A stretch of DNA of 35,609 nucleotides, from the NCBI GenBank assembly GCA_012518185.1, contig JAAYTA010000086.1, positions 1-35,609 of the forward strand, given 5' to 3'. The translations under genes and the position numbers were made by a program. Positions within the stretch are counted from its first letter, which is position 1; each line of letters begins with the position of its first letter. Below, in pieces: positions 1-35,609 of the stretch. The stretch is from Methanobacteriota archaeon (GTDB lineage Archaea > Thermoplasmatota > Thermoplasmata > Methanomassiliicoccales > Methanomassiliicoccaceae). The notes under the pieces were generated by a model. The model was given only the letters and a program-made list of their open reading frames with translations, did no database searches and was not told the origin of the DNA.

Positions 1-395
<395 letters not shown>

Positions 396-690
396 TTCGG
401 CTTGACAGTCAAACGAATTGCGTATGATCATCTTCCTTTTACCATTTCTATTATTGTTTAGCAACAATGCTTCAGGTGGAAGAGAATTGCTATAATTTAT
501 ACTATATTTACATCAGACTCTAATATCATAGCGTACGCTATCATCACTTATTATAGATCAAATTCTACGCTAAAATATCGAATGTTTTATTGATATTTCA
601 ATGATATTTCAATGATGTTTGCCAGTTATTATTATTCATCTGACTGGTTTTAGATAAGACTAAATAGGCGGATTAGCTACCGAAACATCG
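396..690. other. AT-rich intergenic region downstream of 23S rRNA
   Basis: No gene is visible here. The stretch contains T-rich runs that could end rRNA transcription, a perfect 14-bp palindrome (ATAGCGTACGCTAT, 528-541), and an 11-nt tandem repeat (about two and a half copies of a/ttgatatttca, 590-620). The promoter of the following operon should lie in its right half, but no single TATA element stands out. Confidence 0.5.
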
Positions 691-1329
691 ATGACCATAC
701 ACATGGTCCAGGGAACGGGATATGATTCTAACTGCTATCTCGTATCTGGTGAACGACCGGTCTTGGTTGACACGGGGACCGGCATATACCATGATCGGTT
801 GCTAAAAAGTGTCAGAGAGATTATCGGGACACGACGTGCCGATATTATTCTAACTCACAGACATTTCGATCATATTGGAGGAGCTTCTAGAATGTCCTCC
901 GATTTAGAGAGTGAGGTAATGATGCATCATCTCGACGCCCCTCCAGTAAGAGAGGGGAGTGCAAGTGGCACATCGGCTGATATGTTTAGTCAGACAATTG
1001 AACCTATCGATGTGATTGACATTGATGATGGTCATATAATTGATACTGGCGATCATAATCTCACTGTAATACATACTCCAGGTCATTCGGCTGGAGGAAT
1101 TTGTCTTTATGAGGAAACTACTGGTATCCTGATATCTGGCGACACAGTGTTTGCTAGCGGCGTAGGTAGATGGGATCTACCAACTGGCAATATGTCAATG
1201 TTGATAGATTCGGTAAGAAAACTATCTGAATTGCATATCATTGATCTATATCCTGGTCATGGTCCATGTATCAGAGGAGATGCTCGTCGCTGCATTGAGA
1301 ACGCCTTAAATTATCTGGGGGATTATTGA
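691..1329 (+). CDS. Metallo-beta-lactamase-fold hydrolase (glyoxalase II-like)
   Basis: A 212-aa cytosolic metal-dependent hydrolase. The binuclear metal site is complete: T-H-R-H-F-D-H at residues 55-61, GH with His132, Asp151 in SGDT, and His190 in YPGH. Length and motif spacing match short glyoxalase II-like MBL proteins, which often hydrolyse thioesters such as S-acyl-glutathione analogues; the substrate here cannot be told. The start at 691 is the first ATG; an in-frame ATG at 703 is also possible. It is the first gene of a tight operon: its stop overlaps the ATG of the YrdC-like gene (TGATG). Its co-transcription with a threonylcarbamoyl-AMP synthase-like gene and a methionine aminopeptidase suggests a housekeeping role, but that is inference. 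Confidence 0.88.
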   Translation: MTIHMVQGTGYDSNCYLVSGERPVLVDTGTGIYHDRLLKSVREIIGTRRADIILTHRHFDHIGGASRMSSDLESEVMMHHLDAPPVREGSASGTSADMFSQTIEPIDVIDIDDGHIIDTGDHNLTVIHTPGHSAGGICLYEETTGILISGDTVFASGVGRWDLPTGNMSMLIDSVRKLSELHIIDLYPGHGPCIRGDARRCIENALNYLGDY

Positions 1330-1967
1330 TGGAGATCATACGAACTACGGAGAAGGACGGAATTCATTCCATCTCAGAATCCGACAAGAAGCACATACTG
1401 GCTGAACTATCAGCTGGTCGATTGATAGTGTATCCAACCGAGACGGTCTATGGGTTAGGGTGTGACCCGTTCGATGAAACGGCGGTGAAAAGAGCCTTTA
1501 TGGCCAAACGTCGTCCGTTTGATATGGCGATGTCGGTGGTTGTCAATAGTATACCTATGATGGAAGAACTTGGCGTTATAGATGATCGAGCGAAGAAACT
1601 TGTAGAAAAATTCATGCCAGGTCCTCTGACACTCATCGTCAAGAAGAGGCCCTCAGTTCCAGATATATTGACTGCATCGACAAATGAGATTGGGATGCGA
1701 ATCCCAGATCATCCTGTAGCTCTGAGTCTGATTGATTCATTCGGCCCTCTAGTTACCACATCTGCCAATGTTCATTCTCACAAGAGTCCTCTTGATTGTC
1801 AAGATGCAATTGATGACTTAGGTAAATCAGTCTCAGTGTATATTGATGCGGGATCTGCAACACTAGGCTGCCCTTCCACAATTGTGCAATTGATCGATGG
1901 CGAGATGATCATCATACGTCAGGGAACTATAACGGAACAACAGATCGAGGCGGCTCTAGATGAATGA
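1329..1967 (+). CDS. YrdC/Sua5-family threonylcarbamoyl-AMP synthase (YciO-like)
   Basis: A 212-aa protein of the YrdC fold. The family makes L-threonylcarbamoyl-AMP from Thr, bicarbonate and ATP, the first step of t6A37 formation in tRNAs that read ANN codons. Visible family features are YPTETVYGLG near the N-terminus, the KRRPFDMAMS segment that binds nucleotide/RNA, and TSAN followed by the conserved SP. It lacks the C-terminal Sua5 domain, so it could be YrdC or the less understood YciO paralogue. I chose ATG 1329, which overlaps the upstream stop as TGATG; a TTG three bases earlier is less likely. Its own stop overlaps the next gene by 8 nt. Confidence 0.85.
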   Translation: MEIIRTTEKDGIHSISESDKKHILAELSAGRLIVYPTETVYGLGCDPFDETAVKRAFMAKRRPFDMAMSVVVNSIPMMEELGVIDDRAKKLVEKFMPGPLTLIVKKRPSVPDILTASTNEIGMRIPDHPVALSLIDSFGPLVTTSANVHSHKSPLDCQDAIDDLGKSVSVYIDAGSATLGCPSTIVQLIDGEMIIIRQGTITEQQIEAALDE

Positions 1968-2856
1968 GGATGCTCTATCAGCATTGAGGAAAGCGGGAGC
2001 TATAGCTGGTGAAGCTAGAGAGATAGGAGCCAGCATGATTGATGAAGGAGTTTCTCTACTTGAGGTAGCTGAGGAAGTAGAGAGCTACATAATCTCTAAG
2101 GGAGCCAAGCCAGCATTTCCGGTAAACCTGAGCATAAATGAAGTTGCTGCTCATTATACGCCCAAATCTAGAGACAAATTGCGGTTCGCTAATGGCGATG
2201 TGGTTAAGATCGACGTCGGCGCACATGTTGATGGATATATAGGCGACACTGCCATGACGGTTGAAGTTGGAACAAGAAATTGGAATCGTTTAATCGAATC
2301 ATCAGCTCGAGGACTTGAAGTAGCATTAGAAATGATTGGTGAAGGTGTCATGCTCAATGTAGTGGGCAGCGCTATCGATCGCACGATTCGAAGTAATGGT
2401 CATTTACCGGTCGTCAATCTCACCGGGCATTCGATGAAGCAGTATAACTTACATGCTGGTATTAGTGTCCCCAATCACGATGATGAAAACGAAGTAAGAG
2501 TTCCTAATAACTCTGTACTAGCAATCGAACCATTCGCCACTGATGGCGGAGGTGAGGTTAAAAATGCTAAGGCAGGGAACATATATCGCGTTATTAGAGA
2601 GCGAGAATTACGCCATAAAGCAGCGGCTGAACATTTTCAACTACTGAAGGAAAATTTTGGTACATTACCCTTCTGTGAGCGATGGGCTACTGATCTTGAT
2701 CCCAAGGCCGCAACACATCTGCGAATGTTAGTGCGTCATGGCATGGTACTTTCATACCCCATGCTCGTTGAGGTCGCTGGTGGAAAAGTATCACAGACTG
2801 AACATACAGTGATAATACGCGATTCGACGGTCGAGATAACTACTGATATTAGTTGA
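1960..2856 (+). CDS. map: Methionine aminopeptidase, type II
   Basis: A 298-aa enzyme that removes the initiator Met from nascent proteins. The five metal ligands of the pita-bread fold are in order: two Asp in KIDVGAHVDGYIGDTA, His in TGHSMKQYNLHAG, Glu in VLAIEPFATDGGG, and the C-terminal Glu in SQTEHTVI. The insertion between the His and Glu ligands and the overall length mark it as the archaeal/eukaryotic type II enzyme. Start ATG 1960 overlaps the preceding gene by 8 nt, consistent with translational coupling. It is the last gene of the operon; the stop is followed by a GC-rich structured segment (2881-2953). Confidence 0.93.
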   Translation: MNEDALSALRKAGAIAGEAREIGASMIDEGVSLLEVAEEVESYIISKGAKPAFPVNLSINEVAAHYTPKSRDKLRFANGDVVKIDVGAHVDGYIGDTAMTVEVGTRNWNRLIESSARGLEVALEMIGEGVMLNVVGSAIDRTIRSNGHLPVVNLTGHSMKQYNLHAGISVPNHDDENEVRVPNNSVLAIEPFATDGGGEVKNAKAGNIYRVIRERELRHKAAAEHFQLLKENFGTLPFCERWATDLDPKAATHLRMLVRHGMVLSYPMLVEVAGGKVSQTEHTVIIRDSTVEITTDIS

Positions 2857-2880
2857 AGAATTAGTGATAGATTATTGGGG

Positions 2881-2953
2881 GGGAGGGTGCCGGCCTCCGA
2901 AAATGTGGTGGTTCGAATCTGGAGGAAATATGAGGTCTGGAGGCACCACTCCC
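2881..2953 (+). ncRNA. Putative structured RNA (GC-rich, closed by an 11-bp stem)
   Basis: A GC-rich island in an otherwise AT-rich gap. The ends pair: GGGAG 2881-2885 with CTCCC 2949-2953, and GGTGCC 2886-2891 with GGCACC 2942-2947, with one bulged A at 2948. Inside, GGCC (2892-2895) can pair with GGTC (2934-2937) using one G-U wobble, which favours the + strand. The octamer TCTGGAGG occurs twice inside, and a T-loop-like GGTTCGAATC is present, but no tRNA cloverleaf can be drawn. It may be a small RNA gene or a 3' UTR structure of the map operon. No known family was recognised. Confidence 0.4.
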
Positions 2954-3043
2954 TGCCTGCATCTTGCAGACGATAACATATATCATTCTATATATTAATA
3001 ATTTCTCGTTATATTACTATCTAATATATAATTTTATTAAATA

Positions 3044-3958
3044 TCATTTAACATTATTTATCAATTGATCATAGAATGATAAAGTATCTTCAACAGTGTC
3101 TAGATTGAATGCTAGAATGTTGTTAGAGTGATAGACTATGATATGTGCTGAGACTTTATTATGCGACGCTAACGTATATGTTCCAAACTCCGCATTCTTG
3201 AATTTACCACTATTTATGTTGGTGCCTCCAAATCCTGCGATACGACGGCCAGTATCAAATTTATCTCTATACTCGACATTTGTAATGTCATCGTATGCGA
3301 TTAGTTCGTTGACCATTGACGCCTTGACTTGCAAGCTATCATCTTGAAGTTCGGCTGTCAAGTTGCCAGATGGAGCGATAAAAAATATTATGATGACTAC
3401 GATTGCAGTAATAATGATGGATATGCCCAATACGGCGTACAATATGCGGCGATTATCTTTTTTATCATCTTCTGTGATTAAGAGTTTGGGATCTATCGCT
3501 CCCTCTTTTAGAAATCGGCCCCCAGTGTTCATGTATATCATCCCTATGATGAGAATAGCCATGCTGACAGCGAGCAATATCCAGAATATCCACATGCCTT
3601 CAAGGAAAAAGATAGTCTCGATTGCTACTATCATAGGAATCATGCTGAAAAATAGCAGTTTCCCGATGAATTTAGCCAATTTTTCAGAATCATATTGATC
3701 CCGAACTGCTTTTGGAGACGTGTTATATCCAGCGATGAGTGATGCACCTTTTCCAGTGATCCACATATAGGCGGATAGGGCAATTATAGGTAAGATTGAG
3801 AATAGAAGTATACCCTGTACTACAATATCAATAATATCAGTCTCATTGGCTACGAGCAATGCAATAATAACGATTGGTGCCAGGAGTCCAATGATAACAG
3901 CTGATACGATAGCTTTGACATCCCTATCCATGATGAACCGGATGTAATACTGCTTCAT
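3044..3958 (-). CDS. Membrane protein with DUF3784-like segment and C-terminal PH-like domain
   Basis: A 304-aa integral membrane protein. Hydrophobic segments lie roughly at residues 17-38, 46-67, 100-117, 123-143 and 173-195. After the second helix is a GKGASLIAGYNT motif, which resembles the ‘KG..LIAGYNT’ signature of DUF3784 proteins of bacteria. The soluble tail (about 205-304: strand-rich, with AYDDITNVEY) resembles the bacterial PH domain of the bPH_5/PF10882 kind. Function is unknown. It stands alone on the minus strand, flanked by AT-rich gaps, and the first residues MKQYYIR follow a plausible ATG. The domain calls are from pattern recognition only. Confidence 0.7.
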   Translation of the reverse strand: MKQYYIRFIMDRDVKAIVSAVIIGLLAPIVIIALLVANETDIIDIVVQGILLFSILPIIALSAYMWITGKGASLIAGYNTSPKAVRDQYDSEKLAKFIGKLLFFSMIPMIVAIETIFFLEGMWIFWILLAVSMAILIIGMIYMNTGGRFLKEGAIDPKLLITEDDKKDNRRILYAVLGISIIITAIVVIIIFFIAPSGNLTAELQDDSLQVKASMVNELIAYDDITNVEYRDKFDTGRRIAGFGGTNINSGKFKNAEFGTYTLASHNKVSAHIIVYHSNNILAFNLDTVEDTLSFYDQLINNVK

Positions 3959-4247
3959 TAATCCGTCGCGCTTGTTGAGTATGTTTTGATACTCTTTGGA
4001 ATATGATATAAGAATTAATGAATATACGAAAGGCTAAATGATTATTTATCTGATGAAATTGTTAAATTGGCGGATATTATGACTTTCATTATTAGTTAGT
4101 TTATGTAGAGCAAGTTCTACTTTATCAGAATTATCTCATAGTAGCATTTATTGCACTGATTGCTTGATTAATCAATTAATTGTTTAAACTCTCATGACAT
4201 ATTATAGTGTAGACTGGTAACTATTTTTATCCTGGTAGAGATTATGC
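3959..4247. other. AT-rich divergent intergenic region
   Basis: No gene is seen. It separates the minus-strand membrane protein from the plus-strand McrB-N-like gene, so it should hold both promoters. It contains a 12-bp perfect palindrome TTGATTAATCAA (4164-4175), and a TATA-like ACATATTATAG at about 4197-4207 that would fit initiation near 4229 for the rightward gene. Confidence 0.4.
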
Positions 4248-4886
4248 TTGAGGATTAGCTTGGAGAATATTATCTTTGTTCCGGATTTGAAAATCAATGA
4301 TAGCTTAAAAGTTGTCCTTGAGAACTATGAGGGAGTGAATACTGCCAGATGTACAAGGCAGGGTCGAATGATTTTAAGCGCGCTCAAGGGTTTATGTTTA
4401 GATGTGGAAAAGATCATAACTGAAAATTTTCCAGAAGCAGAGATACGGATGAACAATATGAGGCCGACTACTTTCTGGCCTGACGTTCCCTGGACAGTAT
4501 TTGATGGTTCATTTCGCCATATGACCGATCGCGGTCCTTTTTTGATCAACATGAGCTATCAGTTTGCAGCTGATATGTCAGGAGTATTCTTCGCCCTATC
4601 AGTTAACGCTGATGGATGGAGAGAACGCTTTGGTTCGGAGTGGCCGTCAAAGTTTGAGCCATTCAAGCTCAGACTCAGAGAAGACCTAGTATGGCTGAGA
4701 GATTATGGATTCCAGTTAGACGATGATGCGAATTTGATGAGCGATGATTCGTTTGCTGAAGATATGCAACATAGCTACATTGCTTACAAATTCTACTCTA
4801 TTGTAGAAATGCCATCGGAGAAAGAAATTCAACGTGATTTGGTGATTATATTCAAGGCACAGCAGCAACTGATTAGTAAGGAATAA
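4248..4886 (+). CDS. Orphan McrB N-terminal-like (DUF3578-type) protein
   Basis: A 212-aa soluble protein. The segment around residues 77-123 (W-x2-VPW, then a F-L-I-N-M-S-Y block and DMSGVFFALSVN) resembles the MrcB_N/DUF3578 domain, which in McrBC-type restriction proteins sits before the AAA+ GTPase and recognises DNA. No AAA+ or nuclease domain follows, so the domain stands alone. The start is a TTG at 4248: the ATG four bases upstream is out of frame and quickly stops, and an upstream in-frame TAG limits extension. It is followed by the tRNA-Leu gene and then an HNH nuclease, which suggests remnants or parts of a defence locus. The family call is moderate; the function is inferred. Confidence 0.6.
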   Translation: MRISLENIIFVPDLKINDSLKVVLENYEGVNTARCTRQGRMILSALKGLCLDVEKIITENFPEAEIRMNNMRPTTFWPDVPWTVFDGSFRHMTDRGPFLINMSYQFAADMSGVFFALSVNADGWRERFGSEWPSKFEPFKLRLREDLVWLRDYGFQLDDDANLMSDDSFAEDMQHSYIAYKFYSIVEMPSEKEIQRDLVIIFKAQQQLISKE

Positions 4887-5052
4887 TTGTGTCTAGTAAA
4901 TTTACTCCATGGATGATATATAATGGATTTAGTTGAATGATAGTAGTATTCATACTGATATGTGATGAATATGACAATGCTCTAACTAGAGAGTTTTAAG
5001 CTCTCGTGTGCTAACCTTTAATTAGGGATGTAGCTTTACGAAATCCCATCAC

Positions 5053-5159
5053 GCGAGGGTAGCCAAGCCAGGTCAATGATGATGTCCTCATCGGCCAAAG
5101 GCGACAGACTCAAGATCTGTTCCTGAAGAGGTTCGTGGGTTCAAATCCCTCCCCTCGCA
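5053..5159 (+). tRNA. tRNA-Leu (anticodon CAA) with a D-loop intron
   Basis: The acceptor stem is GCGAGGG 5053-5059 with CCCTCGC 5152-5158, discriminator A 5159, no encoded CCA. The D stem is GCC 5062-5064 with GGC 5100-5102. The anticodon arm is ACAGA-CTCAAGA-TCTGT (5104-5120), which puts CAA at 34-36. A long variable arm (CCT...AGG) marks it as class II, and the T loop is TTCAAAT (5140-5146). A 22-nt insertion at 5077-5098 interrupts the D loop; removing it restores the standard archaeal Leu D loop GGTCAAAGGCG. A TATA-like TTTAATTA at 5018-5025 lies at the expected distance upstream. Confidence 0.93.
5077..5098 (+). other. 22-nt tRNA intron in the D loop, with a bulge-helix-bulge motif
   Basis: The precursor folds into a canonical bulge-helix-bulge for the archaeal tRNA splicing endonuclease. 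The 4-bp central helix is GGTC 5071-5074 with GGCC 5093-5096. The two 3-nt bulges are AAT (5075-5077) and AAA (5097-5099). The intron-side helix is GATGA 5078-5082 with TCATC 5088-5092, closing a 5-nt loop. GCC 5067-5069 can pair with GGC 5100-5102 as the outer helix, next to one unpaired A. Cleavage after the second base of each bulge gives exactly 5077-5098 as intron. Confidence 0.85.
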
Positions 5160-5316
5160 CTAATCGCTAAAAATAAAGTATTCTACAGTATTATTTAGGC
5201 CGATAATGTATCATTCATAATTAATTTATTACATATTTAACATTTAAAATGATCAAATCGCAAGGTAAGATAAATCTCAAATCGATCAATATTAATCATA
5301 TACTAGCATATTAGAT

Positions 5317-6318
5317 ATGATGCATTCACCAGAGCCAGAGAATTACTGGAGGGGTGTAATACTATTCGGAAGAAATTCCTCAACATACAAGATGGCACTT
5401 GGTAAATTACTTCTCGGTTACAGCTACAGTGGCTTAGATAGAATTTCTCTCGACGATCTCGCATCAGATTTCCTATCACTATATATTGAGCGAACGGAAA
5501 ATAATCATCCGCAGCAGGGAGTCATGGGAAGGAAAACTATAGTAGAGCATCAAATAGATCTAATACGCCATGGAGATAGGTCATTTGATTCTGCAGTTGA
5601 AGTAGTTAAGGCACAGGCTCTTTCTAATATGGTATTAGTGAAATTCAACAATCTATTTGGTACAAAAATTTCCAAACCATTCTATTCATTTACACCAGGG
5701 GATAGCGAGATCACTCTAAATGCCAATTTACTCCGACTATCCGATTCGAAAATAGAGAAGAACTCTCTGGAGTCGGAAATCCTTGGACGGTGGGATTTAC
5801 TTGAGCATGCCTATGAACGAACGCGCATAGCTCCCCTTTCAGTAGATGAACGAATGGAATATCTAATTAATGCAGAGGATAGAAAAGTCCTAACTCCGCT
5901 CATTCCAATGATTGAGGGATATCAGCAGGGGCGGTGTTTCTACTGTGGAAGGCCACTATATGACATACATGTTGATCATGTCATCCCCTTTTCTGCCATC
6001 CATCATAACGACGTTTGGAATTTAGTTCTCGCTCATGCCGAATGCAACGAACAGAAATCTGATAGCATTCCATCTAAACTATTCATTGATAGATTGATAT
6101 TAAGAAATGAGTATTATATTTCTAGTTCTCATCCGCTCAAGGATGAAATCATCCGAAAGACTGGGAACTCGTCCAGTATGCGGAAAAATGAAATATATAG
6201 GCAATATCGAGATGCTTATCAATATAAGGGGCGTTTCTGGCGAGGAGATCCTAGCTATAATCCCGAAGAAGATAAAGAATTCATTTATTGGATAGAATAT
6301 TATGCTCCAAAAATATGA
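5317..6318 (+). CDS. HNH endonuclease domain protein
   Basis: A 333-aa protein. The N-terminal half (WRGVILFGRNSSTYKMALGK at about 11-30 and a helical body to about 190) is not a domain I can name. An HNH nuclease follows at about 205-250: C207-x2-C210, the HVDH core (H218-D220-H221) with VIPF, N231/N235, and H240-x2-C243-N in place of the usual C-x2-C second knuckle. Such proteins cut DNA (or RNA) with a beta-beta-alpha-metal site. Either ATG (5317 or 5320) could be the start. It overlaps the following NTP-pyrophosphatase gene by 17 nt, so the two are probably translated together. The pairing and the position next to a tRNA suggest a mobile or defence cassette, which is inference. Confidence 0.8.
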   Translation: MMHSPEPENYWRGVILFGRNSSTYKMALGKLLLGYSYSGLDRISLDDLASDFLSLYIERTENNHPQQGVMGRKTIVEHQIDLIRHGDRSFDSAVEVVKAQALSNMVLVKFNNLFGTKISKPFYSFTPGDSEITLNANLLRLSDSKIEKNSLESEILGRWDLLEHAYERTRIAPLSVDERMEYLINAEDRKVLTPLIPMIEGYQQGRCFYCGRPLYDIHVDHVIPFSAIHHNDVWNLVLAHAECNEQKSDSIPSKLFIDRLILRNEYYISSSHPLKDEIIRKTGNSSSMRKNEIYRQYRDAYQYKGRFWRGDPSYNPEEDKEFIYWIEYYAPKI

Positions 6319-6616
6319 TAAAGCCATACGGGATAAAATTCCTGAGTTTATTGAGGCTGATGGGAATCGTTGTCATATCGAAAAGGTATCTGATGAGATT
6401 TTCCTCAAGTATCTTGAATCTAAGCTTATAGAAGAATCGAATGAATACATCGCCTCGCACTCATTAGAAGAAATTGCAGATTTATTAGAGGTCATATACA
6501 GGATCATTGAGTTAAGAGGTACTACACTTGAAGATATTGACAATCTCAGGAGAATTAAAAAAATAGAGCGAGGCGGCTTTGATGAAAATTTAGTCCTAAA
6601 GTCGATAATGAAGTAG
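6302..6616 (+). CDS. All-alpha NTP pyrophosphatase (MazG-like)
   Basis: A 104-aa protein of the MazG-like/phosphoribosyl-ATP pyrophosphatase-like superfamily, which hydrolyses (d)NTPs to NMP and PPi in the cytosol. It begins with the family signature YDKAIRDKIPEFIE (compare KLVRDKIPEII) and carries the EExxE(n)ExxD magnesium motif: E44, E45, E48, then E57 and D60. Typical substrates are damaged or unusual nucleotides; in phage-defence contexts relatives can deplete or edit nucleotide pools. Its start lies inside the end of the HNH gene (17-nt overlap). It ends with TAG, with TGA six bases further on. Confidence 0.83.
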   Translation: MLQKYDKAIRDKIPEFIEADGNRCHIEKVSDEIFLKYLESKLIEESNEYIASHSLEEIADLLEVIYRIIELRGTTLEDIDNLRRIKKIERGGFDENLVLKSIMK

Positions 6617-6642
6617 AGATGAACTCAGATTTGTAGCTGAAT

Positions 6643-7152
6643 TCATTCATCATATTGGAACGGCCCAGTAAACATACCTAATTTCTTTGCCGCACTTTTC
6701 AAATCGATGCCCTCATCCGAAGCATCTAGGCCAGTCCACTCGAATGGATCGGTAAGTATGCAAACCCCATTCTTATCTAACATGCCCAGTCCTGCCGTTC
6801 TAGAATCATCAATAATTCTCTTATCTGGAAGCAGCTTCTCCATAGCAACACGAGCTTCTTGACACGCTAGGGGAATAATGACATCTATCTCATCATATTC
6901 TCCATCAGAGACCCATTTTTCTTTGCGATTACGTATGCCGTCGAAGTAACATGAGGCCACTAAGAGTTCTTCCTTTTGAACATTGAATCCATCGGATCTA
7001 AGCTGTGATGCCAGACTCTTCATCGATTCCTCCCCGCCGAAACCATCACATGATTTGGCGCAGGTATCGCAAGACCATATAGCAATACGCTCATCTTTCC
7101 CGAGAGTATTTTTGAGCTCCTCATATGTCATTGTTCTTAACGAAGCAATCAT
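6643..7152 (-). CDS. MetV-like cysteine protein (MTHFR C-terminal domain family), copy 2
   Basis: A 169-aa soluble protein resembling the MetV/‘methylene-tetrahydrofolate reductase C-terminal’ family (PF12225-like). It has the CxxCxxxC knot C28-C31-C35 followed by GGEESMKSLASQL, then C68 and C97 in PLACQEA, and a PDKRIIDDSRTAGLG tail. In acetogens MetV partners MetF in methylene-H4F reduction; no metF is near here. It overlaps the upstream paralogue by 4 nt (ATGA), so the two are translationally coupled. The five shared Cys could bind zinc or an Fe-S cluster. The family link is inferred from motif order, and the physiological role is unknown. Confidence 0.65.
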   Translation of the reverse strand: MIASLRTMTYEELKNTLGKDERIAIWSCDTCAKSCDGFGGEESMKSLASQLRSDGFNVQKEELLVASCYFDGIRNRKEKWVSDGEYDEIDVIIPLACQEARVAMEKLLPDKRIIDDSRTAGLGMLDKNGVCILTDPFEWTGLDASDEGIDLKSAAKKLGMFTGPFQYDE

Positions 7153-7616
7153 TCGTTCTCACCTCCCTCGGATGAACCATTATTGCGATTAGGGAAAACC
7201 TTACCCACTTTATCTTGATATCCTGAATATGGGCTCACAAGAACACTGCCTCTTTTTGATGAATCATAGTAGCCGATACCTAATGTCTCATTAGAGGATA
7301 TGATCCTCTTGTCAGAAAAGACTCTATTAGCTGCTCTAAGGCCGGATACGCAAGCCATCATCAATACTGTATCAACGTCATCAGGTAACGAGACATTGTC
7401 AAAATTAGTCAATATGCAAGCTTTAGGAATGACTTTAGAGATGACTACATTGAATCCATCTGCTTCCAGATCGGAGCTCATATTCGTCATAGCTCTTCGA
7501 CCGCCAGTGCGACAATAATTTGCACATGCGTTGCATGAAATGATCGCCACTCCCTCCTCTTTGTTGAGGTTGTTGACGATCTCCTGATATGGTATTGCTC
7601 TGGAAACGCTGACCAT
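7149..7616 (-). CDS. MetV-like cysteine protein (MTHFR C-terminal domain family), copy 1
   Basis: A 155-aa paralogue of the next gene with the same architecture: C28-C31-C35 (CNACANYC), TGGRRAMTNMSSDLEADG, then C67 and C89 in MMACVSGLRAANRVF, and SDKRIIS...GIGYYD. The C-terminal 15 residues are polar and acidic. It is the first gene of a two-gene minus-strand operon and starts at ATG 7616. The two copies keep all five Cys but are otherwise strongly diverged, which suggests two distinct subunits of one complex rather than a recent duplication. No catalytic partner (MetF, methyltransferase) is visible within the window. Confidence 0.63.
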   Translation of the reverse strand: MVSVSRAIPYQEIVNNLNKEEGVAIISCNACANYCRTGGRRAMTNMSSDLEADGFNVVISKVIPKACILTNFDNVSLPDDVDTVLMMACVSGLRAANRVFSDKRIISSNETLGIGYYDSSKRGSVLVSPYSGYQDKVGKVFPNRNNGSSEGGENE

Positions 7617-7705
7617 GTTTACACCTCGTAAATAAGTAAATTTCTCAGTGGTCTTAATTTCCGATACAAATGCTAATATTAGAATTAGTTGCCGAACATT
7701 TTGTC

Positions 7706-8383
7706 TTAGTTCGGACCACGTACATCTCCGCTAGATAGTATATGACCTTCCTCGCCTCGCTCTAGCGCCATATCAAGAATGAGCTCTCTAAGCATCCAAG
7801 TCTCCTCTCTGAACCCTATTTCATCACCAAGATGCAATGCTTCATTCTCCATCTCGGAAGTTACCTTTTTTAGTTCATAAGGATCCCGAGGCCATGCGAT
7901 AGGAGCTCTGTGATCAAGTATTACATGACATAATTCATGCACCACTACTGCGCGCAACATTTCATCATCAAGTTCAAGTGCGCCACGTAGAAATACCACA
8001 TATGTGCGATTGTTGCCCGGTCCTGATGGCCGCACTTCGGCGATAGGGGGCGAAGATCGAGAAAGGATGGGTCGAACATGGAACCTGACATTTCGTTTAT
8101 CCGACGATAATATATCGAATACATCTTTAGGGAGGCGAGCGATTACATCGAGTAATCGTGGAGCTACTGTTTCTTCTATATAATATTCAGGACTGACAGT
8201 CAACCCAGAGAGACCTTCCAGACTCTCATACATCACTCTTTCTTTAAGAAACTCTTCTGCTGCTTCTTTTCCCACAGGAGTGCGATCACGAGTGGCTGGA
8301 GGCCATACGACGGGAGCTGGTTCTAATGCCTCGGCAATTTTACTCTCTAGATCTCCCACTTCAACTTTTGTATGAGCAGACAT
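7706..8383 (-). CDS. Zinc metalloprotease-like protein (HELCH motif)
   Basis: A 225-aa soluble protein of unknown family. A zincin-type motif VVHELCHVILDH is at residues 147-158 (His149, Glu150, His153), preceded by a strand-forming RTYVVFLRGAL and followed by MENEALHLGDEIGF at about 178-191, where an acidic residue could be the third zinc ligand, as in ImmA/IrrE- or M48-like proteins. The first 60 residues are charged and likely helical. No signal peptide or membrane segment is seen. It is divergent from the alpha/beta hydrolase gene. Peptidase activity is plausible but not shown. Confidence 0.65.
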   Translation of the reverse strand: MSAHTKVEVGDLESKIAEALEPAPVVWPPATRDRTPVGKEAAEEFLKERVMYESLEGLSGLTVSPEYYIEETVAPRLLDVIARLPKDVFDILSSDKRNVRFHVRPILSRSSPPIAEVRPSGPGNNRTYVVFLRGALELDDEMLRAVVVHELCHVILDHRAPIAWPRDPYELKKVTSEMENEALHLGDEIGFREETWMLRELILDMALERGEEGHILSSGDVRGPN

Positions 8384-8503
8384 TCTCTACACAATTAATA
8401 GTCAAGGCTTTCATTGATGATAAATTGCTTGGAAATTAGCATGAAATTAGTGAAGGAATGCATAGTACTTTTTGAGGCCTTTCTCCGATCACTATTCAAC
8501 AAA

Positions 8504-8539
8504 CTATATTGCCCTCGTTCTCACACCACATTGTGGTGT
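8504..8539 (+). promoter_or_regulatory. Promoter and 17-bp palindrome ahead of the alpha/beta hydrolase
   Basis: A TATA-like CTATATT (8504-8510) predicts initiation near 8533. Straddling that point is a perfect palindrome, ACACCACA-T-TGTGGTGT (8523-8539), ending 4 bp before the ATG at 8544. This placement fits an operator for a repressor, but the repeat could also form an RNA hairpin covering the weak Shine-Dalgarno-like GGTG. Confidence 0.45.
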
Positions 8540-8543
8540 CATC

Positions 8544-9209
8544 ATGAAAGTTCAGATATTGGACCGCACTGCAGAGATCAGGGTATTCGATGTTATGAAT
8601 ATACCAACCGATGATGATTATGAGAATTTGGCACTAGAGACTTCGCGAGGCACTGTATATTGTCGATATAATCCTTCTACTGGACCGCGCGCGGTAGCTA
8701 TGGTTGGTGGAACAGGTGGAGGTTTTGATTCCCCTGCTCAAGATCTCTATGGGAGACTATTCAATGATTTAGTGGAAAAAGGTATAGGTACGCTCAGAGT
8801 GCAATTTCGGGATCCAAGAGATCTTGAAGAAGCCACTCTTGATTTATTAGCAGGCCTGTCATTTCTTTCTTCTAAGGGCTTTTCACAATTGGGCGTCGTT
8901 GGACATTCATTAGGGGGAGCAGTTGCCGCACAGGCCGCTTTCAATGATTCTAATGTTAGAACTGTTGTGATGCTAGCTACTCAGAGCTATGGCACTGATC
9001 CATTGCCCTTTCTGGCAGATGGTGTTTCAGTACAGGTGATCCATGGACGAGAAGATGATGTAATCCCTTGGCAGTCATCACGACAAGCTCATATGATGGC
9101 TAAGGCGCCTAAAGAATTGGTTTTGTTAGATGGAGCAAGTCATAATTTGGATGAAGCAGCATCGACAGTATATCATGAAGTTTTTACTTGGCTACTCGGT
9201 AATGTATGA
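8544..9209 (+). CDS. Alpha/beta hydrolase (dienelactone hydrolase/esterase type)
   Basis: A 221-aa cytosolic serine hydrolase. The nucleophile elbow GHSLGG lies near residue 120, the acid is in the IHGREDDVIPW segment, and the catalytic His is in LLDGASHNLDEA near the C-terminus; an oxyanion-side MVGGTGGGF loop is near residue 56. The reading frame is open upstream to a TTG at 8472, but the ATG at 8544 gives the usual N-terminal strand (KVQILDRTAEIRVF) and sits directly behind a promoter palindrome, so I prefer it. The substrate is unknown. Confidence 0.82.
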   Translation: MKVQILDRTAEIRVFDVMNIPTDDDYENLALETSRGTVYCRYNPSTGPRAVAMVGGTGGGFDSPAQDLYGRLFNDLVEKGIGTLRVQFRDPRDLEEATLDLLAGLSFLSSKGFSQLGVVGHSLGGAVAAQAAFNDSNVRTVVMLATQSYGTDPLPFLADGVSVQVIHGREDDVIPWQSSRQAHMMAKAPKELVLLDGASHNLDEAASTVYHEVFTWLLGNV

Positions 9210-9339
9210 TGTATTTGTTGGATCTTGGATATCGAGAGATCAGAAAATATGATGGAATATTCAAGCATTTGAGTGATAATTCGAATTGTTATTTTGAACA
9301 CATGCATTATATTATTACCCAAAGGCATAAAGCTCTGAG

Positions 9340-10479
9340 ATGGAATTTCACGGCCTCATGGTATCGCAACGCGTCAGATCTATCAAACCCTCTGGTATAA
9401 GGGCAATGTTTGAGATGGCTACCAAGGATTCTGTTAATCTTGGCCTTGGTGAATTAGATCTTGAGCCACCGAAAGAAGTTATTGATGCGCTCAAGCAAGC
9501 GGCTGATGAGGGACGTAACCGCTATGGTCCAACGAAAGGGATTGATGAGCTTAGATCTGCCGTTGCTAAAAAAGTGTCGAAGTATCGTCAAGATCTCACT
9601 ATGGATAATGTGATGATCACTTGTTCAGGGACACAAGGTACCATTGCCACGTATCAAACATTATTCGATCCCTTGGATGAAATATTAGTTCCCGAGCCAG
9701 GTTTTGTATTATATGAGCCAGATGCGGTTTTAGTGGGTGCTAAACCCGTTCCATATGGTATGACTGAAGAGACATTCATGCCTAATATTGACGACATTAT
9801 GGATGCTATTGGGCCAAAAACAAAGGGATTAGTTGTCAATTCTCCCTCCAATCCAACTGGAGGTATACTTGATCGAGAGACGTTCAAGGCGCTATGCGAC
9901 ATTGCTGATGATCATGACCTTTGGATAATATCTGATGAAGTGTACGAAGATTTTCTGTACGATGGCGGCATACATCACTCCTTTAATGAGCACATCGAGC
10001 GGTCGATAGTGTTAAATTCATTTTCAAAATCTCTAGCGGTGCCCGGATGGCGCCTCGGATACTTGAGTGCGCCAGTAGAACTTATCGATGAAATTACTAA
10101 AATGCAGTACCATCTAGTTGCTGCTCCTCCTACTCCACAGCAATATGCTCTAGCTGCGTCAATGCACATACAACAGCGTTTTCTTGAAGAGATCATACCT
10201 CTATTTGATAGGCGAAGGAAGTTGATGGTTAAATTGCTCAACGAAATCGATGGATTTCATTGCCCGGTGCCAAGAGGTGCATTCTATGCATTCCCATCAT
10301 ATGATATGCCTATATCATCACACGAGCTCGCTCTTGACTTAGCTAAGGCGGGAGTGATCGCGGCACCGGGGACTGCATTTGGTCTAAAGGGAGAAGGCCA
10401 TCTACGATTTTCTTACGCGGCATCTGAAGATAATATTGTAAAAGGTCTGGAGATAGTTAAGAGAGTCGCGGAAGAATGA
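9340..10479 (+). CDS. Class I/II aminotransferase (aspartate aminotransferase-like)
   Basis: A 379-aa PLP enzyme of fold type I. It shows the N-terminal RVRSIKPSGIRAMFEMA, the PLP-phosphate and ring-binding region (NSPSNPTGG, SDEVYEDFLYDG), the Schiff-base lysine in NSFSKSLAVPGWRLGY, and the C-terminal arginine in GHLRFSYA. Archaeal members transfer amino groups among Asp, Glu and aromatic or branched-chain amino acids; the exact substrate cannot be called. An in-frame ATG at 9358 begins MVSQRVRS, the common start of this family, and may be the true start. About 130 bp of AT-rich DNA precede it. Confidence 0.88.
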   Translation: MEFHGLMVSQRVRSIKPSGIRAMFEMATKDSVNLGLGELDLEPPKEVIDALKQAADEGRNRYGPTKGIDELRSAVAKKVSKYRQDLTMDNVMITCSGTQGTIATYQTLFDPLDEILVPEPGFVLYEPDAVLVGAKPVPYGMTEETFMPNIDDIMDAIGPKTKGLVVNSPSNPTGGILDRETFKALCDIADDHDLWIISDEVYEDFLYDGGIHHSFNEHIERSIVLNSFSKSLAVPGWRLGYLSAPVELIDEITKMQYHLVAAPPTPQQYALAASMHIQQRFLEEIIPLFDRRRKLMVKLLNEIDGFHCPVPRGAFYAFPSYDMPISSHELALDLAKAGVIAAPGTAFGLKGEGHLRFSYAASEDNIVKGLEIVKRVAEE

Positions 10480-10517
10480 TTCACAATATGTTAGGCCACT
10501 ATCGTAAGTAATCGGTG

Positions 10518-10596
10518 TTATATACGGGCACATGTATCATTCGTTCTGACTCTGAGATGATTGACATTTTCTCGTGGAGTCTTAACATTAAGGTGA
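10518..10596 (+). promoter_or_regulatory. TATA box and strong Shine-Dalgarno for the 10601 gene
   Basis: A clear box A TTATATAC at 10518-10525 predicts initiation near 10548, leaving a leader of about 50 nt. AAGGTGA (10590-10596) lies 4 nt before ATG 10601 and sets that start. The same AAGGTGA-type ribosome-binding site recurs in front of other genes in this window (L10e, serS). Confidence 0.55.
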
Positions 10597-10600
10597 GCGT

Positions 10601-11167
10601 ATGAAGGGCACATCGAAGACTACTGGATCCGCTGATAAGGATGAAGGGCCGAAGCGGTTGAAGAGAGAAATGGAGGCAGAAGAGCCTCTTTCTCAAGATG
10701 ATGTCGTGATGGATCTCGACATGATCGCCGAGGAAGTGATTTTCGGTAAGAATCCAGCTAGAACTTACGCTCTGCGTGAAGTATGGTATTCCAGTCTTAA
10801 AGAGTTAATATCAGATCCCACCGTGCCTGATGAAGCTCGAGAAGAAGTCATGTTCCTCTCATTGACCAATGCTTTATTAGACATGTTAATGGACGTTGTG
10901 CCCAAAGAAATGGCTCTAACCTTCGCACGCAATCTGGATGATTATCTTGCAGTTACTCTAGTTAATAAGGAATATGATATAGACTTACTCAAGACATTCC
11001 AGGATGAATTCGCCGATGCCATGGGAGATGATTTCCAGTCAGAGGAGCAGCTCATGGAATCCCTCGAATCATTCGAGAATGAATGGTGGGATAACCCTCG
11101 GGATGAACTAAAGGGTAAGAGTCCCAATGAGGCGTTAGAAGAAATGGCTGATAAGCACGAGCTTTAA
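10601..11167 (+). CDS. Hypothetical acidic protein
   Basis: A 188-aa soluble protein I do not recognise. The first 30 residues are charged and probably disordered. The rest looks all-helical and acidic, with many Asp and Glu, a LTNALLDMLMDVVPKEMALT hydrophobic helix in the middle, and a conserved-looking ENEWWDNPRDELKGKSPNEALEEM motif near the end, like a small adaptor or SEC-C-adjacent helical domain. No Cys, catalytic motif or membrane segment is present. It lies 22 bp before an MFS transporter gene and is probably co-transcribed with it. Confidence 0.72.
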   Translation: MKGTSKTTGSADKDEGPKRLKREMEAEEPLSQDDVVMDLDMIAEEVIFGKNPARTYALREVWYSSLKELISDPTVPDEAREEVMFLSLTNALLDMLMDVVPKEMALTFARNLDDYLAVTLVNKEYDIDLLKTFQDEFADAMGDDFQSEEQLMESLESFENEWWDNPRDELKGKSPNEALEEMADKHEL

Positions 11168-11189
11168 ATCTCCTAGAGTGATGTGACGG

Positions 11190-12374
11190 ATGAAAGCACC
11201 TCCGCGATCAATATTGGTGCTATCGATCGCATCATTTTTTTCTATGATGGGGATGAGTATAGTCTCCCCCGTCATTCCTGATTATGCTATTAGCTTTGGC
11301 GTACCATTTGCACTAGCTGGACTCTTGATATCGGGGTTTGGACTAGCGCGTTTGTTTGTGGATCTACCCGCAGGCATGTTATCGGAGCGATTCGGAGCTC
11401 GGCGCTTCATGCTTTTAGGTCTGGCTATAATAGCAATATCATCTCTCATAGCTGGATTTGCTGGCAACTATAGCGTACTATTAGCGGCTAGGATTTTAGA
11501 AGGTGCTGGCTCGGCAATATACATGACAACATCGCTTACTGCGGTGACAAAATTATCACCAGTAGAGAATCGAGGGATCAATCTTAGTCTGTACATGAGT
11601 ATGTTCTTGGTAGGAACGATGATTGGGCCGGTGGTGGGAGGGTTTGCTGCAGAACATTTTGGTTTAGGCGCTCCCTTCACTGTATATGGCATATTCGCAT
11701 CGATATCCTTCATACTAGTGTGGAAAACTATTGGGCGAGATGAGGTCAGTGATCCTACATCTGATATTCATTTGAGAAAACTATTCGGCCTATTACGTAA
11801 CTATGATATTCTCAGCATAAACTTAGCTAATATATGCGTATTTATTGCAAGGCAAGGTGTACTCAACACGCTAGTCCCACTATATGCACGCATGAATCTT
11901 GGAATGGCACTTAGTGAATTAGGAGTGGTTTTATCCATTGCAGCGCTGGGGAATCTAATAACCATTTTATTAGCTGGCATGATGACCGATCGATATGGTC
12001 GAAAACCATTCTTCCTGGCTGGTCTTGGAGTAACTGCTCTCTTTGTAGCATTAATACCATTCACTTCCAATATCATTCAACTTGCAATTGTTATCGCCGG
12101 ATTGAGTCTATCACTCGGTTTAGCCGGCCCGATGGCCGCTTGGCTTACTGATGTAACTCCACCCGGTGAAATGGGAGGATCTATGGGACTATTTCGGACA
12201 ATGGGTGACTTTGGTTATGTCGTGGGACCAGTAGTATTAGCAGCTCTTGCTGGAACTGTTGGTTCAGTAGCATCCATGCCATTCATCTTGGCAGCTGTAA
12301 TTGTCGTACTGCTAACGCTTCCTCTTATTCGTACTAGTGATCCAGCTGCAGCAAGGATTGCTAAGGGAACATGA
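11190..12374 (+). CDS. Major facilitator superfamily transporter (12 TM)
   Basis: A 394-aa inner-membrane carrier with about twelve hydrophobic segments. The loop 2-3 signature of the superfamily is present as LPAGMLSERFGARR (about 62-75), and its repeat in the second half as GMMTDRYGRKP (about 262-272). GPVVGGFAAEHFG after helix 4-5 is like the antiporter motif C of drug/proton exporters, so an efflux role is more likely than uptake; the substrate is unknown. It follows the acidic unknown protein by 22 bp. After the stop, AGCCG...CGGCT at about 12374-12394 can form a short hairpin. Confidence 0.87.
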   Translation: MKAPPRSILVLSIASFFSMMGMSIVSPVIPDYAISFGVPFALAGLLISGFGLARLFVDLPAGMLSERFGARRFMLLGLAIIAISSLIAGFAGNYSVLLAARILEGAGSAIYMTTSLTAVTKLSPVENRGINLSLYMSMFLVGTMIGPVVGGFAAEHFGLGAPFTVYGIFASISFILVWKTIGRDEVSDPTSDIHLRKLFGLLRNYDILSINLANICVFIARQGVLNTLVPLYARMNLGMALSELGVVLSIAALGNLITILLAGMMTDRYGRKPFFLAGLGVTALFVALIPFTSNIIQLAIVIAGLSLSLGLAGPMAAWLTDVTPPGEMGGSMGLFRTMGDFGYVVGPVVLAALAGTVGSVASMPFILAAVIVVLLTLPLIRTSDPAAARIAKGT

Positions 12375-12424
12375 GCCGACGACTTACGCCGGCTGAGCGT
12401 AAAACACGAATTATGTAATATTGT

Positions 12425-12811
12425 TTAGAGTGTTTTCAGTAACTCTTCTTCTCTCTGAGATCTAGCTCTACGACGATCATCAGAGTGATTCCACAAATGC
12501 TTACTCCACTGTGGTCGGAAGTCCTTCATACGACGAGCTTGATTAGCTACAACTTTCTTAGAGCGACTATACCAATCGACTTCCTCTTTAGTGTATCTTC
12601 TATCTCCTCTTGGCTTGGACAATGCGTATTGGCGCACGTCACATAGCATGATCTCCCAGGCGTCCTCTGCAGGAGATCTCTGCAGGAAGTCCCGAAGCCT
12701 TCCGACTTCTTGGACATAATGGTTCATGGCATGAGAAGAATCTTCGAATACTCTCCAGTCCACGATACGACCATTTAGGGTAGTGACTACCGCACTTCTG
12801 TCATCAGACAT
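12425..12811 (-). CDS. Hypothetical basic protein
   Basis: A 128-aa protein I do not recognise. It has a short strand-rich N-terminus (AVVTTLNGRIVDWRVFED), a helical middle (HAMNHYVQEVGRLRDFLQR), and a very basic C-terminal third rich in Arg, Lys and Trp, ending RRRARSQREEELL. The basic tail suggests nucleic-acid binding, which is inference. There is no membrane segment or Cys cluster. It is separated by about 120 bp from the next minus-strand gene, and a clear operon cannot be claimed. Confidence 0.6.
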   Translation of the reverse strand: MSDDRSAVVTTLNGRIVDWRVFEDSSHAMNHYVQEVGRLRDFLQRSPAEDAWEIMLCDVRQYALSKPRGDRRYTKEEVDWYSRSKKVVANQARRMKDFRPQWSKHLWNHSDDRRRARSQREEELLKTL

Positions 12812-12933
12812 TACTCTATCACCATCTTCAGAAGTCCTTTAGGCTATTTTGAGTACCTTTCCTATTTCAATGTTTTCTATAGTCTTCTAAAGAGGTTAGA
12901 TATTGTTTATACTGAATAGAGAATGTATAGTAC

Positions 12934-13266
12934 TTATCTGCGACGAGACCTGTTACAACTCGGATCTAATATATTTATTTCATCTTTCTTGACTTGCTCT
13001 CTCTCGCTTTCAGTAGATATAATACAATAATCGAACCAGCATTTTCTCTTTGATAAGACGTGTCTGATACATACGTTCTCTTCATCTTCAGATATATGAT
13101 GCATTAGACGATCTTTTAGCTTACCTTGATCGATATAGATTATAATTGGCGACTCGGACAGACTTTTGAATCTTGAGATCCTGTAGACGCCTTCCGCTTC
13201 ATCGGGGAGATTACTAATATCCAATCTATCGAGTTCGAAGCTCCCGGACCACTCCATATTAGACAT
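12934..13266 (-). CDS. Small protein, possible degenerate GIY-YIG domain
   Basis: A 110-aa protein. Residues about 26-60 read GVYRI...IIIYIDQGKLKDRLMHH, which parallels the GIY-YIG nuclease order GVY-(n)-YIGQ-x-RL-x2-H, with YIG changed to YID. If the homology is real, the loss of the second Gly and a weak later acidic residue make catalysis doubtful. The tail (about 85-110) is charged and ends in an Arg-rich CNRSRRR. The assignment is weak and needs a profile search; otherwise it is a hypothetical protein. Confidence 0.5.
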   Translation of the reverse strand: MSNMEWSGSFELDRLDISNLPDEAEGVYRISRFKSLSESPIIIYIDQGKLKDRLMHHISEDEENVCIRHVLSKRKCWFDYCIISTESEREQVKKDEINILDPSCNRSRRR

Positions 13267-13466
13267 ATTGAATCAATAGAATCTACATCATTTAGTTTTT
13301 ACAACATTAACGAATTCTTAATACGATATTATACATAATGTCGAATGAGTCATTAGAGAATATTTCCGACATCGAATATAGAGAATTGATTGTCTTGAGA
13401 TAGAATCCAGATGAATAATGTTGAGACTTGCAAAGCGTTTAATCAGCAGACGTTTATGGCCGGGCG

Positions 13467-14390
13467 ATGCCCGTCGTATCCGCTCCTGGCAAAATGATAT
13501 TGTTGGGAGAGCATGCAGTCGTATTTGGAAAACCAGCTATAGCTATTGGCATCGACATGCGTATGACGTGCACGGTTGTGGAAGCAGGTCAGAATATGGT
13601 GAATGGTCATCCTCTTGATGATCGATATCATAGCTATCTTGCGACTGCTATCAAAGAGTATTGGGTGGGTGAGCCTTTAGATATAACTCTGGAATCTGAT
13701 ATACCATCAGGATCTGGATTGGGATCTTCAGCTGCTCTTGTAGTATCATTACTCGGCGCCATGGCAGTTATGCGCGGAGGAATCGATGAAGAGGCTATAG
13801 CAAAAGCAGCATTTGATGTGGAATCAACTGTTCAGGGAAGGGCCAGCCCTCTTGATACTTCAACCAGTGCTCATGGACAGGGCGTATTCATAGATTCAGT
13901 TCCTGGGGATCAATTACTATGGCATGTGGAAAAGGACTCGCGACAGTGGTATGTACATCATTGTGCCGTTCCTGACTTGACGTTTGTGGTAGGTTTTACC
14001 GGCATACGTGCTCCGACTGGTCCTTTGGTAGCTAAAGTAAAAAGATTTTTTGATAGGACTCGATTTGCTAGAGATATAATAGATGAAATTGGAACCATCA
14101 CTGAAGACGGAGCAAAATGTCTGCAGAATCGAGATACAGTCTCATTGGGCGAGCTAATGACGAGAGATCATAATCTCTTAACCATATTGGGAGTGTCGTC
14201 TCCAGAATTGCAGAGGTTGGTTGATGCATCGATGCCGTATTCTTATGGAGCTAAACTAACTGGAGCAGGGGGAGGAGGTAGTATGATCGCACTTACTGAT
14301 AATCCAGAGAAAGTGGCTGAAGTTATTTCGCGAAGGGGAGGAATTCCTTACGTTGTCAGAACAGACGTGGACGGCGTGAGAGAAGAGTAG
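13467..14390 (+). CDS. mvk: Mevalonate kinase
   Basis: A 307-aa GHMP-family kinase that phosphorylates mevalonate with ATP in archaeal isoprenoid synthesis. The three family motifs are intact: APGKMILLGEHAVV (6-19), the ATP-loop PSGSGLGSSAA (80-90), and KLTGAGGGG near residue 265. The catalytic Asp is in SPLDTSTSAHG (Asp130), as in true mevalonate kinases. The start ATG 13467 puts the APGK motif at the expected place. A weak TTTAATC element about 27 bp upstream would make the mRNA leaderless. It converges on the tes-fdx-ggr lipid operon, so precursor supply and membrane-lipid finishing lie side by side. The gene ends in TAG. Confidence 0.93.
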   Translation: MPVVSAPGKMILLGEHAVVFGKPAIAIGIDMRMTCTVVEAGQNMVNGHPLDDRYHSYLATAIKEYWVGEPLDITLESDIPSGSGLGSSAALVVSLLGAMAVMRGGIDEEAIAKAAFDVESTVQGRASPLDTSTSAHGQGVFIDSVPGDQLLWHVEKDSRQWYVHHCAVPDLTFVVGFTGIRAPTGPLVAKVKRFFDRTRFARDIIDEIGTITEDGAKCLQNRDTVSLGELMTRDHNLLTILGVSSPELQRLVDASMPYSYGAKLTGAGGGGSMIALTDNPEKVAEVISRRGGIPYVVRTDVDGVREE

Positions 14391-14523
14391 ACAATCGAGC
14401 ATGATAGTTCGACTTGTCATAATATTTTGATTGAATTTTGATACATTAGTGATATATACTTGAGGCGTTTATCTCTAGTTGGATGATATATCCAATATTG
14501 ATGTATTGCTAAATATCATCAAT

Positions 14524-14632
14524 GGCTCATTGGGTCCGTCCGGGCCGGAATAACATGTAGACCTATCTGACAACTGCATGAATCATAATCTCCTCTTCCT
14601 CCTTCCATAGCTGTCATGGACGGACTCGAGCC
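14524..14632 (+). ncRNA. Putative structured RNA with a 15-bp closing stem
   Basis: The gap between the convergent mvk and ggr genes (14391-14709) has no ORF but a striking structure. GGCTC 14524-14528 pairs with GAGCC 14628-14632, and GGGTCCGTCC 14532-14541 with GGACGGACTC 14618-14627, with only ATT 14529-14531 unpaired. An inner hairpin is CATGTAG 14554-14560 with CTGCATG 14574-14580. Each of the last two stems contains one G-U pair that works only in the + strand RNA. A C/T-rich single-stranded region (about 14589-14606) follows, and TAATTATTTT after 14632 could terminate transcription. No known family was recognised. Confidence 0.5.
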
Positions 14633-14670
14633 TAATTATTTTCGTATAGATCTAATAATCGTATATATTT

Positions 14671-14699
14671 GAAAAATAGGAAAAGTGGGGCCGAGGCCC
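14671..14699 (-). terminator. Terminator of the tes-fdx-ggr operon
   Basis: Read on the minus strand just after the ggr stop, a GGGC-loop-GCCC hairpin (14688-14699) is followed by a T-rich tract, ACTTTTCCTATTTTTC (14671-14686). U-tracts terminate archaeal transcription, and the hairpin may help. Confidence 0.6.
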
Positions 14700-14709
14700 T
14701 ATTGGGATT

Positions 14710-15903
14710 TTAGATAAGATCTTCGAACTCTTTTACGAGCTCGGGATAAGTCTCTCTGACGGCAGCTAGTAAAGTACCTACGGTGATACGCTCTAAGGTA
14801 ACTTTACTCACTGCTTCTGTGAGCTTATCTAATGTCTCATCGGGGAGGCTGATAAGTTTTTCCTTAGCCATCCAATCTCGCCACAGAGTGTTCTCTAACT
14901 TATCTCTCCAATCATCTTCGTATTCCTGAAGTACTTGCTGAGAGAAATCATTGGATTTTACGGCCTTTGCTAATACTTTGCCAGCATACATGCCTGCATA
15001 GCAACCATTAGCGATACCTCCACCTGTGATCGGATCGATCATGCGTGCCGCATCGCCTACTAAGAGTAGATTATCCATTGTTACTGAATCTAGAGGTGGG
15101 CATACAGATACGGCTCCAGCTACTGCTTCTAATGGCTGCGCATTCTTGAAGCGAGAGTCGCTAGCGATCCATCTATCAAGATATTCTTTTACTTCGCCAG
15201 GCTTTTTCAGTTTGGTTAGACTAACTCCAAGACCCACGTTGGCAGTATTCTCATCCTTGGGGAAGATCCAAGCATATCCTCCTGGAGCAACAGATCCTAG
15301 GCGGAATTCGGTGAAGTCTGGATCATAATCTATGTTAGTAAGTCTGTACTGATAGCAAGTGATTATATCAGTCGTCTTAAGAGAAGTATCGATACCGGCC
15401 CAACGTCCTACTTGTGATTCAAAACCATCGGCACCAACTACGCATCCTGCTCTAATTTCTAGGGGCTCTCCATGACTGACAGCATTTACACCAACGATCT
15501 TACCATCTTCCATGATAAGCGAAGTAGCTGCAGTCTTCAGCATTATTTTGGCCCCTGCTTCTGCCGCATCCCTTGCTAGAGCCTTATCGAAGAATACACG
15601 ATCCACGACGAAGCCCACTTCGTTGCCAGCCTTACTCTCATCTAGCGTGACATAATGCTCTCCAGATGGAGATACAATCTTGGCACCTTTCACCGATCTA
15701 GCTAACCACTTGGGATCGACTTCTACACCTACGCGCTCTAACCATGATCGAGATATACCCTCACCGCAGCGGATGGGAGAACCAATCTCTGGTCTCTTCT
15801 CTATCATGATAACGTCTGCCCCTCCGAGAGCAGCCCACTTAGCAGTCATAGATCCAGCAGGACCTGCTCCCACTACCACGACATCGCAATTCAGCGTTCT
15901 CAT
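14710..15903 (-). CDS. Geranylgeranyl reductase family protein (digeranylgeranylglycerophospholipid reductase)
   Basis: A 397-aa FAD-dependent enzyme that hydrogenates the geranylgeranyl chains of archaeal ether lipids. The FAD Rossmann motif VVGAGPAG is at about 11-17, the family's RCGEGIS at 45-51 (Cys46 is the conserved active-site Cys), and the second FAD motif GDAARMIDPITGGGI near residue 285. It is the last gene of the operon; its ATG follows the ferredoxin stop after one base. In Methanosarcina acetivorans the equivalent enzyme needs the ferredoxin encoded beside it for full chain saturation, which fits the order here. A hairpin and T-tract terminator follows. Confidence 0.92.
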   Translation of the reverse strand: MRTLNCDVVVVGAGPAGSMTAKWAALGGADVIMIEKRPEIGSPIRCGEGISRSWLERVGVEVDPKWLARSVKGAKIVSPSGEHYVTLDESKAGNEVGFVVDRVFFDKALARDAAEAGAKIMLKTAATSLIMEDGKIVGVNAVSHGEPLEIRAGCVVGADGFESQVGRWAGIDTSLKTTDIITCYQYRLTNIDYDPDFTEFRLGSVAPGGYAWIFPKDENTANVGLGVSLTKLKKPGEVKEYLDRWIASDSRFKNAQPLEAVAGAVSVCPPLDSVTMDNLLLVGDAARMIDPITGGGIANGCYAGMYAGKVLAKAVKSNDFSQQVLQEYEDDWRDKLENTLWRDWMAKEKLISLPDETLDKLTEAVSKVTLERITVGTLLAAVRETYPELVKEFEDLI

Positions 15904-15904
15904 C

Positions 15905-16072
15905 TCACCCCTCCTCGCTTATAGCGCCCGCGGGGCACAGTCTTATACAGCGTTTGCAACGGTTGCACGCGTCTCCAAATTCAAGGACAAAGTCGTTCAT
16001 GAATATGGCATTCTGGGGGCAAGAACCTACGCATGCTCCACAATGGTGACATCTTTCTGCAGATACTTTCAT
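15905..16072 (-). CDS. Small 2[4Fe-4S] ferredoxin of the lipid operon
   Basis: A 55-aa ferredoxin with two classic clusters, CHHCGACVGSCP and CNRCKRCIRLCP (each Cx2Cx2Cx3CP). The ATG at 16072 is preceded by AAGGTGAT at the correct distance, so I choose it over a much longer open frame that runs back through the tes gene in another frame. It sits between the tetraether lipid synthase and geranylgeranyl reductase genes and probably passes low-potential electrons to geranylgeranyl reductase and perhaps to the radical SAM enzyme. The gene overlaps neither neighbour: 10 bp separate it from tes and 1 bp from ggr. Confidence 0.9.
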   Translation of the reverse strand: MKVSAERCHHCGACVGSCPQNAIFMNDFVLEFGDACNRCKRCIRLCPAGAISEEG

Positions 16073-16082
16073 GTCTATCACC

Positions 16083-17645
16083 TTAAGTATATTCGTCTCC
16101 TTTGGTCTTCCTCCATTCATCGAGAGGGATTGAGAACTTTTTCTCAACTTCATCACGATAGGTGGGGCCACCGTTGTATGCGCAGAAGGGTATAATCCTA
16201 CCATCTGGCACAACGTAATGAATAGCACAGCGCTTGACCCTTTCGACGTCGAAGTTATAAGCATCTTGGAAATGCATGGAACTAATCAGCATCATGTTCC
16301 ATGAGAATTTAGCTAAACCTGATTTTGTTTCATTGTTGACTACGTTTCCCATAGTCTCAACGAATTGAGAAACGGTAAGTCCACTGGGTATTTTGCTCTC
16401 ATCAATATGTTTCTTTAGGATCTTACGAGCCTTAATCAGGGAGAGTTTAGGGAATGTTGCCGATGTAGCTTCTTTAGATAATTCATATATGTCCTTCATC
16501 AGCCCTTCCACGTCGACAAACTGTGTTAATGGCACTACTTCATCATCATCGTTGATGAACCAGTATGTTCCCATCCCACAATGTGGATGAGTGGTGAAGG
16601 CCACTTTATATTGTTTAAGGATGGCAGATGCATAGGTGGATATAGGTACTACAGAAGGTACAGGGAACCAATCATCTCTACCGGCATATCCTGTCTGTTC
16701 ATCAATATCTCTTATTAGATCAGGGATAGTATATCTTCCCTCTTCTCTCTCTTTCTGATCTATACGTCCAGTGAATGCTACGGGCTGGAAGTTAACGGCC
16801 CGTACTACATCACGATTCTTAACTGCGAATTTTATAATGTCTCCTATCTGATGATCGTTAAGTCCTTTGACCACTGTGGGGACTAGAACTATTGAGGGTC
16901 GCTTGTATGTGAGCTTTCGAACATTCTCGATGGCATCATTCTTAACATCCATCAATTTCTTGCCTCGTGTCTGTTCATAAATGTCATCAGTTATGCCGTC
17001 GAATTGCAGATAGATAGTATTGACACCTGCTTCAGCACACTCTCTAGCAAAATCAGGATCTCTGGCAAGTTTTATTCCATTTGTGGCCACTTGAATTTGA
17101 GCGAATCCCAACTCCTTAGCCTTACGGATAACGTCGAAGAATCTGGGATAGATAGTAGGTTCACCACCAGAAAATTGGATGGCAGGGGTGGGAACTGGGC
17201 GCTCTTCCCTCAACTTCTCCATCATGAACACTACTTCTTCGAAAGATGGTTCATATACGTATCCAGCTTGATTGGCGTTGGCAAAACATATCGGGCAACG
17301 AAGATTACATCGATTGGTCAAGTCAAGGTTAGCTAATGATGTATGTGATGTGTGTAAATTGCATAGTCCACAGTTATCTGGACATGTTTTGGCGTCGGTA
17401 ATTAATGGATTGCTTATGCCGATACCATCGTATGCATACTTTTCGGCCTTTAGGAATAAATCCACATCTGACCAATATATATCTGTGATCTTACCATGCT
17501 CTGGACATTCCTTTTCCATGAGCACTTTACCATCCGATTCGAATACTCGTGCTGGCACTACCTTCTTACACTCTGGGCAAAGTGACTGCGTTGTTTTGGG
17601 CAGTCCTTTCTGTAGAACGCTATCTTTCGCTATCATAAGAGCCAT
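16083..17645 (-). CDS. tes: Radical SAM tetraether lipid synthase (Tes)
   Basis: A 520-aa radical SAM enzyme of the Tes family (MA_1486/MJ0619 group), which couples the phytanyl chain ends of two archaeols to give macrocyclic or tetraether lipids. The N-terminal part carries extra Cys sets (C23/C26/C47 and C88/C92/C95 in CPDNCGLC). The SAM cluster motif CNLRCPIC is C113-C117-C120 and SGGEP is at 159-163. Two more Cys are in PHCGMG and two in the C-terminal CAIHY...IPFCAYN region, matching the multi-cluster architecture of Tes. Either ATG 17645 or ATG 17636 may start it. It heads an operon with ferredoxin and geranylgeranyl reductase, the order known in Methanosarcina, and is divergent from a TrmB-type regulator. 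Confidence 0.92.
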   Translation of the reverse strand: MALMIAKDSVLQKGLPKTTQSLCPECKKVVPARVFESDGKVLMEKECPEHGKITDIYWSDVDLFLKAEKYAYDGIGISNPLITDAKTCPDNCGLCNLHTSHTSLANLDLTNRCNLRCPICFANANQAGYVYEPSFEEVVFMMEKLREERPVPTPAIQFSGGEPTIYPRFFDVIRKAKELGFAQIQVATNGIKLARDPDFARECAEAGVNTIYLQFDGITDDIYEQTRGKKLMDVKNDAIENVRKLTYKRPSIVLVPTVVKGLNDHQIGDIIKFAVKNRDVVRAVNFQPVAFTGRIDQKEREEGRYTIPDLIRDIDEQTGYAGRDDWFPVPSVVPISTYASAILKQYKVAFTTHPHCGMGTYWFINDDDEVVPLTQFVDVEGLMKDIYELSKEATSATFPKLSLIKARKILKKHIDESKIPSGLTVSQFVETMGNVVNNETKSGLAKFSWNMMLISSMHFQDAYNFDVERVKRCAIHYVVPDGRIIPFCAYNGGPTYRDEVEKKFSIPLDEWRKTKGDEYT

Positions 17646-17671
17646 CCCGTTGTTGGTAGTAATCTATGAAA

Positions 17672-17705
17672 TAATTTAATACTATTGTAGCTTTGTTAGC
17701 TACAA
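17672..17705. promoter_or_regulatory. Divergent tes/trmB-like control region with 7-7-7 inverted repeat
   Basis: TTGTAGC (17685-17691) and GCTACAA (17699-17705) form a perfect inverted repeat with a 7-nt spacer. TAATTTAA (17672-17679) is a TATA-like element for tes, predicting a near-leaderless start around 17648, so the repeat lies just upstream of the tes TATA/BRE. For the rightward regulator the repeat lies between its probable TATA (near 17683) and its ATG at 17714. TrmB-family proteins typically activate from the first position and repress from the second. Confidence 0.5.
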
Positions 17706-17713
17706 GGTATATT

Positions 17714-18439
17714 ATGTCATTCGCCGATATCTTTATGCTGGATGAAGGGGAGATAAATGTTGAAAAGGAGGAAATAATATCTCTCCTAAAGCGAATTGGG
17801 CTGACTGATTATGAATCTCGCGCGTATATCGGATTGGTAATGCGCTCTCACGGAACTGCAGAGAATATTGCTAATGTGGCGGACATCCCTCGCACCTCTG
17901 CATATAAAGTACTGGAGTCCCTACTTCAAAGAGAAATGGTGATATCACAAGGAGGACGGCCTGCTGTGTATTATCCAGTACCTCCTCGAGAAATAAAGGA
18001 GAAGCTTTTAGCTGATGCTGAAAGGGCATTTGAAAAGCTGGAGCGATTGCAAGGAGTCCTATCAGAAAGAGGGGTTCCCCAACTGATCTATACAATCGTT
18101 GGTAGAGAGCGTATCTTGTCGAAAGTTGGCGACATGATTGATACAGCTAAGAGCAGTTTACTGATATCGGGACCCTCTCTCAGAGATGTATTACAAGATA
18201 GTGCTGGAAGAATATCCAATGCTGTTAAGCGAGGAGTAACTGTCAAGGTTGTGACTGAACCAAATACTAAGGTACCAGATGATGTTGAAGTGGTGAGGAA
18301 ACAAGATATGGTTGCTATCGACGTATTAGTAGATAGTGAACAAGCACTTCTTTCCTCTCCAGATCTTAGTATATGCGGTTATACTGATAATCCCTTTTTA
18401 GTAACTCACTTTGAATACTTCCTAGATATCACGGGATGA
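17714..18439 (+). CDS. TrmB-family transcriptional regulator
   Basis: A 241-aa DNA-binding protein. An N-terminal winged helix (about 20-85: LKRIGLTDYESRAYIGLVMR...ADIPRTSAYKVLESLLQREMV) is typical of TrmB. A coiled-coil-like linker (about 90-120) and a phospholipase D-like effector-binding domain (about 125-241: VGRERILSKVGDMIDTAKSSLLISGPS) follow. The longer sugar-binding tail of classic TrmB is missing. I chose ATG 17714 over the upstream TTG; ATG 17735 is also possible. It is divergent from tes-fdx-ggr across a palindrome, so it is a good candidate to control tetraether lipid synthesis and itself. The ligand is unknown. Confidence 0.87.
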   Translation: MSFADIFMLDEGEINVEKEEIISLLKRIGLTDYESRAYIGLVMRSHGTAENIANVADIPRTSAYKVLESLLQREMVISQGGRPAVYYPVPPREIKEKLLADAERAFEKLERLQGVLSERGVPQLIYTIVGRERILSKVGDMIDTAKSSLLISGPSLRDVLQDSAGRISNAVKRGVTVKVVTEPNTKVPDDVEVVRKQDMVAIDVLVDSEQALLSSPDLSICGYTDNPFLVTHFEYFLDITG

Positions 18440-18441
18440 TT

Positions 18442-18476
18442 ATTGAATAATGATGCAATGGTACTGATTATTCAAT
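18442..18476. terminator. AT-rich stem-loop between convergent genes
   Basis: ATTGAATAAT (18442-18451) and ATTATTCAAT (18467-18476) form a perfect 10-bp inverted repeat with a 15-nt loop, in the 47-bp gap between the TrmB-like gene and the end of serS. The symmetric position suggests a bidirectional termination or 3'-end processing element. Confidence 0.45.
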
Positions 18477-18486
18477 ATGTTGCACA

Positions 18487-19749
18487 TCAGCTGATGATCT
18501 CTTGACCCTTCATGTATGGTCGTAGGACTGCAGGAATGGTAATCGTACCATCTTTATTCTGGTAATTTTCCAGAACCGCTACCATCGTACGAGGAAGTGC
18601 AAGACCTGATCCATTCAGGGTGTGGACAAACTCACTCTTGAGGTGAGGCTCAGGTCTGAACTTAACTCTCGCCCTACGTGCCTGGAAATCAGTGAAGCAA
18701 GAACAAGAGGATACTTCGAGCCATTGACTCGCACCAGGAGCATGAGCTTCCAAGTCATAGGTCTTGGCGCTAGCAAATCCCATGTCACCAGTGCATAATA
18801 GCATAGTACGATATGGCAATTCTAGTCCTTGGAGGATTGCTTCGGCATCAGAACGAAGAGTCTCTAGATCTTGGTATGAAGTGGATGGATGAACAAACTT
18901 TACCAGCTCTACTTTATTGAATTGATGCACCCTTATGATGCCTCTTGTATCTGCGCTTCTGCCTGCCTCACGTCGAAATGATGGCAAATAAGCAGTGTAG
19001 GATATGGGGAGTTGCTCTCTTTCAAAGATCTCATCTTTATGCATGTTGGTGACTGGTACCTCTGCAGTAGGATTTAGCCATAAATCATCCCGCTCGCACC
19101 AGTACATATCATCTTTCATTTTAGGATACTGTCCAGTGCCCATAACTGAGGCAGTGTTAACGATGGCTGGAGTGAATATTTCCGTATATCCTTGCTCATG
19201 ATGAACATCTAACATGTATTGTATCAAAGCTCTCTCTAAACGTGCTCCATCGCCCTTGAGGATGTAAAATCCGCTTCCAGTGATCTTAGCTCCTCTTTGA
19301 AAATCGATTATGTCAAGATCTTCTCCAATCTCATAGTGCTTCTTAGGAGTGAAGTTAAATTCGCGTATGCTGCCAGATGATGATACTATGCAATTTCCAT
19401 CATAGTCGCATCCTATCGGGACTGAATCATCGGGTATATTGGGAATGTTTAGAACCACTTCATCTCTCTTGGTTTCGAGATCTGCCACCGTGGTATCGAT
19501 ATGCTTAATTCTTTCGGCCACAGCTTTCATCTCACCTATTACTTTTTTCTTCTCATCCCCCTTGAGCTTAGGAATTTGCTCTGATGCTATATTCCTCTGA
19601 TGCTTTAGGCGATTTGACTCATCTATCAGTCTTCGCCACTCTTCATCCAATCGGAGAAATTCATCAAGAGTTTCCTCAGTATAGTTACGGTTCAGAAGCA
19701 TGACGCGTATCATCTCTGGATTGCGTCTTATGAGATCGACATCTAACAA
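18487..19749 (-). CDS. serS: Seryl-tRNA synthetase
   Basis: A 420-aa class II synthetase charging tRNA-Ser. An N-terminal tRNA-binding coiled coil (about 30-100) precedes the catalytic core with motif 1 (GYTEIFTPAIVN), motif 2 (PSFRREAGRSADTRGIIRVHQF) and motif 3 (LNGSGLALPRTMVAVLENYQ). This is the common bacterial/eukaryotic-type SerRS, not the rare methanogen SerS2 type. The start is a TTG at 19749: AAGGTGA (19762-19756) lies 6 nt upstream, giving MLDVDLIRRNP, the standard SerRS N-terminus. It is downstream of rnp4 and yhbY on the same strand after a 112-bp gap. Confidence 0.95.
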   Translation of the reverse strand: MLDVDLIRRNPEMIRVMLLNRNYTEETLDEFLRLDEEWRRLIDESNRLKHQRNIASEQIPKLKGDEKKKVIGEMKAVAERIKHIDTTVADLETKRDEVVLNIPNIPDDSVPIGCDYDGNCIVSSSGSIREFNFTPKKHYEIGEDLDIIDFQRGAKITGSGFYILKGDGARLERALIQYMLDVHHEQGYTEIFTPAIVNTASVMGTGQYPKMKDDMYWCERDDLWLNPTAEVPVTNMHKDEIFEREQLPISYTAYLPSFRREAGRSADTRGIIRVHQFNKVELVKFVHPSTSYQDLETLRSDAEAILQGLELPYRTMLLCTGDMGFASAKTYDLEAHAPGASQWLEVSSCSCFTDFQARRARVKFRPEPHLKSEFVHTLNGSGLALPRTMVAVLENYQNKDGTITIPAVLRPYMKGQEIIS

Positions 19750-19861
19750 AGCCAGTCACCTTGGGGCGCTAATTGCATAATCTCACAATAATGGTTTGCA
19801 TGCTAAAGATGCTGTGGGAGCTGTATTGGTGGTTGTAGATGATTGGTTAAAGCTCATCGAT

Positions 19862-20140
19862 TCAGATCGCCAGGCGAGCATCGCACAGTAGAACTGTGAA
19901 GCCTCGAACATCAACTACTACTGAACCCGATCGCTCCGCTAATTCGGTGGCCACTTCCTTGATTGGTAGATCGGCGTTGGGGAGTACTCTGACCTTGACT
20001 AATCGAGTCCTCTTCACTTGCGCTCGTAACTCTTCTACGACTCCTTCAGATACGCCTTCCTTTCCTATGTGGACAGTAGGCTCAAGTTTACTTCCTTTGC
20101 CTAGAAGTTCCTTCTTTCTTGCTTTATTCATCTGATTCAC
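19862..20140 (-). CDS. YhbY-type CRM-domain RNA-binding protein
   Basis: A 92-aa protein consisting of one CRS1-YhbY (CRM) domain, including KRKELLGKGSKLEP-like helix 1 and the GKEGVSEGVVEEL segment that carries the family's glycine-rich RNA-binding loop. E. coli YhbY binds pre-50S particles, so a role in large-subunit rRNA assembly is likely. Starts at 20140 or 20131 are possible; the first overlaps the rnp4 gene by 17 nt. The pairing with an RNase P subunit gene fits an RNA-processing operon. Confidence 0.88.
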   Translation of the reverse strand: MNQMNKARKKELLGKGSKLEPTVHIGKEGVSEGVVEELRAQVKRTRLVKVRVLPNADLPIKEVATELAERSGSVVVDVRGFTVLLCDARLAI

Positions 20141-20456
20141 CCTTCTTCTCCCTTAGATATGGCGCTCTCTGTATTGCTCCACAAGTTAGACAATGTATGA
20201 CCACACGATTAGATCGAAGACGGACTTTGCAGTTCCATCCTGGGAGCAGCGCCACCATACATTTACGGCAGTATATTCGGTCCTTAGTCATAGGAGTGTT
20301 TGTACGCATTCCAATCTTACGAGCTAAAGATACATAGCGTCTGCTACGATCGATGCGACCTTCTCGGACCTCCTCTATAGCAAGATCCATTAATCGATCC
20401 ATACGTGTTCTAGCGATGTTCCTCGCTTCTCGAGCAGATATGCGCCTCCTAGCCAT
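20124..20456 (-). CDS. rnp4: Ribonuclease P protein component 4 (Rpp21/Rpr2 family)
   Basis: A 110-aa archaeal RNase P subunit. The N-terminal half is basic and helical (RRRISAREARNIARTRMDRLMDLA). The zinc ribbon has C-x2-C (YCRKCM) and C-x2-C (HCLTCGA), as in Rpp21. With Rpp29 it binds the specificity side of RNase P RNA and helps remove tRNA 5' leaders. The acidic tail EKKGESDE overlaps the start of the CRM-domain gene. It is the first clear gene of the rnp4-yhbY-serS set. Confidence 0.9.
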   Translation of the reverse strand: MARRRISAREARNIARTRMDRLMDLAIEEVREGRIDRSRRYVSLARKIGMRTNTPMTKDRIYCRKCMVALLPGWNCKVRLRSNRVVIHCLTCGAIQRAPYLREKKGESDE

Positions 20457-20512
20457 TTGATACCAGCGCCGTTATGCTAGGAAGTATATCGTGATGAAAT
20501 AGGTTTGCTATG

Positions 20513-20869
20513 TCATACGGTTACGAGTCCCTCGATATTGATATCTTCATAAGTGAGAAGAGTCACGGGAAATTCCTCAATACTGAATATCATGTCTTTA
20601 AAATCCTCCAGAACCGATGATGGTATGATTATTCCTACATAGAATCCATCATCAGCTGGCTCATAATATTGAAGAAGAGCATCAGGACGGGTCCAACTAT
20701 CTGAACTTTCGAGAAATTCAAATCCGATCAACCTGCTTCCATCTTTCAATGTGAGAAGGGCCCAATTGCCTTCTTGGATTGAATATTCTATATCTAATCC
20801 GGGCTTGATCTCAAGAAGCATGCGTATGCGAAGCTGAACAACATCCTCTAATTCGATCCACACCATCAT
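20513..20869 (-). CDS. Hypothetical protein
   Basis: A 118-aa acidic soluble protein I do not recognise. It alternates short predicted strands (WALLTLKDGSRLIGFEFLE, FYVGIIIP, FPVTLLTYEDI) with one helix, which suggests a compact alpha/beta or barrel domain. No Cys, metal motif or membrane segment is seen. ATG 20869 or the adjacent ATG (MMVW) starts it. It lies 56 bp upstream of rnp4 and may share its transcript. Confidence 0.65.
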   Translation of the reverse strand: MMVWIELEDVVQLRIRMLLEIKPGLDIEYSIQEGNWALLTLKDGSRLIGFEFLESSDSWTRPDALLQYYEPADDGFYVGIIIPSSVLEDFKDMIFSIEEFPVTLLTYEDINIEGLVTV

Positions 20870-20904
20870 GTGGTTTTCTGTTCCGCGAGTATAATTACAT
20901 TACT

Positions 20905-21285
20905 TTATTCAAGCTCGTCCAGTTTACGAAAAGCAGTGGCAAGTCCTCGAGTCATACTCATCAAACTTGCTATCATCATAGTTTCTACAATCTCCTCTTT
21001 GGTGATGCCTATATTGATAGCCTGAGTAATATGAGTAGTTAAGCAGTGTTCACTTCCCATAGCGGTACTAGCAGAGATGGCTGCCAACTCCACTTCTCTT
21101 TGATTGAGATGTTTTGGCTCCACGAGAAGGCGAGCTGATAAGTCAGTATAAGCTAAGAATAAATCAGGATGGTCGGAGAGGAAGTTGGGTAGGAATAGTT
21201 GGAAACCGTACAATTCTTCTTGTTTGCGCAACCGTCTCTCTACTTCTGTACGCAATTCTTCCTCTATTGTCATGGAGCGATGCAT
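20905..21285 (-). CDS. Carboxymuconolactone decarboxylase/AhpD-like protein
   Basis: A 126-aa all-helical protein of the CMD/AhpD fold. The family core is visible: NQREVELAAISASTAMGSEHCLTTHITQAINIGITKEEI. AhpD peroxidases use a CxxC pair here; this protein has S78-E-H-C81, so only the second Cys remains, with the usual His84-region after it. It may be a one-Cys peroxidase-like or non-redox member. Its start MHRSMTIEEE could also be the Met at residue 5. It is divergent from the L10e gene across a 342-bp gap. Confidence 0.8.
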   Translation of the reverse strand: MHRSMTIEEELRTEVERRLRKQEELYGFQLFLPNFLSDHPDLFLAYTDLSARLLVEPKHLNQREVELAAISASTAMGSEHCLTTHITQAINIGITKEEIVETMMIASLMSMTRGLATAFRKLDELE

Positions 21286-21627
21286 TGAATTGATGACTAA
21301 TGGCTTTTTCCCTGAATGTGTCTGATTGAATATTACTCAATAGATAGGCGGGAGAATATATTCATCAATATTCGTCGACTATCCGAAAACTTTATGAATC
21401 TATATCGCCACACCATTCACGAGGTACTGCACTTTAGAGTTAGAGATGTAGGAGTCAGACCGATATACTCATTAAGGTGATATCCGTCCATCTTTATCGA
21501 TGGATGAGTCGGCTCAAAATGACGCTTGTACTAGTACTGGCCATATGTCCAGACATACCATAGCGCTTATATACAAAAACAATAATGTACGCAGACCTTC
21601 ACATTCATTTCAATAAGGTGATTTGGC
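21286..21627. other. Intergenic region with the L10e promoter and leader
   Basis: No convincing gene. A clear box A TTATATA (21567-21573) predicts initiation near 21597, and AAGGTGAT (21615-21622) precedes the L10e ATG by 5 nt. Farther left are a small CCATC...GATGG hairpin (about 21489-21504) and two tiny open frames (21394-21480, 28 aa, basic; and a 14-aa one ending near 21563), none with supporting similarity. Confidence 0.55.
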
Positions 21628-22146
21628 ATGGCACGTAAACCCGGACGCATGTATAGACAAATCAAAGGGCAGGCATACACTCGTAAGGAGTATATGGGTG
21701 GAATACCGCCTTCTCGAATTGTCAGCTTCAATCTCGGAACAATTGATGGAGACTTTCCTATAGTTATGACCCTCAGGGCCAAAGAATCTTGCCAAATCAG
21801 GCACACTGCTCTCGAGGCTGCTCGTATAGCTGCCAATAGGACCCTCACGAGGGGAACTAACATTATGAACTTCCATCTCAAGATAAAGCCGTATCCTCAC
21901 AATGTACTAAGGGAGCACAAGATGGCTACCGGTGCTGGTGCAGACCGTGTATCGGGCGGAATGCGTGCATCCTTTGGTAAGAATGTAGGAACTGCTGCAA
22001 GAGTTAGGAGTGGCGACGTCATCATGAAGGTTCGCATGACTCGGCAAGCATTCCCCGTTGCTAAGAGGGCTCTGAAGAAGGCTTGCATGAAGCTTCCTAC
22101 TCCTTGCTACCTGGAAATCGAAGAGGGAGCCGAGCTCGTCTCTTGA
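21628..22146 (+). CDS. rpl10e: Ribosomal protein L10e (uL16)
   Basis: A 172-aa protein of the large ribosomal subunit, archaeal/eukaryotic L10e, positioned near the central protuberance and 5S rRNA-tRNA contact. The family signatures are clear: ARKPGRMYRQIKGQAYTRKEYMGGIPPSRI at the start, NRTLTRGTNIMNFHLKIKPYPHNVLREHKMATGAGADRVSGGMRASFGK in the middle, and the ALKKACMKLPTPCYLEI end. It has its own promoter and a strong AAGGTGAT site. A T-rich stretch (22150-22171) after the stop is a probable terminator, though Dph2 follows closely on the same strand. Confidence 0.97.
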   Translation: MARKPGRMYRQIKGQAYTRKEYMGGIPPSRIVSFNLGTIDGDFPIVMTLRAKESCQIRHTALEAARIAANRTLTRGTNIMNFHLKIKPYPHNVLREHKMATGAGADRVSGGMRASFGKNVGTAARVRSGDVIMKVRMTRQAFPVAKRALKKACMKLPTPCYLEIEEGAELVS

Positions 22147-22149
22147 AAC

Positions 22150-22171
22150 CTTAATTTTTTCCTCTTCATTT
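22150..22171 (+). terminator. T-rich terminator after L10e
   Basis: A run TTAATTTTTTCCTCTTCATTTT directly after the L10e stop matches archaeal U-tract terminators; termination may be partial because dph2 starts 16-22 bp later. Confidence 0.5.
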
Positions 22172-22186
22172 TATGAATGATGGTGA

Positions 22187-23182
22187 GTGCTAGTGTATGA
22201 TTTTCGTCTAGACGAAGTCACCGAGTGGATCGTCGATAAGGGAGCACGCACCATTGCATTGCAACTACCTGAGGGCCTGAAGGTTCATGGGCAAGCTATA
22301 GCAGAAGAGATCGAGTATCGTACGTCTGGAAAGTGTATACTGATCGGCGATCCTTGCTATGGCGCTTGCGATGTGGATCAACGCTTCTTAGATTATGCTG
22401 ATGTATTGATACAATTTGGGCATGCTGAAATACCCTCTATGGAAATTGGCTCCAATGTATTATTCGTAGAGGTATTCATGAATATGGATATCTCAAAACT
22501 TTTACCACAATCGCTACCTCTTCTCAAGGGAATAGTGGGAGTATTGACAACCGTTCAACATGTGAAGATGCTCCCTATGATTAGGGAATGGTTGGAAGAT
22601 CACGGGCATCAGACTGTGATAGGTAAGGGAGATTCTCGGATAGTATTCGAGGGCCAAGTGCTAGGTTGCAACATCAGTGCTGTGGAGCCATTAAAGGATC
22701 AAGTAGGGAGTTTTTTGTATATAGGAAGTGGCGATTTCCATCCACTGAGTATAGCTGTTGAGACCGATCTTCCTGTAGTGGTAATTGATCCCTTAATGCA
22801 AGAAGTAAGAGAGTTGAGTGAACTCAGGGAAAAGATATTGAGGCAGAGGCATGGCGCCATCGCACGCGCTTCTCAGGCAAATAAATTTGCCATACTGGTG
22901 TCGACAAAAATTGGCCAGAATCGTATGGAACTTGCATGGAAATTGCGTTGCATGCTGGAGGAAAATGGACGATCTGCTTATCTGATTGCCTTGGAAGAAT
23001 TTCATCCTGATCGCATGCTTCCCTTCGAAGTCGATGCCTACGTGTCTACTGCATGTCCTCGTATTGCTATTGATGATTATTTGCGATATGATAAACCACT
23101 TCTGACTCCTGTGGAATTAGAGATAGTCCTCGGACTCAGAGATTGGAGCAACTATCGATTAGATACTATAGCAGGCAACTGA
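22187..23182 (+). CDS. dph2: Diphthamide synthase subunit Dph2 (2-(3-amino-3-carboxypropyl)histidine synthase)
   Basis: A 331-aa [4Fe-4S] enzyme that transfers the 3-amino-3-carboxypropyl group of SAM to a His of elongation factor 2, the first step of diphthamide. The three cluster Cys are spaced as in archaeal Dph2: Cys61 in DPCYGACD, Cys161 in GQVLGCN, and Cys290 in VSTACPRIAIDD. The start is GTG 22187 or GTG 22193; GGTGA just upstream favours one of these. EF-2 modification next to L10e is consistent with a translation cluster. Confidence 0.93.
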   Translation: MLVYDFRLDEVTEWIVDKGARTIALQLPEGLKVHGQAIAEEIEYRTSGKCILIGDPCYGACDVDQRFLDYADVLIQFGHAEIPSMEIGSNVLFVEVFMNMDISKLLPQSLPLLKGIVGVLTTVQHVKMLPMIREWLEDHGHQTVIGKGDSRIVFEGQVLGCNISAVEPLKDQVGSFLYIGSGDFHPLSIAVETDLPVVVIDPLMQEVRELSELREKILRQRHGAIARASQANKFAILVSTKIGQNRMELAWKLRCMLEENGRSAYLIALEEFHPDRMLPFEVDAYVSTACPRIAIDDYLRYDKPLLTPVELEIVLGLRDWSNYRLDTIAGN

Positions 23183-23270
23183 GTAAGAGCTCGGTAGCAT
23201 CTCAACATGTCTCGCTAATGGGGTAAGTTATAGGATAAATCTAATAATTGCTCAGGTCAATGACCTAGAG

Positions 23271-24029
23271 ATGCTAACTGCTGAATCCATTCGTCTTCGC
23301 GCACAACGTTCTGGGATTTGTATAGGCTTAGGAGTCGGAATGGATGTGGAAAAGGCTAAAAGAGCGAAGATGGAGGCAGAAGACAGCGGCTTCGCCGACG
23401 TTGTTCTTTATAATGATGCTAGGAAACTTGCAGAGGATCTGCTCAATGAGAGAATCGATGCAGCAGTTAGAGGCGATCTAGATTCTAACCATGCCATGGG
23501 AGCTATTAGGAAAACTTTCCAGGTAACTAAAGTTCTTAGAGCAGCATTCATGCAACCATGTGAGGGAAGAATGTTTCTACTGGCTCCGGTGGGGATAGAT
23601 GAAGGTTGGACTATAGCGGAAAAAGTAGAGATTGCTAGACTCTCGACAAGGCTAATGCGTCGCTTAGATATTGAGCCGGAGATAGGATTCATGTCGGGAG
23701 GGAGGGCTTCCGATAAAGGACGTATGGCTGAGATAGATCGCAGTATTGAAGCAGCGGAGGCAGCAACTGAGATTGCCACATCTGAAGGCATACGGGCAAG
23801 AGATTTTCAAGTACTAATTGAAAATGCTGCCAATGAATGTGACGTTATAATTGCACCAGATGGTATATCGGGCAACCTGATCTTTAGAACTTTGCATTTT
23901 TTAGGTGGAGCAGTCGCACTGGGTGCACCGGTGCTGAATATCGATAGCGTGTATATCGACACTTCACGCGCCAAGACATCTTATGGAGATTCTATAGCTT
24001 TAGCATCTGCTCTGGCATCTATGTATTAA
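23271..24029 (+). CDS. mtxX: Methanogenesis marker protein 4 / MtxX-like phosphotransacetylase homologue
   Basis: A 252-aa protein of the MtxX (methanogenesis marker 4) family, distant relatives of phosphate acyltransferases. Typical segments are [60 protein letters not shown] and [22 protein letters not shown]. Known distribution is nearly confined to methanogenic archaea; the exact reaction is not settled, and a methyltransferase role was proposed from operon context in Methanosarcina. Here it lies between dph2 and the archaeosine genes with no methyltransferase gene nearby. It supports a methanogen origin of the window. Confidence 0.85.
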
Positions 24030-24047
24030 CTCACTGCTTAGAAAGGC

Positions 24048-24078
24048 AAATATAATGATAATGGCGTCCTTGACCACA
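24048..24078 (+). promoter_or_regulatory. TATA box of the queDCE operon, leaderless start
   Basis: AAATATAA (24048-24055) is centred about 26 bp before the queD ATG at 24078, the usual box A to start-site distance. No Shine-Dalgarno sequence precedes this ATG, so the transcript is probably leaderless. Confidence 0.55.
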
Positions 24079-24548
24079 TGCGGATCGCCATTGATGGAAA
24101 TTATTCCGGCATTCGGTTCTCGGCCTCTCACTTCATACCCGGCCATGATAAGTGTGGACGACTCCATGGTCACTCCTACGTATTGCATTTGGTATTGCAT
24201 GGTGATATGGGCGATGACGGCATGATTATGGATTTTGGAGACATGAAGAAGGCTCTCAAAGGAATCGTGGATGAACTAGATCATCGAGTCCTCCTCCCAG
24301 GACGATCACCATCCGTCAAAATCAAACAAAGTGATGAGGTAGAAGTAATATCGGGGAGTAAGCGCTACATACTTCCATTGGAAGATATTGTTATCTTAGA
24401 TGTGGTACAGTGCAGTGCAGAGGGAATGGCAGAATTAATAATAGATAGGTTAGTAAGTGAGATAGAATTCACGCCAAATGTCCGAATGATTGAAGTTGGA
24501 CTAGACGAAGAGCGCGGACAAACTGCATGGGCAGGTAGGGAGCTGTAA
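24078..24548 (+). CDS. queD: 6-carboxy-5,6,7,8-tetrahydropterin synthase QueD
   Basis: A 156-aa PTPS-fold enzyme that turns dihydroneopterin triphosphate into 6-carboxytetrahydropterin, the first pterin step towards preQ0 and tRNA archaeosine. Zinc ligands His18 (SASHF), His30 and His32 (RLHGHSY) and the nearby catalytic Cys26 (DKCGR) are present, as are DELDHRVLLP and the C-terminal Glu of MIEVGLDE. A loop of about 30 residues after the LLPG segment (to about 105) is acidic and variable. It is the first gene of a queD-queC-queE operon, with only 2 bp to queC. Confidence 0.92.
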   Translation: MRIAIDGNYSGIRFSASHFIPGHDKCGRLHGHSYVLHLVLHGDMGDDGMIMDFGDMKKALKGIVDELDHRVLLPGRSPSVKIKQSDEVEVISGSKRYILPLEDIVILDVVQCSAEGMAELIIDRLVSEIEFTPNVRMIEVGLDEERGQTAWAGREL

Positions 24549-24550
24549 GT

Positions 24551-25234
24551 ATGAAAGCAGTTGTATTATTATCAGGGGGCCTGGATAGCACTACTACTCT
24601 AGCACATGCGATCTCACAAGGCTACGATGTTGTGGCATTGAGTATACTCTATGGTCAACGACACTCTAGAGAGCTCGACGCGGCAAAAGCAGTTGCGCGT
24701 CATTATGGCATAGATCGACACGTCATTTTAGATCTTGATTTATCATATCTTCATACCAGTGCACTGACATCTAATGATGTTGAGATACCGTTGCTCGACT
24801 CATCAGATGATATAGGTGCTGAGATACCGGTAACATACGTTCCTGCGAGAAATATATTGATGCTGAGCCTTGCTGCCGGTCTATGTGAGGCAGAGGGCGG
24901 TGAGGCCGTATTTATTGGAGTCAACAGTGTTGATTATTCTGGATACCCCGATTGTCGCCAGGAATTCCTTTTAGCTTTTGAAGAAGTGTTAAGAGTGGGT
25001 ACTAAGGCAGGTGTGGAAGGTAATCCCATACGAGTGGAGGCTCCTATATTGCATATGACTAAAGCTGAGATAGTTCAATTAGCTGTTAAGTTAAATGCTC
25101 CATTAGATCTCACATGGTCATGCTATAGTGGAGGAGATGTAGCATGTGGTCATTGTGAATCATGCCTACTCCGTCTGAAAGGATTTGAGGAAGCGGGAGA
25201 GAAGGATCCAATTCCATATGAGGGATCGTCATGA
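24551..25234 (+). CDS. queC: 7-cyano-7-deazaguanine (preQ0) synthase QueC
   Basis: A 227-aa ATP-dependent enzyme converting 7-carboxy-7-deazaguanine and ammonia to preQ0. The PP-loop SGGLDSTT is at 8-15. The four zinc Cys are in CYSGGDVACGHCESC near residues 191-205. The preQ0 product is inserted in tRNA at position 15 by archaeal TGT and converted to archaeosine. QueE starts 4 nt before the queC stop, so translation is coupled. Confidence 0.95.
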   Translation: MKAVVLLSGGLDSTTTLAHAISQGYDVVALSILYGQRHSRELDAAKAVARHYGIDRHVILDLDLSYLHTSALTSNDVEIPLLDSSDDIGAEIPVTYVPARNILMLSLAAGLCEAEGGEAVFIGVNSVDYSGYPDCRQEFLLAFEEVLRVGTKAGVEGNPIRVEAPILHMTKAEIVQLAVKLNAPLDLTWSCYSGGDVACGHCESCLLRLKGFEEAGEKDPIPYEGSS

Positions 25235-25860
25235 GAATTATTGAGATATTCACATCATTGCAGGGGGAGGGAGTGTTAATGGGCACTCCCACTACATTTG
25301 TCCGATTTGAAGGATGTAATCTGGATTGCAATTGGTGCGATACTCGATATGCTAGATCGGGAGGTCGAGAGGTTACAGTAGGTCAACTGATCGATGAGAT
25401 CGAAAATGAGGATGTACCATTTCTTTGCCTGACGGGCGGGGAGCCTATGCTACAAGAGGATATCGTTGAACTCATAAACGATCTACTTGATTCAGAACAT
25501 CATGTCACCATAGAGACAAATGGTACCATACCATTGGAAATACTGCCTGATTCTGAAGACCTCCTCATATCCATGGATGTTAAATGCCCATCATCAGGAA
25601 TGAGCGATCGCGTTCATAGAGACAATATGACCTTTCTTGGCCCTCGAGACCAGCTTAAATTTATAATTGCTGATCGGGTCGATTATCTATTCGCTAAAAA
25701 AATGCTGAGAGAGAATGAGATTAACTGTCCTATTATCATGACTCCGGTAGGCGGTACTGAGTTGAAAGAGTTAGCTGATTGGATCTTAGAGGATAGACTC
25801 TGGGTTCGTATATTGCCTCAACTACACAAACTAATATGGGGAGAGGAACGAGGAGTTTAA
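25231..25860 (+). CDS. queE: 7-carboxy-7-deazaguanine synthase QueE
   Basis: A 209-aa radical SAM enzyme that contracts 6-carboxytetrahydropterin to 7-carboxy-7-deazaguanine. The N-terminal EIFTSLQGEGVLMGTPTTFVRFEGCNLDC is diagnostic; the cluster Cys are C29, C33 and C36. LTGGEPML follows at about 67-74. The overlap with queC is ATGA. Its stop overlaps the stop of the convergent MFS exporter gene by 4 bp, so the 3' ends of the two mRNAs are antisense to each other. Confidence 0.95.
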   Translation: MRIIEIFTSLQGEGVLMGTPTTFVRFEGCNLDCNWCDTRYARSGGREVTVGQLIDEIENEDVPFLCLTGGEPMLQEDIVELINDLLDSEHHVTIETNGTIPLEILPDSEDLLISMDVKCPSSGMSDRVHRDNMTFLGPRDQLKFIIADRVDYLFAKKMLRENEINCPIIMTPVGGTELKELADWILEDRLWVRILPQLHKLIWGEERGV

Positions 25861-27284
25861 TCCTTCTCCAGTCGTACAGGCACCGTTCCATCTTCCCTGC
25901 GTATTAGTCCCCAAGTCTTCCGCGATATGGCTGCACCGACAATAGATATCACGCCGCTGAACACTGTTGCTATAGCGACTGATCTGGCCAACTCTCCAAC
26001 TAGAGGCCCTCCAGATATTGCTCCATAGTCCATTGAACCCATCAATAATGTCATCAGGATAGTAGCTACTGAAATTCCCATAGCCATGCTAAGATTTCTA
26101 GCAGTTGCTTGAATGCTGGAAGCCAATCCACTCTTTTCCCTCGGTAGAGCTAACATCATCTCAGTGTTGTTAGGAGTTTGGAATAAACTACTACCTATTC
26201 CCATGATGAAGAATGATACGACAGTTAGTAAGGGACTCAATATTAGGAATCCGTATGCCATTAAGAAAAAGCTGCCAGCTCGTATGAGATGTCCCGTAAT
26301 AGTATAAGGTCGAAAACGCTTCGAATCGTACATCTTACCAACGAGCGGAGCGCCTAACATGGTAACTGCTGGCATCACCATGAAGATTAAGCCCACTATA
26401 GTAGGATCAAAATCTAACACACCCTCATAATAGAATGGTCCAAGAATAGTAATCATACTCATAGAGAGGAAGAACATGATCATGCTCAGGCCAACTAGTG
26501 TGAAACGCTTTACTTTGAATACAGATATGTCTAGGAGTGGAGATGAAGTAGTACTCTCTCTTCGAATAAATGATATGAGAGATATGATGAATACTATAAA
26601 GGCAATAATTATTGGTCGAGTTAGAACTCCGTCCTGACCCAGCCATCCCAGCATTAGCATCAATGAGGACATTGATATTATCCATAGTGCTGTTCCCGGT
26701 AAATCCATATCTAACTTATCAACCAAGTATTCGTCGATCTTAAGGATCTTTACGGCAGCCAATGCTGCTACTGTACCTGTTGGTACATTTACGAAGAATA
26801 TTGATTGCCATCCTAGTGTGCCAACGAGAAATCCACCAATCACGGGGCCAAGCATTGCACCCACTGCAACGGTTGATCCCAGAAATCCCATAGCTTTTCC
26901 GCGATCTGTGACATCGAATGAGAGGAATATTATAGAGGTCGAAACGCTGAAGAGCATAGATGCGCCGATACCTTGCAATACTCGGAAAAATACCAATTGA
27001 GTTAGATTAATGGATAATCCACATAAGAGAGAGGATATGGTGAAGACTACTAAGCCTACTGTAAACATTCTCGCCTGCCCGGTCCTCTCGGATATTTTTC
27101 CGGCAACAATCAATAGACATGTTTGTGTGAGGAGGTAGCTAGTAACGACCCATTGAGCTTGGGCCACCGATACGCCAAAGTCAGAAGTAATGGCCGGTAG
27201 GGCGATGTTCAATGCCACTGAGTCCAGAACTGACATGAACACTCCGGATAGGACGATGATTAAGACAAAATATCTTCCTCTCAT
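25857..27284 (-). CDS. EmrB/QacA-type multidrug MFS transporter (14 TM)
   Basis: A membrane exporter of the DHA2 family. Visible are motif D1/A-like ALPAITSDFGVSVAQAQWVVTSYLL, GKISERTGQARMF, and motif C-like AVGAMLGPVIGGFLVGTLGWQSIFFVNVPTG, all typical of 14-helix drug/proton antiporters. The open frame reaches an ATG at 27302, but GGAGGA lies inside those first codons (27299-27294) about 9 nt before the ATG at 27284, so I choose 27284 (MRGRYFVLIIVLSG, 475 aa). Substrates are unknown; such pumps usually expel lipophilic compounds. It is divergent from the leu operon. Confidence 0.88.
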   Translation of the reverse strand: MRGRYFVLIIVLSGVFMSVLDSVALNIALPAITSDFGVSVAQAQWVVTSYLLTQTCLLIVAGKISERTGQARMFTVGLVVFTISSLLCGLSINLTQLVFFRVLQGIGASMLFSVSTSIIFLSFDVTDRGKAMGFLGSTVAVGAMLGPVIGGFLVGTLGWQSIFFVNVPTGTVAALAAVKILKIDEYLVDKLDMDLPGTALWIISMSSLMLMLGWLGQDGVLTRPIIIAFIVFIISLISFIRRESTTSSPLLDISVFKVKRFTLVGLSMIMFFLSMSMITILGPFYYEGVLDFDPTIVGLIFMVMPAVTMLGAPLVGKMYDSKRFRPYTITGHLIRAGSFFLMAYGFLILSPLLTVVSFFIMGIGSSLFQTPNNTEMMLALPREKSGLASSIQATARNLSMAMGISVATILMTLLMGSMDYGAISGGPLVGELARSVAIATVFSGVISIVGAAISRKTWGLIRREDGTVPVRLEKD

Positions 27285-27374
27285 CGTACCTTTTCCTCCC
27301 ATAATAATCTTGACAAATGAAGGAAGGTCTGATTAAATATCAATCTATGCACGCAATGAGCTCTCCATGGAAGG

Positions 27375-27461
27375 TTAATATATGCTTGTTTCGTTCACAC
27401 TAACAAGTCCATGTATTGCGGCCACCAGTCAGGATACATATTGATTTTGCGCTTATCCTAG
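27375..27461 (+). promoter_or_regulatory. leu operon promoter and leader with a short upstream reading frame
   Basis: TTAATATATG (27375-27384) is a strong TATA-like element predicting initiation at about 27407. Almost at that point ATG 27411 opens a 16-codon frame (to TAG at 27461) that ends I-L-I-L-R-L-S, with Leu codons TTG, TTG and TTA. It is out of frame with leuA. The leader then runs about 40 nt to GAGGCGAT, the ribosome-binding site for ATG 27500. Confidence 0.4.
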
Positions 27462-27499
27462 ACTCATCGCTACATTTTGGGCTGTCAGAGGCGATTTCT

Positions 27500-29095
27500 A
27501 TGGTCGACCGAGATATGCTAGAGCACACATCATCTACCAATGCCCCATCCCTTGATAGGAAGAGAGTATACACTAGTCCATACAATGCTCTCGCCTTATC
27601 AGGTGACCTGCCTTCTGCAATAAGGATTTTTGACACTACTCTTCGTGATGGTGAGCAATCGCCTGGAATTGCGTTATCATGTAGTGATAAAGTCAAGATA
27701 GCTCAGGCCCTTGATGAATTAGGTGTGGATGTTATCGAAGCGGGGTTCCCTATAGCCTCTCCAGGAGATAGGGAAGCAGTAAAGAACATAATTGCTGAAA
27801 ATCTAGATTCACGTATATGTGGGCTGGCTAGATGCAGTAGGCGTGATATAGATGCTGCTATTGATTGTGGACTTGACTATATTCACATGTTTATAGCGAC
27901 GTCCGATATACATCTTCAACACAAACTCAAGTTAACTAGAGATGAAGTTGTGGAGAAGGCTGTGACAGCTATAGAATATGCTAGAGAGCATGGTCTGACT
28001 GTAGAGTTCAGTTGTGAAGATGCCACCAGGACCGATCTAGAGTTCCTGAAGAAAATGCATACTGTAGTTCAAGATGCCGGAGTTGAAGTCATTAATGTAC
28101 CGGATACTGTAGGAACAATCGGGCCACCCGCTATGGAGCATCTGATCAGGGAACTGATGACTGTGACCAATGTTCCTATCTCAGTACATTGTCATGATGA
28201 TCTGGGCCTAGCTGTAGCAAATTCACATGCAGCCGTACGAGCAGGTGCTAGACAAGTACATGTAACTGTGAATGGTCTAGGAGAGAGAGCTGGAAACGCC
28301 GCTCTTGATGAGACCGTACTAGGACTCATGGCCTTCTATGGAGTATCTACAAATATCAATACTAGTCGAATTGGTCCAATATCTAAGCTAGTCTCTCGCC
28401 TAACTGGCTATGCCATTCCTCCGACTAAAGCAATTGTTGGATCTAATGCTTTTGCACACGAATCAGGAATCCATGTACATGGAGTGATGGGTGCCCCATC
28501 GACGTATGAGGCTTTTGGACCAGAACTGGTTGGAGTCCAACGTAACATTGTAATGGGCAAACACAGTGGAGCTCATAGTGTTCGCTCTAAATTATCAGAA
28601 TATGGCATTGATCTTGTAGATGAGCAGATAGATCAAATTGTAGAAAAAGTGAAAAGGCTTGCCGATTCTGGAAAAGAGGTCGATGATGCGGAACTCGTCG
28701 CTCTGGCATCTCATATCTTAGGTGAAAGGGAATCTAGAAAGGTAAAGCTAAAAGAGTTTGCCGTATTCACTGGTATGAACACTACTCCCACTGCCATGGT
28801 CTCTATTGAGGTAAACGGAGAGAAAAAGACCGGTTCCGCTATCGGCATCGGGCCAGTGGATGCCGCCATCAATGCAATAAAATCAGTGATGGGAAATGAC
28901 ATCCATCTGGTAGAATATCGCCTTAATGCTATCACTGGTGGGAGCGACGCACTGTGCGAAGTGAGTGTAAGAGTATCTCGGGATGGAGATAAAACTCTCA
29001 TGTCGGTCGGAAAAGCTATTGGCTCCGATATCGTCCAGACGTCGGTAGATTCGACTATGGAGGCCCTTGATCGCCTCTACTGTAGAAAGGAATGA
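27500..29095 (+). CDS. leuA: 2-isopropylmalate synthase (LeuA family)
   Basis: A 531-aa enzyme of the DRE-TIM metallolyase family that condenses acetyl-CoA with 2-oxoisovalerate, committing carbon to leucine. IFDTTLRDGEQSPG is at about 43-56, the metal His pair in ISVHCHDDLGLA, and the second signature in NGLGERAGNAALDE. The C-terminal 130 residues (from about KEFAVFTGMN) form the LeuA regulatory domain, which argues for LeuA or citramalate synthase rather than the short AksA homocitrate synthase. The frame is open to TTG 27416, but GAGGCGAT supports ATG 27500. The 40-residue N-terminal extension before the barrel is unusual. First gene of leuACDB. Confidence 0.9.
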   Translation: MVDRDMLEHTSSTNAPSLDRKRVYTSPYNALALSGDLPSAIRIFDTTLRDGEQSPGIALSCSDKVKIAQALDELGVDVIEAGFPIASPGDREAVKNIIAENLDSRICGLARCSRRDIDAAIDCGLDYIHMFIATSDIHLQHKLKLTRDEVVEKAVTAIEYAREHGLTVEFSCEDATRTDLEFLKKMHTVVQDAGVEVINVPDTVGTIGPPAMEHLIRELMTVTNVPISVHCHDDLGLAVANSHAAVRAGARQVHVTVNGLGERAGNAALDETVLGLMAFYGVSTNINTSRIGPISKLVSRLTGYAIPPTKAIVGSNAFAHESGIHVHGVMGAPSTYEAFGPELVGVQRNIVMGKHSGAHSVRSKLSEYGIDLVDEQIDQIVEKVKRLADSGKEVDDAELVALASHILGERESRKVKLKEFAVFTGMNTTPTAMVSIEVNGEKKTGSAIGIGPVDAAINAIKSVMGNDIHLVEYRLNAITGGSDALCEVSVRVSRDGDKTLMSVGKAIGSDIVQTSVDSTMEALDRLYCRKE

Positions 29096-29101
29096 TGACA
29101 A

Positions 29102-30349
29102 ATGAGCAAGACAATCTCAGAAAAGATCTTATCTGCCAAATCTGGCGTCGATGCATATGCGGGCCAGATAATAGAGGCAGAGATCGATTATGTTATGGCT
29201 AATGACGTCACCGCACCATTGGCCTTTCAGGAATTTGAAGCCCTGGAATGCGAGCCGGTGCGTGAAAAGATAGTACTGATACCTGACCATTTTGTCCCTA
29301 ACAAGGATATTGCATCTGCTGAGCAAGCTGCCTTGATGAGACGCTTTGTTCAGAATTGGAAACTCCCCAATTACTTCGAAGTAGGAAGGGGAGGAGTATG
29401 TCATCAGGTAATGGTAGATGAGGGATTTGCTGCACCTGGCCGCCTCATCGTGGGTGCCGATTCACACACTTGTACATATGGTGGCATCAACGCTTTCTCG
29501 ACCGGTATTGGCTCTACAGAGGCAGCAGCATGTTTTGCTGAGGGCCGTCTATGGTTCAAAGTGCCAGAAGCTATTGACGTACGTCTCACGGGAACATTCA
29601 CTAAGAATGTCTCGGGAAAAGATCTCATACTGAAACTGATCAGCGATATTGGCGTCGATGGTGCTAATTACAAGGCATTTGAGTTCTCAGGTATGGGCGT
29701 GAACAATATACCTGTACATGATCGCTTAACCATCAGCAACATGGCTATTGAAGCAGGTGGAAAGACTGGTATATTCCCATGTGATGCTGCGACTGATGTT
29801 CACCTAAAGGGTCGCGTGAGGGGTAAGTATACGCCAGTGGGAGCAGATAAGGAAGCAAATTACTCTAGCGTGCTCGAATATGATCTCAGTGAGTTAGACT
29901 ATATGGTAGCGTTTCCGCACTTGCCGAGCAATGGTAGACTTGTTAGTGAGGTGGATGTGGAAATTGATCAGGCATTCCTCGGATCCTGCACTAACGGTAG
30001 AATTGAAGATTTGCGAGTTGCAGCTGAGATTCTTAGAGAGAAGAAAGTCCGTGATGATGTACGTATGATAGTTGTACCTGCATCGACGGAAGTATATCAG
30101 CAGGCCCTGGATGAAGGCTTAATATCAATATTTACAAAGGCTGGTGCATTTGTATCTGGACCAACTTGTGCAGCTTGTCTTGGCGGACACATGGGTGTTC
30201 TGGCAAAGGGAGAGAAGTGCGTATCTAGCACCAATCGTAACTTCATAGGGCGAATGGGTCATCAGGACTCGGAAGTATATCTAGCTGGACCAGCAGTGGT
30301 AGCAGCTAGTGCAGTTGCTGGAAAGATAGTCTCTCCGGAGGTGCTATAA
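29102..30349 (+). CDS. leuC: 3-isopropylmalate dehydratase large subunit (aconitase family)
   Basis: A 415-aa [4Fe-4S] subunit that, with LeuD, isomerises 2- to 3-isopropylmalate. The cluster Cys are about residue 296 (GSCTNGR) and about 356 and 359 (GPTCAACLGGH), and SSTNRNFIGRMG is the substrate-phosphate-like loop. The length is that of archaeal LeuC/HacA proteins, shorter than the bacterial form. It follows leuA by 6 bp with an AAGGA site, and its TAA stop overlaps the leuD ATG (TAATG). Specificity for isopropylmalate rather than homoaconitate depends mainly on the small subunit. Confidence 0.92.
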   Translation: MSKTISEKILSAKSGVDAYAGQIIEAEIDYVMANDVTAPLAFQEFEALECEPVREKIVLIPDHFVPNKDIASAEQAALMRRFVQNWKLPNYFEVGRGGVCHQVMVDEGFAAPGRLIVGADSHTCTYGGINAFSTGIGSTEAAACFAEGRLWFKVPEAIDVRLTGTFTKNVSGKDLILKLISDIGVDGANYKAFEFSGMGVNNIPVHDRLTISNMAIEAGGKTGIFPCDAATDVHLKGRVRGKYTPVGADKEANYSSVLEYDLSELDYMVAFPHLPSNGRLVSEVDVEIDQAFLGSCTNGRIEDLRVAAEILREKKVRDDVRMIVVPASTEVYQQALDEGLISIFTKAGAFVSGPTCAACLGGHMGVLAKGEKCVSSTNRNFIGRMGHQDSEVYLAGPAVVAASAVAGKIVSPEVL

Positions 30350-30849
30350 TGGAGCAACTTAGCGGAAAAGTATGGAAGTTTGGAGACCACGTTGATACCG
30401 ACCAGATAATCCCGGCGGAGAGATTGGTAAGCGAATATAATGATAGATTAGGAGAATTTGTATTCGAGAAAGTACGGCCTGGGGTTGCAGATCAGATCAC
30501 TGAAGGTGATGTGATTGTTGCAGGTAAGAACTTTGGATGTGGCTCATCAAGGGAACACGCTCCACGGGCGTTAGTGCAAGCTGGTGTGACTGCTGTAGTC
30601 GCTGAATCATTTGCCCGGATATTTTATAGAAATTCCATTAACATTGGTCTTGTATTAGTGGAAGCAAAAATTGAGGCAGAGGAAGGAGATGTAGTTTCTG
30701 TCGATGTCGAAAATGGCACTGTCAAAAATGATAAGTCTGGGAAAGAATGGACATTCCCTCAATATCCGCAATATATCAGAGATTTAATTAGCTCTGGCGG
30801 TCTAATGAATAGAATAAAGGAGGCAAAGAGATGTACCGGATCGCAGTAG
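30349..30849 (+). CDS. leuD: 3-isopropylmalate dehydratase small subunit (possibly homoaconitase-like)
   Basis: A 166-aa swivel-domain subunit. It has DHVDTDQIIPAERLVSEYND (13-32) and NFGCGSSREHAPRAL, which meets the large-subunit active site. In methanogen enzymes the loop after IIP decides the substrate: YLRT in isopropylmalate isomerase, YLVY-type in homoaconitase. Here it reads R25-L26-V27-S28, with Val where the isopropylmalate enzymes have Arg. Gene context (leuA with regulatory domain, leuB) still favours leucine synthesis, but the loop leaves homoaconitase or dual activity open. It overlaps leuC by 1 base and leuB by 19. Confidence 0.87.
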   Translation: MEQLSGKVWKFGDHVDTDQIIPAERLVSEYNDRLGEFVFEKVRPGVADQITEGDVIVAGKNFGCGSSREHAPRALVQAGVTAVVAESFARIFYRNSINIGLVLVEAKIEAEEGDVVSVDVENGTVKNDKSGKEWTFPQYPQYIRDLISSGGLMNRIKEAKRCTGSQ

Positions 30850-31946
30850 TCCCAGGAGATGGCATTGGTAAGGAAGTTGTTGCTGAGGGCATAAAAGTCC
30901 TCCAGGCCGCGGCTGATGTAGAGAATATAACGCTTCAATTGGACTATATGGATCTTGGTTCAGATAGATATCTCGACACCGGAGAGCTACTAACTGATGA
31001 GGATATCAAGTTCCTACGCGATCGCAAAGCCGTTTATTTTGGAGCGATAGGAGATCCAAGAGTGGCACCAGGCGTATTGGAAAAAGGCATCCTTATCAAG
31101 ATGCGCACTACTTTTGATCAATACATCAACCTACGTCCATCTAAGGCATGGCATCCATATACTCCGCTCAAAGGGGAGAAAAACTTCGATATATTGTTCC
31201 TCAGAGAAAATACTGAGGACTTTTACATGGGCGCCGGCGGCATATTGGACGGTAAGGAAGCAACTGCCAATATGTCATTGAAACGTCGTCTCTACGATGT
31301 CAATTTATCGCTATCATCCAAGGCATCTTCGAACCAAGAGTTTGCATTTGAGATCGGTATGATGTCTCGGAAAGGCATTGAGCGTTTTGCTGATTACTGC
31401 TTTGAAACAGCTAAGCGGCTTGGTGAGGAGAAGGTGACTGCAGTTGATAAGGCCAATGTATGCACCTCACTGTATGGATTGTGGAGAGAGGTATTCAATG
31501 AACGATCAAAACATCATGAAATAGATGTCGAATACATGTATGTCGACGCTATGGCTATGGCGCTTATCAGATCTCCTGAACGCTTTGGCGTCGTTGCTTG
31601 CCCCAATATGTTCGGAGATATCCTCACTGATATCGGAGCAGAAATCATGGGCGGATTGGGCGTTGCTGCATCGGGCAATATTTGCCCGGATGGGGTATCT
31701 ATGTTTGAGCCAGTCCATGGATCAGCACCCGACATCGCCGGACAAGGAAAAGCCAATCCAATTGCTGCTATTTTAGCTGGCAAGCTTATGATGGATCAAT
31801 TAGGTCGTCCAGACATCGGCAATATGATTGAGTTTGCAGTACGCATGGCTATGAAGCAAAAACTTGTAACTGCAGATATGGGTGGAACACTCAATACTGT
31901 CCAGGCAGGCGATGCTATAGCAAAAATAGTCCGTAGTACGGGCTAA
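30831..31946 (+). CDS. leuB: 3-isopropylmalate dehydrogenase (beta-decarboxylating dehydrogenase)
   Basis: A 371-aa NAD-dependent enzyme of the isocitrate/isopropylmalate dehydrogenase family that oxidises and decarboxylates 3-isopropylmalate. The substrate helix region is ILIKMRTTFDQYINLRP, the metal Asp residues are in DAMAMALIRSPERF and NMFGDILTDIGAEI, and the cofactor loop is EPVHGSAPDIAGQGKANPIA. The GILIKMR substrate segment differs from the canonical LLxLR, so homoisocitrate or tartrate-like substrates cannot be excluded. AAAGGAGG just before ATG 30831 sets the start. Last gene of the leu operon; a T-rich stretch (31947-31980) follows. Confidence 0.88.
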   Translation: MYRIAVVPGDGIGKEVVAEGIKVLQAAADVENITLQLDYMDLGSDRYLDTGELLTDEDIKFLRDRKAVYFGAIGDPRVAPGVLEKGILIKMRTTFDQYINLRPSKAWHPYTPLKGEKNFDILFLRENTEDFYMGAGGILDGKEATANMSLKRRLYDVNLSLSSKASSNQEFAFEIGMMSRKGIERFADYCFETAKRLGEEKVTAVDKANVCTSLYGLWREVFNERSKHHEIDVEYMYVDAMAMALIRSPERFGVVACPNMFGDILTDIGAEIMGGLGVAASGNICPDGVSMFEPVHGSAPDIAGQGKANPIAAILAGKLMMDQLGRPDIGNMIEFAVRMAMKQKLVTADMGGTLNTVQAGDAIAKIVRSTG

Positions 31947-31980
31947 AACTTCTTTCATATTTTTCTATCATTTCTCCATC
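31947..31980 (+). terminator. T-rich terminator after the leu operon
   Basis: The sequence after the leuB stop has successive T-runs (CTTCTTTCATATTTTTCTAT), as expected for archaeal U-tract termination; no hairpin is evident. Confidence 0.45.
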
Positions 31981-32010
31981 AATGATATATCTGTTCAGAA
32001 TCATGAAAGA

Positions 32011-32601
32011 GTGATGAATGATCGATGGTCACCGTTCGCTTTGATTATTCTGATATTAGGTCTAATATTGATTGTTTATGCTCTTTTGACGCCTGTGGGA
32101 GTTGGTGGCCACTCGGGGATGAGTGGAATACGAAGTGCATATGAATCCCACAATATGGTATTAGCTATTCTCGGTGCAGTAATGGTAGGAGCTAGTGGAG
32201 CAATCTTGATTATTACCGGAATGAGATCAGGTATGCCTCAACAATACTTCGAACGCGATTTCAAAACGGCTGATCGCCTGCCATCAACTAATCAATCGAA
32301 TAATATGACGAGTGACTCTCCTATCTATAATGGGAAGAGGTATCCTCATCAGGAAGTTGATGGCGCAGGTGATGATGCGCGACTCATACTTCGTTTGTTA
32401 AGTGGTGATGAACGTACAGTCTTTCGCTCACTTGTAGATGCTAGTGGTGAACAACTCCAGAGAGACATAGTGTCGGGGACTAAGATGTCGGATGCTAAAG
32501 TATCACGAACGTTAGATCGATTGGAGGAGAAGGGGCTAGTAATCCGGGAGCGGCGAGGCATGGGAAATATTGTTCGCATATCCATTGATCGAGCAAATTA
32601 A
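32011..32601 (+). CDS. Membrane-anchored winged-helix (MarR-like) regulator
   Basis: A 196-aa protein. Two hydrophobic helices (about 8-28 and 47-69) with a short Gly/Ser/His loop between them anchor it in the membrane. A flexible, polar linker (about 72-122) leads to a cytosolic winged helix (about 125-196: RLLSGDERTVFRSLVDASGEQLQRDIVSGTKMSDAKVSRTLDRLEEKGLVIRERRG). Such membrane wHTH proteins are common in archaea and may sense envelope or external signals. The start is GTG 32011 or ATG 32014. It precedes the Cys/His-rich exported protein by 95 bp, whose gene it might control. Confidence 0.82.
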   Translation: MMNDRWSPFALIILILGLILIVYALLTPVGVGGHSGMSGIRSAYESHNMVLAILGAVMVGASGAILIITGMRSGMPQQYFERDFKTADRLPSTNQSNNMTSDSPIYNGKRYPHQEVDGAGDDARLILRLLSGDERTVFRSLVDASGEQLQRDIVSGTKMSDAKVSRTLDRLEEKGLVIRERRGMGNIVRISIDRAN

Positions 32602-32630
32602 GTGCTTTTGCAGCTTTTGCAGCTTTTTCC
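32602..32630 (+). terminator. Repeated T-runs after the winged-helix gene
   Basis: GCTTTTGCA is repeated twice in tandem and followed by GCTTTTT, giving three T-runs directly behind the stop codon, a plausible archaeal terminator. Confidence 0.5.
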
Positions 32631-32672
32631 GTCATAAAAGAGAAGAGCTTTTTCATCCACTGCATCTAATTG

Positions 32673-32690
32673 CCCGGAGACCCGGGAGGA
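32673..32690 (+). promoter_or_regulatory. Hairpin overlapping a Shine-Dalgarno site
   Basis: CCCGG (32673-32677) pairs with CCGGG (32682-32686) around the 4-nt loop AGAC. The 3' arm provides the first bases of the GGAGGA ribosome-binding site (32685-32690), 6 nt before ATG 32697. The stem could hide the site and control translation of the secreted protein. The site also makes 32697 the start rather than TTG 32670. Confidence 0.5.
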
Positions 32691-32696
32691 ATTAAA

Positions 32697-33029
32697 ATGC
32701 AAGTGGGTAAGATACTTATGATAGGTGCAGTCGGTCTTGCTGCCACCCTTCTCTTTGCGGGAGTAGTTATGGCCACAGGACCTAACGGCTTTGGCGATAA
32801 TCTCGCATCGAGCGATCGCCATCAGTTGTTTGGCGATAACTCTGATACTGGTGTTTGCCAGGAGCATGCAGGCGCGTGTAATGGCAATCATAACACTCAA
32901 TCCTGCAACCAGTGCTATCAGCAGTGTGATGATCACAATTCACATGGACAACGCAATTGTGCCCAACATGGAGCATCCTGTGAGGGAGATCATCTCCGAC
33001 TTAGAGATGGATCATGCCACTCTAGGTAA
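32697..33029 (+). CDS. Small exported Cys/His-rich protein
   Basis: A 110-aa protein of no family I know. Residues 5-26 form a signal peptide or single anchor (K5, then a hydrophobic run to VVMA, with probable cleavage near TGPN). The mature part is short, very polar and rich in metal-type ligands: eight Cys (54, 61, 70, 73, 77, 88, 95, 107) and eight His (42, 57, 65, 80, 83, 91, 99, 108), plus two F-G-D-N motifs (32-35, 45-48). It has no Lys after residue 5. An extracellular metal-binding or disulfide-bonded role is plausible inference. A strong SD with an overlapping hairpin precedes it, and a hairpin/T-run terminator follows. Confidence 0.8.
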   Translation: MQVGKILMIGAVGLAATLLFAGVVMATGPNGFGDNLASSDRHQLFGDNSDTGVCQEHAGACNGNHNTQSCNQCYQQCDDHNSHGQRNCAQHGASCEGDHLRLRDGSCHSR

Positions 33030-33038
33030 AATCTTTCT

Positions 33039-33062
33039 GGGCCTTGGGCCCCTCCTTTTCTT
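33039..33062 (+). terminator. Hairpin and T-run terminator
   Basis: GGGCC (33039-33043) pairs with GGCCC (33047-33051) around TTG, followed by CTCCTTTTCTT. It lies 9 bp after the stop of the secreted-protein gene and runs into the end of the convergent glycosyltransferase gene. Confidence 0.6.
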
Positions 33063-34230
33063 ATTCTACTATTTCTCTGTATGATAGATCCCATCTACGT
33101 GCTATGATATCCCAGTCGAAATGATCTACGGCCCGGTTGCGGGCCGCATGCTCCATGGATCGGCGAAGATTTGTATCGGAAATTATCCTTATGAGTTCGG
33201 ATCCCAGAGCCTCATGATCTCTTGAAGGCACTAGGACTCCGCAGTCATTGGAAATCATCTCAGGAATGCCGCCCACGTCTGATGCAACTACTGCTCTGCC
33301 ACAGCTCATTGCCTCCAGCAAGACTATCCCTGCTGGCTCATAATATGATGCCAGAGTGAAGACGTCACACATGTTGTAGTACCTTGGCAATTCCTCTTCT
33401 GGAATACCAGTGACGAATCTTATTGAGTCCTCTAGACCATTCTTTCGAGCCAACTCTATCAAATCATCTTTCATGGGTCCCCGGCCTATTATTACCAGCT
33501 GAGCATCCTTTATCGCATCACGAACGAGCCTCATTGCGTTGATGAGGGTGGGAAATCCTTTCTGCTCCACTAGGCGTCCATTTGACAATATGATCGGTCC
33601 AGGGCCAAGACCCAGAGTCTCACGTAACTCCGACGCATCAAGGCCCGGCCTGTACAATGAGATGTCGACTCCGTTGTATATCACTTCAGCTTTATCCTGA
33701 TGGTCTATTGGTATAGTATCATCGAGTGTTGCTTGGCTCACACAGCTAATGTGGTCGCATAGCTCGAATACCTTGCGGCCAACGATGTCATCAAACAATC
33801 CTCCCCAGCGGTCAACCTGCTCAGAAATCCCTCTGGGTCTTGCATTATGTATTGTTAAGGAGAGCTCTCCTCTCTGCCTTGCCTCATGATATATTGAGAG
33901 CGGATACCAGAAACGATTGTGCACATGATATACATCAGCACCGGCACATCTGCCCATGATCTCACGGCGTATGAGTGGAGATAGCGTGAACGGCGGAGGG
34001 AGGAACCCTGGAAGACGTTCCAGATAGAGCGAGGGAGATCTAATGACTTGCATGCCGTCGATATACTCGACTTCGCTGCCGTTCGCCTGAGGGATCATAG
34101 AGGTTAGCACTTGGACTTCGTGACCATGATTGCGCACAAGGCGTGCTCCGACTTCCTTCACCACTTTTTCCGTTCCTCCCATATATGGGAAAAACAGTGG
34201 ATCGAGCATGCAGATCTTCAGAACTACCAC
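33061..34230 (-). CDS. Glycosyltransferase family 4 protein
   Basis: A 389-aa GT-B fold retaining glycosyltransferase. The N-terminal acceptor domain begins MLDPLFFPYMGGTEKVVKEVGARL, with the glycine-rich GGTEK loop. The C-terminal donor domain has LSNGRLVEQKGFPTLINA and the GT4 EX7E motif EPAGIVLLEAMSCG near residue 298, followed by VVASDVGGIPE. It probably adds sugars to lipids, S-layer glycans or other envelope acceptors; the exact substrate is unknown. The start is GTG at 34230. It lies 80 bp behind thrS on the same strand; functional connection is not evident. Confidence 0.9.
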   Translation of the reverse strand: MVVLKICMLDPLFFPYMGGTEKVVKEVGARLVRNHGHEVQVLTSMIPQANGSEVEYIDGMQVIRSPSLYLERLPGFLPPPFTLSPLIRREIMGRCAGADVYHVHNRFWYPLSIYHEARQRGELSLTIHNARPRGISEQVDRWGGLFDDIVGRKVFELCDHISCVSQATLDDTIPIDHQDKAEVIYNGVDISLYRPGLDASELRETLGLGPGPIILSNGRLVEQKGFPTLINAMRLVRDAIKDAQLVIIGRGPMKDDLIELARKNGLEDSIRFVTGIPEEELPRYYNMCDVFTLASYYEPAGIVLLEAMSCGRAVVASDVGGIPEMISNDCGVLVPSRDHEALGSELIRIISDTNLRRSMEHAARNRAVDHFDWDIIARRWDLSYREIVE

Positions 34231-34309
34231 CTAATCTAAACATCGTCCATGCTGTATTAAAGTACAGGCGCCGCTGCTCAGGGCGGGCCAGTGATGAGCA
34301 CCACTCTTT

Positions 34310-35609
34310 TCATACTGCTCCGCCAAGACTATCGAGGTCACACTCCTTAGTCAGCTGGTCAATGAACTCCTCAAATTTTACACCGTAGCGAGGCGATCTT
34401 TCTCCGTGGCGTCTTACTGCTACAGTATTACTCTTCTCTTCCTTATCTCCAATGACTAAGATGTATGGAATTTTCTGCAGCTCGGCGTCACGAACTTTAC
34501 CCTCAACTGTACCATGAGTCAAGTCGAGTTCCACGCGATATCCGAGATCGAATAAGCGATCATGAATTCTAGTAGCAGCCTCAGCATTATCGGGACGGAA
34601 TGATATTACTCGCACCTGTACAGGCGCTAACCATGTGGGCAAATTCCCATTAAGATGTTCTAATAATATGCCCATGAATCGCTCTAATGATCCATAGACC
34701 GTACGATGTATCATTATGGGCATATGCTCTTTTCCGTCTTCTCCTACATACTTTATCTGGAATCTTTCCGGCATCTGGAAATCAAGCTGGATAGTGGCCG
34801 TCTGCCATTCTCTTCCAAGTGAATCACATATTTTAAAATCTATCTTTGGACCGTAAAATGCTCCATCGCCTTCGTTAATTTCGAAATCAGTTCCGCGATC
34901 AGTTAAAACTTTCTTTAGAGCTTTTTCAGCCCTTTCCCATAGTGCTGGATCGCCCATTGCTTTCTCTGGCCTGGTAGATAATTCCATACGGTATTTAAAG
35001 TCAAATATCTTGTAGAATCGATCAACCAAATCGATAACGTTAGCTATTTCTTCTTCCATCTGCTCCTCAGTGCAGTAAATATGCGCATCATCTTGTGTGA
35101 ATTGAATTACTCTGAATAATCCAGAAAGTACGCCCGATAGTTCTACTCGATGAACTTCTCCAAACTCTAACATGCGCAGAGGAAGTTCGCGATAACTCCT
35201 CTCACGACTACTGAACACTAAAATTCCACCGGGGCAATTCATAGGCTTGACTGCGAATTGTCGATCATCATATTTGGTTAGGAAAATATTATCTTTATAA
35301 TGTGCCCAGTGACCTGAGACTTTCCATAATACATCACTCATAACTTGCGGTGTCTTGATCTCCTGATAGCCGGCCTGCCAATGTTCTTTTCTTGCAAGTT
35401 CCATGAGCATATTTCTGATCATCAGTCCCTTAGGATGCCAGAACACCATGCCTGGAGCTACATCGTAGAAAGAAAATAGATCTAATCGCTGTCCAATGAT
35501 TCTATGATCATTATCCTTGAGCTTTTCCTTACTTAATCGAGACTTACTTATTTTTCTTAACAATGCTGTGGGATCGACATCCTCAGAATCGACATCATCT
35601 CCTTCTACA
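34310..35609 (-). CDS. thrS: Threonyl-tRNA synthetase, C-terminal part (cut by window edge)
   Basis: At least 432 residues of class II ThrRS. The frame is open to the right edge of the window, so the N-terminal (TGS/editing) region lies outside. An acidic stretch (residues VEGDDVDSEDVD at the edge) leads into RIIGQRLDLFSFYDVAPGMVFWHPKG. The catalytic core has motif 1, the zinc Cys in FAVKPMNCPGG, motif 2 region VLSGLFRVIQFTQDDAHIYCT, DFQMPERF and motif 3 region MIHRTVYGSLERFMGILLEH. The anticodon-binding domain (from about PVQVRVISFRPDNAEAA) ends the protein. Confidence 0.95.
   Translation of the reverse strand, partial: VEGDDVDSEDVDPTALLRKISKSRLSKEKLKDNDHRIIGQRLDLFSFYDVAPGMVFWHPKGLMIRNMLMELARKEHWQAGYQEIKTPQVMSDVLWKVSGHWAHYKDNIFLTKYDDRQFAVKPMNCPGGILVFSSRERSYRELPLRMLEFGEVHRVELSGVLSGLFRVIQFTQDDAHIYCTEEQMEEEIANVIDLVDRFYKIFDFKYRMELSTRPEKAMGDPALWERAEKALKKVLTDRGTDFEINEGDGAFYGPKIDFKICDSLGREWQTATIQLDFQMPERFQIKYVGEDGKEHMPIMIHRTVYGSLERFMGILLEHLNGNLPTWLAPVQVRVISFRPDNAEAATRIHDRLFDLGYRVELDLTHGTVEGKVRDAELQKIPYILVIGDKEEKSNTVAVRRHGERSPRYGVKFEEFIDQLTKECDLDSLGGAV

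What the first reader, a model, noticed from the sequence alone, without database searches (positions are those of the whole stretch)
5053..5159. tRNA-Leu(CAA) with a 22-nt intron in the D loop and a textbook bulge-helix-bulge
The D loop is interrupted at 5077-5098. The precursor forms a 4-bp helix (5071-5074/5093-5096) flanked by two 3-nt bulges, with a 5-bp intron-side hairpin, and cutting after the second base of each bulge restores the normal D loop exactly. Most archaeal tRNA introns sit at 37/38; introns elsewhere are known mainly from Thermoproteota, so a D-loop intron in a probable euryarchaeote is notable. Standard scanners may mis-call or miss this tRNA. It also implies an endonuclease form able to cut non-canonical sites.
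Basis: partly seen in the sequence, partly recalled or inferred. Interest (0 to 1): 0.7.

Follow-up and report, generated by a model that had tools for sequence, protein, structure and literature searches.

The report
Leucine tRNA gene with D-loop intron
A methane-making archaeon interrupts its only leucine-tRNA(CAA) gene with a 22-letter intron at an unusual place, relatives across its order keep that intron and two similar ones in other tRNAs, and an ordinary narrow-specificity cutting enzyme appears to remove them, which goes against the textbook rule for this branch of archaea.

Summary
Window 5053-5159 is a tRNA-Leu(CAA) gene with a 22-nt intron at 5077-5098 (position 21/22) and a bulge-helix-bulge (BHB). 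ARAGORN finds it only after in-silico splicing. It is the only Leu(CAA) gene found in this 96%-complete genome. The organism is a Methanomassiliicoccales archaeon, in the genus of RumEn M1. The intron occurs in 24 genomes (9 genera, 4 families) of the order. All 22 distinct versions keep a 4-bp central helix, two 3-nt bulges and a 4-8-bp intron helix with compensatory changes; 33 genomes carry the exact intronless allele. The same genome and much of its order have two more non-canonical-site introns: tRNA-Thr(CGT) D-loop, and tRNA-Arg(TCT) T-loop beside a 37/38 intron. The motif is nearly strict; only its position is unusual. Other archaea with an intron at this site mostly have weak intron helices. 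Reviews held that alpha4/alpha2 Euryarchaeota have only 37/38 introns; this order is a clear exception. Splicing itself is inferred, not observed.

The parts
5017..5024 (+). TATA-box-like element TTTAATTA, about 30 nt upstream of the tRNA 5' end
   Evidence: An A/T-rich TTTAATTA/TTTATTAA/TTTAATA element recurs at this spacing upstream of nearly all homologous tRNA-Leu(CAA) genes in the order, with and without intron
5053..5076 (+). tRNA-Leu(CAA) exon 1: acceptor 5' strand, D stem 5' strand, most of the D loop (to A21)
   Evidence: Cloverleaf after in-silico splicing; identity to intronless genes
5077..5098 (+). 22-nt intron at position 21/22
   Evidence: BHB in the single-sequence fold and in the 24-sequence consensus fold with covariation; shuffling test
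5099..5159 (+). tRNA-Leu(CAA) exon 2: D stem 3' strand, anticodon arm (CAA), variable arm, T arm, acceptor 3' strand, A73
5071..5074 (+). central helix of the BHB, exon strand GGUC (pairs with 5093-5096)
   Evidence: 4 of 4 pairs in all 22 distinct introns
5093..5096 (+). central helix of the BHB, intron strand GGCC (GACC or GAUC in relatives)
5075..5077 (+). 5' bulge AAU; predicted cut after 5076
   Evidence: 3 nt in all 22 distinct introns
5097..5099 (+). 3' bulge AAA; predicted cut after 5098
   Evidence: 3 nt in all 22 distinct introns
5078..5092 (+). intron-side hairpin h' (GAUGA / UCAUC, loop UGUCC)
   Evidence: compensatory changes at three of its five pairs
5067..5069 (+). D-loop GCC that pairs with GGC 5100-5102 in the precursor as the exon-side outer helix; in the mature tRNA GGC pairs with GCC 5062-5064 (D stem)
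   Evidence: MFE and consensus folds; pairs kept in all 24 genomes (one of them C-G or U-G)

Best explanation
This is the functional, single-copy tRNA-Leu(CAA) gene of a Methanomassiliicoccales archaeon, interrupted at position 21/22 by a 22-nt protein-spliced archaeal intron. In the transcript the intron pairs with the exon stretch GGUC to make a bulge-helix-bulge; the 3' strand of the D stem (GGC) pairs meanwhile with a second GCC in the D loop as the outer helix. The cell's only splicing endonuclease found, an ordinary euryarchaeal alpha'2 homodimer, should cut after the second base of each 3-nt bulge, and RtcB should join the halves, whereupon GGC re-pairs with the true D stem. Shown: gene, motif, conservation, covariation, single copy, endonuclease type by sequence, presence of RtcB. 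Inferred: transcription, cutting, ligation, charging. It belongs to a clade-wide set of non-canonical-site introns in this order, with a tRNA-Thr(CGT) D-loop intron and a tRNA-Arg(TCT) T-loop intron.
For: Exact boundaries restore the intronless allele of relatives. 24 genomes in 9 genera and 4 families keep the intron, with 4/4 central pairs, 3-nt bulges and h' of 4-8 bp in all 22 distinct versions although loop sequence and length vary (22-28 nt). RNAalifold gives the BHB as consensus with both-sides changes at three h' pairs. Conserved TATA-like element. No second Leu(CAA) in the genome; the other four Leu isoacceptors are single and distinct. EndA alpha'2 and RtcB present. Thr and Arg introns have 4-bp central helices and 3-nt bulges by the same reading.
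Against: No RNA data: no spliced read or circular intron was seen. The exon-side outer helix has one unpaired base (A5070; A, U or C in relatives) opposite the 3' bulge, so the Leu motif is not a perfect hBHBh'; whether an alpha'2 enzyme tolerates this was not tested. This copy has a U-U mismatch in the T stem, as does the Leu(UAA) gene of the same genome. The assembly is a draft in 139 contigs (about 96% complete), so an intact second copy on a missing contig cannot be fully excluded.
Confidence: 0.92

Rival explanations
1. The gene is a decaying pseudogene or carries an insertion that is never removed; UUG codons are read by tRNA-Leu(UAA) through wobble.
For: Leu(UAA) exists in the genome; this copy has a T-stem U-U mismatch.
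Against: The insertion lies at the same position in 24 genomes of 9 genera with compensatory changes and an otherwise near-invariant tRNA body; a conserved TATA-like element; no second Leu(CAA) found.
Confidence: 0.03
2. The intron is spliced, but by a broad-specificity activity (a second endonuclease subunit or an accessory factor) rather than by the alpha'2 EndA alone, because the exon-side outer helix is offset by one unpaired base (an HBh'-like relaxed site).
For: A5070 or its equivalent is unpaired in every relative; a review lists alpha'2 EndA as narrow and A. fulgidus EndA is said to require strict 3-nt bulges.
Against: The two matches to PF01974 in the genome lie in one gene. Bulges are 3 nt and h' at least 4 bp in all 22 distinct introns, as expected if a strict enzyme selects them, whereas archaea outside the class at the same site have h' of at least 4 bp in 3 of 17. 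The Arg(TCT) T-loop intron has a fully strict hBHBh'. Homodimeric enzymes are also reported to cut relaxed BHL-like motifs and, in full-length pre-tRNA at 37/38, BHL motifs.
Confidence: 0.1
3. The intron is spliced as proposed and is also kept for a role, for example delaying D-loop modification or blocking integrases or nucleases that target the intact tRNA sequence. (Compatible with the best explanation.)
For: Persistence across four families; position in the D loop next to the tertiary-contact bases.
Against: Absence in whole sister families and in most of the f3 family, so it is dispensable; the loop sequence is unconstrained. No direct evidence.
Confidence: 0.1

Closest known systems
Archaeal non-canonical-position tRNA introns (Thermoproteales, Nanoarchaeota, Thaumarchaeota, ARMAN, Korarchaeum; PMC4090602, PMC4033280, PMC8450103)
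   Same: Short BHB intron in the D or T loop, predicted to be removed by the PF01974 endonuclease; more than one intron in one tRNA.
   Different: There the enzyme is (alpha-beta)2 or epsilon2 (or a Korarchaeal alpha2 with the specific loop) and sites are often relaxed; here it is an alpha'2 enzyme with no such loop and the motifs are strict or nearly so.
Euryarchaeal 37/38 tRNA introns cut by alpha'2 EndA (Archaeoglobus, Haloferax, Thermoplasma, Ferroplasma)
   Same: Same endonuclease architecture, same strict BHB logic, 3-nt bulges and 4-bp helix.
   Different: Position: D loop (21/22) or T loop instead of one base 3' of the anticodon.
D-loop introns at the same tRNA-Leu site in Bathyarchaeota, Brockarchaeota, Asgard lineages, Aenigmarchaeota
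   Same: Same insertion site after GGUCAA, a central helix of 4 pairs in nearly all and a similar AAA or UAA 3' bulge.
   Different: The intron-side helix is mostly 0-3 bp, against 4-8 bp in this order.

Membership tests
Archaeal BHB tRNA intron | 4-bp central helix | tested here: met
   4/4 pairs in 22 of 22 distinct introns
Archaeal BHB tRNA intron | two 3-nt bulges holding the splice sites | tested here: met
Archaeal BHB tRNA intron | intron-side helix h' of at least 2 Watson-Crick pairs (definition in PMC7714728) | tested here: met
   5 bp in the window, 4-8 bp in relatives
Archaeal BHB tRNA intron | exon-side helix h directly closing the 3' bulge (strict hBHBh') | tested here: inconclusive
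   3 bp GCC/GGC present but separated by one unpaired base (A5070) opposite the bulge
Archaeal BHB tRNA intron | removal restores a normal cloverleaf | tested here: met
   ARAGORN calls tRNA-Leu(CAA) only on the spliced sequence; the junction equals the intronless allele
Archaeal BHB tRNA intron | observed excision and exon ligation | not testable with these tools
   no RNA data; EndA and RtcB genes present
Canonical (37/38) tRNA intron | insertion one base 3' of the anticodon | tested here: not met
   intron at 21/22
alpha'2-type EndA | one gene with two fused PF01974 units, C-terminal unit catalytic (Tyr, His, Lys) | tested here: met
   351 aa, two PF01974 matches in one frame; aligns with A. 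fulgidus 1R0V/2GJW over residues 62-338; Y/H/K columns conserved in relatives
Broad-specificity EndA ((alpha-beta)2 with CSL, or epsilon2 with ASL) | separate alpha and beta genes, or a three-unit protomer, with a lysine-bearing specificity loop | tested here: not met
   single two-unit gene; no insertion at the CSL site in the window genome or in the relatives aligned

The most novel reading that the evidence does not exclude
Methanomassiliicoccales have evolved, and lost piecemeal, a set of D-loop and T-loop tRNA introns under an unmodified alpha'2 endonuclease. What limits intron position in Euryarchaeota is then motif quality rather than endonuclease type, and tRNA-Leu 21/22 is a recurrent entry site across archaeal phyla because its exon (GCC-N-GGUCAA...GGC) already supplies most of a BHB.
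Probability: 0.55. Interest if true: 0.6.

Novelty: new member of a known kind. Interest (0 to 1): 0.45.

Why it matters
Reviews state that Euryarchaeota with alpha4 or alpha2 endonucleases carry only single, canonical 37/38 introns (PMC4090602), and that Korarchaeum was the only archaeon with an alpha2 enzyme and non-canonical tRNA introns (PMC4033280). A euryarchaeal order with three tRNAs interrupted at non-canonical sites, one of them doubly, and a plain alpha'2 enzyme makes the endonuclease-intron coevolution model directly testable: strict motif, any position. It also shows why such tRNAs can look missing or mis-called in annotations of these methanogens.

Tried and rejected
A special endonuclease: rejected. 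A second Leu(CAA) copy: none found. Chance pairing: rejected by shuffling and covariation. Mobile-element origin: nothing found inside the 22 nt; the flanking HNH and MrcB_N genes are not beside this tRNA in relatives while the intron is, so they are unrelated to it. Some hits of the all-archaea pattern (e.g. L083, L084, L085, L087, L100, L104, L107) are intronless tRNAs with a chance GGTCAA upstream and were discarded by eye; the same holds for G027 and G244. Marck and Grosjean 2003 and Tocchini-Valentini 2011 were not held. Two calls of the count of structure pairs failed on input; pair counts come.

Full report
Observation. Window 5053-5159 reads as a tRNA-Leu(CAA) gene interrupted by 22 nt, 5077-5098. 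ARAGORN finds no tRNA in the window, mis-calls tRNA-Met(CAT) in its intron mode, and calls tRNA-Leu(CAA) once the 22 nt are removed in silico. The Rfam tRNA model gives only a partial match, 19.6 bits against a cut-off of 29. The minimum-energy fold of the 107-nt precursor, without guidance, is (((.((((...(((((.....)))))))))...))) in the D region: a 4-bp helix, two 3-nt bulges, a 5-bp intron hairpin and a 3-bp outer helix. All first-reader coordinates are right. The outer helix is not perfectly stacked: A5070 is unpaired.

A detail of the fold. The outer helix uses GCC 5067-5069 in the D loop, not the real D-stem strand GCC 5062-5064, to pair with GGC 5100-5102. The precursor thus pairs GGC with the neighbouring GCC repeat, and splicing would let it return to the D stem. 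This is a prediction from the single-sequence and consensus folds. One of the three pairs is C-G in 18 and U-G in 6 genomes.

Organism. The genome (1.60 Mb, 139 contigs, 95.7% complete) belongs to Methanomassiliicoccales.

Conservation. Of 147 genomes of the order, 24 have the intron (families f1, f3, f4, f6; nine genera; a 25th pattern match, G027, is an intronless tRNA with a chance upstream match) and 33 have the exact intronless allele GGTCAAAGGCG (f2, f5, most of f3). The remaining 90 match neither strict pattern. Apart from the false match no genome has both. Among 22 distinct introns the central helix is 4/4 in all, both bulges are 3 nt, and h' is 4-8 bp with free variation of the loop; the shuffled expectation for 4-bp plus at least 5-bp is 0.003 introns, observed 19. 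RNAalifold on 24 sequences returns the BHB with changes on both sides at three h' pairs. A TATA-like TTTAATTA lies about 30 nt upstream in nearly all homologues. Outside the order, one of about 300 other sampled genomes of the class has such an intron (G179, the same sequence as L093).

Single copy. The genome's other Leu tRNAs are UAA, CAG, UAG and GAG; no second CAA was found.

Not alone. In the same genome the tRNA-Arg(TCT) gene (L144) has a 37/38 intron and a 22-nt T-loop intron with a fully strict motif: TCGGG | TTCG | AA^A | CCTCC..GGAGG | CGAA | AT^T | CCCGA, which restores the T loop TTCGAAT. tRNA-Thr(CGT) has a D-loop insertion with GCGG/TCGC pairing; its exact splice points are less certain, because a 2|3 cut of both bulges leaves a 9-nt D loop against 7 nt in intronless f2 relatives. 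Both are widespread in the order. Arg occurs as T-loop intron plus 37/38, T-loop only (f5, several f2), 37/38 only (f3 genus g6) or neither (two f2 genomes read), so introns turn over one at a time.

Endonuclease. One PF01974 gene, 351 aa, two units. It aligns to A. fulgidus alpha'2 EndA and to the M. kandleri chain 5x89; the C-terminal unit keeps the Tyr, His and Lys columns, and the CSL position has no insertion, in the window genome and in the relatives aligned. 60 of 61 relatives give matches, nearly all as two domains in one frame, whether or not they have the intron. RtcB ligase is present. The special-enzyme inference is therefore dropped. A. fulgidus EndA is described as needing a strict 3-nt bulge (PMC12397907), which fits the strictness seen here. 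Naming the Tyr/His/Lys columns and the CSL site rests on PMC6379350 and on the alignment to the A. fulgidus chains, one of which (3p1y) carries a 10-residue insert at that site.

Comparison across archaea. A scan of 84,980 species for a Leu tRNA with an insert at this site found introns also in Bathyarchaeota, Brockarchaeota, several Asgard lineages, Aenigmarchaeota and others. There the central helix is nearly always 4 bp but h' reaches 4 bp in 3 of 17, against 22 of 22 here (Fisher p 5e-8, not corrected for relatedness; L066 and L096 do not fit the register and L093, which belongs to the class, was set aside). The endonuclease types of those lineages were not tested here.

Literature. PMC4090602 says tRNA genes of Euryarchaeota have one BHB intron at the canonical position; PMC4033280 names Korarchaeum as the only alpha2 archaeon with non-canonical introns, and M. 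kandleri and M. thermautotrophicus as the euryarchaea with multi-intron tRNAs. tRNAscan-SE 2.0 (PMC8450103) trained a BHB model on curated introns of Crenarchaeota and Euryarchaeota, so some euryarchaeal cases were known to its authors. The 2014 comparative genomics paper of the order (PMC4153887) does not mention tRNA introns. No paper in the library on tRNA introns of this order was found; GtRNAdb could not be consulted, so priority is uncertain.

Verdict. A real, well-supported archaeal tRNA intron of a known kind, at an unexpected place for its enzyme type and clade. Splicing is inferred.

Noticed in passing
L144:60-179 (G000:C75, own genome): tRNA-Arg(TCT) with two introns: one at 37/38 and a 22-nt T-loop intron with a fully strict BHB; missed by ARAGORN and scored 17.4 bits by Rfam. 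The T-loop intron is widespread in the order.
   Followed up: yes
L046:1501-1604 (G000:C68:65191-65291): tRNA-Thr(CGT) with a D-loop intron, called Arg(TCG) by ARAGORN; the intron recurs in f1, f3, f5 and f6 of the order and is absent in the f2 genomes read.
   Followed up: partly
window 5136 and 5150; L002: tRNA-Leu(CAA) and tRNA-Leu(UAA) of this genome share the same T arm with a U-U mismatch (GTGGG...CCCTC), unlike relatives' Leu(CAA); possibly gene conversion between the two genes.
   Followed up: no
window 4248-4886 and 5317-6318: An MrcB_N-domain protein and an HNH protein (HNH region resembling Cas9/IscB/PtuB) flank the tRNA here but not within about 1.5 kb of it in relatives, while the upstream DUF3784 gene (3044-3958) is kept beside the tRNA in the genus: a possible accessory or defence insertion next to a tRNA gene.
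   Followed up: partly
window 1-396: 3' end of the 23S rRNA gene at the contig edge.
   Followed up: no
window 16083-17645: Match above cut-off to tetraether lipid synthase Tes (NF045702, 682 bits).
   Followed up: no
L068, L073: tRNA-Leu(TAA) of Methanosarcinales- and Methanocellales-labelled MAGs seems to carry a longer D-loop insertion with a strong hairpin: possibly further euryarchaeal D-loop introns.
   Followed up: no
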